Shown here in pieces: positions 1 to 64,000 of a DNA stretch of 64,000 bases (the stretch's first letter is position 1; each line of letters begins with the position of its first letter). The stretch comes from an uncultured Thermotogae bacterium (GTDB lineage Bacteria; Thermotogota; Thermotogae; Mesoaciditogales; Mesoaciditogaceae): positions 30,727-94,726 of the forward strand of contig CAJXLN010000003.1 of the NCBI GenBank assembly GCA_913056255.1. Direction: 5' to 3'. The translations under genes and the position numbers were made by a program. The notes under the pieces were generated by a model. That model worked only from the letters and a program-made list of their open reading frames with translations. It did no database searches and was not told the DNA's origin.

Positions 1-1073
1 GCTGCGGCGCTATCGCCACCACCAACAACGGTAAGCGCACCATTTAGTTCCGCAAGGGACTGGGCAATCGCACGAGTGCCAACTGAAAAGTCTTCAATCT
101 CGAAAACTCCCATAGGCCCGTTCCACATGACCGTCTTTGCACCAAAAAGCTTGGATTTGAACAATTCAATACTTTTAGGACCTATATCAAGTCCCATCCA
201 ACCTTCTGGTATACCTTCGTGAGTTCCAAAAGTTTTCTTCTCGGCTCCGGCTTTAAGCTCCTTTGCACATACAGTATCAATTGGCAAAACGAATTCAACA
301 CCTGATCTTTTCGCTTTGTCAAGTATTTCACGTGCAAGATCGAGTTTATCTTCTTCGAATTTTGAAGAACCGATTTCATACCCTTGAGCTTTAAGGAAGG
401 TGAACATCATGGCTCCACCAATGAGCAATTTGTCTGCCTTGTTGAGAAGATTCTCTATCACTCCTATTTTATCTGAAACCTTGGCTCCTCCAAGTACAAC
501 TACGTATGGCTTTTCTGGAGAGTACGTAACCTTAGAAAGCCATTTTATCTCTTTTTCCATCAAAAATCCGGCAACGGATGGAAGAAATTTCGCTACCCCT
601 ACATTTGAAGCGTGAGCACGATGCGCCGTTCCAAAAGCGTCGTTAACGTGTATGTCACCCAACTTTGCAAGCGATTTAGCAAACTCAGGATCGTTTTTCT
701 TTTCTCCAGGGGAAAAGCGTGTGTTTTCCAGAAGAACGATGTCGCCCGGCTTCATCTCTCCCACCACCTTCTCGGCGGCTTCTCCGATCGTGTTGTGACA
801 GAATTTAACATCTTTTTCCAAGAGATCACTGAGCCTTTTTGCGACGGGCTCAAGGGAAAACTTTGAGTTTTTCTCGCCCTTTGGGCGGCCAAGATGGGAC
901 ATGAGTACCACCTTGGCATTCTCTTCAAGAGCATATTTTATGGTTGGAATGGCAGCACGAATTCGTGTGTCATCTGTGATGTTTCCATCTTCCATCGGAA
1001 CGTTGAAGTCCACGCGCATCAAAACGCGCTTACTTTTGAGATCGAGATCACGTATGGTGAGTTTTTTTTCCAT
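1..1073 (-). CDS. pgk: Phosphoglycerate kinase, 3'-truncated by window edge
   Basis: Reverse-strand translation from ATG at 1073: [30 protein letters not shown]...[11 protein letters not shown]...[19 protein letters not shown]...[10 protein letters not shown]; open through position 1 (absent from ORF track because no stop). Confidence 0.95.
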
Positions 1074-1083
1074 ATTGCTCACC

Positions 1084-2109
<1,026 letters not shown>

Positions 2110-2178
2110 TTAGAAATTTGTACAATCATCTCATCTGTGTGCTATTTTAGGCAACGCAGAATTGATTTCATATCGATT

Positions 2179-2550
2179 TTAAAATGGCATATTCATGCCA
2201 CCCGTTATGGCATTCATTTCGCTATCTGCACGTTCCTTGACCTTTCGTGCGTACTCGTTAAATGCCGTGATCAAAAGATCTTTTAGCATATCAGTATCCT
2301 CAACAACATCCTCTTTAATCTCTATTTCTCTGACTTCATAATCGCAATTTCCCTTAATTGTGATGGCCTCTCCTCCCACTGAAGCGGTGATCTCGATGTT
2401 TTTGAGATTTTCTTGTGTTTCAGCTATTTTTTTCTGCATTCCTTGAGCCTGTTTTAGAAGTTTGGACATGTTCTTCGTACCACCCATATCTCCACCTTTG
2501 GAATGATGAGACTTGCCAGATCTGCCAGCAATCTTGAATTTGTTAGACAA
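2179..2550 (-). CDS. YbaB/EbfC family nucleoid-associated protein
   Basis: MSKLLKQAQGMQKKIAETQENL core; adjacent to dnaX as is typical; TTG start with GGAGGAG RBS. Confidence 0.9.
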   Translation of the reverse strand: MSNKFKIAGRSGKSHHSKGGDMGGTKNMSKLLKQAQGMQKKIAETQENLKNIEITASVGGEAITIKGNCDYEVREIEIKEDVVEDTDMLKDLLITAFNEYARKVKERADSEMNAITGGMNMPF

Positions 2551-3934
2551 TTTCTCCTCCTCCTTCCTTAAGAAGTTTTCCTCCGGATATACTCAATGTC
2601 CTCACTAACGATTCCCTTATTTCGGGCTCTATATTCTCAATTGGAATTTCCGAATAGGCGCTTACGAATTTCACATCTCTCGAAGTGATGCGCTTGAAAT
2701 CCATTTCTATTGTTTTCGATTTCTCTTTTAAAAGTTCATGATGAAGTGGAATCTTGGATATCACCAATATCCTGTCTCCGAAATCTTTTACGATCGACAT
2801 TGCCAAACACGCAAAAACGGACATGTCTCCTTCTTTTGCGTACCAATCGATCAAACGATCCACATCTGTTTTGACGGAAACTGCCTTTTCAGCTTTTGGA
2901 ACTTTCAAAACGGATCTTTCTGGAAGGATTTCCCCTTTATCATTCAAAGCTTCAAATACACTTAGCACTTTGAAAGTATCGAATTGTTTTTCCTCGAATT
3001 TAAGCCTTTGAATGAGATCAGAGACGAATTTTCCGATTTTCGCAATCACAGGATCTGGCAATTTGGACGTTACGAATTCCAACGTTTCTTGGGCAAAATT
3101 CATGGGATCGATCCCATTTTCTTCTATCGTTTCCATGAGTCGAAGCAATGATTCTGCATTTCCACTTGATAAAGATGACACGTATTCTTCAACAGTTTCT
3201 ATTGGAACTTCTCCAAGTACAAAGAGCGTATCCTTAAGTGTCACATTTCCGGCGGAAAATCTCGCGATTTCTTCTAACAACCCTATGGCATCTCTCAGCG
3301 CTCCCATCGATTTTTTAGCTATATGCTCGAGGGCCTCGGTCTCGAATTTCATGTTTTCCATTTTGCAAATTTTCACGAGGTGATCTTTTATGAATTCAAC
3401 TGGGATTCTTCTGAATTCTACGACTTGACATCTTGATACAACTGTATCTGGAACTTTTTGTATTTCCGTCGTTGCCAGGATGAAAATCGTGTGCTTTGGA
3501 GGCTCTTCCAAAGTTTTAAGCAACGCGTTAAAAGCTTCTTTCGTGAGCATGTGGACCTCATCTATGATGTAGACTTTGTACTTCGATTCGATGGGTAAAT
3601 ACGCCACTCTGTCACGTATGGCACGGATCTCATCTATTCCACGATTCGATGCGGCATCCATTTCAACGACATCCATTGATTTCCCAGAATCTATCACCTT
3701 GCACGATTCACATTCGTTACACGGTTCATAACCGTCGATAGGTTTTTCACAATTCAAAGATTTCGCCAGGATACGTGCCGTCGACGTTTTTCCCGTTCCT
3801 CGCGGACCACTGAATAAATAAGAGTGAGAGATCTCACCAGACGAAATTGCATTGGCAAAGAGCCTCTTCACGTGATCTTGCCATATCAAATCGCCAAATT
3901 TTTTTGGTCTGTACTTCAAATAAAGAGTTTCCAC
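2543..3934 (-). CDS. dnaX: DNA polymerase III subunit gamma/tau
   Basis: YRPKKFGDLIWQDHV, Walker A GPRGTGKTSTARI, CNECESC zinc module, IIDEVHMLTKEAFNALLKTLEEPP. Confidence 0.95.
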   Translation of the reverse strand: METLYLKYRPKKFGDLIWQDHVKRLFANAISSGEISHSYLFSGPRGTGKTSTARILAKSLNCEKPIDGYEPCNECESCKVIDSGKSMDVVEMDAASNRGIDEIRAIRDRVAYLPIESKYKVYIIDEVHMLTKEAFNALLKTLEEPPKHTIFILATTEIQKVPDTVVSRCQVVEFRRIPVEFIKDHLVKICKMENMKFETEALEHIAKKSMGALRDAIGLLEEIARFSAGNVTLKDTLFVLGEVPIETVEEYVSSLSSGNAESLLRLMETIEENGIDPMNFAQETLEFVTSKLPDPVIAKIGKFVSDLIQRLKFEEKQFDTFKVLSVFEALNDKGEILPERSVLKVPKAEKAVSVKTDVDRLIDWYAKEGDMSVFACLAMSIVKDFGDRILVISKIPLHHELLKEKSKTIEMDFKRITSRDVKFVSAYSEIPIENIEPEIRESLVRTLSISGGKLLKEGGGEIV

Positions 3935-4089
3935 GATTTTTTAGACCACCCATCAGATAAACACAGTTGATCACTACACCATTCATATTTTACCATAAAA
4001 ATGGTGAATGCTTGATTTTAGATTTGTGAAATTTTTAGCATTAGATATCATCGGAGTTCATTAACGAAGAGTTGCAGCTTGATGGTATT

Positions 4090-4494
4090 TCACCAACTTT
4101 TTGCTACCTTTATGACCACCATAGGCTTACCATCATCAGTCGCAACTACAGAAGAAAGCACGTGTTTTACCTCGGAAGCGCTCACGTCACTTTTTTTGTA
4201 CCATATATGAATATAACCGACAGTGGCACCTAATGTGGTTTTCACTCCGTAGTCATTTATACTTTTCTTAGCAGTGAAATATGATTTGAGATCGTCTAAG
4301 GTGACTGCTGTATTATGATTGAGATAGAATTCAGACATAGCCGAAGCAGAGAGACTTGAAAGGTTCATCGCCACAGTGGTAGCCTTAGCTTGTTTAACAG
4401 CGTTAATTCCTATTGGCGCCATTGCCGAAATCAATGCTGCAATAACGGCCAAAACAATGAGAAGTTCGATTAATGTGAACCCATTTTTTCTCAT
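4090..4494 (-). CDS. Type IV pilin-like prepilin (N-methylation motif)
   Basis: MRKNGFTLIELLIVLAVIAALI prepilin signature; start reassigned to ATG 4494. Confidence 0.85.
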   Translation of the reverse strand: MRKNGFTLIELLIVLAVIAALISAMAPIGINAVKQAKATTVAMNLSSLSASAMSEFYLNHNTAVTLDDLKSYFTAKKSINDYGVKTTLGATVGYIHIWYKKSDVSASEVKHVLSSVVATDDGKPMVVIKVAKSW

Positions 4495-4720
4495 CTTATC
4501 ATCTCTTGGCATACCGATCAACTCAACACATTTGACCACTACACCATTGATATTTTACCACAAAAGTGATAAACAAAGCGTACGTGTTCTCCTCACTGAA
4601 CTGCTTTCAGCTTCAGCTGAAGGCTTCCTGCTTAAATAGGCCCATTGCCTTCTTAATGAGAGATCTTAGATGGATAAAGCCGTCTGTCTCCACTACAACC
4701 CACGTTCACAAAACAAAAAA

Positions 4721-4740
4721 ACCCACCACAATGGGTGGGA
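4721..4740 (-). terminator. Intrinsic terminator downstream of prepilin gene
   Basis: - strand CCCACCCATTGTGGTGGGTTTTTTTGTTTTG: stem-loop plus T tract. Confidence 0.85.
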
Positions 4741-4763
4741 GATATTTCAAACAAAATCGACGA

Positions 4764-5243
4764 TCACCAGTACGCGGCAATTGTGGTTGTAGCTACCACA
4801 TCATAGCCATGAGGAGCATCTGCACTAGTGGCGCTTGACCACACCTTGTGAATATCAGCAGCCGGTATTCCGCCTTTATAGGCAACTCCGATAGTCACGG
4901 CAGTACTACCACTCGGCCACCCATCGCTGCTTACCACTGCAAGTGACTGCCCGGGAGTGGCGTCAACAATATCATACTTACTGGTGTCGACTTTACCGGT
5001 TACAAGGTTTTTGGATTTGATCGTACCAATCGATGGTATTACATGATCTGTGTAAGCGTACTGTTGCGCTGCTGTGAGCAGAGATCTCATGTTTTCTGCC
5101 ACTCTTGTCGCATTCGCATGATTTATGGCATTCAGTGCTACTGGAACCAACGCTCCCATCAATGCGGCTATAACGGCCATAACTATGAGAAGTTCAATTA
5201 ATGTAAAACCTTCTTTTCTTCTTTTCACAACTAACACCTCCAT
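4764..5243 (-). CDS. Type IV pilin-like prepilin (N-methylation motif)
   Basis: KRRKEGFTLIELLIVMAVIAALM. Confidence 0.85.
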   Translation of the reverse strand: MEVLVVKRRKEGFTLIELLIVMAVIAALMGALVPVALNAINHANATRVAENMRSLLTAAQQYAYTDHVIPSIGTIKSKNLVTGKVDTSKYDIVDATPGQSLAVVSSDGWPSGSTAVTIGVAYKGGIPAADIHKVWSSATSADAPHGYDVVATTTIAAYW

Positions 5244-5370
5244 TTTCGAAATTTGAAATCAAAGATCTATCAATATTCTATCATAGTATCGGATGCGGTG
5301 CAATAAAACTTTAGAAACTTTCTTTCAAATTGCATGGCTCAATTTATTGTAGCTTACAAATCTTGAATAC

Positions 5371-6600
5371 CTAAATGAAAAAGCATTTCACAACGCTTCC
5401 TTCTGAAAGTTTTTCGATTTCCTTTGGCGCGATGAAAAAGCCATTTGCCTTTGAGAGAGCTGTAAAATCTCCAGAACCGTTATATCTCACACGATCGATT
5501 TCCAGATGTCCATCGCCTACCTTTACTTTACACGGCACGAAGTGCATCCTGTCTATCTTCTTTTTGAAGTTGAATTTCAAAGTGCCATTAAAAACAGTCG
5601 GGTAGAGTCCGGAAGTTCCGAGAAGTTGCTCAACAAGATAGGTGACAAGCAGTCTGAAAACCGAAAAGGTGGAAACGGGATTTCCAGGCATTCCGAATAC
5701 CCACACGTCTTTCCCATCACGATTGATCGTTGCAATTACAGTCGGCTTTCCCGGCTTCATGGCAACCCTTTTTACCATCACGTCGGCATGAAACTGGTTA
5801 AGAACTTTTAGCGTGAGATCTTTATCTCCAACAGATGATCCTCCCGTGATCAACAATATGTCTAAGTTCAGCCCTTTCTCAATCGCTTTGTGTATTTCAT
5901 TTTCATTATCTTTCACCATCCCAAGATCGACGAATTCTTGATGAATCGCGTTGATCTGCGCACCGAGTGAGTATTTGGAGGAATTCCTGATCTTACCGTC
6001 TTTTATCTCTTCATCCACATCGACGAGTTCATCACCTGTTGATATGACGCCTATCTTCAATTTCCTTTTAACAGGTATCTTTTTTAAACCCAACGAGCCT
6101 GCAAGGTTGATCGTTTTTGGCTCTATCAATTGCCCTTTTTTAAGTGCCAATTCCCCCTTTTTAAGATCTTCGCCTTTTATCGCAATATTCGCAAATTTTT
6201 TCGGGATCTTCAAGAGTTTCACAACACCGTTTTTTTCTTCACATATTTCGAATTCTGCGACTGTATCACAGAATTTTGGAACGGAGCCACCGGTCATTAT
6301 CCTCACACATTCCCCGGCTTTTAACTTCACATCTTCATCTCCTGGATGTCCGGCAAGTACGGATCCTTTGACTTTAAGTACCGGATTTTCAGTTGCTTCA
6401 ACATCTTCGTATCGAAATGCAAATCCGTCCATTGCAGAACGATTGAATGGCGGGAAATCGTAGTCGGATATTATATCCCTCCCGATTACTCTACCCACCG
6501 CATCTAAAAGTCCCACCTCTTCAACAGATTCGATCTCGGCAGACTTGTTCTTCAAAATATCCATGACTTCATCGAATTCGGTCATTTCCCTTTTTTCCAC
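5371..6600 (-). CDS. moeA: Molybdopterin molybdenumtransferase MoeA-like
   Basis: FNRSAMDGFAF, VISTGDELV, ITGGSSVGDKD, GMPGNPVS; likely GTG start at 6600 after AAGGAGC. Confidence 0.92.
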   Translation of the reverse strand: MEKREMTEFDEVMDILKNKSAEIESVEEVGLLDAVGRVIGRDIISDYDFPPFNRSAMDGFAFRYEDVEATENPVLKVKGSVLAGHPGDEDVKLKAGECVRIMTGGSVPKFCDTVAEFEICEEKNGVVKLLKIPKKFANIAIKGEDLKKGELALKKGQLIEPKTINLAGSLGLKKIPVKRKLKIGVISTGDELVDVDEEIKDGKIRNSSKYSLGAQINAIHQEFVDLGMVKDNENEIHKAIEKGLNLDILLITGGSSVGDKDLTLKVLNQFHADVMVKRVAMKPGKPTVIATINRDGKDVWVFGMPGNPVSTFSVFRLLVTYLVEQLLGTSGLYPTVFNGTLKFNFKKKIDRMHFVPCKVKVGDGHLEIDRVRYNGSGDFTALSKANGFFIAPKEIEKLSEGSVVKCFFI

Positions 6601-6601
6601 T

Positions 6602-7075
6602 TTAAAAGCTCCTTCCTTGCAATATGTTGATGCCATGAGGTATCATGTCAAGTATCACTTCCAGATTTTCTTGAACCCCTTTAGGATTTCCCGGAAGATT
6701 TACGATAAGCGTTTGTTTTCTTATCCCTGCAACTGCTCTTGAAAGGATGGATTGTGGAGATTTTTTAAACGAGAACATTCTCATAGCTTCTGGAAGTCCC
6801 GGTGTTTCTTTCTCTATCACTTCTTTCGTAGCCTCTGGAGTAACGTCTCTTGGGCTGAAGCCCGTTCCGCCAGTGGTGAGTACAAGATCAACTTTCAGAT
6901 CATCACAGAATTCTCTCAATTTCCCAGAAATCATTTCCTTTTCATCTGGAACCATTTCGTACGCCACGACTTTTCCAATGCTCTTGATCATATCTCTTAT
7001 GACTTGAGAACTCGTGTCCTTCCTTTCCCCTCTTGAACCTTTATCGCTTGCCGTCAATATCGCAATTCTTATCAT
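6602..7075 (-). CDS. MogA/MoaB family molybdenum cofactor biosynthesis protein
   Basis: ILTASDKGSRGERKDTS, LVLTTGGTGFSPRDVTPEAT, VNLPGNPKG. Confidence 0.92.
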   Translation of the reverse strand: MIRIAILTASDKGSRGERKDTSSQVIRDMIKSIGKVVAYEMVPDEKEMISGKLREFCDDLKVDLVLTTGGTGFSPRDVTPEATKEVIEKETPGLPEAMRMFSFKKSPQSILSRAVAGIRKQTLIVNLPGNPKGVQENLEVILDMIPHGINILQGRSF

Positions 7076-7302
7076 AAGTACCTCCTTTACGCTAACACTG
7101 AATGAAGATCACAAAGAGTATACCTTTAAGCATTCTAATAAGCAATAACAACTACAGTGTACAATAGAAATATGTCAAAATTATGAATTGTCTATCAACC
7201 TGACGAGATTCTAATAAGTATGAATGTCGCACCTGCACACCACACAATCACTTGATTCATGGTAAAATCACACCGAAGCTCATAAGGCTGGAGGTGTGAA
7301 TT

Positions 7303-7845
7303 TTGTTGCATGGCTACATTCAATTTGTAGAAAATTATCCACTGTTTTCGGCTGTGATTCAATTTGCAATTCTGGGAACACTGGGCGAAGCGGTGTCTCG
7401 GAAGGTTGCTCACCAGAAAATTTTCAATTTCTTTGTTGGACTGAGAAAAGCTATTGTGTGGTCGATTTTGGCGATCATGATCAAGTACGCTTTTGTGGGA
7501 TTTTTTGGGTTCACTCATTCGCTCGTTTTGGCCAATCTTTTGCCTCAATCGGCCGATAAAGTGATCTTCGTTCGTGCATTTTTCGTGTCCGCATTCACGA
7601 ATTTGATCTTTGGTCCTATCATGATCTACTCGCATAGATTTCTTGACAATCTTCTCATGAGAAGGGGTAGAAACTACTCGAACATCAACGGGGCACTTTG
7701 GACACTTGTTTGGTTTTGGATACCGGCACACACCCTAACATTTTCTTTACCTGCAACTTACCAAATCGGTTTGGCCGCTTTGTGGTCAATCGTTTTGGGA
7801 GGCATACTTGGATATTTTGAATCTAAGAAGGCAACGAAGAATTGA
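7303..7845 (+). CDS. Membrane protein, possibly Mpv17/PMP22-like
   Basis: Several hydrophobic segments; TTG start after GGAGGTG; FGPIMIYSHRFLDN region reminiscent of the Mpv17 family, not provable without search. Confidence 0.5.
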   Translation: MLHGYIQFVENYPLFSAVIQFAILGTLGEAVSRKVAHQKIFNFFVGLRKAIVWSILAIMIKYAFVGFFGFTHSLVLANLLPQSADKVIFVRAFFVSAFTNLIFGPIMIYSHRFLDNLLMRRGRNYSNINGALWTLVWFWIPAHTLTFSLPATYQIGLAALWSIVLGGILGYFESKKATKN

Positions 7846-9137
7846 GAATACATTTCATAGGCATAGGAGGTATGGGTTTAAGTGCCCTCGCGATGTATTT
7901 CAAATCGCTTGGAAATGATGTGTCTGGAAGTGATGTGTCATCCGGATTAATGGTGAAAAAATTGATGGATCATGGTGTAAATGTTAAAATCGGACATGCG
8001 CATGTGGATAAGAGTATCGATTTGATCGTGAAGTCATCAGCCGTTTCAAACAATGATCCAGAAATTTTGCAGGCCAGCGAACTTGGAATTCCAGTGATCG
8101 ATAGAATGACTTTTTTCGCAAAATACATCAAGCCTTTTGTGGGAATCACAGGAACTGATGGAAAGAGCTCTACCACTCACATGACGGCATGGATAGCTCT
8201 TAAAAATAGAATGGATCCGATTCTTTTGTGCGGTGCGATTTCCAGAGATCTTGAGGATACTAACTTCAGAATGGGAAAAGGTGGGATCGTTGCAGAGGTT
8301 GACGAATCCGATCCCAAAATGGGAAGAGTTCGATCGGAAATCGCGTGTTTGACCAATCTTCGATACGATCACCTCGAGAGATACGGAAATGATCCCAAAA
8401 ACCAACTCAGAACGATCAAAGAATTCTTGAATAACGCTCACCGTACAGTGGTACCAGACAACTTCGATTTTGATGCGTCGATCACATTTGGGAAATCAGG
8501 CACTTTGGCATTTGAGAAATTGAATTCGACTTTCTCAGAACAAGTATTTGAGGTAAAGTACAAGGGAGAAAAACAGATCGTTCACCTTCCAGTTCCTGGC
8601 AGTCACCAGATTTACAACGCACTTGCGGCCATTGGTAGCGGAATTTCCATGGGAATATCTTTAAAAAATTGTGCCGATGCTCTTTCAGACTATCCGGGAT
8701 TGCGTAGAAGACTTGAGACACTCTACTTCAACAAAAACGTCGTGGTTATAGATGATTACGCGCACACACCAGATGAAGTGTACGCTGCAATAAGAGCGGT
8801 TAAGCCTTACTTCAAAAAAGTAACGGCAATATTCGAACCTCATCGTTACACGAGATTTGTACGGGAGTACAAAAAATTTGCCATCTCTCTATCAGAAGTG
8901 GACAAAATTTTTGTGACGGACATATTCGGAGCTTTTGAAGCGGGAAATGCGAATTCGAATCTTTTGGTCGAAGAACTAAAAAATTTGAATACCAACGCCG
9001 AATTTGCGAAAATGAAAGAGATCCCCACGAAGCTCTTGAAAGCTCCAAAAAGCGAAGCCTATTTGTTCATGGGCGCTGGGGAGATTACAAATGCGGCGCA
9101 TGAATTTGCCGAGAAATTGGAGGAATTGAAATGGTAG
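7842..9137 (+). CDS. murC: UDP-N-acetylmuramate--alanine ligase
   Basis: HFIGIGGMGLSALA, GITGTDGKSST, DDYAHTPDEV, FEPHRYTR. Confidence 0.93.
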   Translation: MRIHFIGIGGMGLSALAMYFKSLGNDVSGSDVSSGLMVKKLMDHGVNVKIGHAHVDKSIDLIVKSSAVSNNDPEILQASELGIPVIDRMTFFAKYIKPFVGITGTDGKSSTTHMTAWIALKNRMDPILLCGAISRDLEDTNFRMGKGGIVAEVDESDPKMGRVRSEIACLTNLRYDHLERYGNDPKNQLRTIKEFLNNAHRTVVPDNFDFDASITFGKSGTLAFEKLNSTFSEQVFEVKYKGEKQIVHLPVPGSHQIYNALAAIGSGISMGISLKNCADALSDYPGLRRRLETLYFNKNVVVIDDYAHTPDEVYAAIRAVKPYFKKVTAIFEPHRYTRFVREYKKFAISLSEVDKIFVTDIFGAFEAGNANSNLLVEELKNLNTNAEFAKMKEIPTKLLKAPKSEAYLFMGAGEITNAAHEFAEKLEELKW

Positions 9138-9925
9138 ATACACATGTGCACCTCAGCATGAAAGATTTTGATGAAGACAGGGAAGAAATAGTCAACCATT
9201 TTGATGAGGACGGTATCGAGTTTGTAGTGGAAGTCGGTTACAACATGGAATCAAGTAAACGAGCGGTGGAATTCGCGCTATCACATTCGCAAATTTACTC
9301 TGCTATCGGTGTTCATCCTCACGATGTGAAAACGCTTCATGGAGATTGGATATCGATGTTAAGGATGCTTTCAAAGAATAAAAAGGTTGTCGCGATCGGG
9401 GAAATAGGTCTCGATTACTACAGAGATCTCTCGCCTCGTGCCATTCAAAAAGAATCTTTTGAGAAGCAACTTGAATTGGCTGAAAATTTGAATCTTCCCG
9501 TCATATTTCACATACGTGATGCTTACCTCGATGCACGTGAAATCATCAAAAAACACGATGTTAGAGGAGTCGTTCACAGTTTCAACGGAACATTGGAAGA
9601 CGCAAAAGATTTTCTAAGTATGGGATTCTACATAGGTGTTGGAGGAATAGCCACTTATAAAAAAAGTGATACTCTGCGTCAGATCATATCTGAAATTCCA
9701 ATCGATCGATTGTTGATCGAAACGGATTCTCCCTACCTCTTTCCTCGAATGCCAAAAAGACATGTTCCACAGGAGAATCCAATATCCCGAAATGTGCGAG
9801 GACACAGAAATGAACCCAAATATGTAAGATTCGTAGCAGAACTTCTTTCCGTGCTCTTTGCCATGCCCTTTGAAGAAATAGAGAAGATCACAACTCAAAA
9901 TGCCAGGGATCTATTTGATGTTTAA
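9131..9925 (+). CDS. TatD family metal-dependent hydrolase
   Basis: MVDTHVHL, AIGEIGLDYYRD, ETDSPYLFP. Confidence 0.93.
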   Translation: MVDTHVHLSMKDFDEDREEIVNHFDEDGIEFVVEVGYNMESSKRAVEFALSHSQIYSAIGVHPHDVKTLHGDWISMLRMLSKNKKVVAIGEIGLDYYRDLSPRAIQKESFEKQLELAENLNLPVIFHIRDAYLDAREIIKKHDVRGVVHSFNGTLEDAKDFLSMGFYIGVGGIATYKKSDTLRQIISEIPIDRLLIETDSPYLFPRMPKRHVPQENPISRNVRGHRNEPKYVRFVAELLSVLFAMPFEEIEKITTQNARDLFDV

Positions 9926-9950
9926 TCGTACATACTAAAAAGTAAAAAGA

Positions 9951-10012
9951 TGGTATAATGTGAATACCCGTTCTGCCTTGTGCAGGACCAATAAGTCCAT
10001 GGGAGGTAAAAA
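9951..10012 (+). promoter_or_regulatory. rpsF operon promoter (extended -10 TGGTATAAT) and candidate S6:S18 leader RNA
   Basis: TGGTATAAT 9951-9959; ACCCG, hairpin TTCTGC-CTTGT-GCAGGA 9971-9987, CCC 9967-9969 complementary to GGG 10001-10003 next to the SD. Confidence 0.5.
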
Positions 10013-10447
10013 ATGAGGATCTACGAGACAATGTTCATTGTCAATCCGGAACTTGACGATGAAACGAGGGAAGATATAGCTAATCGTGTCAAGACCTGGA
10101 TTGAGGAGAAAGTCAAAGGCACCATTAGAAAATTCGACAGATGGGGAATGCGTCAACTCGCTTTCAGAGTGAACAAATTCTATCAAGGAGATTACACGGT
10201 TGTACTTTTTGACGCAGAACCATACAGTTTGAAAGCACTTGAAGAAATGTACAGGATTACCCCAGAAATATTCAGATGGATGATATTCAGAAGAGAAGAC
10301 ATTGAAAAACATCCACCAGTTGAAAAAGCAGAAGAAACATCCAATGAAGAGAAAAATGTGAATTCCGAAACATCTGAAGTCCCTGTTGAAAATTCGTCAC
10401 CAGACGAAAGTGAATCAAAGGGGAGTTCAGAAGGTGAAGATTCGTGA
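10013..10447 (+). CDS. rpsF: Ribosomal protein bS6
   Basis: MRIYETMFIVNPEL, acidic C-terminal tail. Confidence 0.95.
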   Translation: MRIYETMFIVNPELDDETREDIANRVKTWIEEKVKGTIRKFDRWGMRQLAFRVNKFYQGDYTVVLFDAEPYSLKALEEMYRITPEIFRWMIFRREDIEKHPPVEKAEETSNEEKNVNSETSEVPVENSSPDESESKGSSEGEDS

Positions 10448-10875
10448 ATTACAACAAAGTAATACTTGTTGGAAGGATAACACATGATCCAGAACTGAAA
10501 GTTACGACAAGTGGCACCGAAGTTGTCAATTTTCAGCTTGCGGTTAATCGTTACGGTAAAGATCAAAAGGCGGATTTTTTCAGAATAGTATGTTTTGGAA
10601 AAACTGCCGAATTTGTGAACAATTACGTAACCAAAGGTAGACTTTTGCTTGTGGAGGGAAGTTTGAGAAATAACGTTTGGCAAGATAACACCGGGCAAAA
10701 GCGCTCTTCAATTGAAGTGATGGCAAATCGCGTGCAGCCTATGGAAAAGCACGGCGCAACACCATCACCGGAAAAAAATAACGAAGAATTCAAAGCAGAA
10801 CCTGAAGGGCTAATACCTGAGATAAACGATGAAGACGATGATAATCCCGAAAAAAGTGACGAAATTCCCTTTTGA
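10444..10875 (+). CDS. ssb: Single-stranded DNA-binding protein
   Basis: [29 protein letters not shown], acidic [15 protein letters not shown] tip. Confidence 0.95.
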
Positions 10876-10892
10876 ATTCATGGAGGTGTAAA

Positions 10893-11120
10893 ATGGCAAC
10901 GAAATTCAGAGCAAGAAAGAAAAAGAAATGTACATTCTGTTCAAACGATATTACTTACATAGATTATAAGGATGTGAAAACGATAAAAAGATACGTAAGT
11001 GATAAGGGTAAAATATTACCAAAACGTGTTACCGGCACGTGTGTCAAGCATCAAAGAATGCTCTCAAAAGCGATAAAGCGTGCAAGACAGATGGCATTGA
11101 TACCTTACACTAAAAACTGA
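10893..11120 (+). CDS. rpsR: Ribosomal protein bS18
   Basis: [37 protein letters not shown]; start reassigned to ATG 10893 after GGAGGTG. Confidence 0.95.
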
Positions 11121-11145
11121 TTAAGAGGCCGTTTGGGCCTCTTAA
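11121..11145 (+). terminator. Hairpin between rpsR and rplI (terminator or processing site)
   Basis: TTAAGAGGCC GTTTG GGCCTCTTAA perfect 10-bp stem; only a weak T tract. Confidence 0.5.
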
Positions 11146-11163
11146 AAGTATGGGGGCGATTTT

Positions 11164-11616
11164 GTGAAGGTTTTTCTTTTGAAGGACGTTAAATCACTTG
11201 GTAAAGCTGGAGAAATAGTTAAAGTCTCTGATGGGTACGGAAGAAACTATCTGATTCCCAAAGGTCTCGCCGCAGTGGCTACTACGAATATCGTCGATCA
11301 AGTGAAGGGGAAAAAACGCATCGAAGAAAAAAAGCGTAAGGAAAACATAAGAAAAGCCAATGAGAAATTAAACACTTTGCTAAAAGAAGTGATCACCATA
11401 CGCAGCCGAGCCGGAAATGGCGAAAAACTTTATGGGGCCATAACATCTTCGGATGTAGCCGAAAAGATATCCGAGTACCTTGGAGAGAAATTCGATAGAA
11501 AAAACATAGAAATGAAGCCTTTAAAATCACTTGGTCTCCATGAAATCAAGGTCAAATTTGGAAACGGCGTTTCTGGAAAAATAAAAATAAAGGTGGAACG
11601 CGAGGAGCATAGTTAA
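11164..11616 (+). CDS. rplI: Ribosomal protein bL9
   Basis: [36 protein letters not shown]. Confidence 0.97.
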
Positions 11617-11619
11617 GAA

Positions 11620-12468
11620 TTGAAACTTATAATATCTTCAAAAGCATTGTATTCGACATGGATGTACTATTCTCCGGACAGAATGTTGATAGATTGTGGA
11701 GAAGGTGCAAGTACTCATCTTGGAAACAAGTCTTTCGCAATCAAACGGATCTTCATAACTCATGGACATGCTGATCACATAGCAGGTCTTTGGGGATTGG
11801 TTAACACCAGAAATAATGCCATGGGCAACAAAGAAAAGGGTTTGGAAATATACTACCCGAGAGGCGGAAAATCTGTTGAAAAATTTTTAAACTTCATAGT
11901 GAGGGTCAACAGCAATCTCAAGTACAATTTGAAAATCAGGCCTCTGGATGTCGGAGAAGAAGTGATTCTTCACAGAACTGGTTCAGCACAACGTGTCATA
12001 AGACCATTCAAGACTCATCACACGATCAGTGAGGAGAGCTTTGGGTATAATATTTACGAAAAGCGAAAACATCTCAAACCTGAATACAGAAATTTAGAAC
12101 AAGTAGAGATATTGCAACTCGTTAAAAAGCTCGGAAGAAATGCCGTTACCGTTGAGTATGAGCATAAAATACTCACGGTTAGCGGGGATTCTATTCCCAT
12201 ATCCATTGAAGATGCGTTTGAAACGGATTTACTCGTTCATGAGTCCACTTTTTTAAACGAAAACGATCGAAGGGGAAACAATCATTCCTCGATCGAAGAG
12301 GTTTTGGAACTCGCAAAGTTGGCTCATGTCAAAGCCGTTATTCTTTACCACATATCTACAAGATATGAGAGGAATATAAGGCGTCTTGTGGGTAGGGCAA
12401 TAAAAGAGTTAGAGATCGAGATTCCGGTGATGTACGTTCATCCATCCAAAATTTTTACTTTGAATTGA
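11620..12468 (+). CDS. rnz: Ribonuclease Z (MBL fold)
   Basis: LIDCGEGAS, FITHGHADHIAGLWGL, GDS, HESTF, HSS. Confidence 0.85.
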   Translation: MKLIISSKALYSTWMYYSPDRMLIDCGEGASTHLGNKSFAIKRIFITHGHADHIAGLWGLVNTRNNAMGNKEKGLEIYYPRGGKSVEKFLNFIVRVNSNLKYNLKIRPLDVGEEVILHRTGSAQRVIRPFKTHHTISEESFGYNIYEKRKHLKPEYRNLEQVEILQLVKKLGRNAVTVEYEHKILTVSGDSIPISIEDAFETDLLVHESTFLNENDRRGNNHSSIEEVLELAKLAHVKAVILYHISTRYERNIRRLVGRAIKELEIEIPVMYVHPSKIFTLN

Positions 12469-12477
12469 GATGTGAAA

Positions 12478-12912
12478 ATGGTGTATTTGATATTCTGGAT
12501 CGTACTGGGAATTGCTCTGAGTGCAGCAGAGATCTTCATTCCAACCTTTTTTCTCTTTTGGTTTGGATTGGGAGCATTTTCGGCTGCCGTTGTGTCTGTC
12601 TTCTATGGCATTGTACCCCAGCTTGTTGCTTTTATCGTCGTCTCTGCTTTACTTTTGATCTTCACGCGACCAATAGCCGTTAAGACATTTCTAAGAAAAG
12701 AATCACCCGAGAAGATCAACATAGACTCAATAATTGGAGAGAGTGCAGAGGTTGTGAAGCGTATAGATCCGACAGCAGGAACGGGCATGGTGAGAATAAA
12801 CGGAGAACTCTGGCGAGCAGTTACCGAAGACAACTCCATTGTAGAAATTGGTAATCGCGTTTTGATAAAAAAAATCGATGGTACAAAATTAGTGGTTAAA
12901 AAATTACAATAA
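12478..12912 (+). CDS. NfeD family protein
   Basis: Short TM region followed by OB-like domain GESAEVVKRIDPTAGTGMVRINGELWRA; next to SPFH gene. Confidence 0.88.
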   Translation: MVYLIFWIVLGIALSAAEIFIPTFFLFWFGLGAFSAAVVSVFYGIVPQLVAFIVVSALLLIFTRPIAVKTFLRKESPEKINIDSIIGESAEVVKRIDPTAGTGMVRINGELWRAVTEDNSIVEIGNRVLIKKIDGTKLVVKKLQ

Positions 12913-12969
12913 CACGATTGCCATTTTCAAATAAAAACGCACTTCGTCAATTTCAAAAGGAGGATAGTT

Positions 12970-13908
12970 GTGGATATCATAAGTATTTCAGTACTGGTGA
13001 TTGTAATATTCGTATTTTTGCTCATTTTAGCTATAACCGGCATAAAGATCATAAGACCTTACCAAAAGGGATTGGTCGAGCGTCTTGGAAAATTCAGACA
13101 TCAGATCGAACCTGGTTTGAATTTGATCATTCCGTTCTTTGATCGAGTTATCAAAGTCGATATGCGTGAACACGTCATAGACGTTCCACCTCAGGAAGTC
13201 ATAACGGAGGACAACGTCGTTGTCGCTGTTGATGCTATCATATACTACGAAGTCTCGGATGCTTTTAAGGTAGTGTACAACGTCAAGAATTTTGAGAGTG
13301 CGGCAATTAAGCTGGCACAGACCAATTTGAGAAACGTGATAGGTGAGCTCGAGCTCGATCAAACTTTGACGTCCAGAGAAAAGGTGAATTTGAAACTCCG
13401 TGAGGTTCTTGACGATGCAACTGACAAATGGGGCGTGAGAATTACAAGGGTAGAACTCAAAAAGATCGATCCGCCAAGAGACATTACCGATGCCATGAGC
13501 CAACAAATGAAAGCCGAACGTACTAAACGTGCTGCTATCCTTCAGGCACAAGGAGTAAAACAATCCCAAATTCTTCAAGCAGAGGGACAAAAGCAATCCC
13601 AAATACTCAAAGCGGAAGGTCAAGCCGCGGCAATTAAGAAAATGGCCGACGCAGATAAATACAAGCTCCAAATTGAAGCGGAAGGTCAAGCACTTGCCAT
13701 AAAAACCGTTTTCGATGCTATACATTCTGGAAACCCGACTCCAGATCTTCTGACGGTGAAATACCTTGAAGCACTTGGGACGATAGCAGATGGTAAATCT
13801 ACGAAGATATTTCTTCCATTTGAGACATCCGGTATACTGTCCAGTTTAGGGGCAATTGGAGAGATGTTCAAAAAAGATGATACTAAAAAAGGAGAGGAAA
13901 AATCTTAG
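12970..13908 (+). CDS. SPFH/band 7 (stomatin-like) protein
   Basis: [42 protein letters not shown] repeats. Confidence 0.93.
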
Positions 13909-14460
13909 TTGAACGTGTGGACATCTTTATGGAAAGAATCCGTAAACTCTGCACTTGTCAGCGGGGCTGGTTTTGTGCTCGCACTTTGGTACGTGCGGAG
14001 TCGTGTAGTTGATAAAAAGAGTATCAGCAAGAGCTTTTTGAGATACTTTCAGGATCTTTTCCCAATAGGCATGATGTTACTCAGTTCCTATTTAATAGTG
14101 TCTGTTGATCTGTCAATTGGGAATATTTTTATGGCGGTGGCGGCCTTTATTTACATAATTTCATACATAGCTCCAAGTGTCGATAAGTACGACAACACTC
14201 ATCGTGCCACGATCCTTTCACTTGGTTACACGCGCCAGGAATACGTTCTTAGGTATCTTTTTCCAAAGTCAAAGAGAATGTGGTTCAGTGCATTGGCAAA
14301 CTTCTTCATCGCACAACTTCTCACATTGATGTCATTCAAATTTTTAATTTCCTATGAAATTCCACAATTACAAGAGGTGATTATATTCGTATCGATTACA
14401 CTCATGATCTTTGGTGTTGTGATATCAGTTATCAGAAATCTTGTCAGAATGGAAAGGTAG
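13909..14460 (+). CDS. Hypothetical membrane protein
   Basis: TTG start, several hydrophobic helices, co-directional with NfeD/SPFH. Confidence 0.6.
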   Translation: MNVWTSLWKESVNSALVSGAGFVLALWYVRSRVVDKKSISKSFLRYFQDLFPIGMMLLSSYLIVSVDLSIGNIFMAVAAFIYIISYIAPSVDKYDNTHRATILSLGYTRQEYVLRYLFPKSKRMWFSALANFFIAQLLTLMSFKFLISYEIPQLQEVIIFVSITLMIFGVVISVIRNLVRMER

Positions 14461-14467
14461 GAGAAAA

Positions 14468-15127
14468 GTGAAAAGGTTGCCTCTGATAGCATTTTTGATG
14501 TTCTCAACTTTTGCGATGGGTATTCCCATTGATCTTTCCATATCGAATAACGAAGCTTTTTTAGGTTTAACAGCCACTCCGTTAAGAATGGAAATCGGTT
14601 ATCCCAGATCATCTGTACTCTTAGGAAATAATACGTATATTGAGATTACCACTGACGAGTCAACGCCTCTTGTGTCCTTAAAAACATCCGTTAATTCGAT
14701 CAACTTCAAAATATGGTCCTTATCTTTCGGAGAAACGTCGAAATTCGGGCAACTTGAAGGCAGGCTTGATAATGGAAAGATATTGGAAATAGGAAGAAAT
14801 TTCATCACTGCAAACACGGAGCTGTCGTTCTCCAGAGCCGTTTTGAAAATGGAATATTCGAGATTTTATTCAAGTTTCAATTATAATTCATCTAAAAAGA
14901 TGATCTTTCTTGCCCCTCCAAATTACAACGGAGAAGAACCAAATGTACTCTCAATGTACGCTTCCTATTCTCTTAACAGTTATAAAGATTTCAAATTCAC
15001 TCTTTTTACACACATGAAACTTCATTTTTCGGATGCATTTGTATTTGAAAATCCATCTTACGAGGTAGGTGTTTCAATTTCTACGACTACAGAAAATCTT
15101 CAAAACACTTTTCAAATGCCGCACTGA
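14468..15127 (+). CDS. Hypothetical exported protein
   Basis: GTG start, signal-peptide-like KRLPLIAFLMFSTFAMG, beta-rich remainder. Confidence 0.6.
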   Translation: MKRLPLIAFLMFSTFAMGIPIDLSISNNEAFLGLTATPLRMEIGYPRSSVLLGNNTYIEITTDESTPLVSLKTSVNSINFKIWSLSFGETSKFGQLEGRLDNGKILEIGRNFITANTELSFSRAVLKMEYSRFYSSFNYNSSKKMIFLAPPNYNGEEPNVLSMYASYSLNSYKDFKFTLFTHMKLHFSDAFVFENPSYEVGVSISTTTENLQNTFQMPH

Positions 15128-15242
15128 TTGACTCACCTCTATTAAAATGGTGATGATCAAGAGATGGTGTCTTGGATTTGAGTAGAGACCATCAACTTTT
15201 TCTTTTGAGAAAAGCGTCGAGTATACGAATAAAAGATTTATT

Positions 15243-16481
15243 TTATGAAGTGATAACTCTTACCCCTATTTTGTTGAGCTTTTCCACAACATTTTCGTAC
15301 CCTCTAAAGAGGATCTCAAAATTTTCGATCTCACTTGGTCCGTCAGCAATTGCCGCTGCTATAACCATGGCTGCAGTTTCTCTCAGATCTTTACCCACAA
15401 CCTTTGCACCATGAAGAACTTGCGGACCATTTATTTTAATCGCTTGTCCCACAACATCTAAAATTGCTCCCATCTTTTTGAGTTCTTCAACATGTCCAAG
15501 TCTGTTTTCGAAGATCTTTTCAGTTATCTTCGAAATGCCTTTTGCTTTACATGCAAGTACGGTGATTTGAGGTTGTAAATCTGTTGGAAATCCAGGATAT
15601 GGAGCTGTAACAACTTCCATAGGCATAAGTTCAGATGCCCTTATTCGCATTGAATTATCGTGTATTGATATCACGCCTCCCATTTTTCGCAAAACATCTA
15701 CAAAATTCAGAGTAGAAGGTGTAATTCCCTTAACGATCAAATCACCACCACTCGCCATCGTTAAAATGGCATACGTGCCAGCTTCTATTCTGTCACCAAT
15801 CACTTCATGGTGTACACTTAGGAGTCGCGGAACACCTTTGATATGAATCCTGGAAGTTCCGGCACCCAAAATGCGTGCACCCATAGAATTCAAAAACCTT
15901 TGCAGATCAACAATCTCTGGCTCTTTTGCGCAGTTTAAGAGCTCTGTTTCCGTTCCTTTCATTATCGAAGCAGTTGTCATAAGATGTTCAGTTGCGCCGA
16001 CGCTTGGAAAACTCAGACGAATGTTAACTTGCCTGGGTCGGCGCATGGGAACAGCTTCAACGACTTTTCCCTTCACTGAAACTCTGAATCCCAACTTCCT
16101 TAAGCCATTTAAGTGTATATCTATAGGCCTTTGGCCTATAGAGCATCCTCCAGGATATGAAATTTTAGCCTTACCAGTTTTTAAAGTCAAAGGACCAAGT
16201 AAAAGTATGGAAGCCCTTATTCCAGAAGAAAAGCCAGATATATCGCCCTTTAAATCATTAGGTAACAGAGAAACGGTGTTGTTTACAAATGAGATCTCCA
16301 TTCCAAGAGCACGCAACATGGAAATCATTTCCCTAACATCAGCAAGGTCTGGAATTCTTGAAATCTCAATCCTTTTAGAGGCCAAAAGAGAGGCTGCTAA
16401 AATGGGGAGGGCAGCATTTTTGGCTCCGCCTACCGAAACTTCGCCTCTGATTTTCGAATTTCCCCAAACTTCAGCGTTCAA
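15243..16481 (-). CDS. murA: UDP-N-acetylglucosamine 1-carboxyvinyltransferase
   Basis: GGAKNAALPILAASLL, PGGCSIGQRPIDIHL, GFPTDLQPQ. Confidence 0.95.
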   Translation of the reverse strand: MNAEVWGNSKIRGEVSVGGAKNAALPILAASLLASKRIEISRIPDLADVREMISMLRALGMEISFVNNTVSLLPNDLKGDISGFSSGIRASILLLGPLTLKTGKAKISYPGGCSIGQRPIDIHLNGLRKLGFRVSVKGKVVEAVPMRRPRQVNIRLSFPSVGATEHLMTTASIMKGTETELLNCAKEPEIVDLQRFLNSMGARILGAGTSRIHIKGVPRLLSVHHEVIGDRIEAGTYAILTMASGGDLIVKGITPSTLNFVDVLRKMGGVISIHDNSMRIRASELMPMEVVTAPYPGFPTDLQPQITVLACKAKGISKITEKIFENRLGHVEELKKMGAILDVVGQAIKINGPQVLHGAKVVGKDLRETAAMVIAAAIADGPSEIENFEILFRGYENVVEKLNKIGVRVITS

Positions 16482-17176
16482 TCTTTACTTTCACCTTTGG
16501 CATCGTTTTTCTCCTTATTTTTTCCGATTTGAAGTCTCATTGAGATGATGGAAAGACTTAAGAAGATCAAAATAAAGATCGTGATCATAAAAATGTGATT
16601 TCTATTTGTCAGATCATTAAGGAGATTCTTCGGATCTATCTTGAAGAAATAAGTTGAAATGGGCACCATAATTGAGTAAGAAGCCCCAAGAGAGCCTATG
16701 GTTGCAAGAACAGTTCCCATCGCTTTTCTTTCACTTTTCAGAATAACAAGACCAACTATGGTTCCAAAAGTTACAAATACGCCCAGTCTTATCAAGTCCG
16801 GATATGATTTCACACTTATATTAAAAGCCAAAAGTACCCAAGTGTAAATATAATAAGCTACAACACCTCCCGCTACAAAGCCGACAATGAAGATGGCAAG
16901 CTTGTAAAAAGAAATAAAAAGTGCTGTGGAAAGAAATGCAACGATCAGTATTACACCGAGATGAATCATCTTTTCGTTTGATGAGCTAACCTGAAAATTG
17001 TATCTGTTAATGATTTGTAACCAGAGGTATTGCCCCAGGTAAACACCTCCGGCAAAACCGATAAGTGCTAAAGATACACGTAAAAGGTAATATCCAAAAA
17101 AAGCGAATGCCAGGCTGATTATCAAAGCAATTGTCCAATATTGCCCTACAAATTGAGAAATACTTTCGATGTTCAT
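16478..17176 (-). CDS. Multi-TM membrane protein (DUF4203/TMEM198-like)
   Basis: About six TM helices with Gly-rich motifs; ATGA overlap with murA. Confidence 0.55.
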   Translation of the reverse strand: MNIESISQFVGQYWTIALIISLAFAFFGYYLLRVSLALIGFAGGVYLGQYLWLQIINRYNFQVSSSNEKMIHLGVILIVAFLSTALFISFYKLAIFIVGFVAGGVVAYYIYTWVLLAFNISVKSYPDLIRLGVFVTFGTIVGLVILKSERKAMGTVLATIGSLGASYSIMVPISTYFFKIDPKNLLNDLTNRNHIFMITIFILIFLSLSIISMRLQIGKNKEKNDAKGESKD

Positions 17177-17335
17177 AAGAAAGCGCTCCCTTCGATCAAA
17201 CGAATCATAGAATTTCGCCTCAAGGAACTGACGTATCGTTCTAAAAAAGAATAGTTACAGTCATTAAAATAAGCACTTTCGTTTACAAGCCCCACACATT
17301 TGTACAGGAGGTAATTGACGATAATCAAAATATCT

Positions 17336-18268
17336 TCACTGTTGATCAGATGACAATGTCCATTTTCCCACCATATCGATCAATGAAAATTTCGGATTTT
17401 CTCCCCTTTTCACGGCTATTTCAACTTTTTGAACATCTTTAAGAAGTCTAATGACGCTTTCAAAATCCCAGAGCTTCAAAAGGTTCTTTCCCTTCTTTTC
17501 TCCCAAAGGAAATCCCACCAGATCCGCAATTTGTGGAATAGAAACATCAAAATTTTTAGATGCTTTCTTCACATCATCCCAGGAGTACGATGTTTTTTTC
17601 TGAGCGATCATTTGTGCCAATGTCATAAGCTGCTTTTCAAGAGTTCTTATCACGATGAGAGGATGTGTAGTATCGACAATTCTCTTCAGCAACTCGACTG
17701 ACTCTACATCTCTTCCCATGAAGCTCCTACAGAATTCGAAAAGATTTGGTTTTGTGTAGGTTGCAACGAATTCTTCTACATCGGCCAATGATGGATTTTT
17801 AGATATTATGGATAGCTTTTTCAACTCTTGTGCTAAAAGATCGATATTTGGACCGACACGTTCTAATATCTTAATTTTAAGATCACTCTTTACGTCCATT
17901 GAAAGTGATTCAGAGATCTCCGCTATTAAATTCATCCATCCTTTAACATCCCAAGGTTTAGGGCTGGATAGATCAACGAAATTACCGAATTTTTTCAGAA
18001 TTTCCGAGTTTTTAGAGCTCACTATTACATCGGAATCTGTTCTTTTACATGCCGCTATCAACCATTTTATCTCATTTTTTTCCCATTCATCAACGAATTT
18101 TACGATCACAATCGGTTTTTCCAACAGCCGATATGAGAAAAGGAGATCGTTTAATCGATCCTGCTTGGATTCGGTGCGAGAATCTATCACGATCTTTTCT
18201 CGATCGTCAAAATCAAGCAAATATCTTTTTAATTTCCACATGCTGTCAACTAAAATGTATTCTTTCAT
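17336..18268 (-). CDS. holA: DNA polymerase III subunit delta-like protein
   Basis: Divergent delta fold features: LERVGPNIDLLAQELKKLSI, FEFCRSFMGRD, HPLIVIRTLEKQLMTL; start set at ATG 18268. Confidence 0.8.
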   Translation of the reverse strand: MKEYILVDSMWKLKRYLLDFDDREKIVIDSRTESKQDRLNDLLFSYRLLEKPIVIVKFVDEWEKNEIKWLIAACKRTDSDVIVSSKNSEILKKFGNFVDLSSPKPWDVKGWMNLIAEISESLSMDVKSDLKIKILERVGPNIDLLAQELKKLSIISKNPSLADVEEFVATYTKPNLFEFCRSFMGRDVESVELLKRIVDTTHPLIVIRTLEKQLMTLAQMIAQKKTSYSWDDVKKASKNFDVSIPQIADLVGFPLGEKKGKNLLKLWDFESVIRLLKDVQKVEIAVKRGENPKFSLIDMVGKWTLSSDQQ

Positions 18269-18380
18269 AATCAACCCTTTATATTTTATCACAAATGTGA
18301 ATGTTTCAGACAGATATTCTGCCATTGAAGATCGTACTCAAAAACTGATCACTCTCGTATGGAAGGAACACGGTTCACAT

Positions 18381-19340
18381 CTACGCATCATTTTCTTTGG
18401 AAGAAGGAGAGCTGATCTCTTCAAATCCCGTTGAGGCAGCCCCATATATTCCGGCGTCATCGACGAGATCGCTAAGCACTATTTTGTAAGTTCCCCAGAA
18501 AGATCTCATGACATTTTCACGTGTGCGTTTCTTTACAGCAGAAAGTAGCACTTCACCTGCCCGCGAAACTCCTCCTCCAATGACTATCAACTGAGGATTA
18601 AAAATATGGATAAGATTTCCAATTGCAATTCCAAGTGCATTTGATACTCTGTCCAAAACTTTTAATCCAAGCGCGTCTCCATCCCGCGCAGCACTCATCA
18701 CGCTTTTAGCGCTGAAATCTCTTAGATCGCTCTTCGGATATCTCTCTTTCCATTCTTTTGCCAGTCTCGATATCCCAGTGGCAGATGCTATGGTTTCAAG
18801 ACAGCCGTGGTTTCCACAACCACAAAGATATCCATCGGGATCCACTACAATATGGCCGAGTTCTGCCGCTATTCCGGTAGAACCTCGAAGTAACTGTCCA
18901 TTTGAAATAACACCTCCACCGACGCCAGTCCCAAGGGTTATTCCAATAATATCCGTGTATCCTTTTCCTTTTCCAAACCACTTTTCGCCAACGACAAATG
19001 CGTTGGCATCGTTTTCAAGAACAACTTTGATTCCAAGTCTCTTTTCAAGCTCTGGAGCCAAAGGCACATCTATCCAGTCGGGAAAATTCGGTGAAAATCT
19101 CACCACTCCCCGCTTATGTTCTATCGAACCAGGAGAACCAATCCCTATACCATCCACACCACCTGTTGATTCGATCAATTTCAAAGATGCTTCAGAAATT
19201 CTTTTTACCACAGACGCGAATCCTTCAATCACGCGTGTCTCGATTGTCAATCTCGCGATTATTTTTCCAGAATCATCTACAACACCCATGGATACATTCG
19301 TTCCTCCGAGGTCTATTCCAAGTACTTTCATGATTTCCAC
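18381..19340 (-). CDS. ROK family glucokinase-like protein
   Basis: GIDLGGTNVSMGVVD, GTGVGGGVI, GHIVVDPDGYLCGCGNHGCLETIAS. Confidence 0.93.
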   Translation of the reverse strand: MEIMKVLGIDLGGTNVSMGVVDDSGKIIARLTIETRVIEGFASVVKRISEASLKLIESTGGVDGIGIGSPGSIEHKRGVVRFSPNFPDWIDVPLAPELEKRLGIKVVLENDANAFVVGEKWFGKGKGYTDIIGITLGTGVGGGVISNGQLLRGSTGIAAELGHIVVDPDGYLCGCGNHGCLETIASATGISRLAKEWKERYPKSDLRDFSAKSVMSAARDGDALGLKVLDRVSNALGIAIGNLIHIFNPQLIVIGGGVSRAGEVLLSAVKKRTRENVMRSFWGTYKIVLSDLVDDAGIYGAASTGFEEISSPSSKENDA

Positions 19341-19351
19341 CTCTTTCAGCT

Positions 19352-19379
19352 TTGAACTGGTTCGTTTTTATGATAAAAT
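19352..19379 (+). promoter_or_regulatory. Promoter of SRP RNA
   Basis: TTGAAC (19352-19357), 16 bp, TAAAAT (19374-19379) with upstream TGA extension, 7 bp before inferred RNA 5' end. Confidence 0.7.
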
Positions 19380-19385
19380 AAACAC

Positions 19386-19664
19386 GGACATCGTGCTAAG
19401 TGGGGAGTTAGCGGTTCCCTGTACCCGAAATCCGCTTTACGCGGGGCTGATGATCGATTGAGGTCAGCTGCTGCACGGAAAGGGCTCATTTTGAAGTGTT
19501 GAAAGCAGAGTCCCACGCAGCGGAAAACCACGAACCTGGTCAGATCCGAAAGGAAGCAGCCATAAGTGGCCACTTCTGGGTGACGTGGGGTAGCTTTGTT
19601 GGAGCTTCTAAAATGAGTACCGCCCTGTAGCAACTCGATCGAAATCGATCGCACGATGTCTTTT
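19386..19664 (+). ncRNA. ffs: Signal recognition particle RNA, large bacterial type with Alu domain
   Basis: Domain IV core GAACCTGGTCAGATCCGAAAGGAAGCAGCCATAAG; closing stem GACATCGTGC (19387-19396)/GCACGATGTC (19651-19660); long helix CTCATTTTGAAG/CTTCTAAAATGAG; trailing TTTT. Confidence 0.92.
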
Positions 19665-20529
19665 AATTCATTCCCAACTCTTCACGCATAAAATTCACAA
19701 ACTTCTTTGTAATTTCCGGATCGAACATCTTGCCACTTTCGGATTCTATAAGTTCAAGAGTTTCCTTTTCGTTTAAAGGCCTTCCCAGTATTTCTGAAGA
19801 AACGGTATTCAGAGCTTCATCGTAAAAATCGCATATACCGATGATCCTTGCATAATATGGAATTTTTTCTCCCTTTAATCCATCCGGATATCCTTTGCCA
19901 TCCCATCTTTCGTGGTGACTTCTCGCTACAGGTGCGGCATCTTGCAACACAAAGGTTGTGGCGAGAAAAATGGAACCAACTACTGTATGATCGTGACCAT
20001 TGTGTAGAAATCCTCTCAACCTCGTTGGAGTGTAGAGCATTAACTGTTCAATTCCTATCTTCCCAACGTCATGAAGCATGGAATATTCCAAAAGCAGATC
20101 AAGTTCTTTAGACTTTATACCAAGTAAAGGGGCGAATTTTTTCACCAGCAACGTCACACGTTCAGAATGACTCATCGAATTTCTATCTTCAACTTCGCTG
20201 TTTGTCACAAAACTTTGAAGCAGCCGACTGATCAAAACTCTCATTCTGTGCCGGCAGACGAAAAAATTCTCGAATTTTTTATCAACAGAAGCCGCCACGG
20301 CCAATGCCAGTGCAGGATCTGAACTTTCAATATGCGAAACTTTTCCTTTGTAAAACACATCAAATTTATCTTTGTTTTGTACGCAAACGGGAAGTTCCGA
20401 CTCGATTGGAACTTTCGAGAATATAACGGAAGCCTTTTCCATTTTTACGATCTCCGCAAAGGGTTCTATCTTATCGAGGATCCATTTCATATCTTCCGGC
20501 ACAAAAACCTTTATGTATTCGTTCATCAA
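19663..20529 (-). CDS. HD-GYP domain protein (putative c-di-GMP phosphodiesterase)
   Basis: MLHDVGKIGIEQLML, HHERWDGKGYPDGLKGEKIPYYARI. Confidence 0.9.
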   Translation of the reverse strand: MMNEYIKVFVPEDMKWILDKIEPFAEIVKMEKASVIFSKVPIESELPVCVQNKDKFDVFYKGKVSHIESSDPALALAVAASVDKKFENFFVCRHRMRVLISRLLQSFVTNSEVEDRNSMSHSERVTLLVKKFAPLLGIKSKELDLLLEYSMLHDVGKIGIEQLMLYTPTRLRGFLHNGHDHTVVGSIFLATTFVLQDAAPVARSHHERWDGKGYPDGLKGEKIPYYARIIGICDFYDEALNTVSSEILGRPLNEKETLELIESESGKMFDPEITKKFVNFMREELGMN

Positions 20530-20530
20530 A

Positions 20531-21211
20531 TCACCCCACCAGGATATTGGCCGCTCCGTTCATTATCCAAAAAAGTACTGGGTTCAGTATGACATTTACA
20601 ATCCCAAAGAATATCAGCACAAGTAATATTATTGTACCGTACATTTCGTATTTTAACATCAAATTCATATACCTACTCGGAAGAAGTGCTAACAAAACCT
20701 TTGAACCATCCAACGGAGGTACGGGAATCAAGTTGAAAATGAACAGAACGTAATTTATGAGTATAAACCATCCCACCACATCTGCCAAATACGCGATGTA
20801 CGGGCTTGCCGTGAAATTCGGAAATTGACCTAAAAGGGGAAAAGAATATCGCGCATAAGCATAAAAACCACTTTTTACGAAGATGTATTCCGTGATAAAA
20901 CCAGTTATTAAATTGGAAATTGGACCCGCCAAAGAAACAACTATCATGTCACGTTTGAGGTGTTTGAATTTCCAGAAATTGATCGGTACTGGTCTTGCCC
21001 ATCCAAAATGAAAAAAAACCAGCATCAACGTTCCCAGAGGATCTAAATGTTTTATAGGATTCAGAGTAAGACGTCCGGCCTTTTTTGCCGTATCATCACC
21101 GAAAAAATGAGCGCTCAGAGCGTGAAAGTATTCATGAAGTGAAATAGCTATGAGTACACCAGGTGTGGCACCTAACGCTTGAATGAGAAAAAGTCTTATA
21201 TTATTGAACAT
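20531..21211 (-). CDS. Site-2 protease family (M50) membrane metalloprotease
   Basis: ISLHEYFHALSAHFFGD (HExxH), NLIPVPPLDGSKVL. Confidence 0.93.
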   Translation of the reverse strand: MFNNIRLFLIQALGATPGVLIAISLHEYFHALSAHFFGDDTAKKAGRLTLNPIKHLDPLGTLMLVFFHFGWARPVPINFWKFKHLKRDMIVVSLAGPISNLITGFITEYIFVKSGFYAYARYSFPLLGQFPNFTASPYIAYLADVVGWFILINYVLFIFNLIPVPPLDGSKVLLALLPSRYMNLMLKYEMYGTIILLVLIFFGIVNVILNPVLFWIMNGAANILVG

Positions 21212-22133
21212 GTCTTATCTCTTGAAAAGAAGCCAGCTCTTTTAAAGCCTTCTTGAAATCTTCAGCTAAAGGAGCTATGAGCTTCATTGGCTCGCCAGTC
21301 ATAGGATGATGAAGTTCAAGTACTGCCGCGTGTAACATCTGACGCTTTACCTTTTCTAAAGGATGGATTGGTTTTGCACCGTATATTTTATCTCCAACAA
21401 CGGGGCATCCTATATGCCGCATATGCACTCTTATTTGATGAGTACGACCGGTCATTATCCTCACCTTCAACAAAGCACTCGAATCAAATTTTTTCATTAT
21501 CTCATAAGAAGTAAGGGCCCTTCTTCCCCAACTCAGAACATCCATTCTTGTTCTAACTTGTGGATTTCGGGCTATTGGGGCATCGATTTCGGCTTTGTTC
21601 TCTTTGGGGATGCCTTCTACAAGAGCAAAATAAATTTTTTTTGTCTTTCTAGCCTTGAATTGTGCGGAGAGTATTCTTTGACTTTCTGGATCTTTCGCGA
21701 CAGCAATCACTCCAGAAGTGTCCTTATCCAGCCTATGAACGATGAAGGGTTGGGTTTCACCCTTGAATCTCCAGAGTAAAGCGTTGATAAGAGTTCCAGA
21801 GGTTCTTTTTAAAGTTGGATGTGTTACAAGTCCTGGCTGCTTGTTAACAACTATCATGTGTTCATCTTCATAAATCACATTTAGCGGTATCTCTTCTGCT
21901 GGAATTTGCGGAATTTCTGGAGGTGGAAAAATTGCCTCAACAAAATCCCCCTTTTTCAATTTGTATGAAGGTTTTGTTTTCTTTGAATTGACGGTTATTT
22001 TCCCGATATGGATAAGATTCTGAAGCACCGTTCTTGAGGTGTGGGAAGGGGCGAATTCCATCATTGCAATGTCTATTCTTCTACCTGCTTCTCTGGTTGT
22101 AACCCTCAATTCGATCTTCTCCACTTTTACCAT
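21201..22133 (-). CDS. RluA family pseudouridine synthase
   Basis: S4 domain; VVNKQPGLVTHPT, VHRLDKDTSGV, GRTHQIRVH. Confidence 0.95.
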   Translation of the reverse strand: MVKVEKIELRVTTREAGRRIDIAMMEFAPSHTSRTVLQNLIHIGKITVNSKKTKPSYKLKKGDFVEAIFPPPEIPQIPAEEIPLNVIYEDEHMIVVNKQPGLVTHPTLKRTSGTLINALLWRFKGETQPFIVHRLDKDTSGVIAVAKDPESQRILSAQFKARKTKKIYFALVEGIPKENKAEIDAPIARNPQVRTRMDVLSWGRRALTSYEIMKKFDSSALLKVRIMTGRTHQIRVHMRHIGCPVVGDKIYGAKPIHPLEKVKRQMLHAAVLELHHPMTGEPMKLIAPLAEDFKKALKELASFQEIRHVQ

Positions 22134-22566
22134 CTCTTCTCAAGAAATAAAGTCCAATGCCGATGGCCCCAGCCACAACACACGAATCTGCCACGTTAAA
22201 AATCGGCCAATACGGTAATTGTATGAAGTCAGTTACAGAGCCAAAAATCATTCTGCTTATTGCATTGTTCGAAAGAGCACCACCGATGACCAAACCCATT
22301 GACAGATTGAACAGTGTATTTCTCTTCTTCCACATGAATGAAAATGTTATCACTCCCGCTATAACAATCAAAGCGATGTATTCGGCCAATTTAGCGTCGT
22401 TAGCTAAAAAGCTGAACCCCATCCCGGTATTTCTAACATACGTGAATTTCAAAAAACCCTTTATGAGGATAACAGATTGCCACAAATGCATTCTCGTTTC
22501 AACCAAATGCTTTGTAAATTGATCTGCCGCGATCACCAACACTACTACGATCCATTGAAAAAGCAT
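22081..22566 (-). CDS. lspA: Lipoprotein signal peptidase II
   Basis: AADQFTKHLVE, GGALSNNAISRMIFGSVTDFIQ, FNVADSCVVAG. Confidence 0.93.
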   Translation of the reverse strand: MLFQWIVVVLVIAADQFTKHLVETRMHLWQSVILIKGFLKFTYVRNTGMGFSFLANDAKLAEYIALIVIAGVITFSFMWKKRNTLFNLSMGLVIGGALSNNAISRMIFGSVTDFIQLPYWPIFNVADSCVVAGAIGIGLYFLRRDGKSGEDRIEGYNQRSR

Positions 22567-22569
22567 ATA

Positions 22570-23349
22570 TCAAACCTTTCTGTAGAAAAACGGTTCCATC
22601 GGTTCAAGTCCTATCTTTCGGCTGTTAAAAATCCTTTCCGTCCCTCCAACAAACAGAATTCCTCCGGGCTTCAGCGCTCTTGAAAATCGCTTGTACAGCT
22701 CTTCTTTGGCATCCATTTCAAAGTAGATAACGACATTTCTACACAAAATAGCGATGTTTTCTTTTTCAAATGGATCGGAGAGCATATTATGCCTCTTGAA
22801 AGTTACACGACGCCTTGCCTTCTCGAGAACCTGATACCTTCCATCGTCCAATTTCTTGAAATACTTCGATCTGAGAGAGGAGTTCACATTTACCAAAGCT
22901 TTTTCCTCATAGATACCTCTCTTTGCGTTCTCAAGGATATTTGGATCCAGATCCGTTGCAAGCACTCTAAAACTCGACGGAGCTCTGAGCTCTTCAAGTA
23001 CAATTGCTATGGAGTAAGGCTCTTCTCCACTCGCACATCCAGCACTCCAAATAATACCTCCACGCTCTTTTTTTATTTTTTCGGAAATATAATACTCAAA
23101 TCGTTTCCATTTATCTGGATTTCGAAAGAATTCCGTGACGTTTATCGTTATTCTGTCGAAAAACTCTTTTTGCCTGGATGGATCTTTGTCAAGAATTCTC
23201 AAATATTCATTGTAATCATCGAAATTGTACTTCCTCATGAGAAAATCAACGCGCCTTTTCATCCTTACAAGTTTGTATCCAGACATATCAAAACCCATCT
23301 TTTTTCTTATTCCGTTTGCGAATTTCATAAAAGAGGCTTCATCCAACAT
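22570..23349 (-). CDS. cheR: CheR-type protein-glutamate methyltransferase
   Basis: TINVTEFFRNPDKW, WSAGCASGEEPYSIA, LCRNVVIYF, GGTERI. Confidence 0.93.
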   Translation of the reverse strand: MLDEASFMKFANGIRKKMGFDMSGYKLVRMKRRVDFLMRKYNFDDYNEYLRILDKDPSRQKEFFDRITINVTEFFRNPDKWKRFEYYISEKIKKERGGIIWSAGCASGEEPYSIAIVLEELRAPSSFRVLATDLDPNILENAKRGIYEEKALVNVNSSLRSKYFKKLDDGRYQVLEKARRRVTFKRHNMLSDPFEKENIAILCRNVVIYFEMDAKEELYKRFSRALKPGGILFVGGTERIFNSRKIGLEPMEPFFYRKV

Positions 23350-23350
23350 C

Positions 23351-24301
23351 CTAAAATCTCAACTCCATTCCACCCCACAAGGATTTCGTTTTTCCATATG
23401 TACCTTTCAAGAAAAACAGCTTGCCACCAAGATACTTTTCGAAACTCAGTTCAGCCTCCAAGCTCGAATATGGAATAGTTTCATTTGTGTAATTGGCCAG
23501 AATTCCAACTTTCAAGCTTCCTCCAAATACTTTGAAAATCGATGTATCGTTTAGGCTAAACTCATTTTCGGTAATTGACAGAATTGCATGATTTTTCTCG
23601 GAATCATACTCAAATATCCCAGCATACCTTGATGGAATTTGGCATTCAAGATTGGGAAAAACATCAATTGCATTTGAAAACCCAAGAAAACTCATTGAAA
23701 GATTACCCAACTTTCCTCCTACACCGATGAAGTATGCATCTCCTGAGTTTCCTCCGTTCAGAAAAAATTCACCTTTCGAAGTTCCTACGGTAAAGAGGGA
23801 GGAGTCTTTATACCAAAAAGCGTCGATAAAAATCGGACCTTTGTACTTTGCAATGTAAGAACCTCTATCCGCAGAAAAGGACAACGAATTTTTCAAGGCA
23901 GAGGCGGCCAGCGTTATCGTCCAACCAATAGGCGGTTCCCCAACATCCCAAGCTGTGGGGAAAAGGGAGGAGAGTGTTCCCGTTGCACCGTACTCAACTC
24001 TAAAAGTCTTCCAGTTGAAATCGACGTACTTGAAAATTTCTGATGCGTTTGGAGTAACCACCAAAGTGTTGTTTGATGCTGTCACACCTATCGAAAACTT
24101 CGACTCAACATGGGCGATCCAAAAATCAAGGGAAAAATCCGTACTTCCGGAAAGTAAAACTCCATTCGGCGAAAAAAATGGTCCGATTCTAAAAGAAGCA
24201 TGGCTTATCGGTTTTGCAAATGAGACAAACACCACGAGAAAAAGCATTATGGATATTAAAAGGATTTTTTTCATCTTTTCATGCACCGGATCTTTCATCA
24301 T
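23351..24301 (-). CDS. Hypothetical exported, beta-rich protein
   Basis: Signal peptide ILLISIMLFLVVFVSFAKP; repetitive amphipathic beta pattern ending in aromatic residue (F). Confidence 0.6.
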   Translation of the reverse strand: MMKDPVHEKMKKILLISIMLFLVVFVSFAKPISHASFRIGPFFSPNGVLLSGSTDFSLDFWIAHVESKFSIGVTASNNTLVVTPNASEIFKYVDFNWKTFRVEYGATGTLSSLFPTAWDVGEPPIGWTITLAASALKNSLSFSADRGSYIAKYKGPIFIDAFWYKDSSLFTVGTSKGEFFLNGGNSGDAYFIGVGGKLGNLSMSFLGFSNAIDVFPNLECQIPSRYAGIFEYDSEKNHAILSITENEFSLNDTSIFKVFGGSLKVGILANYTNETIPYSSLEAELSFEKYLGGKLFFLKGTYGKTKSLWGGMELRF

Positions 24302-24348
24302 CTACAGTAACGATAAGGCGCATCCCCTTTCAACCAAAATCATTCCAA

Positions 24349-25179
24349 TCAAGTATTTTTCAAAAGTTCCAGTACAACTTCCCTAGGTACGTCCATCAAT
24401 TCTATGGGATATACACCCGAATGATAATCCGTGCCTGTAGTGATTTTTAAGCCGCGTAGACGTGCCATGTCATGATAGTACTTCGCAACAGAACTCGAGT
24501 GTTTTGAGTGGTACGCTTCCAAACCATCAAGACCCCATTTTACCATCTTATCAATATCAGATTCGTCAAGTCCGTATTTTTTGGGTCCTTTGTAAAGGCC
24601 TGGATGAGCAAGAACAGCCCATCCACCAGCTCTATGAATCTTCTCAATAGCATCCTTTGGAGATAATCCTTGTGGAGCCACATAAGCGGCTCCTTTATCA
24701 CCTATTAGCTGAGGGGTGAATGCGTCTTTGATTGATTTAACATATCCTTTGTCAATCAATGCCTTGGCAACATTTACCCTTCCAACAAAGGGACCAGGAG
24801 ATTCTTTGATCACGTCATCGAAAGTCACATCATATCCAAGAGAGTTCAGCTTCTTTACCGTTTCAACAACCTTTTCTGTCCTTAATTCAAATCTCTTATC
24901 CAAAAACTCACAAAATTCCTTGTCGTAAGGATCGAAGTTATAGCCTAAAATGTGAACTTCTCCCTCTTCGTACATAGTCGATATTTCCACACCAGGTATC
25001 AACTTTATTCCAAATTCTTTAGACAGATCAAGTGCTTCTGATACTCCTCTGATCGTATCGTGATCCGTAAGTGATGCAAGTACAACCCCCGATCGCACGA
25101 CCATCTCAAGGAGTTCTCTAACACCAAGAGCACCATCTGAGTAGTTGCTGTGAAAGTGTAAGTCTACCCTTTTCAACAT
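24349..25179 (-). CDS. PHP domain phosphoesterase
   Basis: VDLHFHSNYSDGALGV, LTDHDTI, GVEIST, VLAHPGLYK, GTDYHSG. Confidence 0.93.
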   Translation of the reverse strand: MLKRVDLHFHSNYSDGALGVRELLEMVVRSGVVLASLTDHDTIRGVSEALDLSKEFGIKLIPGVEISTMYEEGEVHILGYNFDPYDKEFCEFLDKRFELRTEKVVETVKKLNSLGYDVTFDDVIKESPGPFVGRVNVAKALIDKGYVKSIKDAFTPQLIGDKGAAYVAPQGLSPKDAIEKIHRAGGWAVLAHPGLYKGPKKYGLDESDIDKMVKWGLDGLEAYHSKHSSSVAKYYHDMARLRGLKITTGTDYHSGVYPIELMDVPREVVLELLKNT

Positions 25180-25183
25180 TCCA

Positions 25184-25945
25184 TCAGCCTATTTTAGACA
25201 TTATTTCTTCCAATTCTTGATCATCGATATCGAAGTTGGCGTAAACTTCCTGAACATCGTCCAGGTCTTCTATCATACTCATAACTTGAAGAACTCGCTC
25301 GGCATCTTTGCCGGTAACGTGAACAGTCATTTTGGGAATGAAACTGTATTTGTACGATTCTATTTCATAATTGGAATCTTTCAAAGCATCAACGACTTTG
25401 ACGAGATTTTCCGGTGTGGTGATAATTTCATAACCTTCATCATCCTCTTTTATGTCCTCGGCTCCAGCATCTATGACCTCCATCATGAATTCATCACTAT
25501 CAGAGACAGCTTCTTTTTGAACGTTTATTACTCCTTTTCTTTCGAACTGCCACGCAACGCTTCCAGCTTCAGCAAGATTTCCACCGTATTTGGAAAGTAT
25601 ATGCCTAATATCAGCCGTTGTCCTGTTTTTGTTGTCCGTCAGTGTGGATATGTACATTGCAACTCCACCTGGCGCGTATCCTTCGTATGTTATCTCTTCG
25701 TAATTCACGCCTTCAAGTTCACCTGTACCACGCTTGATCGCACGCTCGACGGTATCCTTTGGCATGTTTACCTGACGCGCTTTATCAATCGCAGTTCTCA
25801 ATCTTGAGTTGGAGCTCGGATCACCACCCCCTGTTCGAGCTGCAACCGTCAACTCCCTTATTACTTTTGTGAATTCCCTCGAACGCTTACTGTCTTGGGC
25901 TGCTTTTCTATGCTTAATATTAGCCCACTTATTATGTCCAGACAT
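25184..25945 (-). CDS. YebC/PmpR family transcriptional regulator
   Basis: [40 protein letters not shown]. Confidence 0.96.
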
Positions 25946-25998
25946 TTAAAATTCCTCCTGAATTCTTATAGTTTTCCATTATTTTACCACAAAAACAC

Positions 25999-27363
25999 TT
26001 AGGTTTTGGCTATCAAGGCCGTTATATCATCGTGTTGTTCAGCGTCATGTGAAAAATCCGCCACGTTTTTCATAAGCATATCAAGCATATCATGTGGCGA
26101 AAGGTCACTGAAATTTTTTGCAAACTCAATGAGCCTATCAAGACCGTACTCTTCCTCATTTAGGTTTCTTGCCTCTGCAATTCCATCTGTGTATACAATA
26201 AGCATGTCATTGGGTTTAACACTGATCCTTTCTGTTTTGTACATCCCCGGCGTATCCATAATGCCAAATGGAATAACGTTAGAACCGAGAAAACGTGATT
26301 TCTTTTCGCTTACGTGAATTATCGGATCGTGACCAGCATTTACGTATTCAAAAGTTTGAGATTTCGGATCAAAAATCCCAATGACAGCTGTAACAAATCT
26401 ATCTTCGGATATGTCAGATGATATCAAATGGTTCAAAGAATTGGAAAGTTCTTCAAGGTTCTTGCTGCTCCGAACGATGCCCTTGAGATAACTTCTGAAT
26501 GAACTCATTATTATAGCCGCGGGAACACCTTTCCCAGAAACATCTGCCACTGTTATAAAGAGTTTTCCATCCAATTCAAAGGCATCGTAGTAATCGCCTC
26601 CAACATCGTGGGCTGGTATTGACACTCCTGCCACGTCGAAATTTTTTGGAAAAACTTTTGGAAAAAGGCTTTGTTGAATATCGTAAGCAATCGAAAGTTC
26701 TTTCTGAATCGTGGCTCGTTTCAATTCCATTTTGAAATACTTGTAATTGCTGAAGGCAATTCTCAATTGTTTTGCCGCGGATTCAACCAATTTTCTATCT
26801 GCAGCGCTGTAAAAAGGTCCGTTCTTTTTTCCAACACACAAGAATGCACCGTAAAACTCATCCTTCGATTCGATGGGAATTGCCATAAGTGGAATTTTTT
26901 CATCTAAAACGACTTTGTGAGAAGCGCTCAACATGTAAGAGTTAAAAAAGGCTCGAGAAGTTTTTGTGCCAGTTTTACTGAATTCTTTAACCTTACCATT
27001 TTCAAGCGTGAAAAGCACGACCTCTTCAGAGGGTACGTTACTTTGAATTATGTCTATCACTTCTTCCGCAACGTCAAACGGATTCACACTTTTTGACAAC
27101 ACGTCCGTTATTTCCAAAAGGCTTGAGAGAAGATCGTAAGTGTTCGAGATCTCCTCTAAATTCGCTTCCATCATGAGCGAGGTGTCTTCAATTTCCTGTC
27201 GATATTTTTGAACGCTGCTCATCAACCTTTCGAACATATTGGCAATGGTTTCGACCGTTACTTCATCACTGTCCAGATCGACATTTTTTCCAATGATTTG
27301 CTTGTAATGTTTGGAAATGAGCCTGTAAAGTTTTTTCAGTTCATCGTTTTCTTGCAAGCTCAT
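25999..27363 (-). CDS. GAF + PP2C (SpoIIE/RsbU-type) phosphatase
   Basis: IQQSLFPK, GGDYYDAFELD, VADVSGKGVPAA, VYTDGIAEARN. Confidence 0.92.
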   Translation of the reverse strand: MSLQENDELKKLYRLISKHYKQIIGKNVDLDSDEVTVETIANMFERLMSSVQKYRQEIEDTSLMMEANLEEISNTYDLLSSLLEITDVLSKSVNPFDVAEEVIDIIQSNVPSEEVVLFTLENGKVKEFSKTGTKTSRAFFNSYMLSASHKVVLDEKIPLMAIPIESKDEFYGAFLCVGKKNGPFYSAADRKLVESAAKQLRIAFSNYKYFKMELKRATIQKELSIAYDIQQSLFPKVFPKNFDVAGVSIPAHDVGGDYYDAFELDGKLFITVADVSGKGVPAAIIMSSFRSYLKGIVRSSKNLEELSNSLNHLISSDISEDRFVTAVIGIFDPKSQTFEYVNAGHDPIIHVSEKKSRFLGSNVIPFGIMDTPGMYKTERISVKPNDMLIVYTDGIAEARNLNEEEYGLDRLIEFAKNFSDLSPHDMLDMLMKNVADFSHDAEQHDDITALIAKT

Positions 27364-27709
27364 TAACGGCCTCCACTAAATTTTTAGGACTAAAAGGCTT
27401 CGTAAGAAACATATCTGCTCCCAATTTCATGGCATGTTTTGCATCATCGTCACCGCCTTTTGCAGTTAACATTATAACCTTTATATTTGAAAGTTCTAGA
27501 TTCTCATGCATCTTCGTTAAAACTCCAAATCCATCGAGATTTGGCATCATAACATCAAGAACGACGACCTGGGGCTTAATTTCTTTCATTTTTTCCAATC
27601 CATCCAATCCATCCACAGCTTCGTATACCTCAAAACCAGCGCGCTTCAGATTAAATTCCGTTATTCTTCTCAAGACATCCGAATCATCTACTACCAATAC
27701 TTTGATCAA
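27341..27709 (-). CDS. Response regulator (receiver domain)
   Basis: VLVVDDSDVLRR, VVLDVMMPNLDG, MLTAKG, KPFSPKNL. Confidence 0.95.
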   Translation of the reverse strand: MIKVLVVDDSDVLRRITEFNLKRAGFEVYEAVDGLDGLEKMKEIKPQVVVLDVMMPNLDGFGVLTKMHENLELSNIKVIMLTAKGGDDDAKHAMKLGADMFLTKPFSPKNLVEAVNELARKR

Positions 27710-28238
27710 TTTGCACCTCCGAAAGCAGTGCTTTGCTTCTCAATGTAAGATACTGTCCAAATTCCCCGTTTTTAGGGACAGACGAGTTGAATGGTTTGTA
27801 GAGTTCGACTATCCATACATCGTTTACCTTCAATGCCTTATCGATCATGTTCGATGGTGGAACCGTCTTGAACAACAATTTGAACTCATACCCACTTAGT
27901 GCCTTTGAAAGTTTAAAAGTTTTAGGCATCTCTTCAAAACTCGAAATCTCAAATCCTCTTGGAGATACTGAATTCACAAGATTTATGAAATCCAATTCTT
28001 GAATGCTGGAAAGACGATCGCTCGACGCCACAAATAGCCCTGAGAGATCTATTATACCTGTCGGTAGCGCTTGGCCAAAGGACAACTTCATCCTTTGGTG
28101 AAACCCTTGAGTTTGCTCAAAGTGCACACCGGTTCGCCTTAAAACTCTTTCTATCATGGCCGTTGTTTCAAGATGAGATAGATATCTCAAAAGTCCGTAT
28201 CGTTTGTAATGAAAAAGATATTTTTTAATTTCACTCAA
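27684..28238 (-). CDS. TIGR03936-type radical-SAM-associated protein (DUF2344)
   Basis: GLLRYLSHLETTAMIERVLRRTGV, LSFGQALPTGI; overlaps the radical SAM gene. Confidence 0.9.
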   Translation of the reverse strand: MSEIKKYLFHYKRYGLLRYLSHLETTAMIERVLRRTGVHFEQTQGFHQRMKLSFGQALPTGIIDLSGLFVASSDRLSSIQELDFINLVNSVSPRGFEISSFEEMPKTFKLSKALSGYEFKLLFKTVPPSNMIDKALKVNDVWIVELYKPFNSSVPKNGEFGQYLTLRSKALLSEVQIDQSIGSR

Positions 28239-29983
28239 ATCGCATCACCTTCAATTGGCTTTGGGGCTATTCTTCCCTTCAGTACATTTCTAACATCAAA
28301 ATTCATACAAACTCCACATCTTGTACATCCTTTTCTACAGTCTGAAGTGAGAATTCCCTTTAATGCACGCTCATACTCTGACCATAAATATCCTTTGGAT
28401 ATCCCAACATCGATGAAATCCCATGGGAATTCGTACTCTATGTCCTTCGCTGACATGATTTCTTCGACATTTATACCACTCTCTTCAAAGACTTCAAACC
28501 ATTCGTTAGGCTTGAACATCTCATTCCAATCGGAAAAGATAAGATTTCGCTTTTCTGCCATTTCAATAACCTTGGACATGTTTTCGCCACCTCTTGATAA
28601 TATACCTTCAATCAGAGCTTTCCTAGGATCTGTGAAATTGATTTTGGCAAATCTCCTCGCCCAACTTATGAGTTTGAATCTTCTTTGCGCCTCTTCGGGT
28701 TTTATTTGCTCGGAGAATTGAAAAGGTGTGTGAGCTTTAGGAACGAAGACACCAAGGGTGGCTGAAACATTTCCGAATCCCATCTTCTTGACATTCTTGA
28801 GCATTTCACCGATCTCCATTACATCTTCATCGGTTTCCGTTGGAAGACCAATCATGAAGTACAACTTCACTCTTTTCCAACCAAATTTCCTTGCGTGTTC
28901 TAAAGCATCAAATATTTCTTTCTCGTTTATTCCTTTGTTTATGACGTCTCTGAGTCTTTGACTTCCGGCTTCCGGCGCGAGTGTGATTCCACTTTTTCTT
29001 ACACTACTTACAGCATTGGCAAGTTTCACACTGAAAGCATCAACACGTGTGGAAGGTATTGAAACCGAAACATCGTTCAAGTTCTTGAGAAGAGATATGA
29101 TCTCGTTAATTTGGGAGTGATCTGCGCTACTTAGAGAAAGAAGGCCGATCTCCTCATGACCTGTGAGATGTGCTATGTCATTCGCAATGTCGTAGATCTC
29201 TTCGGCACTTCTCTCTCTGACGGGTCTGTATATCATTCCTGCCTGACAAAAGCGACAACCATGTGTGCATCCTCTGAGAATCTCCACAACGCCCCGATTG
29301 TGAACCACATCGGTATACGGAACGATCTGCGCACGTGGCGCTTTTCCCATTTCGGATATGATCCTTCTCGAAACTCCATCATTGTATTCAGGAACATAAA
29401 CACCGTTGATCGTGGAAAGCTTTCTCAGCTTTTCTTCTCGTGTTCCAGCTTTCACCGCGTCGAGCATTTCCAAAATCGCTTCTTCTCCATCTCCAACCAG
29501 AAATGCGTCTATGAAATTTTTCATTGGAGTGAGGTTAACGGTACACGGACCACCAGCAATGATTATCGGATCGGAATCTGACCTTTCTGAATTGTGTAAG
29601 GGTATATCACTTAACCTCAAAGCCCTTAAAACATTTGTGTATGACATTTCGTACTGCAAAGTGAACCCAACGACATCAAATTCCCTCAAAGGTCTGTAAC
29701 TTTCATAAGAATACAGCGGAATTGAGTTTTCCCTCATCAATTCCTGCATATCCATCCACGGTAAATACGATCGCTCACAGCTGGCAAAGTCAGATGAATT
29801 CACGATGTCGTACAATATGTGTAATCCAAAATGAGACATTCCAATATCGTAAAGATCCGGAAAGACAAGGCACAATCGCACATCAGCGTTTTTCTTATAA
29901 ATGGCGTTGTATTCATTTCCTATATACCTGCTTGGTTTTCGAACCCTGTCGAGTATGCTAACAAGATTTTTGAGTACGTTCAA
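28235..29983 (-). CDS. TIGR03960-type B12-binding-like/radical SAM protein
   Basis: RGCTHGCRFCQAGMIYRPVRER, PSRYIGNEYN start, C-terminal CRKGCTRCGVC. Confidence 0.92.
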   Translation of the reverse strand: MNVLKNLVSILDRVRKPSRYIGNEYNAIYKKNADVRLCLVFPDLYDIGMSHFGLHILYDIVNSSDFASCERSYLPWMDMQELMRENSIPLYSYESYRPLREFDVVGFTLQYEMSYTNVLRALRLSDIPLHNSERSDSDPIIIAGGPCTVNLTPMKNFIDAFLVGDGEEAILEMLDAVKAGTREEKLRKLSTINGVYVPEYNDGVSRRIISEMGKAPRAQIVPYTDVVHNRGVVEILRGCTHGCRFCQAGMIYRPVRERSAEEIYDIANDIAHLTGHEEIGLLSLSSADHSQINEIISLLKNLNDVSVSIPSTRVDAFSVKLANAVSSVRKSGITLAPEAGSQRLRDVINKGINEKEIFDALEHARKFGWKRVKLYFMIGLPTETDEDVMEIGEMLKNVKKMGFGNVSATLGVFVPKAHTPFQFSEQIKPEEAQRRFKLISWARRFAKINFTDPRKALIEGILSRGGENMSKVIEMAEKRNLIFSDWNEMFKPNEWFEVFEESGINVEEIMSAKDIEYEFPWDFIDVGISKGYLWSEYERALKGILTSDCRKGCTRCGVCMNFDVRNVLKGRIAPKPIEGDAI

Positions 29984-30079
29984 ATATTTTCCTCCTTGAA
30001 AATCTAACTTTCTTCGCGTTTCAGAACTTGATGGCTTGAGAATAACTGTTTATAAATTCTTCTTTTTTGAAGGAAAGAT

Positions 30080-31489
30080 TTAGTGGTCCAAGTGTGAAGC
30101 CGCTGATTTTCGCTTCAAGCTCAACAACTTCCAAATTTCCCATTTCAATCGCTTCCCATTTTTTGTCATTATATCACGCAAATCGGCGAACATCTTCTTT
30201 TTTTCGTCTTTGATGAGATCACGACGAATGGGATGAGTTAAAGCTATTTTTCGAAGTATTCCACTCCCTATAAAAAGAAACAAAGCTCCTACGCTAAAAG
30301 CCACAAAATATCCAAACCTCAAAGCGACATACCCTGCTACGAAAGAAGATGAAATCGCTCCAAGATTGATCACCATGTTGAATAAACCTATGATCTTTCC
30401 CCTGTTTTCAGGTAAGGCAAGAGCAGTTACTTGAACTGTTGCAGGTATGTAGAAGAAGGGCCATGTAAACCCAATGATCATGAAAAAAGCTATTGTAAGC
30501 CAAATCCCAAAAAGATCTTGGCCGAACAACCCAATGAAGGCGATCAGAATAAACATGGAAATCCTTATCCATATTACAACGCCCATGATTGACATATCCC
30601 TGAATCTCGACATTGCTCGATTAGTAAAAAGATATGCTATGTTCGTGAAAATACTTCCAAATCCGTAAATCACAAAAATAAACCCATTTGGTATTCCAAG
30701 GACATTTCTGAGGAAGATCGGAAAAGGCGTGAAGAACATGTTGGCTCCAAAAAATATCGTGAACAGTCCCAACATGTAACGTTTAGTTTCAGGCTTGAAA
30801 TTAGAAGCCTTGAATGGAGAAATAACATTGTGTGGTAACGACATGATGTTTCCAGCAAGCGAATGTACATTTATTCTGAAACGTCTTGAAACATGACCAA
30901 TATTCTTCGATTTTCTTTTCAAATAAACGGCAGCGAAGGCAGCTGATATTCCAAATAAGAGTGCGACAATTGCAAAAATCCATCTCATTTTCTCGGCATC
31001 TTCGTTTAAAAATGGCAGAGTCAGCGTTAACCATCCACCACCTCCAAATATCCCTATGGTGGTGCCAACGCTGTTGAACATGTTTAAAACATTCACTTCT
31101 TTTCTCTGTGTCTCGTTGTCAAATTTTTTATTTAGATAGGTTATGATGGCTGGACTCGTCATTGAAAGGAAAAAGCCCATTGCTAAAGAAAGCATGTAAT
31201 ACAATGTAATGTAGTGCGATTGCCACATGAATATGGAGATTATGGAATCCATCGAGGCACTTACGAAAACAGTTGCAAAAAAATATGGGTATTTGTCTAA
31301 AAATATCCCCGTGAAGAGCGATCCGATGAGACTACCGCAAGAAAACATTCCCATGGTAAGACTTGCGCTGGCCACATTTCCTCCCAAGACAGTGACTACA
31401 AACAAACTTATAACAAGACTTGCCATTCCGTATGCTGCCCCTTGGAACCCAAATGAAAAGTACCATTTTCTTAGACTTTTGATCATCAT
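30080..31489 (-). CDS. MFS transporter
   Basis: Twelve-TM-like pattern, LIGSLFTGIFLDKYPY. Confidence 0.85.
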   Translation of the reverse strand: MMIKSLRKWYFSFGFQGAAYGMASLVISLFVVTVLGGNVASASLTMGMFSCGSLIGSLFTGIFLDKYPYFFATVFVSASMDSIISIFMWQSHYITLYYMLSLAMGFFLSMTSPAIITYLNKKFDNETQRKEVNVLNMFNSVGTTIGIFGGGGWLTLTLPFLNEDAEKMRWIFAIVALLFGISAAFAAVYLKRKSKNIGHVSRRFRINVHSLAGNIMSLPHNVISPFKASNFKPETKRYMLGLFTIFFGANMFFTPFPIFLRNVLGIPNGFIFVIYGFGSIFTNIAYLFTNRAMSRFRDMSIMGVVIWIRISMFILIAFIGLFGQDLFGIWLTIAFFMIIGFTWPFFYIPATVQVTALALPENRGKIIGLFNMVINLGAISSSFVAGYVALRFGYFVAFSVGALFLFIGSGILRKIALTHPIRRDLIKDEKKKMFADLRDIMTKNGKRLKWEIWKLLSLKRKSAASHLDH

Positions 31490-31559
31490 GAACTCTCCTA
31501 TTTTAAAATTCCAATGATTTTACATCAAATTCAATGAAGTTAAAGTTAAACATATATAT

Positions 31560-31862
31560 CAATTACAAGAAGCAATTACAAGAGGGGTCAGGAAAGAAAA
31601 GATGCTTGAAAACGATAAAGATAGAAAAGCATTTTTGAAGATATTGAGTATGGCGGCAAAAAGATACAACTGGATCATTCACGCTTATTGTCTAATGGAT
31701 GATCATCGTCATCTCATGGTGGAAACGCCCAATGGTAATCTTTCCTTGGGGATGAAACAATTTAAGAGAAGTTTACACGCAGAAATTCAACAGGATGTAC
31801 AACACGCTACGTCATCTATTTCAAAAAATCCTAATGTGCGTGAATGTAACAAGGAATGTTAA
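31560..31862 (+). pseudogene. Decayed REP-associated tyrosine transposase (Y1_Tnp/RAYT-like)
   Basis: DDHRHLMVETPNGNLSLGMKQ matches the family HUH region (N/DHxHLLxETPxGNLSxGMRQ); frameshift at TTT 31761-31763, after which the other frame reads VYTQKFNRMYNTLRHLFQ. Confidence 0.8.
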
Positions 31863-31911
31863 GATCAGACTTAGTGTTCTTTGACAAGCAATTTTATTAG
31901 AAAGATGGCTA

Positions 31912-31937
31912 AGGAATTTTTTCCGAAGCCTTATCAA
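31912..31937. repeat. Copy 1 of dispersed 26-nt sequence AGGAATTTTTTYCGAAGCCTTATCAA
   Basis: 25/26 identical to 63975-64000. Confidence 0.8.
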
Positions 31938-32179
31938 GACCGAATCGCTCGTTTATCCATCTTTCAGTTCACATCGCGAAGCGATAGCCGAGACTTCGGG
32001 AGAGTAGAATAAAAAATCTTTGTTTTGACGGCAGCCAAGAAACGGTAGCCGTAAAGTTGAGAACGATAATATTTGAGAGTTAAAGGTATCGTGATTATTT
32101 AAGGATAGGTTCTAAGAGACGCAACACCGTTTGAAAATAAAAATGATGGCATCGTACAAATCATTCAAGAGTGTTATAA

Positions 32180-32839
32180 TTGATTAATGACGTGGAAAGG
32201 ATGGTTCTTTTGAACTTACTCGCAATAGACACTTCTTCGAACTGGCTTAAAGTGGCAGTAGATGTTGATGGAGAAGTGCATTCATCGGTCCTGAGATCAA
32301 GAAGTCGCCATTCTGATCTTTTAATGGTTGAAGTAGATCACCTTTTAAAATCTGTTGGGATCACAACGAAGGATCTGAACGTGGTTGGATGTGTCATTGG
32401 GCCAGGCCATTTTACGGGGATAAGAAGTGGAATTGCCGCTGTAAAAGCGATATCTTTTGCCAATTCCATTCCGGTGGTTGGAATGACATATGCAGAATGT
32501 TTTCGGACGAAAGAGTCGATAATTCTGTTGAGAAGAGCTCGAAAGGGATGGGTGTACGTTTCAGAATACGATGGAAAATCCTGGACCTATTCTATGAATT
32601 CACTCGATTCTATTCCGGAACTCTTGAGTGGAAAAAAGGCAATATCTGAAGAAGAGATAAGAGGTACAAATGTTCAAATAAACGATGGACCGCTATTCAC
32701 AGGATTCGACATGCTCATGGCAATGGAAGATGCCTTCAAAGACAAGGCACACATCTACGATCATTTGAGTATCAAACCCTTTTACGTACAAAGACCCATT
32801 GCAGAAGAGAATTTGATGAAAAAAAAAGAGAGGCAATAA
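32180..32839 (+). CDS. tsaB: tRNA threonylcarbamoyladenosine biosynthesis protein TsaB
   Basis: LLAIDTSSNWLKVAV, RSRHSDLLM, IGPGHFTGIRSGIAAVKAI; preceded by TGTTATAAT. Confidence 0.9.
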   Translation: MINDVERMVLLNLLAIDTSSNWLKVAVDVDGEVHSSVLRSRSRHSDLLMVEVDHLLKSVGITTKDLNVVGCVIGPGHFTGIRSGIAAVKAISFANSIPVVGMTYAECFRTKESIILLRRARKGWVYVSEYDGKSWTYSMNSLDSIPELLSGKKAISEEEIRGTNVQINDGPLFTGFDMLMAMEDAFKDKAHIYDHLSIKPFYVQRPIAEENLMKKKERQ

Positions 32840-32842
32840 TGA

Positions 32843-34144
32843 ATGAGAGAGAATCCGCGTAAAGCACTGAACAGGCTGAAGAGGAATCTGATCGAATCCG
32901 AGGTACAAAAGATTTCAGAGGGTTTGGACTCTTCAAATGCAATTGTAATAGCCACGACTCTTAATGAGTTAAAAAAGTTAAAAGATCCCCTTCATATGTA
33001 CCGAGCGAAGGAATTGCTTTCGCACGAATCCGATCTTGTAGTAACGGCTGCACTCAAATACCTTAATGCCATGAACCATCCAATTTCAGTTGAAGAAATG
33101 AAATCACTTCTAAAAAGATCAGTAAAAGTTAGAAAAGAAGCGGCAAAATCAATCAACCTTATAGGATTTGGTCAAGCCTGCAAATTACTTGGTGTTTTTC
33201 TTGGCGATGTATCTTCGGACGTGAGAATTTTTGCACTTCGCTCCATTTCGAAAATTGGATGTGACAGCCTGAGCGAAGAAGTGATGAAATTACTTGACAA
33301 TTCAGATTCAAAAGTCAAGCTCGAGTCGATCAAGACTCTTCTTGAATTAGGTGAGAATGTTGAAGACAAGAGGTTCGTTGACATGATTTTTAACGCATCA
33401 CTTCCAGATCGAATTCGACTTGCAGCTTTGAAACTGTACGTTTTAAACTTTGTAGAATCACTAAGTGTTCTGAAAAAAGCGGCTAATTCTTCTTACCCGC
33501 CACTTTCATCTGGGGCTCTTGAACTTATGGGAAACATGAAATGCGATGATGTTTGGGAAATCTTCAAATTGGTTCTCTCAAATCGTGGCAATCTTCCTTC
33601 TAAAATCTGTTCTGCCTTGAACGGAGCGCTTAAAAATTGCAGTGATAAGTTAGAGTTAGAAAAATTGGCCATTAATTATTTGGATCACCCTTCGTTAAAA
33701 GTGAGAATAGCAGCTTTTAGAGTCGTAATGACTTCGGATGGAGCTTACACTCTCGATGCCATTGAAGATTTTTTGAATTCTGGCGATCGGGATATGAAAG
33801 CAGTTGCCATTCCTTTCGTTTACAAATATCCATCTGAAGAAAACGTAGAGGCTGTAAAGCGCATATTGAAGGAAGGCGACGAAAAAACACTTGTACCAGC
33901 CCTGAAAGTTTTGAGGAGACTTGAACTAAAAGAGGAAGCGGTGAGAGATTACATCGACAAACGTTATCCTTCCAATGTAAGGATACAGGCGCTAAAAACG
34001 CTTGTTATGACTAAAGAAGTTACGGATGCAGAACTGGAAAATTACGTGGAATCGTACGATCTTTTGAAGTTCAGACTTGTAGCACTTGAAGGTCTCTCGA
34101 GAATTGCACCTGAAAAATTGTTAGAATTAGAGGAGAGGGTATAA
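32843..34144 (+). CDS. HEAT-repeat protein
   Basis: Repeated helical units (SDVRIFALRSISKIGCDSL, SKVKLESIKTLLELG, LKVRIAAFRVV). Confidence 0.75.
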   Translation: MRENPRKALNRLKRNLIESEVQKISEGLDSSNAIVIATTLNELKKLKDPLHMYRAKELLSHESDLVVTAALKYLNAMNHPISVEEMKSLLKRSVKVRKEAAKSINLIGFGQACKLLGVFLGDVSSDVRIFALRSISKIGCDSLSEEVMKLLDNSDSKVKLESIKTLLELGENVEDKRFVDMIFNASLPDRIRLAALKLYVLNFVESLSVLKKAANSSYPPLSSGALELMGNMKCDDVWEIFKLVLSNRGNLPSKICSALNGALKNCSDKLELEKLAINYLDHPSLKVRIAAFRVVMTSDGAYTLDAIEDFLNSGDRDMKAVAIPFVYKYPSEENVEAVKRILKEGDEKTLVPALKVLRRLELKEEAVRDYIDKRYPSNVRIQALKTLVMTKEVTDAELENYVESYDLLKFRLVALEGLSRIAPEKLLELEERV

Positions 34145-34936
34145 TTGAAAACAATAATGGTAATGAGTGGTAAAGGTGGAGTTGGAAAGTCCACGGTTGC
34201 GGTCAATCTCGCGATGGAACTTTCTCTCAATGGAAATAAAGTTGGACTACTCGACGTTGATATTCATGGCCCGAACGATCACATCATTCTCGGCGTCGAG
34301 GATTCTGAAATAATGACAGATGGTAAAAAATTCAAACCGGTTGAGATTGGAAATTTGAAGTTCATGACGATCGCTTTTGCGATTGATCGAAAAGATCCGG
34401 TGATATGGAGAGGCCCTCTGAAATCCAAGCTTATAGATCAATTCATACAAGATACCCTGTGGGGTGATTTGGACTATATGATCATTGATTTCCCACCGGG
34501 AAGTGGCGACGAGCCTCTCGAAGTTCTAAAGATTTACGAAAACAAGGTCAACAAAACTGGAAGTGAGAATGAAACTCTTTTTCACAACATTCAAGGGGCG
34601 GTAATCGTCACAACGGCGCAAAGAGTGGCGCTTGGTGATGTGGAAAAAATCATAAACTTTTTGAAAAAGATGAAAATTCCCATTATTGGACTCTGGGAGA
34701 ACATGTCATATTACACATGTCCTAATTGTGGGGCACGACATTATCTATTTGGGAAAAACACAGATGAACTTGCGAAAAAAACGAATATTGATGTGATTGC
34801 AAGAATTCCTTTGATCCCAGAGATAGGAGAGAAATTCGGGGCTGCTTTATTTTTAACAAGAAGTGAGGGTGATGTGAGAGAAGAATTTCAAAAAGCTGTC
34901 AATACGATCATGGAAAAATTGGATATTTCTTCATGA
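34145..34936 (+). CDS. Mrp/NBP35 family P-loop ATPase (Fe-S carrier)
   Basis: VMSGKGGVGKSTVAVNLA, DVDIHGPND, DYMIIDFPPGSGDEPL, CPNCG. Confidence 0.94.
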   Translation: MKTIMVMSGKGGVGKSTVAVNLAMELSLNGNKVGLLDVDIHGPNDHIILGVEDSEIMTDGKKFKPVEIGNLKFMTIAFAIDRKDPVIWRGPLKSKLIDQFIQDTLWGDLDYMIIDFPPGSGDEPLEVLKIYENKVNKTGSENETLFHNIQGAVIVTTAQRVALGDVEKIINFLKKMKIPIIGLWENMSYYTCPNCGARHYLFGKNTDELAKKTNIDVIARIPLIPEIGEKFGAALFLTRSEGDVREEFQKAVNTIMEKLDISS

Positions 34937-35041
34937 TCAGAAATGCGACAAAAGTGGTGTACGCCAAAATGAACAACGATTTGTTTAACAGTAAACCTGT
35001 AGTTGAAAATAAGGTTAGTTCACTAAAGGGGGTAATCACTT

Positions 35042-36052
35042 ATGGCTAAGCTCATTCGTTTAGGAATCGTAGGTTCTGGGATAGCCGCAAGAAAGCTGCA
35101 CCTTCCGGCTCTTAGAAAGTTATCTGAATTTTACGAGATAACGGCAGTTACAAGCGGGCATGTGGAAAACGCTCAAAAATTTGCTGATTTGTTTGAAAAG
35201 AAACCACGTGTTTTCAACGATTACCATCACATGATGATATCTGGATTGGTGGACGCTGTTGATTTGACCGTGCCACCTCAATTTAATTTTGAGATCGTGC
35301 AAGATGCGCTAAGAAATGGCATTCATGTGATATGTGAAAAGCCTATAGCGGAAAATGTTGAATCGGCAAAAAAAATAATCAACATGTCTCGATCGTACGA
35401 TCGAGTGTTCATGGTAGCCGAAAGTCAGCGCTACGATCCAGAATTGAAGCAGATAACTGATCTGATACGTATGGATGAAATTGGAACACCAGAGCTATTT
35501 GATTGGAATGTCATCGTTAATTTCGGAAAAGACAACGAGTACGTCAACACATCCTGGCGCAAAAACCCAAAACATATAGGTGGATTTTTATCAGACGGTG
35601 GAGTACACAACATCGCGGTGCTACGTGCGATATTCGGCGAAGTGGAAAGTGTTTCTGGCATGGTATCCAAGGTGAGTGATTACATAGGCGGAGATGACAC
35701 CATGGTGTTGAACATGAAATTCAAGAACGGAGTTATAGGAAATTATTCCGTGAGTTATGCCCTTGATGCACCAGCTCACAAGAGTTTGAAGATTTATGGG
35801 ACACGTGGTAAAATTCGTGCCACTCCCCGCGAAGTTGAGGTGATCAAAAAAAATGGCACCAAAAAGTATCCCTCACCTCTAACAAATCTTTTCGTGGAAG
35901 AGTTTAAAGAATTTTACTCCGCGATAAACGAAGGCATTCCAATAGAACTCGGAAGGCCTGAATCAGCTTTAAGAGATCTCGCAATCATAGAAGCCGGAAT
36001 AAATTCAGCTAGAACGGGATGTGCAATTCACATTGAAGAACTACTTGAGTGA
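35042..36052 (+). CDS. Gfo/Idh/MocA family oxidoreductase
   Basis: LGIVGSGIAARKLHLPAL, HVICEKPIAENV, SDGGVHNIAVLR. Confidence 0.92.
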   Translation: MAKLIRLGIVGSGIAARKLHLPALRKLSEFYEITAVTSGHVENAQKFADLFEKKPRVFNDYHHMMISGLVDAVDLTVPPQFNFEIVQDALRNGIHVICEKPIAENVESAKKIINMSRSYDRVFMVAESQRYDPELKQITDLIRMDEIGTPELFDWNVIVNFGKDNEYVNTSWRKNPKHIGGFLSDGGVHNIAVLRAIFGEVESVSGMVSKVSDYIGGDDTMVLNMKFKNGVIGNYSVSYALDAPAHKSLKIYGTRGKIRATPREVEVIKKNGTKKYPSPLTNLFVEEFKEFYSAINEGIPIELGRPESALRDLAIIEAGINSARTGCAIHIEELLE

Positions 36053-36563
36053 ATATACCGTAGAAACACCTATCGGAAAGCTCAGAATTTCAGTACTTAA
36101 AGATAAGATCAACAATATAAGTTTTGTGGAGGATTCCACTAACTCCAATGATTTTTCCACATTGTTGCCGATAATGAAAAAGGCGATAAGACAACTCGAA
36201 GAGTATTTCAATGGAGAAAGGAAAAATTTTGATCTTGTTCTGAATCTTTCTAGGGGAACTGAATTTCAAAGTTCAGTTTGGAAAGCGGCTATTAAGATCC
36301 CTTACGGAGAAGTCAGAACTTACGCTCAAATCGCAAGAGATATTGGAAATCCATTAGCTTACAGGGCGGTCGCAAATGCTCTTGCTTCCAATCCATTTGT
36401 CATAGTAGTTCCCTGCCACAGAGTTGTTTCGAAAAAAGGGATCGGAGGATTTAGTGCTGGAGTATGGAGAAAAAAATGGCTTTTAAGTCTTGAAAATATG
36501 GAGGAGGATGTACATGATAATAAAACCTTTCGACGCGCTCAGGCCTACAAAAGAAGAAGTTGA
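36021..36563 (+). CDS. ogt: Methylated-DNA--protein-cysteine methyltransferase
   Basis: IPYGEVRTYAQIA, NPFVIVVPCHRVVSKKGIGGFSAG. Confidence 0.95.
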   Translation: MQFTLKNYLSEYTVETPIGKLRISVLKDKINNISFVEDSTNSNDFSTLLPIMKKAIRQLEEYFNGERKNFDLVLNLSRGTEFQSSVWKAAIKIPYGEVRTYAQIARDIGNPLAYRAVANALASNPFVIVVPCHRVVSKKGIGGFSAGVWRKKWLLSLENMEEDVHDNKTFRRAQAYKRRS

Positions 36564-37704
36564 AAGGGTTCAGTGCCCACCGTATGACGTGGTGGATTTT
36601 AACGAAGCAAAGAGGTTTGCCAAAGATCCACATTCGTTTATGAGAGTTGTCAGACCGGATGTTATTGCAAATCCCCAGGAGAACATATATGAGGTTGCGG
36701 CAAGAGAACTCGATAGGCTTATCGAAGAGGGGGCGTTAGTTCATCATGGAAAGCCCGCATTTTACATTTACTCTCAAACAATGGCTGGTCACACGCAAAC
36801 AGGTCTTGTTGCATGCGTCGCTGCAAGTGAATATCCTGAACGTATAAAACGCCATGAATTGACAAGAGTTGAGAAGGAGAAAGAGAGAACCGAACATATT
36901 CTCAAAACGCGAGCTCACACAGGTCAAGTTTTTTTGACTTACAAAGGCATTCCAGAGGTAAAAGAACTCGTTAAAATCGAGAACGGGAATCTGCTTTACG
37001 AAGTTAAAAGTCATAATCCTGAAGTTACGCACAAAATATATTCTATCGATGATCCGACTTTGATCGAACGAATTCAGGAAGTATTCAAAAATATCCCAGC
37101 GTTCTACATCGCAGACGGTCATCACAGAGCGGCAGCTTCCGTTCGTACAGCACACGAATTGGGAAATGATGGCGAATGGAACTATTTCATGGCAACCATA
37201 TTTCCACATGATGAGCTCCAACTCATGGGATATCATCGCGTTGTCAAAGACTTGAACGGCATGAGTGCAGGTGATTTTATTGCACGATTGGAGATCATGG
37301 GATTCGACATCACTCGAGTTTCAAAAAAAGTGGAGCCGGCTGCCGCACACCACTTTGGTATGTATTTGAACGGTTATTGGTATGAACTTTACGCTCATAA
37401 TGTGGACAAATCGGATCCGATAAAACGTTTGGATGTTTCGATCCTTCAAGAAAGAATACTTGGACCAATACTTGGAATCGATAATCCACGAACGAACTCA
37501 AGAATAGATTTCGTGGGTGGTATTTACGGTACGGAAACACTTCAAAGCCTTGTCAACAGTGGGAAATATGCAGTCGCATTTGCGCTTTATCCAACGAGTG
37601 TTGAAGATATCATGGACGTGGCTGATGCAAAACTGTTCATGCCTCCAAAATCCACGTGGTTTGAACCGAAATTGAGGAGTGGATTGCTTGTCCATAAATT
37701 CTAA
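36514..37704 (+). CDS. DUF1015 family protein
   Basis: IKPFDALRP, CPPYDVVDFNEAK, FYIADGHHRAAA; ATG 36514 after GGAGGA. Confidence 0.9.
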   Translation: MIIKPFDALRPTKEEVERVQCPPYDVVDFNEAKRFAKDPHSFMRVVRPDVIANPQENIYEVAARELDRLIEEGALVHHGKPAFYIYSQTMAGHTQTGLVACVAASEYPERIKRHELTRVEKEKERTEHILKTRAHTGQVFLTYKGIPEVKELVKIENGNLLYEVKSHNPEVTHKIYSIDDPTLIERIQEVFKNIPAFYIADGHHRAAASVRTAHELGNDGEWNYFMATIFPHDELQLMGYHRVVKDLNGMSAGDFIARLEIMGFDITRVSKKVEPAAAHHFGMYLNGYWYELYAHNVDKSDPIKRLDVSILQERILGPILGIDNPRTNSRIDFVGGIYGTETLQSLVNSGKYAVAFALYPTSVEDIMDVADAKLFMPPKSTWFEPKLRSGLLVHKF

Positions 37705-37711
37705 GGGAGTT

Positions 37712-38281
37712 GTGAAAAAAATCAAGGGATTAACAGATCGTCAGAGAGAAGTTTACGATTTTATAAAAACATTTACAAAGACGAATGGGTACCCACCCAC
37801 AATACGCGAGATATCCAAACATTTTGGATTTTCTTCTCCGTCAGGTTCGATAATTCATGTGAAAGCCCTTCAAAAAAAAGGATATATAGAACGCGATCAC
37901 GCTTCTCGCGGAATTCGTTTGATAGCTGAAAGCCCGCTTTCTGTGAATTTCGTTGAGGTTATAGGAAAATTTTCAAAAACCGGGATAATTTCTTCCGTAC
38001 ATGAAAAGGTACATATTCCCATCCCGTCCGAAGAGTTAAAAGGTTTCGCTGTCGAAAGTTGTGTAGAATTATCGAATTTTGATATATTAAGTGGAGACTA
38101 CGTTGTTTTTGAAAGTGAAAAGGAAAAATCAGGTCTTTCTGTATGCCAGGTAAATGATACCCGTATCGTTGGAATCCTTGAGAGGAAAGAGTTCGTGACG
38201 CTTAAAGATGAAAAGTATGATGATTTTAAGTTTTTAGGCTCTTTTTATGGAGTGATAAGAATTCCACACAAGGAGGGGTAA
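37712..38281 (+). CDS. lexA: LexA-like repressor with divergent C-terminal domain
   Basis: LTDRQREVYDFIKTFTKTNGYPPTIREISKHFGFSSPSGSIIHVKALQKKGYIER winged-helix; GTG start after GGGAG. Confidence 0.88.
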   Translation: MKKIKGLTDRQREVYDFIKTFTKTNGYPPTIREISKHFGFSSPSGSIIHVKALQKKGYIERDHASRGIRLIAESPLSVNFVEVIGKFSKTGIISSVHEKVHIPIPSEELKGFAVESCVELSNFDILSGDYVVFESEKEKSGLSVCQVNDTRIVGILERKEFVTLKDEKYDDFKFLGSFYGVIRIPHKEG

Positions 38282-38285
38282 AAAG

Positions 38286-38753
38286 ATGAGCGAATTCAAG
38301 GTTGTAAGCTTTAAAATAGGAAACGAAGAATACGCAATGGACATAATGAAAATCGACAGTATAGTGGAAGTTGACAAAATCACGAAAATTTCCAAAGCAC
38401 CTGACTTTGTCGAGGGCATTATGGACTTTCGAGGAATCGTTATACCAGTTATAAGTGGTGCAAAAAAATTCTCGTTTTCGTCAAAAGAGGAATCCAACAG
38501 AGAAAAAAGTAACAGGGCGATCGTTATAAACACAAAAGAGAAAAAAGTTGCAATTCTTGTGGATGAAGTCAAAGAGGTTCTATCGCTTTCTCAAGAAAAT
38601 TTGGAAGAACCACCAGATGAGATCTCAAGTGATTCTAACAAGTATATAAGCGCAATTGCCAACATGGACGGAAGAATGATAATCGTTCTCGATGTTGATA
38701 AGATATTAACTGAAAAAGAAGCAATTGATCTCTCAAACATCAAGAAAGTTTGA
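38286..38753 (+). CDS. cheW: CheW-like chemotaxis scaffold protein
   Basis: VVSFKIGNEEYAMDIMKIDSIVEV, APDFVEGIMDFRGIVIPVI. Confidence 0.92.
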   Translation: MSEFKVVSFKIGNEEYAMDIMKIDSIVEVDKITKISKAPDFVEGIMDFRGIVIPVISGAKKFSFSSKEESNREKSNRAIVINTKEKKVAILVDEVKEVLSLSQENLEEPPDEISSDSNKYISAIANMDGRMIIVLDVDKILTEKEAIDLSNIKKV

Positions 38754-38814
38754 AGAGCGAATTGGATTTCAAAGGGGGTAGTGTGGCACCCAAAAAGGGT
38801 GTCAGGCGCGTTCA

Positions 38815-40128
38815 TTGAACGTAAACAAAGCTTTTTTGGAGCGAAGTGATGGTCCATTTAAACGATTTGCAGAGAAATTAGTACAATTCGGTATAGACGT
38901 TATCACGCCAAAAGATTTTAGAGATCTGTTTGAGTTGAACAATGAGGTGGCCAAAGCTGGGAGAGCGGAATTTCAGGGGCTTGATCTTGCTGCGATCGAT
39001 CTGGAAGTACACTCACAAAAGCTCGACGAAAAACTCATATTGGATGGAATAGAACCATGGAAATACTCTTTAATCTACTCGGGAGTCAAGAATTACAGAA
39101 ATTCCCTCGTTTTAGTGGATCCAGATGATTTCGATCCGGTAATAGAATCTCTAAATGACTGTGGAGATATTACACTTCAAGACAGAAGGCTCTTATCTCT
39201 CAAGGCCTTGTACAGATTGCTAAGGATCGGCTCTCTAACCCACAAGGAATTGAGTGAACTCTTTGCAACGGAGAAATTTGAAACTCTCATACTCGAGGAG
39301 ATCACCCCTTTACGTTACGGTGAAAATCCTCATCAGTTCGCATACATTGCAAAAATAGCCAAAGAAAAGGCGTTTTTCGATTTTGTAGGAGAAGATACCC
39401 TTGGAAGTCTGAGCTACAACAATCTAATAGATCTCCACCTTGCAATGATCACATTGAAACACCTGGGAGAGGGATTTGTCGTTCACGTTCATCACGGAAC
39501 TATCGTAGACGCAAGGAAAAATAAATTCCATTTTGACGGCGCAAGAGGTGTTGTTGTCGCGGATTTTGTTAACAGCGCTCTCATCTCTGCCCTTAAAAAA
39601 AATGATCTGGATGTTGTGGCATTACCAGATGTTTCAAAAGTGAAAGCTCGTAAAACCCTAAAAATCAACGAGATATCCATCCCTTCGTTGGATAAATCGT
39701 ACAGATATCTCCATGGAAATTTCATCGTTCAAACTCCCGACGATCTTGAAGATATGCGATTTTTTTCAGAAAACAACGATTCTCAATACAGATGGGCAAA
39801 TGTCATAGCTGCTTTGTCAAATTCCATGTCTTGTTGCATCTTCAAAGGTGACGAAATGATATCGCTTGGTAGCGGGCAGCCCGATCAGATCGACGCACTT
39901 GAAATTGCTTTGAAACGTGCCGAAAGAAACTCTCACACTGTTAAAGGTGCTGTGTTCGCTTTCGATGGCCCGATAAAAGATATGAAGGTCATTGAGACTT
40001 TAAAAGAAATAGGAATAGGAACGATTATTGAACCCGGAGGAGTTAAAGAGGATAAAGAGATCAAAAAAGCTCTTGAAAATTCAGAAATGAAGCTTATATT
40101 CTCTAGAAAAAGAAGGTATAAACATTGA
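38815..40128 (+). CDS. purH: PurH-like AICAR transformylase/IMP cyclohydrolase homologue, divergent
   Basis: TPLRYGENPHQFAYIA, LSYNNLIDLHLA, GSGQPDQIDALEIALKRA, KGAVFAFDGPI. Confidence 0.8.
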   Translation: MNVNKAFLERSDGPFKRFAEKLVQFGIDVITPKDFRDLFELNNEVAKAGRAEFQGLDLAAIDLEVHSQKLDEKLILDGIEPWKYSLIYSGVKNYRNSLVLVDPDDFDPVIESLNDCGDITLQDRRLLSLKALYRLLRIGSLTHKELSELFATEKFETLILEEITPLRYGENPHQFAYIAKIAKEKAFFDFVGEDTLGSLSYNNLIDLHLAMITLKHLGEGFVVHVHHGTIVDARKNKFHFDGARGVVVADFVNSALISALKKNDLDVVALPDVSKVKARKTLKINEISIPSLDKSYRYLHGNFIVQTPDDLEDMRFFSENNDSQYRWANVIAALSNSMSCCIFKGDEMISLGSGQPDQIDALEIALKRAERNSHTVKGAVFAFDGPIKDMKVIETLKEIGIGTIIEPGGVKEDKEIKKALENSEMKLIFSRKRRYKH

Positions 40129-41144
40129 ATTTCCAAAAACTCAAAGTTGGAATAGTTGGTCTCGGTACCGTCGGTGGGGGCCTGTACGAGATATCAAAAA
40201 ACAACAGGGAATTCGAAATCGCGAAGGTTCTGAACAGATCACAAGAAAAGTACAGAATTCACAACGTTGAAAGTCGTCTAATAGCTAACGACTTAAAAGA
40301 ACTTTTGAATAACGTCGATCTCGTCGTGGAAACAGTTGGTGGAGTTGAGTTTTCGTCTGAAGTTGTGAGAAATGCCTTGAAATTAGGAAAGCACGTCGTT
40401 ACAGCCAACAAGGCACTCATTGCCAGGGACGGTGTTGAACTGTTGAAACTTGCGAAAAATGTTGGAAAATTCTTGCTTTTTGGCGCGAGTGTCGGCGGAG
40501 CAATGCCCGTTCTGAGAAATCTCAAATACCACAGCATTGGTAAAATTCTGCGCGTTTACGGTGTGCTAAACGCCACATCGAATTTTGTACTGTCAAAAGT
40601 TATGGAAGGCATGAGAATCGAAGAGGCCGTTCATCTCGCCCAAATCGAAGGATACGCCGAATCAGATCCAACGGATGATCTTTCAGGGATGGACGCAGCA
40701 AGGAAACTCGCAATAATTTGTGCTTCCATCACGGGAAGCCTTCCAAAAGTAAAATCAATTCCAACGATCTCTTTGAATACCAGCGAAAGAGTGATCAAAT
40801 ATGTTGAAGAAATGAGGATGGTGATCAAACCACTTGCCTATATGGAAGTCAAAGACGAAGGGGTAGAACTTTGGGTTGGACCGGCCGCCGTTCCAAGGAG
40901 ATCGAGAATAGGGATAACTCAAGGAACTGAAAACTGCTTGATCGTTGAAGGAGAAAATGGGGTCAATTCCATCAGTGGTATGGGAGCCGGTAAAAATCCC
41001 ACCGCTTTTGCCGTCATGGCTGATATCATTTCTATTGCACGTGGAGAAGCATTTTGGTTCGATTTTGACAACACTCATCTCAATATTCTCAAATCGAAAC
41101 TTGAAAATGTAGAAAATGTAAAGATATTCAAATCCTCTCGTTGA
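40125..41144 (+). CDS. hom: Homoserine dehydrogenase
   Basis: VGIVGLGTVGGGLYEI, VVTANKALIA, GVLNATSNFVLSKV, EGYAESDPTDDLSGMDAARKLAI; lacks C-terminal ACT. Confidence 0.93.
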   Translation: MNFQKLKVGIVGLGTVGGGLYEISKNNREFEIAKVLNRSQEKYRIHNVESRLIANDLKELLNNVDLVVETVGGVEFSSEVVRNALKLGKHVVTANKALIARDGVELLKLAKNVGKFLLFGASVGGAMPVLRNLKYHSIGKILRVYGVLNATSNFVLSKVMEGMRIEEAVHLAQIEGYAESDPTDDLSGMDAARKLAIICASITGSLPKVKSIPTISLNTSERVIKYVEEMRMVIKPLAYMEVKDEGVELWVGPAAVPRRSRIGITQGTENCLIVEGENGVNSISGMGAGKNPTAFAVMADIISIARGEAFWFDFDNTHLNILKSKLENVENVKIFKSSR

Positions 41145-41384
41145 TCCAATTAACGAAAGTTAGCCGTTCTTCCACTTGTATGAGCAGCCCTACAGTGATT
41201 TTTAGCGCGACTGTGAAAATGCGTTGCGATAAATCTGATATCTTAAAGACCAAACAGCTCAGGATGTACGATAACATTTTACAGTTTTCGAATCCTAACC
41301 ATTCTGAAGTGATGCCATGATGCCTTTTACCATCTTAAAAAATTCATCAAATGAAATCGTATGAGTACCAACTGCACATTAGAA

Positions 41385-42344
41385 TTATCTCAAAAGCCCT
41401 TTGATTATGAATTCTGTTGCTTCTTCCTCAGACATACCTTTAGCCATGAGAGTATTCAGTTGTTTAGAATTCACACGTCCTATGGAAGCTTCGTGAGTAA
41501 GTTCAGAAAGATCGTTGGTAACTTTTAAAACGGGCAATGTTGAAACATCAACATGATTTCCCTTTGTGATCTCGTTACACTCTATATGTCCCTTTGAATA
41601 CGGAGCATTTCCAAAGGCTTCATTGACTATCCTCGCGCGTGTTTCGTCTGTTGCTATAACGGTGGATTTTGCGATGCCATGAGCGTTTCTTCCATTTAGT
41701 CCAAGAGTTTCTACTATGGAAATTTCATCATCTTTTCTCCCACGTACTTTGCTGTTGAGTTCTGCCGTGGCATTTTCTTTCAAGTCGACGTCCATTTTGA
41801 CTTTCAAAGCGCCAACTCTTGTTTTTACCAATTCGAATGAATTTTTGTAGCGGCCTCCTTCTTCTATCGTTGCATGTGTGTCAGAAATTAGGGTAACTCC
41901 GCCACTTTCCGAGTGAAAGTGGGCATCTTCATAAATCATGGAGGCATTCTTCCCAACACGTACAGTCGCGAGCATTTTGTGTGTGAGCTTCTTAGACCAT
42001 GGGAAAGAACAATGTGAAATGAACTTGACATTTGCACCTTCTTCCACGTTGAAATCAAAATTCACGCGTTGCTCGCCTTCTTTTCCAAGAAAACCGGTAC
42101 ACAAATGAATGGGCATCTCTATTTTCTTTCCCTTTAGAATCTTTATCTTTGCCCACACGCCTTTTTCCATCTTACCAGACTCAATTTCAACACCATCAAC
42201 ACTGTTGAGACCGATGATCTTATCGCCGCTTATTATTATCGAAGCCACACGTTTATCTAAAATCTTCGACGCTTCGCCTCCGCTTTTTTCATAAGCTTCG
42301 ACTATTTTTTCGAATTCTTTCGAATAATTTTGAGTGATTCTCAT
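41385..42344 (-). CDS. SufB/SufD family Fe-S scaffold, short form
   Basis: GAKVKF-type beta-helix core, GAHGIAKS, ARIVNEAFGNAPYSKGHIECNEI, ASIGRVNSKQLNTLMAKGMSEEEATEFIIKG. Confidence 0.9.
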   Translation of the reverse strand: MRITQNYSKEFEKIVEAYEKSGGEASKILDKRVASIIISGDKIIGLNSVDGVEIESGKMEKGVWAKIKILKGKKIEMPIHLCTGFLGKEGEQRVNFDFNVEEGANVKFISHCSFPWSKKLTHKMLATVRVGKNASMIYEDAHFHSESGGVTLISDTHATIEEGGRYKNSFELVKTRVGALKVKMDVDLKENATAELNSKVRGRKDDEISIVETLGLNGRNAHGIAKSTVIATDETRARIVNEAFGNAPYSKGHIECNEITKGNHVDVSTLPVLKVTNDLSELTHEASIGRVNSKQLNTLMAKGMSEEEATEFIIKGLLR

Positions 42345-42376
42345 ATTTTCACACCTTCCCTACACTTTTGCTCTTT

Positions 42377-43108
42377 CTACAGTCTCTCTACACTCTCTAT
42401 AATTTCATTGGGATGCCCACAATTGTCACACGTTCTTTTGTAATAAGACGCTATATCTGCTGGAGCACCTTCTTTCAGAACTGTTCCTGAACATATAAGA
42501 TAAGCGTAATCGCTATTTTTGGCGATCTCTTCACGGTGAGTTATCGTTATAACAGTTGTACCACTCGAGTTCAAAATATTGATAATCCGCGAAATTGTAT
42601 CGAGAGACATCATGTCAATGCCAGAATCAGGTTCATCAAGGATGACATAGCGCATTTTCAGCATGAGCATGGAGGCGAGTTCTATTCTCTTTCGCTCTCC
42701 ACCACTTAAAGAGTCATCAATACGACGCTTCAGATACTCCGCGTTCAATCCCGCAGATTTGAGCGCCCACTTCGCATCTTCATAAGATGCCTTTATTTTT
42801 CCACCGAGTGTTAGATAGTCAAAAGTTGTGATACCTTCAAACCTCACACTTTCCTGAAAAGCTATCGTTATACCCAGGTTTGCTCTTTCATAAACGCCAA
42901 GAGAAGTTATATCCTTTCCGTCAAGATAAACACCACCGACTTGCGGTTTGTATTTCTCCACACCCATTATCAAATTGGCAATCGTGGACTTTCCGGTTCC
43001 GTTATTACCAAGAACAACATAACGCTTTCCATCATCAAATTTTATATTCAAGTTTTTAAGTATGGGTTTCTCTTCAAGAGAAAGACCAACTTTTTTCAAT
43101 TCGAGCAT
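42377..43108 (-). CDS. sufC: SufC-type ABC ATPase
   Basis: LGNNGTGKST, DDSLSGGERKRIELASML, ILDEPDSGIDM; C-terminal TCDNCGHPNEI. Confidence 0.92.
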   Translation of the reverse strand: MLELKKVGLSLEEKPILKNLNIKFDDGKRYVVLGNNGTGKSTIANLIMGVEKYKPQVGGVYLDGKDITSLGVYERANLGITIAFQESVRFEGITTFDYLTLGGKIKASYEDAKWALKSAGLNAEYLKRRIDDSLSGGERKRIELASMLMLKMRYVILDEPDSGIDMMSLDTISRIINILNSSGTTVITITHREEIAKNSDYAYLICSGTVLKEGAPADIASYYKRTCDNCGHPNEIIESVERL

Positions 43109-43238
43109 ATCAAAAATCTCCTTCTATAGTCTACTTTTATAGTCTACAATAATCATTATACCCCTCTGCGGTGCAAATAAAATTTCAAAATCTTGAATTT
43201 TTACCTTCCAAGAGTTTTCGTTTAGATGCATAAAATCA

Positions 43239-43988
43239 CTAAATGGTAATCATGTCTCCGGCGTTTTTTAAAATGCACTTTTCTCCAAGCACACGTTCAA
43301 ATATCTTTACGGCTGTTTTACCGGTACAGTGTAAGGGAACAACCTTCACACCGTGTTTTTGAAATTCCAGTGCAACTTTTTCTATTCGCAACGTGGAAGA
43401 ATCTTTCAAATGAAAGCCTCCAACAACACTGTGAACACCGTGTCTTCTGCTCGCTTCTTCAAGAATATACTCTATTCCTCGATGTGCACAACCTGTTAAA
43501 AGCACACCATCTTTGAAAAGATTAATCTCGTCTTCGAAGGTGTCTTGAATGCCGTTTATTTTGAAACGTTTATCTATTATATCCGGATTGGTTCTGACCT
43601 TATTTATGATCTCAAAATCATCGATCACCGTATCCCCATCCAACAGATGAACTCTTGACATCTTTTCGACATCTTTCCAATTGTAAGAAGGCCCTGCAAA
43701 ACGTGTTTCGCTGTACTTTGGAATAAGTGCTTTTCTGTGAATGTACAGATCTACTTCTCCGGTTTTCCTCAAGAGATACAGAAGTCCTCCCATATGATCG
43801 TAATGGCCATGGCTTACGAATATTCTTTTCACACGTTTGAAATTGATGCCTAGTTTCTCCGCATTTTTAACGGCTATATCGGTTGATCCGGTGTCGAAAA
43901 TCGTTTCGTTATCTATCAAAAGAGACAAGCCATGCTCCGAAAAGAAACCATCTTTCGCACTATCATTACACAAAATGGTGATCTTCAC
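43239..43988 (-). CDS. MBL-fold metallo-hydrolase
   Basis: FVSHGHYDHMGGL, GCAHRGIEYIL, VVGGFHL, PLHCTG. Confidence 0.92.
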   Translation of the reverse strand: MKITILCNDSAKDGFFSEHGLSLLIDNETIFDTGSTDIAVKNAEKLGINFKRVKRIFVSHGHYDHMGGLLYLLRKTGEVDLYIHRKALIPKYSETRFAGPSYNWKDVEKMSRVHLLDGDTVIDDFEIINKVRTNPDIIDKRFKINGIQDTFEDEINLFKDGVLLTGCAHRGIEYILEEASRRHGVHSVVGGFHLKDSSTLRIEKVALEFQKHGVKVVPLHCTGKTAVKIFERVLGEKCILKNAGDMITI

Positions 43989-44124
43989 GAAACATCACCT
44001 CCGACTCATTCTACCATTTTTTCGTAACGTAGTCACACTTTTAAAACTTTTGCGATGATTCATTGATTTGAGGTATAATCAAGAGAAACTCAGAAGTGAA
44101 AACGCATAAAGGAGGTTTTTTAAA

Positions 44125-45348
44125 TTGGATAAGCAGGAATTTGTGAGCAAACTCACGATAAGGAATGACTCTAAGATATTGATGTTGATCATGGATGGAC
44201 TTGGGGGTGCGCCAGAAATTGGTGGAAAAACGGAACTTGAAGCTGCAAACACACCGAATATGGACATGCTTGCTTCCGCTTCGGATCTTGGACAAACCGT
44301 GCCGGTAATTCCCGGAATAACACCGGGCAGCGGACCAGGCCATCTCGGACTTTTTGGGTATGATCCAGTTAAATATCAAATAGGCAGAGGAATACTTGAG
44401 GCTTTGGGGATAGGACTTGAAGTCTCAAATAAAGATGTTGTGGCCCGTGGGAACTTCGCAACCATTCGAGACGGAATAATCGTCGATCGAAGAGCAGGAA
44501 GACCGGCAACTGAAGAGAATGTTAAGGTCTGTAAGTTGATCAATTCAAAAATATCCGAGATTGATGGTGTTAAGGTTCGGGTTTTTCCGGGAAAAGAACA
44601 CAGATTTGTTTTGAAGCTTACCGGCGATGGACTTGATGACAAACTTACAGATGCCGATCCACAACACGATAACGAGCCTATTGAGTACGCGAAAGCACTT
44701 TCCGAGAGTTCAAAGAAAACTGCGAAAGTCGTGAATGAATTCATGGATCGTGTTATAGATCTCTTAAAAAACGAAGATAAAATATCGGGATGCCTTCTAA
44801 GAGGTTTTTCTGGATACCCAGATCTTCCACTATTCCCAGAAGTTTACAAGATCAAAAGCGCCGCAATAGCAACATACCCAATGTACCGTGGCCTTGCCAA
44901 GTTGGTTGGCATGGATGTCTTGGAGGTTCCGAATGCAGAAGGCGAAATGGAAACTTTGAAAGCCGAAATAAAAGTCCTGAAAGATAACTACGACAAGTAC
45001 GATTTCTTCTATTTTCACGTAAAACATACTGACTCTTACGGTGAAGATTCGAACTTTATGGCAAAGGTGAATGTCATAGAAACGGTAGATGAAGTTATAC
45101 CTGAGATCATGTCTCTCAAACCAGATGTCATCGTGATCACAGGTGACCATTCCACACCGGCTCTAGTTGGAGGACACAGCTGGCATCCTGTTCCATTCTT
45201 GATGCACTCCAAATATTCTCGCTACGGATTATCGAGTTCATTCAATGAAAAAGAATGCGCTCGTGGAAGCCTTGGAACTGTTGAAGCCAGAGATCTCATG
45301 ACTCTTCTTTTGGCTAACGCGATGAGACTCGAGAAATATGGCGCTTGA
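44125..45348 (+). CDS. apgM: 2,3-bisphosphoglycerate-independent phosphoglycerate mutase, archaeal-type
   Basis: LMIDGLGG-like LMLIMDGLGGAPEIGGKTELEAANTPNMD, PGSGPGHLGLFGYDP, HVKHTDSYGED, TGDHSTPALVGGHSWHPVP. Confidence 0.95.
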   Translation: MDKQEFVSKLTIRNDSKILMLIMDGLGGAPEIGGKTELEAANTPNMDMLASASDLGQTVPVIPGITPGSGPGHLGLFGYDPVKYQIGRGILEALGIGLEVSNKDVVARGNFATIRDGIIVDRRAGRPATEENVKVCKLINSKISEIDGVKVRVFPGKEHRFVLKLTGDGLDDKLTDADPQHDNEPIEYAKALSESSKKTAKVVNEFMDRVIDLLKNEDKISGCLLRGFSGYPDLPLFPEVYKIKSAAIATYPMYRGLAKLVGMDVLEVPNAEGEMETLKAEIKVLKDNYDKYDFFYFHVKHTDSYGEDSNFMAKVNVIETVDEVIPEIMSLKPDVIVITGDHSTPALVGGHSWHPVPFLMHSKYSRYGLSSSFNEKECARGSLGTVEARDLMTLLLANAMRLEKYGA

Positions 45349-45383
45349 TTTTTAAGATACCTTCTGGTATCAGTTAAGGGGGG

Positions 45384-47225
45384 ATGATTATGAAAAAAGC
45401 GCTTGTGTTGATCGCCATTTTTACGCTGTCCGTGATGGTACTGGCCGTTTCAACGCGAATTTCACCTCCGGAGATCCCGTCAGAGGTGAAAGCATTGGCA
45501 TCTGCCAAGTTGATCAAAATCGTACCGAATAAGACCATTACCGTCACGATGAACAAGCCCAATGGTAGTGAATACAAAGTTGGAGAAACGATATGGTTCA
45601 CGGTAAAAAACACAGTACCAGGATACCTTTACATACTCGATATACCAGAGAGTGGAAACATCACTCAGCTTTTCCCAAACTATTACCAACGAAACAATTT
45701 CATCAATTCGGGAACACACAGAATACCCTCATCTTCTCGATACCATTTTAAGGTTTCTGGTACAAAATCAGGAATAGAGTTTGTGGAATTCATACTTTCT
45801 TCCAAGCCTTTGAATTTTTTGCAGAAAACGGTAACTACCAAAAAAATTCCATTTGCTGTTGTTGGAGGAACAAGCAAAAAAGAATTCGTGAGTTTCAAAT
45901 TGAAGCTCATGAAGTCGTTAACCGTAGTTCCTCAAAAATGGACAGCATGGACGTATTTTTACCTTAACGCTGGAGAGAAAACATTTTTAAAAGTTCAAAG
46001 CATTCCCAAAGGAGCCTATATAACCGTTGATGGAAAAGATTACGGCGTTACACCTAAAACGATTGAGGTGAGCTCGGGATATCATACAGTTTCATTGTCG
46101 ATGAATGGATATCAAACATGGAGAGGGACCGTTTTTGTTGGGATCGGACAAACAAAATCGATAAGCGTAGGACTCGTTCCAGTTCAACAAAATCTTACCG
46201 GAACACTGGAGATAAATGTTTATCCACTCGGTGCGCGCGTGTACGTGGATGGAAAAGATATGGGTATCGGAGATCAAACTTTGAGCGTTTCAGCCGGCTA
46301 TCATACCGTTGTTGTTGAAAAAGACGGTTACCGATCTTACTACAACGATTCGGTTGTAGTAAATTCCGGTCTCACAACCACACTTGAGGTACACCTCATT
46401 CCGTTAACCGCTAACATGTACATTCGTTCTCAGCCCTACGTGAATGTATTCATAGATGGCGTTTTCGCGGGAGGCACAGGATATGACGGATACTTGTATC
46501 TTACAGGATTGAGAGTTGGCTACCACAAAATCGTTTTTAAAAAAGAATGGTACATATCACAAGCAATAAATTACCATGTAAATCCCGGTGACAATTACCT
46601 TTCCGTTAATCTTTCGGCAGCTGGAATGTTGAAAGTGCACTCCAACGTTTACCCTGTTTCCGTTGAAGTGGATGGCCATGATTACGGAGAGCTAAAAGAT
46701 CGCTCACAAGGAATATACGTGCCAATCGGTTCCCATACTGTGATGCTTTCCAACCCGGAATACATGCCTTATCAGAGTATGTTGAGCTTTAACTTTCAGC
46801 ACACAACTGAGATCGATGTTTCTTTAAAGCTTAAGCCCTTAACTCTTTCGATCGAAGCTGAACCCAATCCATTCAGTCCCAATGGTGATTGGTATCAGGA
46901 CACAACAACCTTTCACATTGAACTTAGCAGAAAAGCAACTGTGAAGGTAGAAATCTATTCTGGGAATCAGTTAATATGGTATCGTAGAGTTAATGCTTCC
47001 TATGGACTCACAAATATTTCTTGGGACGGATACTCCCTTGAAGGTCAGTCTATGCCAAATGGCATTTACAAAGTGAATGTTACAGTAGAAAGTTACGGTC
47101 AAACGATGACAAGATCCCTGAACGTGGTGATAAACAAAAGTGGGTACACGTATCTGAAACAAATCATACTAATTGGTGGGTTGGCTATACTCGTTGGCTT
47201 GATCTACATGTTATTCGTAAAATAA
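45384..47225 (+). CDS. Exported DUF4384 + PEGA-repeat + FlgD-Ig-like protein with C-terminal TM anchor
   Basis: Signal peptide; repeats GAYITVDGKDYG.., GARVYVDGKDMG.., VNVFIDGVFAGG.., VSVEVDGHDYGE..; PNPFSPNGDWYQDTTTF; terminal hydrophobic helix. Confidence 0.8.
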   Translation: MIMKKALVLIAIFTLSVMVLAVSTRISPPEIPSEVKALASAKLIKIVPNKTITVTMNKPNGSEYKVGETIWFTVKNTVPGYLYILDIPESGNITQLFPNYYQRNNFINSGTHRIPSSSRYHFKVSGTKSGIEFVEFILSSKPLNFLQKTVTTKKIPFAVVGGTSKKEFVSFKLKLMKSLTVVPQKWTAWTYFYLNAGEKTFLKVQSIPKGAYITVDGKDYGVTPKTIEVSSGYHTVSLSMNGYQTWRGTVFVGIGQTKSISVGLVPVQQNLTGTLEINVYPLGARVYVDGKDMGIGDQTLSVSAGYHTVVVEKDGYRSYYNDSVVVNSGLTTTLEVHLIPLTANMYIRSQPYVNVFIDGVFAGGTGYDGYLYLTGLRVGYHKIVFKKEWYISQAINYHVNPGDNYLSVNLSAAGMLKVHSNVYPVSVEVDGHDYGELKDRSQGIYVPIGSHTVMLSNPEYMPYQSMLSFNFQHTTEIDVSLKLKPLTLSIEAEPNPFSPNGDWYQDTTTFHIELSRKATVKVEIYSGNQLIWYRRVNASYGLTNISWDGYSLEGQSMPNGIYKVNVTVESYGQTMTRSLNVVINKSGYTYLKQIILIGGLAILVGLIYMLFVK

Positions 47226-47228
47226 TTT

Positions 47229-48596
47229 TTGGAGGTGAACATTTTGAAATTCGATGCGGTAATAATTGGAGGAGGACCCGCCGGAGTAGCGGCAGCAGAA
47301 ACTGCGTTGGCGACTTATCCAAAGAAGAAATTCGCGCTTATTAAGAAAGAAAATCAAACTTTAGTACCATGTGGCATACCATACACGTTGGCAACTCTTG
47401 ATTCCGTCGAAAGTGATATTCTAAGCACAAAAGGAATTGAATCAAAAGGTGTAGAGGTTATCGTCGATGAAGTGAAAGAAATCGATGTCGATGGTAAGAA
47501 GATCGTGACCGCTTCAAAAAAAGAAATAGAGTACGATAGACTGGTAATCTCAACTGGATCAAGAGCAATTGTTCCAAAAATTCCCGGTGTTGAACTTGAT
47601 GGGGTTTTTACCGTACCAAAAGATATATCAAAAATATCCAAAATGAAAGACGCCTTGAAGAAGATGCAAAAAATAGTAGTTGTTGGTGCTGGATTCATAG
47701 GCATGGAAGTAAGCGACGAAATTCACAAAATGGGAAAAGATGTTACCGTTGTGGAAGCCATGAATCGAGTACTTCCCATTGCATTCGATCCAGAGTTCTC
47801 TTTAGAAGTTCAAAAAATATTGGAAGAAAACCACATAAGAGTTATGACTTCATCAAGGGTTAAAGAGATCTTCGGCAATGGAAAGGTAGAAGGTGTACTT
47901 CTTGAATCTGGAGAGCGTATAGATGTAGATGGTGTTGTGCTCTCTATAGGATATCGACCAGAATCCAGTCTTGCAAAAAATGCCGGCATTTTCATTGGAA
48001 TGACAGGCGGTATATGGACGGATGAGTACATGCGAACGAGTGCTAAGGACATCTTTGCCATTGGTGATTGCACGGAACATAAAGAGTTCTTTTCAAGGAG
48101 GCCAAGCAAGTTGAAATTAGCTTCAACTGCAGCTTTCGATGCAAGAGTCGCTGGTGCTAATCTTTTCAACATCAGGTTGATAAGGGAGATTAAAGGGAAC
48201 ATCGGCATATTTTCCACGTCTATCTTCGGTCAAACCCTGGGAGCTGCTGGTAGTACGGAAAGAGATGCGATGGAAAGTGGCTTTGAAACTTTTTGTGGAA
48301 ACTCTACCGCTGTAGATCATCATCCTGGAACGCTTCCAAATACAAGCAAACTTAAAGTTAAGCTCGTGTTTTCAAAGACGAGTGCCGTTTTGCTTGGAGG
48401 ACAAATAATGGGAGGAAAATCGGTTGGAGAGATGATAAATGTTCTTGGTATGGCAGTTCAAAACCGAATGACAGTTACGGATCTCGTTACACTTCAAATA
48501 GGAACTCATCCTCTTCTCACATCATCACCTGTGGTTTATCCAATAATAACCGCCGCATTGGACGCGTACTCAAAAATACATGCTTGTGAGGAGTAA
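47229..48596 (+). CDS. NAD(P)/FAD-dependent oxidoreductase (CoA-disulfide reductase/NADH oxidase family)
   Basis: VIIGGGPAGVAAAE, PCGIPYTL active-site Cys, VVVGAGFIGMEVSDE, DIFAIGDCTEH. Confidence 0.92.
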   Translation: MEVNILKFDAVIIGGGPAGVAAAETALATYPKKKFALIKKENQTLVPCGIPYTLATLDSVESDILSTKGIESKGVEVIVDEVKEIDVDGKKIVTASKKEIEYDRLVISTGSRAIVPKIPGVELDGVFTVPKDISKISKMKDALKKMQKIVVVGAGFIGMEVSDEIHKMGKDVTVVEAMNRVLPIAFDPEFSLEVQKILEENHIRVMTSSRVKEIFGNGKVEGVLLESGERIDVDGVVLSIGYRPESSLAKNAGIFIGMTGGIWTDEYMRTSAKDIFAIGDCTEHKEFFSRRPSKLKLASTAAFDARVAGANLFNIRLIREIKGNIGIFSTSIFGQTLGAAGSTERDAMESGFETFCGNSTAVDHHPGTLPNTSKLKVKLVFSKTSAVLLGGQIMGGKSVGEMINVLGMAVQNRMTVTDLVTLQIGTHPLLTSSPVVYPIITAALDAYSKIHACEE

Positions 48597-48601
48597 GCGC
48601 A

Positions 48602-49672
48602 GTGAAAGCCATAATACTTTGTGCTGGAAAGGGAACAAGGCTTAGACCACTGACCTTTACGAATGCCAAACAGTTAATACCTGTGGCAAATAAGCCTGTA
48701 ATACTTTACAGCATAGAAAAGATCCTTGCAGCTGGAATATCCGAAATAGGCATTATCGTCAATCCGGAGAATGTATCTGCCTTTAAGGAAACACTGGGTG
48801 ATGGTTCTGATTTTGGAGTTCACTTGACGTACATAGTTCAAGAAGAACCAAAAGGATTGGCCCACGCCGTCAAATTATCGGAAGATTTTATCGGTGACGA
48901 TAAGTTCTTGATGTATCTCGGAGATAACATGATTCAGGAAGATCTTTCCAAATTCGTTAACGATTTTTCTAAAAGTGATCTGAACGCTTCTATTCTCTTA
49001 ACTCCTGTCGAAGATCCGTCAAGATTTGGAATAGCAATCGTTGACAGCGGTGCCATTGTCAAAGTCGTGGAAAAGCCTAAAAACCCGCCATCCAACCTTG
49101 CGATCATAGGAGTTTATCTCTTTGATCATTTTATCTTTGAAGGAATTGACAACATTCAACCGTCCTGGCGTGGAGAATTGGAAATTACCGATGCTATTCA
49201 GTACCTCATAGATCATGATCACAAAGTTCAAGGCCATGTTGTTTACGGATGGTGGAAAGACGCAGGACGACCTCGGGATCTTATTGAAGCTAATCGTAGA
49301 GTTCTTGCAAATGTAAAAAATTCTCGAAATCTTGGAACGATCGATGGTGGAACGAGCCTAGAGGGACCTGTGGTGGTAGAAAAAGGAGCCGAGATCGTTG
49401 ATTCAATCATTCGAGGACCAACCATCATAGGAGAGGGTGCTTTGATAATCAATTCCTATTTGGGACCATACACATCAATAGGCCCTAAAGTTACGATCGA
49501 GAATTCGGAGATTGAGAACTCCATTCTTTTGGAAAATTCCACTGTTCGCAACGTTTCAGTTCGAATAGATTCGAGTATCGTAGGAAGAAACGTAACCATT
49601 TCGAACATGGAAGCAAAACCGAAAGTTCACAATCTTGTCGTGGGCGATTACAGTCTTATAAAATTGAGCTGA
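48602..49672 (+). CDS. Glucose-1-phosphate thymidylyltransferase, long form with left-handed beta-helix
   Basis: ILCAGKGTRLRPLTFTNAKQLIPVANKPVI, YLGDNMI, GWWKDAGRPRDLIEANR. Confidence 0.93.
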   Translation: MKAIILCAGKGTRLRPLTFTNAKQLIPVANKPVILYSIEKILAAGISEIGIIVNPENVSAFKETLGDGSDFGVHLTYIVQEEPKGLAHAVKLSEDFIGDDKFLMYLGDNMIQEDLSKFVNDFSKSDLNASILLTPVEDPSRFGIAIVDSGAIVKVVEKPKNPPSNLAIIGVYLFDHFIFEGIDNIQPSWRGELEITDAIQYLIDHDHKVQGHVVYGWWKDAGRPRDLIEANRRVLANVKNSRNLGTIDGGTSLEGPVVVEKGAEIVDSIIRGPTIIGEGALIINSYLGPYTSIGPKVTIENSEIENSILLENSTVRNVSVRIDSSIVGRNVTISNMEAKPKVHNLVVGDYSLIKLS

Positions 49673-49697
49673 GAAATAAAAATTGCAGAAAAAGAAG

Positions 49698-49715
49698 AAA
49701 GGGCAATTGCCCTTT
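49698..49715. terminator. Bidirectional terminator between convergent genes
   Basis: AAAGGGCAATTGCCCTTT perfect 18-bp palindrome between convergent stops (49672, 49720), T-rich on both sides. Confidence 0.8.
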
Positions 49716-49719
49716 CCTT

Positions 49720-50922
49720 CTATTTGTTTTTTCGCTGTTGTGACTGATTTTCTTCTTCCGTTTCTTCTTCATCTTCTTCGATCAATCCTATAAAGACTTT
49801 CAAATGCTTACTTCGGCTTGGATGTCGAAGCTTGCGAAGTGCTTTAACTTCTATTTGTCTGATCCTTTCTCGAGTAACGTTGAAGTATTGTCCAACTTCT
49901 TCAAGTGTTTTGGCTTTTCCATCTATCAAACCGTATCGCATTTTTAGTACCATGGCTTCTCTCGGATTAAGGGTGTTCAGTACTTTTTCTATCTGTTCAT
50001 GAAGCATCATTTGAGAAGCTGCATCTTCTGGAGAAAGAACATTTGAATCCTTCACGAAATCGCCTATAGTCGATTCATCATCATTTCCCACCGTGGATTC
50101 AAGAGAAATGGTTTCACGAGCTGCTTTAAGAATTTCTGTTATCTTTTCATGTGATTTATCCATGAGAACGGCAAGATCATCAACAGTTGGATAAGAGCCA
50201 TGCTTTTGCATGTAGTCTCGTATGATCTTGTTTAATTTGTTTATAGTCTCGACCATGTGAACTGGTACCCTTATCGTTCGTGCCTGATCTGCAATGGCAC
50301 GAGTTATCGCTTGTCTGATCCACCAGGTTGCGTACGTTGAAAACTTATATCCTTTTTTCCAATCGAACTTGTCCACAGCCTTTAAAAGGCCTATGTTTCC
50401 TTCCTGGATAAGATCTAAGAATGATAATCCTCTTCCCATGTATTTTTTAGCTATACTAACGACAAGTCTGAGGTTTGAAGTGCAAAGTTTTTGCTTTGCC
50501 TTTTGGTCACCATTTGCCGATTTGCGCGCAAGTCTTCTCTCTTCACTCGGAGAAAGAAGAGGAATTCTCCCTATTTCTTTAAGATACAATTTCACAGGGT
50601 CTTTGAGATTGGAATTATCGTATACTTCTGGTTTTTGGAGCTCAAGATAAGATAAGTACTTTTTGACTTCGGATGCTTCGGCACTACCATATTCCTCAAG
50701 CGTATTCGCTATGTCTTCACTATCATCTTTTATTGTAATGTGTTCTTTTTCGAGAATATCATATACATCTTCGAGAAATGCTGAATTGAACTTCTCGTAA
50801 TTCGCAGGAATGGCGCTATCTATATCAGCGTAAGTTATATACCCTTGTTTTTTCCCCTTTTTTATCAAAGTGCTAAGCTTCTTTTTTATCCAGGCGGTGT
50901 TACTCGCTGCCATTTGAAGCAT
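49720..50922 (-). CDS. rpoD: Primary sigma factor RpoD/SigA
   Basis: [90 protein letters not shown]. Confidence 0.98.
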
Positions 50923-52594
50923 CTCCTCTTTTTTTTAATAGGGAACGGAGTTTCATGGCTTTTTTCATGAGTTCTGCTTTTTGTTCACGATCGACTGTGG
51001 AAACTATCTCCCTTTCCAATTTCTCAATTTGAGATTTTACCTTTCTTCTCTCTAATTCTGAAACGCAGAGATCGAGTATGTCGTCAGCATCTACATTGTG
51101 CTCATCATAAGTAAAAATCTGAAAGAATCTTTCTCCCTCTTCCCTTCCAAAAAACCTCATGGCTTCTTGTGGTAAGGTAACGCCTGAAGATACGATTTTA
51201 AATGTTTTTCTTGCCAACGGGGACAAAACTTCCGCATCTATCTTTTCGATTACCTTAGAACGCATATTCTCATTTAAAAATAGAAGATAAATAACGTAAT
51301 CATCTACTGTCATTCGTACAGATGAAGAATCATGCGAATTAACATTGCTTTTCTTGTTTTGAAGTTCGTACAGTATATCTTTTTCTTCGATCATAAGTAC
51401 CTTAGCCGCTTTTGAAACGAGTTGTCGTTTCAAAATGGAAGAATTAATCCAGGAAATTGATCGTTTGAATCTGTAAATCGCCTTGAGGGGATCACCAAGT
51501 TCTCCAAGTGACTGTTGAACGTAGAAATCCCAATAATCCTTGGCTTCACTGAGTGTTTTTTGAAATTCCTCTTTGCCATGTATACTGAAAAACTCATCCG
51601 GATCCTTTGAATCTCTGAATACCATCACTTTGACGTTAAAATCTTCTCCCACCAACACTTTTGCAATCCTTTGCATCGCCGATATACCTGCACTATCGCT
51701 GTCAAGCACAAAAAGCAGATTGTTCGTAACTCTTCTTAACATATTCAAATGAAATTTCGTCAGATTAGTACCCAACACTGCGCAGGCGTTATCAAATCCA
51801 TGCCGGTGAAAGGCTATAGCATCCATATATCCTTCACAGAGTATTGCAAAACCAGATTTTTTTATTTTGTAACGAGCAATGTTGAAAAGATAAAGCAATT
51901 TTGATTTTGAAAAGTATCGACTTTCGGGAGAGTTGATGTATTTAGGAACTTCATCCGTTAAGCTCCTTCCACCAAATGCCACGATTTTGCCTGAAGAGTC
52001 CTTTATCGGGAAAATCACTCTGTTCTGGAAAAACTCGCGCAATCTTCCACTTCGACTTCTGATAATCAGCCCGTACTTTATAAGATCTTCTACTCCAATT
52101 CCTCGTTGACGAGCCACGCCCCCAACTACGTTTGAATTAATTGGAGCATATCCAAGATCGAATTTTTTCACATCTTCTTTGCTAAGGCCACGATTTTCTG
52201 TTAGATAAGAAAGCGCTTGCCTTCCTTTTGCTGAAAAAAGTGCATTTTTGTAGGCCTCAGCCACAGATTTCATCATCTGGACGTATTTTGAATAAAAACC
52301 ATCATTTGTAACAATAGGCGAACTGACTCCACATATCTCTGCAACTCTTTGGACTGCTTCTATGAAAGAAACGTTCTCAATTTTTTTTACAAATTCTATA
52401 ACGTCACCACCAGCACCACATCCAAAGCAGTGAAAGAATTTTTTTTCTGGATTAACGTAGAAAGAAGGTGTCCTTTCTTCGTGAAAAGGACATAAACCTC
52501 GGTAACTTGAACCGGCTTTTTCAAGTGAAACGTAGTGCGACACAACTTTTACTATGTCGCACTTCGATTTGAAATCTTCTAATTCTTTTTTCAC
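50900..52594 (-). CDS. dnaG: DNA primase
   Basis: [32 protein letters not shown] zinc motif, EGYMDAIA toprim; start reassigned to GTG 52594. Confidence 0.97.
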
Positions 52595-52610
52595 AAGAGT
52601 AACTCTCGAA

Positions 52611-53015
52611 TCAACGTTTCGAGAATTGTGGGCTTCTTCTGGCCTTTCTCTTTCCGTATTTTTTTCTCTCAACCATTCTTGAATCTCTTGTTAAAAGGCC
52701 ATTCTTCTTAAGAACGCTTCTTAGATCCTCATTGAAATTCAGTAGTGCTCTTGCAATTCCTAAACGAAGGGCGCCAGCTTGTCCTGAAAGTCCTCCGCCA
52801 TTTATTCTGCATACAATATCGAATTGCCCAATTGTTTTAGTAGTAATGAATGGATCGTTGATCTTCATAACAAGCGTCTCTCTTTGAAAGTAATCTTTGA
52901 GAGATTCGTAATTCTTACCGTTTATGATTATTTTCCCTTCTCCTGGTCTCAAATGGACCCGAGCAACAGAAGTCTTCCTTCTTCCCGTACCGTAGTAATC
53001 TGCTTTTTCAGCCAT
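52611..53015 (-). CDS. rpsI: Ribosomal protein uS9
   Basis: [38 protein letters not shown]. Confidence 0.97.
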
Positions 53016-53105
53016 TCATGATACTCCTTTCAGTCATTGAAAGTAAAAACATTATTCTATAGCTACAATCTCTCTCGAGCGAGAATTACTTCAATCTCAA
53101 TTCTA

Positions 53106-53543
53106 TTAAAGCTCCAAGAGCTGAGGTTTTTGAGCTTCATGAGGATGTTTCGCACCACGATAAACCTTGAGCTTTCTAAACATATTCCTCCCAAGCACAC
53201 CTTTAGGCAGCATGCCATGTACAGCGAATTTTATTAACCTCTCAGGATGCGTCTTCAACAGATCTTTGGCACTTATTTTTTTAAGATTTCCCATGTATCC
53301 AGTATGCCTGTAATAGAATTTGTCGTTGAGCTTATTTCCAGTTAAAAGGACCTTTTCTGCATTTATAACAACCACGTAATCACCTGTATCTTCGTGTGGC
53401 GTGTAAGTCGGTTTGCTCTTACCAGAAAGGATTCGAGCTATTTCTACCGCAAGACGGCCCACTGGTTTTTCAGTTGCATCCACTACATACCATTTCTTTT
53501 CCAATCCATCTTTTTTCGCAAAATAAGTTTTTTGAGTCATCAC
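53106..53543 (-). CDS. rplM: Ribosomal protein uL13
   Basis: [46 protein letters not shown]. Confidence 0.97.
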
Positions 53544-54103
53544 TCGCTACTCCTCCATTTACGATTCGTTTTCCATGCTTCCACTTTAAAAACATTAGAT
53601 GTCTTTTTGTAGATCAAAAATGTTACGAATCCATCCACGGTTACTTTAACCACATTGAAAAGCGTTATCACCCAAAGATAATTTTTCAAAACGAACATGT
53701 ATGAAACTTTCAAGTACGGTGGATAAACCAACATATTCAAAGCATCCATACCCGTTATCACGATCGCCGAGGCAATACTCAAAGCGGCTATTGCCCTGGT
53801 TCTGGTTTTCTTTCTCGAGTAAAACCATGCTGAAAAGCCAACAAGCAATGTTCCGGCGACGGCATTCATAAAAATTCCTACCACATCCGTTCCTCTGATG
53901 GCAAAATAGAGCAAATCTTTAATCAACACCGTCAAAATACCCGGGATGGGTCCAATCATGAAGCCCACTAACAAAGCGGCAATGTCACTCGGATCGTACT
54001 TAAATCCCACCAATTGGGGGATTGGTATTTCTATTAGCATCAACACCGTCGCCATGGCCGAAAACACGCCTATGATGGCTAATTTCTTAGTCCTTGTTAC
54101 CAT
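53540..54103 (-). CDS. ECF transporter S component (RibU-like)
   Basis: [59 protein letters not shown]. Confidence 0.88.
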
Positions 54104-54104
54104 A

Positions 54105-54386
54105 TCAATTAGCCTCTTGATACACGTTAACGTACTTCCTGTTATAGCGCGTTTTGAATTTCACGCTTCCATCTGTAAGCGCAAAAAGTGTGAAATCTTT
54201 TCCAAGGCCAACATTTTTGCCAGGCCATATTTTTGTTCCGCGCTGTCTCACTAAGATGCTTCCGGCCTTAACTTTCTGTCCATCTCCAACTTTCGTCCCG
54301 AGATATTTTGGATTACTGTCTCTCCCGTTTTTACCGACGGAACTCTTTGAAGCGAACAGTTGAAGCTCTATTTTCAAGTTAGTCAC
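54105..54386 (-). CDS. rpmA: Ribosomal protein bL27 with N-terminal extension
   Basis: [42 protein letters not shown]; extension [11 protein letters not shown] precedes ASKS. Confidence 0.97.
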
Positions 54387-54697
54387 ACCTCCATTTCAGA
54401 AACCGATAGATTCTTGGGATATTGCTTTGAGAGCTGCAAGATCGTTTTATGAAGCGTTTCGATCATCTTCTGGGCACATTCTCCATCACTTTTCATATCG
54501 CATTTAATCAAACCATCATCTATTTTATACACTATCTTTTCTCCAAGAACCTCTTCGAGTCCTACAAGTGTCGCCTGAGTTATCGCACTCACTGCGGCAC
54601 AAACAACGTCTTTTCCTTTAGTTCCCAATCCCACATGACCGAATATTTTAAAACCCGCGTAGCGATCATTGTGAAAAAGGAAATAGCAATGAGTCAT
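54383..54697 (-). CDS. prp: Ribosomal-processing cysteine protease Prp
   Basis: [22 protein letters not shown]; between rplU and rpmA; ATGA overlap with rplU. Confidence 0.92.
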
Positions 54698-55008
54698 CCT
54701 TCTATTTTTTCCACTTTCAGCAAAGAATACCACTGTCTGTGATTTTTAGAGCGTCGATACCCTTTTCTTCCTTTAAACTTAACCGTTAATACTTTTCGAT
54801 ATCTTCCGTTCTTAACAAGAACGGCCTTAACTTTCGCACCATTTACATAGGGAGAACCTATCTTCGTCTCATTATCATTCTTAATGGCTATGACCTTGTC
54901 AATGACAACTTGTTCTCCTTCTTTGATGTCCCTGAAGCGCTCAGTTTTGAACGCTTCACCTTCGGAAAGCCTGTATTGCTTCCCTCCGACTTCAACAATA
55001 GCGTACAT
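54694..55008 (-). CDS. rplU: Ribosomal protein bL21
   Basis: MYAIVEVGGKQYRLSEGEAF, RRSKNHRQWYSLLKV; start reassigned to ATG 55008. Confidence 0.96.
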   Translation of the reverse strand: MYAIVEVGGKQYRLSEGEAFKTERFRDIKEGEQVVIDKVIAIKNDNETKIGSPYVNGAKVKAVLVKNGRYRKVLTVKFKGRKGYRRSKNHRQWYSLLKVEKIEG

Positions 55009-55099
55009 TTTGCACCTCCTCCCATAAAACACCCGCCGATTCAAGGTGGAGCTGTCGACTCTCTTCAAACCAGAATCGTGCGTCACGTAAATTTTACCA
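55009..55099 (-). promoter_or_regulatory. rplU promoter (extended -10 TGGTAAAAT) and candidate structured leader
   Basis: TGGTAAAAT at 55099-55091 on - strand; inverted repeat CGATTC/GAATCG (55073-55078 / 55037-55042) enclosing a loop rich in complementary segments. Confidence 0.4.
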
Positions 55100-55332
55100 C
55101 GAACAAGGTAGAAAACAAAAAGAAAGAAATGTTTTCAATTAAGTTACCAATCCAAGAGGAATGTTCATGATTAAACTCCACGATCATATCTTTTCTCTTA
55201 AGAAAAGCGTTAACTAAAACTTAATTAAAATCATTAACAAATCAAACGAGATTTGATCTTGAACAACACGAATTATCAAGATATGAGAGGTAGAATAATG
55301 GTGCAAAAAAAATGAGAGGAGGAATTGGTGAA

Positions 55333-55449
55333 ATGAAAAAGAAGAATACGGAAAAATTCCTTCACGAGATGATTCAAAAAAGAATGGCTGAGAAGATAAA
55401 AATTGAAAACATGCTCAAGATAGCAAAGTATGGAATGTTCAGATTCTGA
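55333..55449 (+). CDS. Small ORF, 38 aa: MKKKNTEKFLHEMIQKRMAEKIKIENMLKIAKYGMFRF
   Basis: ATG with upstream GAGAGGAGG SD-like sequence and strong terminator 19 bp after the stop; below the ORF-track length cut-off. Confidence 0.55.
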   Translation: MKKKNTEKFLHEMIQKRMAEKIKIENMLKIAKYGMFRF

Positions 55450-55467
55450 CTCGATAGTTCAAAGTAG

Positions 55468-55492
55468 AAAAGGGCGCTTAAAGCGCCCTTTT
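55468..55492 (+). terminator. Intrinsic terminator after the 38-aa ORF
   Basis: AAAAGGGCGCTTAAAGCGCCCTTTT. Confidence 0.85.
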
Positions 55493-55508
55493 CTGATAAA
55501 ATACTTAT

Positions 55509-56477
55509 ATGAGACGATACATCATTTTTTTATTTTTTATTCTAACGATCTTGAAAGTATTTGCCATAGATCTCCAATTCAATGCTCCACCAAGTCCTGG
55601 CGCGTTGAAATCTCATTTGCTGGCCCTCATCAATTCTGCACAATCCACAATATCAATTGCCATTTACAACATGAACGACGCAGAAATAGCGAATGCACTA
55701 AAGGAAAAAGAATCAGAAGGAATCAATGTGAGAATCATCACGGAAGGGAAAAATTATATAACAAATCACGATTTCTTCTCCAATATAAATACAGTTGCAG
55801 ATCCAATAGATGGTGGTTTGATGCATGAAAAATTCGTCGTTGTTGACGATAAATGGGTATGGATAAGTTCTGCAAATTTTACCAATTCTATGTACAAAGA
55901 CTTGAACAATGCCTTGATCTTCGATTCCAGGTTACTTTCACGTGTGTTCAACGAAGAGTTCAATCTCATGTACGAGGGATATTTTTCTGATCCGAAAATC
56001 GAAGAAGCCACGAGTTTAACGGCAGAAGATGTGAGATTAGAGGTAAGATTTTCTCCATTCGGCGGCATTTTCGACAAAATCGTAGATGTTTTGAAGCGTG
56101 CAAAACACGAGGTAGACGTCGCGATGTACGCCTTTTCAGATATGAGAATCTCTCTTTTGCTCATGACTCTCGATGAACAAGGAATAAAAGTGAGAGTTCT
56201 TGCAGACAAGAGTTGGAATTCTTCTGGATACAGTGTGTTGCCAAAAATGAAAGAATTCAGTTTCTTTAGAAAATTTGACAATCCTTACGGTTTGCTTCAC
56301 GACAAATATATTATCGTAGATCCCAATTCACCTGATGCAAAGGTTTTAACTGGTTCCTACAATCTTACACGATCGGCTCAATCGAGAAATGATGAAGTCT
56401 TGATTGTCATTCATTCAAAAGAAATTGCAAGGCTTTATCTTGAAAATTTCGAATCGCTGTGGAGTACAAGTCATTAG
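55509..56477 (+). CDS. Exported phospholipase D-like protein (two HKD motifs)
   Basis: Signal peptide; LMHEKFVVVDDKWVWISSANFT and LLHDKYIIVDPNSPDAKVLTGSYNLT. Confidence 0.92.
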   Translation: MRRYIIFLFFILTILKVFAIDLQFNAPPSPGALKSHLLALINSAQSTISIAIYNMNDAEIANALKEKESEGINVRIITEGKNYITNHDFFSNINTVADPIDGGLMHEKFVVVDDKWVWISSANFTNSMYKDLNNALIFDSRLLSRVFNEEFNLMYEGYFSDPKIEEATSLTAEDVRLEVRFSPFGGIFDKIVDVLKRAKHEVDVAMYAFSDMRISLLLMTLDEQGIKVRVLADKSWNSSGYSVLPKMKEFSFFRKFDNPYGLLHDKYIIVDPNSPDAKVLTGSYNLTRSAQSRNDEVLIVIHSKEIARLYLENFESLWSTSH

Positions 56478-56540
56478 TTGAGATACCATCCGTACGGTGA
56501 AACATATCTGTACAGCATAAGGACACGGCATGCCGCGCCT

Positions 56541-57302
56541 CTATTGAAGAGATAAGCTTTTTGCGTACTTAAGAGCGGTCTCTCTTGGATTTTCTGAAAA
56601 GATAATCCCACGCGATACGTTGACCAAAATCTTTTCACGTGCCGCAGATTTCATAACATCTTTCACACTCCCACCTTGTACTCCAATACCGGGAACGAGT
56701 ATGAAACTCTTAGGTGATATTTCGTGCACTTCATCCAGCGCTTTTGAAACCGTGGCACCTACCACGAGACCACATCTTTTTCCGTATTCAGCAGCAAGAA
56801 CGGCAACTTGTACGTACAGTGGCGGATTACCGTGATATTCAAAATCAGCAGCACTTGGGTTGGACGAGAGACAAACAAGGAATGCGTATTTGTCCTCATA
56901 TTTCAAGAAGGGTGATATAGCGTCTGAACCCATGTAAGGTGAAAGGGTAATGGCATCGAAACCGAAGAATTCAAAAGCTGCTTTTGCGTAAGCTTCAGCC
57001 GTAGAAGCGATATCTCCACGTTTGGCATCGTATACAACTGGAATGTCGTCGCCTATCAATTCCCGTGTTTTCAACAAAGTTCTCATTCCATCTGGTCCGA
57101 GCATTTCATAAAACGCTGAATTCATTTTGTAAGCGCATGCGATGTCTTTCGTTGATTCTACTATGTATTTGTTGAATTCGTACATGCCTTTTGAATCTTT
57201 TGAGAAAGATTTTGGAAGGCGTTCAACATTCGTATCAAGACCTATTACCAGAAGATTTTTAACTTCTTTTTTCCTCTTTTCCACTTTCTCAACGAAATTC
57301 AT
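56541..57302 (-). CDS. pyrF: Orotidine-5'-phosphate decarboxylase (type 2-like)
   Basis: VIGLDTNVERLP, YDAKRGDIASTAEAYAKA, FILVPGIGVQGG. Confidence 0.93.
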   Translation of the reverse strand: MNFVEKVEKRKKEVKNLLVIGLDTNVERLPKSFSKDSKGMYEFNKYIVESTKDIACAYKMNSAFYEMLGPDGMRTLLKTRELIGDDIPVVYDAKRGDIASTAEAYAKAAFEFFGFDAITLSPYMGSDAISPFLKYEDKYAFLVCLSSNPSAADFEYHGNPPLYVQVAVLAAEYGKRCGLVVGATVSKALDEVHEISPKSFILVPGIGVQGGSVKDVMKSAAREKILVNVSRGIIFSENPRETALKYAKSLSLQ

Positions 57303-58207
57303 TCGAAACCTCCTTTGTGAGCAGCTCCCACTATGTCTTCAAAATTCATTTTCTTGCGTTTCAAAAATTCACCAACTCCTCTAACAATAGCTGGTATCCC
57401 TTTTGGATTTATCATGGCTTCGGCTCCAACACCTACAAGGGAAGCCCCTGCGATTGCGTATTCTACGACGTCTCTGGAAGTGGTTACCCCACCGAGTCCT
57501 ATTATGGGGAGATCAGGGAAGGCTTCTTTTACCTGATAAACCTTCCATAAGATTATCGGCATAAAAGCGGGACCACTGAGTCCTCCATTTATCCTTTTCA
57601 AAAACGGTTGTCCGGTTTCCACGTTAAATCTCGTACCCTGTATGGAATTTGCAACATTGATGATATCCGCTCCAGACTCCTTTGCGACGCGAGATTGTTC
57701 GACAACGTTCAAGTCTGGTGAAATTTTGACTATTAACGGCTTGTTTGTCCGCTCTCGACATGCTGAAATGATATCTTTTGAAAGTTTGCCATCTGCAGCG
57801 ATCACACCTTTTGAATGTACGTTAGGACAAGATAAATTGATCTCTAACATGTCACAGAACTCTTCAATTCGACTGGTTAAGTCAGAAAAATCGTCGGGAG
57901 ATTCTCCACCTATTGATATAATTCTTCTGGTGGTTTTTGGAAGTTTTGGAGCGATCCTTGACTCAAAAATCTTTATGCCCGGATTTTGTAATCCTATGGA
58001 ATTAAGAAGTCCGCTTCGCACGTAAACGATACGCGGCGGTTTGTTTCCATCTTTGGGAAAAGGAGTCACCGTTTTAGTCGTGAATCCTCCAATTTCAGAT
58101 GGCGAAAGGTATTCGAAGAATTCTTCCCCAAATCCAGCAGGCCCGGACGCAATTACGATTGGATTTTTGAATTCAACGCCTTTGATCGTGATCTTCAATT
58201 TGTTCAT
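57299..58207 (-). CDS. pyrD: Dihydroorotate dehydrogenase catalytic subunit (1B-like)
   Basis: FKNPIVIASGPAGFG, LEINLSCPNV, PLIVKISPD, IIGLGGVTTSRDVVEYAIAGA. Confidence 0.94.
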   Translation of the reverse strand: MNKLKITIKGVEFKNPIVIASGPAGFGEEFFEYLSPSEIGGFTTKTVTPFPKDGNKPPRIVYVRSGLLNSIGLQNPGIKIFESRIAPKLPKTTRRIISIGGESPDDFSDLTSRIEEFCDMLEINLSCPNVHSKGVIAADGKLSKDIISACRERTNKPLIVKISPDLNVVEQSRVAKESGADIINVANSIQGTRFNVETGQPFLKRINGGLSGPAFMPIILWKVYQVKEAFPDLPIIGLGGVTTSRDVVEYAIAGASLVGVGAEAMINPKGIPAIVRGVGEFLKRKKMNFEDIVGAAHKGGFE

Positions 58208-58943
58208 TCGAATTCTCCTCAACTGCTGAATGTCCTGCAGATACATCCATTATCTCATTTGCCGGAAATGTCGGACCGTCTTTACAAACGAACTTTATTC
58301 CGGACTTAGTCATAATAGCACATCCTTCACACATTCCCCTGCCACAAGCCATTTTCTCTTCCATAACCAGATAAAGGTTCCTGTCTTTGAAGATTTCTGC
58401 TGTCTTTTCCAACATTGGTACAGGGCCACACGCGATCACATTCTCAAGAGGCGAAAATTTTGCTACGTCAAGAACAGTGGTAGGCTCCACAGTAGATACG
58501 GAAGATGTCGGCACGTCTACCAGTTCAAAAAAAGCTTCATCTCGAGCACCAACTACCATTTCCTTAAACTCGTACCTCATCGCGTAGAAATGTATGGGGG
58601 CGTATCCAGCACCGCCTGACAGAAGCAAAGGATGCTCAAGAATTGGCATGGGATTTCCAAAAGGACCATCGATCACGATTTTTGACGAATTTTTGAAAAA
58701 ATGCTCAAACTCTCCACCGGATTTTATGAGAAATCTTAACATCCCGTCTTTCAAATCGTAAACACTGAAGGGCCTTGGCACATAAGGTCCAACAGGTGTT
58801 TTTACCATAAAAAACTGCCCTGGAAACACATTTTCTCGAATTTTGGAAGTGTCCTTGGCACTCCCAAAATCATCGTATGGCACATCCACAAGGAGAAATT
58901 CACCATCTTTAGAATATTTGAAATCTTTCACATTACATTCCAT
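58173..58943 (-). CDS. pyrK: Dihydroorotate dehydrogenase electron-transfer subunit
   Basis: VPRPFSVYD, MEEKMACGRGMCEGC...C 2Fe-2S ligands. Confidence 0.92.
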   Translation of the reverse strand: MECNVKDFKYSKDGEFLLVDVPYDDFGSAKDTSKIRENVFPGQFFMVKTPVGPYVPRPFSVYDLKDGMLRFLIKSGGEFEHFFKNSSKIVIDGPFGNPMPILEHPLLLSGGAGYAPIHFYAMRYEFKEMVVGARDEAFFELVDVPTSSVSTVEPTTVLDVAKFSPLENVIACGPVPMLEKTAEIFKDRNLYLVMEEKMACGRGMCEGCAIMTKSGIKFVCKDGPTFPANEIMDVSAGHSAVEENSNEQIEDHDQRR

Positions 58944-60142
58944 TTCGGATCACCGTAAACTTTCTTTCCATTCGAAAAAGTGGCCAACACTTTTCCTCTC
59001 AAAGATTTTCCAAGAAATGGTGTGTTGCGTGATTTACTGATAAGACTTTTATCGGAGACTATCCACTCGGCATTCGGATCGAAAATCGTAAAATCAGTTG
59101 GATTGTTCCCTTTGAGAGTTCCACCTTCGATTCCGTAAAGCTTTGCGGGAACACTTGTTACCTTCGAAAGTAACAGTTCGATCGATAATCCCCTTTTTGA
59201 TACCATCAGCAATTCGCTAAGGAGGGTTTCAAAGCCTATAATTCCAAATGGTGCTGACTGAAACTCAACCTCTTTTTCATGGATCGCATAAGGAGCGTGG
59301 TCCGTGATAATTGCGTCTATCGTATCGTCTTCCAATCCGCGGTAAAGTTCTTCTTGTTCTTTGGACGTTGGAAATGGTGGATTTATTTTCTTTGATGTGT
59401 CGTAATCCCAAAGATCTTCATCTTGGAAGAGCAAATGGTGCACGCACACATCACATGTTACGTCAATTCCATCTGCTTTTGCTTGTCTTATGAGTTTCAC
59501 ACTTCTTTCAGTCGAAACATGTGCGATGTGAACATGAGCCTTGGTGAGGTAAGAAAGTTCTATCTCACGAGACACGGCGATCGATTCCGTTACACTCGGA
59601 ATGGCGTACACTCCGTAGAGTGTGGAATACCAACCCTCTCTCATGTGTCCACCTTTTAAGTAAGGGTCTTCACAGTGCGAGATGATCGGAAGCCCCAATT
59701 CCGACGCGTACTCCATTGCATGACGTGCGAGGGATGAATCTTTCAAGAAAGTACCATCATCCGAAAATCCAACAACACCCGCACGTGCCATTTTACCCAT
59801 TTCAGCCAGTTCTTTTCCTTCTCTTCCCTTGGTGATCGCACCTATAATTTTGACATCAATACATGCTTTTTTAGCACGCTCTGTCAGATACAACACAGCT
59901 TGTTCTGTATCAATTGCCGGTGTTGTGTTTGGCATCGCGAAAACAGTTGTTATTCCGCCATGGGCTGCAGAACGTGCACCGGAAAAAATGTCTTCACGCC
60001 AAAGCTGACCCGGATCTCTTAAATGTGCGTGCGTATCGATCAGGCCAGGTAACACCCAGAGAGCGTTCAAATCGGTATTTTGTTCTGAAAATTTTTCACC
60101 GTCAAACACTATAGCACCTTCAGGTATTATCATAGTTCTCAC
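58928..60142 (-). CDS. pyrC: Dihydroorotase
   Basis: LPGLIDTHAHLRDPGQLWREDI, GFSDDGTFL, AHVSTERSV, IITDHAPYA. Confidence 0.95.
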   Translation of the reverse strand: MRTMIIPEGAIVFDGEKFSEQNTDLNALWVLPGLIDTHAHLRDPGQLWREDIFSGARSAAHGGITTVFAMPNTTPAIDTEQAVLYLTERAKKACIDVKIIGAITKGREGKELAEMGKMARAGVVGFSDDGTFLKDSSLARHAMEYASELGLPIISHCEDPYLKGGHMREGWYSTLYGVYAIPSVTESIAVSREIELSYLTKAHVHIAHVSTERSVKLIRQAKADGIDVTCDVCVHHLLFQDEDLWDYDTSKKINPPFPTSKEQEELYRGLEDDTIDAIITDHAPYAIHEKEVEFQSAPFGIIGFETLLSELLMVSKRGLSIELLLSKVTSVPAKLYGIEGGTLKGNNPTDFTIFDPNAEWIVSDKSLISKSRNTPFLGKSLRGKVLATFSNGKKVYGDPKWNVM

Positions 60143-61055
60143 CTCCGAGGGTAAGGTAAAGTATCGCCATTCTTACTGCCACACCGTTTGTAACTTGATC
60201 TTCTACTTGAGAGATTTTGGAGTCTGCCACCTCTGTAATAACCTCAACACCTCGGTTTATGGGACCTGGGTGCATGAAGATCGCTCCAATACTGGCAAAT
60301 CTCATAATTTCCGGTGTGATACCGTAAAACTCGTTGTATTCATCCAATGAAGAGAAGAATCCTCCTGATTGGCGCTCGAGTTGCATTCTCAATCCCATCA
60401 CAACGTCCGCGTCTTTTACGGCTTTGCGTACATCGTGAGAAATTCTCACCCCGTAGTTCTCAGCACCCAAAGGTATCATTGTTTTGGGGCCACAGAATGT
60501 GACATTTGCTCCCATCATCTTTAAAAGCTTGGCATTGGATCTTGCCACTCTGCTGTGCAAAATATCACCAACAATGGTCACATTCAATCCCTTTAAAGTT
60601 CCAAATCTTTCCCACATGGTATACCCATCTAAAATCGCTTGAGTGGGATGTGCTCTGATGCCATCACCTGCGTTGATAACCACTGCATCGGTATATCTTT
60701 TCAGCATCATTGGACTACCGGGCTCACTGTGTCTTATCACGTAAAGATCTACACCCATGGCATCCAGAGTTTTCACCGTATCTTTGAAAGATTCTCCTTT
60801 TTTCAGCGAACTTGTCGATGCAGAAAAATTCACAACATCGGCATTCAATCTTTTGGCTGCCACCTCAAATGACATTCTTGTTCGCGTTGATGGCTCAAAA
60901 AAGAGAGTACACACCGTTTTCCCTCGAAGTGCTGGAACCTTCTTTATCGGTCTTTTAAGGACTTCCTTGAATTCCTTTGCCATTTCGAAGATCTGTTTTA
61001 TCTCTTCAGGAGTCAAAAGATCCACATCGAAGATATCTTTTCCCGCAATACTCAT
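60120..61055 (-). CDS. pyrB: Aspartate carbamoyltransferase catalytic subunit
   Basis: LFFEPSTRTRMSFEVAAKRL, VINAGDGIRAHPTQAILD, MHPGPINRGVE. Confidence 0.97.
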   Translation of the reverse strand: MSIAGKDIFDVDLLTPEEIKQIFEMAKEFKEVLKRPIKKVPALRGKTVCTLFFEPSTRTRMSFEVAAKRLNADVVNFSASTSSLKKGESFKDTVKTLDAMGVDLYVIRHSEPGSPMMLKRYTDAVVINAGDGIRAHPTQAILDGYTMWERFGTLKGLNVTIVGDILHSRVARSNAKLLKMMGANVTFCGPKTMIPLGAENYGVRISHDVRKAVKDADVVMGLRMQLERQSGGFFSSLDEYNEFYGITPEIMRFASIGAIFMHPGPINRGVEVITEVADSKISQVEDQVTNGVAVRMAILYLTLGGENYDNT

Positions 61056-61609
61056 TTTTCTTCTCCTCGAGTGCTAGAAAGATGCGCGTCATCGGCACCT
61101 ATGAATACACCGTCTTCTCCATCGCACTCCATGAATTTCACGTAGATTCTCTCGTCCTTACGTGTCGGGATGAATTTTCCAAGTATATCCGGTTGTATGG
61201 GTAATTCACGTCTGTTTCTATCAACAAGCACTGCCAAGATGATTTTACTCGGTCGTCCAAAATCCATGATCTCATCCAGAGCCGCTCTTATGGTTCTGCC
61301 GGTGTGTATCACGTCATCAAAGAGAATGACTGCTCGTTCGTTTATGTCCACATTCATCTGTGTGCCTTTGACCTTTGGAACTCTAATGGATAACGCCGCA
61401 TCGTCTCGATGAAAGGTGATATCCACAATGCCGAAATCGTAAGATATCTCCTTTTCCTCGAAGAGTTTTAAAAATCTTTTGGCAAGATACACTCCCCTTG
61501 TCCGTATTCCGACCAAGACCGGAGATTGTCCATCCAATTTCTCAACCAGTTCATGAAACATTCTTTCTACTATCAACTCGATCTCATGTTTTTTAAGGAG
61601 CTTGCGCAT
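61052..61609 (-). CDS. pyrR: Bifunctional pyr operon regulator/uracil phosphoribosyltransferase
   Basis: LVGIRTRGVYLAKRF, VILFDDVIHTGRTIRAALDEIMDFGRP. Confidence 0.95.
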   Translation of the reverse strand: MRKLLKKHEIELIVERMFHELVEKLDGQSPVLVGIRTRGVYLAKRFLKLFEEKEISYDFGIVDITFHRDDAALSIRVPKVKGTQMNVDINERAVILFDDVIHTGRTIRAALDEIMDFGRPSKIILAVLVDRNRRELPIQPDILGKFIPTRKDERIYVKFMECDGEDGVFIGADDAHLSSTRGEEK

Positions 61610-61636
61610 CTGTTCACCTCCATTTTGGCAAAATAA

Positions 61637-61656
61637 AAGGACGCTTAAGCGTCCTT
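61637..61656 (-). terminator. Intrinsic terminator/attenuator upstream of pyrR
   Basis: - strand AAGGACGCTTAAGCGTCCTT followed by TTATTTTG. Confidence 0.8.
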
Positions 61657-61667
61657 AAAATAAAATT

Positions 61668-61763
61668 CTAAGAATCCAATAAAGATGGAAATCTTTCCCT
61701 CTTCTCCTTTTGCAAAGAGAGGAGTAACGATCTTAAATTCAAGATAATGCGAATAAAACGCAT
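61668..61763 (-). CDS. pyr operon leader peptide, 31 aa: MRFIRIILNLRSLLLSLQKEKRERFPSLLDS
   Basis: GGAGGTG SD, ATG 61763, TAG 61668-61670, 11 nt before the attenuator hairpin. Confidence 0.6.
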   Translation of the reverse strand: MRFIRIILNLRSLLLSLQKEKRERFPSLLDS

Positions 61764-61787
61764 CTTCCACCTCCAAGATTCAAAGGC

Positions 61788-61816
61788 ATTATACACAAAA
61801 ATTCTTACAGTGTCAA
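61788..61816 (-). promoter_or_regulatory. pyr operon promoter
   Basis: TTGACA (61816-61811), 17 bp, TATAAT (61793-61788): exact consensus. Confidence 0.9.
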
Positions 61817-61838
61817 TATCAAGTTGACTTGTTGAAAA

Positions 61839-62570
61839 TCACATCAAATTTTCAGAGAAAAAGCTAACAGTTTTTTCTATAACTGAAGATGACGCTTGAA
61901 CTGATGTAAAAACATGATCGGCGCCTTTCACCGGTACAAGTGTTCCATGATCGAATTCTTTAACGAGATCTTGACTGTGCTCGAATGGAACGGTGGGATC
62001 GGATGTACCATGCATGATGAGAACGGGCCCTGAATAGCGCTTGGCATTTTCAAAGGCATTCATAGTGAGTATCTCTTTTACGAACACATCGGAGATTTCG
62101 ATTCCTCCCACATCCAAACGCCCACCTTTTTCGATCTGATGAGGCATACCTCCAATTGTGAATACTTCCTTGTTCTTTGCAGCGGGCGCCCATAAACACA
62201 GAGCATCTGGTTTTAGAGTCGGCGCTGTAAGCAATGCGACCGTACCTCCCATTGACAATCCAAGAATCCCTAAGCGACCTTTGAATTTGTCTCGCGCGTA
62301 ATTTATCATTGCCCTGGCATCGGACATCTCAGAGGTAAGCGTCATCTCTTCAAAAGTTCCATCGCTGTCTCCTGAACCACGAAAGTCAAACCTTATGGAT
62401 GATATTCCCGCTTTTTCGAGTGCTCTTGACAATCTTGCAAATATAAAACTCTTTTCTATGTGGTTACCGGTAAAACCGTGAAACATGACGACTACGGGCG
62501 TGTTTGAACCCACATTGTGAACAATGCCAAAGATATTTTGTCCTTCATTTTCCAAAAAGATGGTTTCCAT
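61839..62570 (-). CDS. Alpha/beta hydrolase (serine esterase-like)
   Basis: VMFHGFTGN, LGLSMGG nucleophile elbow, MHGTSDPTVPFEHS, GADHVF. Confidence 0.9.
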   Translation of the reverse strand: METIFLENEGQNIFGIVHNVGSNTPVVVMFHGFTGNHIEKSFIFARLSRALEKAGISSIRFDFRGSGDSDGTFEEMTLTSEMSDARAMINYARDKFKGRLGILGLSMGGTVALLTAPTLKPDALCLWAPAAKNKEVFTIGGMPHQIEKGGRLDVGGIEISDVFVKEILTMNAFENAKRYSGPVLIMHGTSDPTVPFEHSQDLVKEFDHGTLVPVKGADHVFTSVQASSSVIEKTVSFFSENLM

Positions 62571-62576
62571 AAGATA

Positions 62577-63701
62577 TTAAGCCTCCTTCAGCCATTTCAA
62601 AACTTTTTCCAGTGCGCGTGCTACTACCTGATCCATGTTGTAATACTTGTATTCCGCAAGCCTTCCCACGAATAAAAACTCACCTGTGTCTTCCAATTTT
62701 GACACTTCTTTCATGTACTGTTCTCGTCTGTGCATGTTTTCGTCGGTCATGACAACGTAGTAAGGTTCACCCCGATCGATTGGATATTCGTAACATACAG
62801 TCGTTTTACTCGACTTCTGACCGGTCATATACTTGTACTCCGTGATCCTAGTCCAATCGTAGTCGTTGGGATAATTCACGACTGCCACAGGCTGGTAGTG
62901 CTCTTCTTCATGAGTTTCAAATACAAGTCTTAAAGATCTGTATTCAAGATCACCGTACATGTCATCAAAATATTCATCAAGCGGTCCCGTATACACGATC
63001 AATTTTCCCTTCAGTTCTTCAGCAATTTCAAAGTAATCACAATTAGTAAGAACGGAGATCTTTGGATGATCGAGTATGTTTTCGATCATCTTAGTGTAGC
63101 CGAATTTGGGAAGTCCCTGATATTGATCTGAGAAATATCTGCTGTCTCTGTTTGAACGTGTTGGTATTCTTTTTGCAACCTCAGCCGAAAGTTCTTTCGG
63201 ATCACGATTCCACTGTTTTCGAGTGTAATTCATGAAAAATTTCTCGTAAAGCCTTCTACCGACTTGTGAAATAACCGCATCTTCAAAATTTTCCGGTGGC
63301 TCTCTAAAATCAGAATATTTTACCTCTTGAGCTAAGAATTTTTCCACATCATTTGCCGATATTTCTAATCCAAAAAGTTGTGCAATCGTGTCGCGATTTA
63401 TCGGAAAAGGTACGAGCATCCCATCCACATAACTCAACACTTTGTGTTGATAATAATGCCACCTCGTGAATTTACTCAAGAATCTGAAAACCCTCTCGCT
63501 TTTGGTGTGAAATATATGTGGTCCATAAGTGTGAATCAATATCCCATCTTCATTGAATTCATCGTGGGCATGTCCCGCAATATGTTTCAATTTCTCCACT
63601 ACGAAAACGCGTTCTCCAGCTTCTGCTAAAACCCTTGCAGCTGTGGCACCAGCGAGACCGGCTCCCACCACTACACAAAAATTTTTCATGTTTCCCTCCA
63701 C
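62577..63701 (-). CDS. glf: UDP-galactopyranose mutase
   Basis: VVGAGLAGATAARVLAE, HTYGPHIFHT, NYTRKQWNRDPKEL. Confidence 0.95.
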   Translation of the reverse strand: MEGNMKNFCVVVGAGLAGATAARVLAEAGERVFVVEKLKHIAGHAHDEFNEDGILIHTYGPHIFHTKSERVFRFLSKFTRWHYYQHKVLSYVDGMLVPFPINRDTIAQLFGLEISANDVEKFLAQEVKYSDFREPPENFEDAVISQVGRRLYEKFFMNYTRKQWNRDPKELSAEVAKRIPTRSNRDSRYFSDQYQGLPKFGYTKMIENILDHPKISVLTNCDYFEIAEELKGKLIVYTGPLDEYFDDMYGDLEYRSLRLVFETHEEEHYQPVAVVNYPNDYDWTRITEYKYMTGQKSSKTTVCYEYPIDRGEPYYVVMTDENMHRREQYMKEVSKLEDTGEFLFVGRLAEYKYYNMDQVVARALEKVLKWLKEA

Positions 63702-63974
63702 TTACCTCATTATCCATTTTGGTGAATCTGAAAAGATATTTGCATTATAGCATTTTGCGGTATGTTGTGAACAAGGTGAGAATACGTACAAGATCATCAC
63801 AAGTGAACATGTTTCCTAAAGTCACAAGATCATGATCTAACAACTTCATCCCTACTGTCTCTCTGTAGTGCCTGTTCGGAACGTAGTACACGAGTGAGTT
63901 TGAACTATGTCCTTAATTTGTGCGCCAACTTTATAGCTTTGAGAACTAAATCTTTTTTCGCTTTTCAAGCGATG

Positions 63975-64000
63975 AGGAATTTTTTTCGAAGCCTTATCAA
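63975..64000. repeat. Copy 2 of dispersed 26-nt sequence, running off the window
   Basis: 25/26 identical to 31912-31937. Confidence 0.8.

Follow-up and report, generated by a model that had tools for sequence, protein, structure and literature searches.

The pyrimidine (pyr) operon of this genome, which its closest relatives place in the Mesoaciditogaceae (Thermotogota), is preceded by a leader that is probably a translation-coupled attenuator, one in which a ribosome translating a short open reading frame (ORF) would govern an intrinsic terminator, pausing of RNA polymerase would sense UTP, and the core mechanism would not require PyrR. The leader lies on the minus strand of the window (the whole 64,000-nucleotide stretch analysed), and positions below are those of the window. 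Its sigma-70-type promoter (61788..61816) combines a -35 TTGACA at 61816-61811 and a -10 TATAAT at 61793-61788 across a 17-nt spacer, and this 12/12 consensus match is unique within the 2 kb scanned. Downstream follow a Shine-Dalgarno (SD) sequence, GGAGG (61770..61774), and a leader ORF of 31 codons (61668..61763) that runs from an ATG at 61763 to a TAG ending at 61668 and encodes MRFIRIILNLRSLLLSLQKEKRERFPSLLDS. The ORF contains a central hairpin (61699..61724), a candidate pause hairpin, and a U-rich tract (61678..61691), which lies 72 nt 3′ of the start codon and is, from an offset shared with relatives, a candidate UTP-sensitive pause region. Eleven nucleotides after the TAG begins the intrinsic terminator (61637..61656), a stem-loop AAGGACGC-UUAA-GCGUCCUU with equivalents in all relatives; its 8-bp stem, AAGGACGCTTAAGCGTCCTT at 61656-61637, is followed by TTATTTTG, and the U-rich tail occupies 61629..61636.

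The operon then reads pyrR-pyrB-pyrC-pyrK-pyrD-pyrF, all on the minus strand. The first gene, pyrR (61052..61609, start at 61609), scores 183 bits against NCBIfam PyrR NF003549 (cut-off 138), and the others are above the cut-offs of their models: pyrB, aspartate carbamoyltransferase (60120..61055; NF002032); pyrC, dihydroorotase (58928..60142; TIGR00857); a pyrK-like electron-transfer subunit (58173..58943; PF10418); pyrD, dihydroorotate dehydrogenase (57299..58246; NF005574); and pyrF, OMP decarboxylase (56541..57302; TIGR02127). The initial annotation had placed the consensus promoter, the SD sequence, the 31-codon ORF, the terminator 11 nt past its stop and the adjoining pyrR correctly. Elsewhere in the window, an inverted repeat at 55460-55510, probably a bidirectional terminator, draws several weak matches to sRNA models on either strand, and a sub-threshold L21 leader match (26 bits vs a gathering threshold of 36) lies at 55031-55082 on the minus strand, where the rplU region begins.

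The search for relatives covered ten genomes from the order Mesoaciditogales, in genera designated g1, g2, g3 and g4. Their wider set of pyrimidine genes has features of its own. In g1 the gene pyrE stands apart from the operon, and in g2 and g3 it lies downstream within the pyr operon region; in the window's genome (contig C25) it has its own promoter-like sequence, and no leader of the same kind was seen before it. CarA (TIGR01368) and CarB (TIGR01369) fall below cut-off in all ten genomes, the window's included, and above it in 14/14 controls, while carbamate kinase (TIGR00746) is above cut-off in all ten. This combination suggests that carbamate kinase may supply the carbamoyl phosphate for pyrimidines in the Mesoaciditogales, a source that has been reported for some archaea.

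Nine Mesoaciditogaceae leaders were readable, six before pyrR and three, from g2, before pyrB; the contig of a fourth g2 genome is cut. An SD sequence, an ORF and a terminator were found in all nine and also in two leaders from f6, a second Thermotogota family that is probably Kosmotogaceae. One terminator (leader L004) was read by hand, its tail being absorbed into the stem so that the automatic scan missed it. All nine family leaders have a TTGACW/TATAMT promoter at the equivalent position, 23-27 nt between the -10 and the leader start codon, GGAGG before that codon, and a hairpin in addition to the terminator. Among the eleven leaders the frame invariably either stays open until no more than 11 nt separate it from the terminator stem or continues through the stem. 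Among the g1 genomes, two have an ORF that stops short of the stem, by 11 or 5 nt, and the third, like g3, has one that stops at the stem's edge; in g4 and g2 the ORF crosses the stem, in two cases extending as far as the next gene's start codon, and in both f6 leaders it crosses the terminator and overlaps the pyrR start. Such read-through ORFs extend 42-107 nt beyond the start of the stem. Conservation of the leader ORF and the hairpin in relatives had been set beforehand as one of two tests that could refute the hypothesis; both are kept, and the hypothesis survived.

Taken alone, the window leader is not unusual in this respect, as 16% of its dinucleotide shuffles have an ORF this near the stem; across the individual leaders, the frame is open to the stem in 5 to 43% of shuffles. 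The product of these probabilities is 6e-8 for ten distinct leaders and 3e-4 for one leader per genus, both of which treat lineages as independent and so overstate the case somewhat. The selection check proposed for the leader ORF came out divided: the start and the open frame are kept, but no selection on the peptide could be detected in a pair of g3 species, between which six codons have changed nonsynonymously and two synonymously, with differences distributed 3/3/3 over the codon positions. This suggests that it is translating itself, and not its product, that matters. As far as the compared sequences indicate, what is conserved is the start, the open frame, a covarying hairpin, the U-rich tract and the terminator, with the peptide sequence free to vary.

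These patterns bear on two other readings of the leader. If the terminator were a constitutive dosage element with a fixed level of read-through, the ORF would be non-functional; the open frame, the strong SD sequence and the fixed spacing of the U-rich tract are nevertheless kept across several genera while the intervening sequence changes, and we give this reading hardly any credence. Attenuation of the amino-acid type would involve ribosome stalling, for example at arginine codons, with a link through carbamoyl phosphate. The window peptide, with five Arg and eight Leu among its 31 residues, would suit such stalling, yet the peptides of relatives contain 0-4 Arg and variable Leu. Nor was a conserved antiterminator pairing with the 5′ arm of the terminator found by duplex energy, in a weak test in which most positive controls likewise showed none. 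Judged solely on peptide composition, amino-acid sensing is unlikely, and the reading as a whole seems extremely improbable.

The central hairpin sits just 5′ of the U-rich tract. In the six pyrR-bearing relatives, 88% of the cells in its apical stem are paired, against 43-60% in slid controls, and both sides have changed in four of the seven pairs; these values come from an alignment that was trimmed manually and whose rows were manually centred on their loops, a procedure that biases the result towards structure. The U-rich tract occurs at +72 nt from the start codon in seven of the nine family leaders; the leader of the g2 genome G001 has none there. When one g3 leader was left out, the +72 offset was common to six of eight leaders, a number that none of 3000 shuffle sets reached. 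On the compared sequences, a hairpin followed at a fixed distance by a U-rich tract fits UTP-sensitive pausing. A different use of the leader's pyrimidines was considered and rejected: pyrimidine-rich bases past the -10 pair on paper with the SD sequence, as for start-site switching of the kind seen at E. coli pyrC, but they lie too near the -10 for transcription.

A terminator in front of pyrR, the first gene, is also what a Bacillus-type PyrR attenuator would present, with an anti-antiterminator, an antiterminator and a terminator, and with the ORF being accidental. The PyrR box is given as ARUCCAGAGAGGYU (PMC7430163), and the PyrR-binding loop was searched for as ARUCCNGNGAGGYU. In the pyrR-bearing leaders of the family the best match has 4-5 mismatches, the same as in shuffles, whereas 0-2 mismatches were found in 11 of 16 control leaders, which precede pyrR in other phyla and each have a terminator-like hairpin. 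The Rfam PyrR element RF00515 has no match in the window or its relatives, in contrast to the positive controls L044 and L028, a Planomicrobium and one Omnitrophota leader. Conversely, an SD-preceded ORF covering the terminator is seen in none of the 16 controls. Together with the conserved open frame and the retention of the leader in g2, which has no pyrR, these observations make the Bacillus-type reading very improbable. The initial annotation had argued for control of the terminator by the ribosome and not by a Bacillus-type PyrR attenuator, and that view is supported by an ORF that reaches or crosses the terminator in all readable relatives, by the missing box and Rfam element, and by the leader of g2.

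The survey of PyrR boxes yielded a separate observation. Leaders L013, L021, L022, L025, L030, L031, L036, L037 and L042, mostly of Candidatus Omnitrophota, carry a PyrR box that reads GGUCCNGUGAGGCY, roughly 105-130 nt 5′ of pyrR. In the RF00515 scan L013 and L021 were unmatched and only L028 matched, and this Omnitrophota-type group seems to escape the Rfam model.

The gene pyrR is first in the operon in genera g1, g3 and g4 (six genomes). It is missing from all four g2 genomes in a genome search (G001 being assembled in three contigs), and the three of these with readable leaders have the same type of leader before pyrB. The leader is thus kept irrespective of the presence of pyrR. A PyrB tree separates g2 from g1, g3 and g4, with moderate support and one distant sequence misplaced, and in the outgroups f4 and f6 pyrR adjoins pyrB; from the tree and these pyrR-bearing outgroups, the history is most simply read as a loss of pyrR in g2. 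The PyrR proteins are also altered where the leader occurs. Residue Arg146, numbered from the PyrR alignment and reportedly in contact with RNA, is Gln in the window and Gln or Glu in all nine PyrRs of leader-bearing lineages, including f4, whose leaders (tRNA, short ORF, hairpin, pyrR) were read by eye only. Arg146 is kept in 11/11 box-bearing relatives and in 6/6 aligned Thermotogota PyrRs without the leader. In two f4 leaders (L082 and L084) the tRNA gene is flanked by a promoter on one side and the hairpin preceding pyrR on the other, an arrangement in which one transcript may carry both the tRNA and the pyr operon.

These data also bear on whether PyrR could act through the ribosome. UMP-bound PyrR might bind the leader RNA, perhaps at the central hairpin or the SD region, and block leader translation so that the terminator forms; antitermination would then fall to the ribosome and sensing to PyrR. 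A ribosome-dependent attenuator upstream of pyrR has reportedly been proposed in Thermus ZO5, and the reading would account for pyrR as first gene in g1, g3 and g4, for the retention of His22 and Arg141 in the Mesoaciditogaceae PyrR, and for a central hairpin that covaries in these three genera and, in several of their species but not in g2 leaders, shares a NNAAGCGG-type apex. Against it stand a PyrR box at chance level, the replacement of Arg146 in every leader-bearing lineage, and the g2 leader that persists without pyrR. Pairing with a downstream U/C-rich tract that would hide the SD sequence, suggested by the fold of the window leader (z -3.4), reached at best P = 0.036, in that leader, and was nonsignificant in the ten other leaders, for which reason SD sequestration is not claimed. 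On balance we regard a sensor role for PyrR as rather unlikely. Its position as first gene in g1, g3 and g4 suggests some regulatory or enzymatic use. Retention solely as the cell's uracil phosphoribosyltransferase (UPRTase) was rejected, since upp is present in all ten Mesoaciditogales genomes and PyrR is not needed for that activity; PyrR may nonetheless have an enzymatic role.

In the PyrR-independent attenuator that we favour, the terminator would fold by default. A ribosome close behind RNA polymerase would reach the end of the ORF, or cross the stem, while the terminator is being made, and its presence there would keep the terminator hairpin from folding, so that the operon is transcribed. 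At low UTP, i.e., in pyrimidine shortage, elongation would slow at the central hairpin and at the U-rich tract some 72 nt from the start of the ORF, and the slowed polymerase would let the ribosome catch up. With ample UTP the polymerase would outrun the ribosome, and termination would follow. PyrR would be dispensable for these core steps. Measurements in E. coli bear on the distances involved: a terminator stem 5 bp past a stop codon drops in efficiency from about 90% to under 10%, uncoupling of translation abolishes this suppression, and beyond about 27-30 nt from the stop codon the terminator is fully effective (PMC4824070). All eleven leaders fall within the suppressing distance, a range that may differ at high temperature, and for this reason a closely following ribosome is held to turn the operon on. 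Blocking of the stem by the ribosome in vivo, a pause at the U-rich tract and UTP as the signal are our inferences; sensing of UTP by pausing is proposed because of the hairpin, the U-rich tract, the precedents in E. coli and the nature of the genes controlled.

One history that seems possible, and that we offer tentatively, is that this lineage swapped PyrR-RNA attenuation for a PyrR-independent, ribosome-coupled UTP attenuator and kept pyrR in first place, that PyrR lost its RNA-contact Arg146, and that it was then wholly lost in one genus, leaving the leader as sole control. Genus g2 is in effect a natural experiment that separates the role of the ribosome from that of PyrR. Translation-coupled pyrimidine attenuation would be placed in a deep-branching thermophilic phylum, where both the displacement of an RNA-binding regulator by a ribosome-based one and the tightness of transcription-translation coupling in Thermotogota would become testable. 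No report of leader-peptide control of pyr genes in Thermotogota was found in the limited collection of literature searched.

Compared with known systems, the leader resembles the Bacillus PyrR attenuator (RF00515) in having a terminator before pyrR, and departs from it in having an ORF and neither a PyrR-binding element nor an Rfam match. The closer parallels are in E. coli, and the hallmarks of pyrBI/pyrE-type attenuation are present as sequence: an SD-led leader ORF reaching the terminator, an intrinsic terminator, and a hairpin with a U-rich tract (G001 excepted). In rph-pyrE the stop codon comes just before the terminator. The window ORF likewise stops just 5′ of its terminator, although the translated gene upstream of pyrE encodes a real enzyme, unlike the short leader ORF here. 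UTP-dependent attenuation controls pyrE in E. coli (PMC10087573). In pyrBI the terminator lies within the leader ORF (PMC4824070). The window shares with pyrBI, and its leader pyrL, a promoter-proximal leader ORF, a hairpin followed by a U-rich tract and a terminator controlled by coupling; it differs in an ORF that stops 11 nt 5′ of the stem, in an operon that starts with pyrR and in its phylum. The pyrBI layout that the initial annotation had proposed thus does not hold strictly for the window, whose ORF ends before the terminator, and does hold for the read-through form in g2, g4 and f6.

Thermus ZO5, with an operon said to be pyrR-pyrB-bbc-pyrC and PyrR reportedly the proposed sensor, is alike in having pyrR first, a leader 5′ of the terminator and a translating ribosome in place of an antiterminator. 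By contrast, the leaders studied here have no PyrR box, Arg146 of their PyrR is replaced, and g2 retains the leader without PyrR. Given the Thermus ZO5 proposal, the principle is already known, and what is new is its phylum, the Thermotogota, together with a genus that lacks PyrR and the change of Arg146 in the PyrR that remains.
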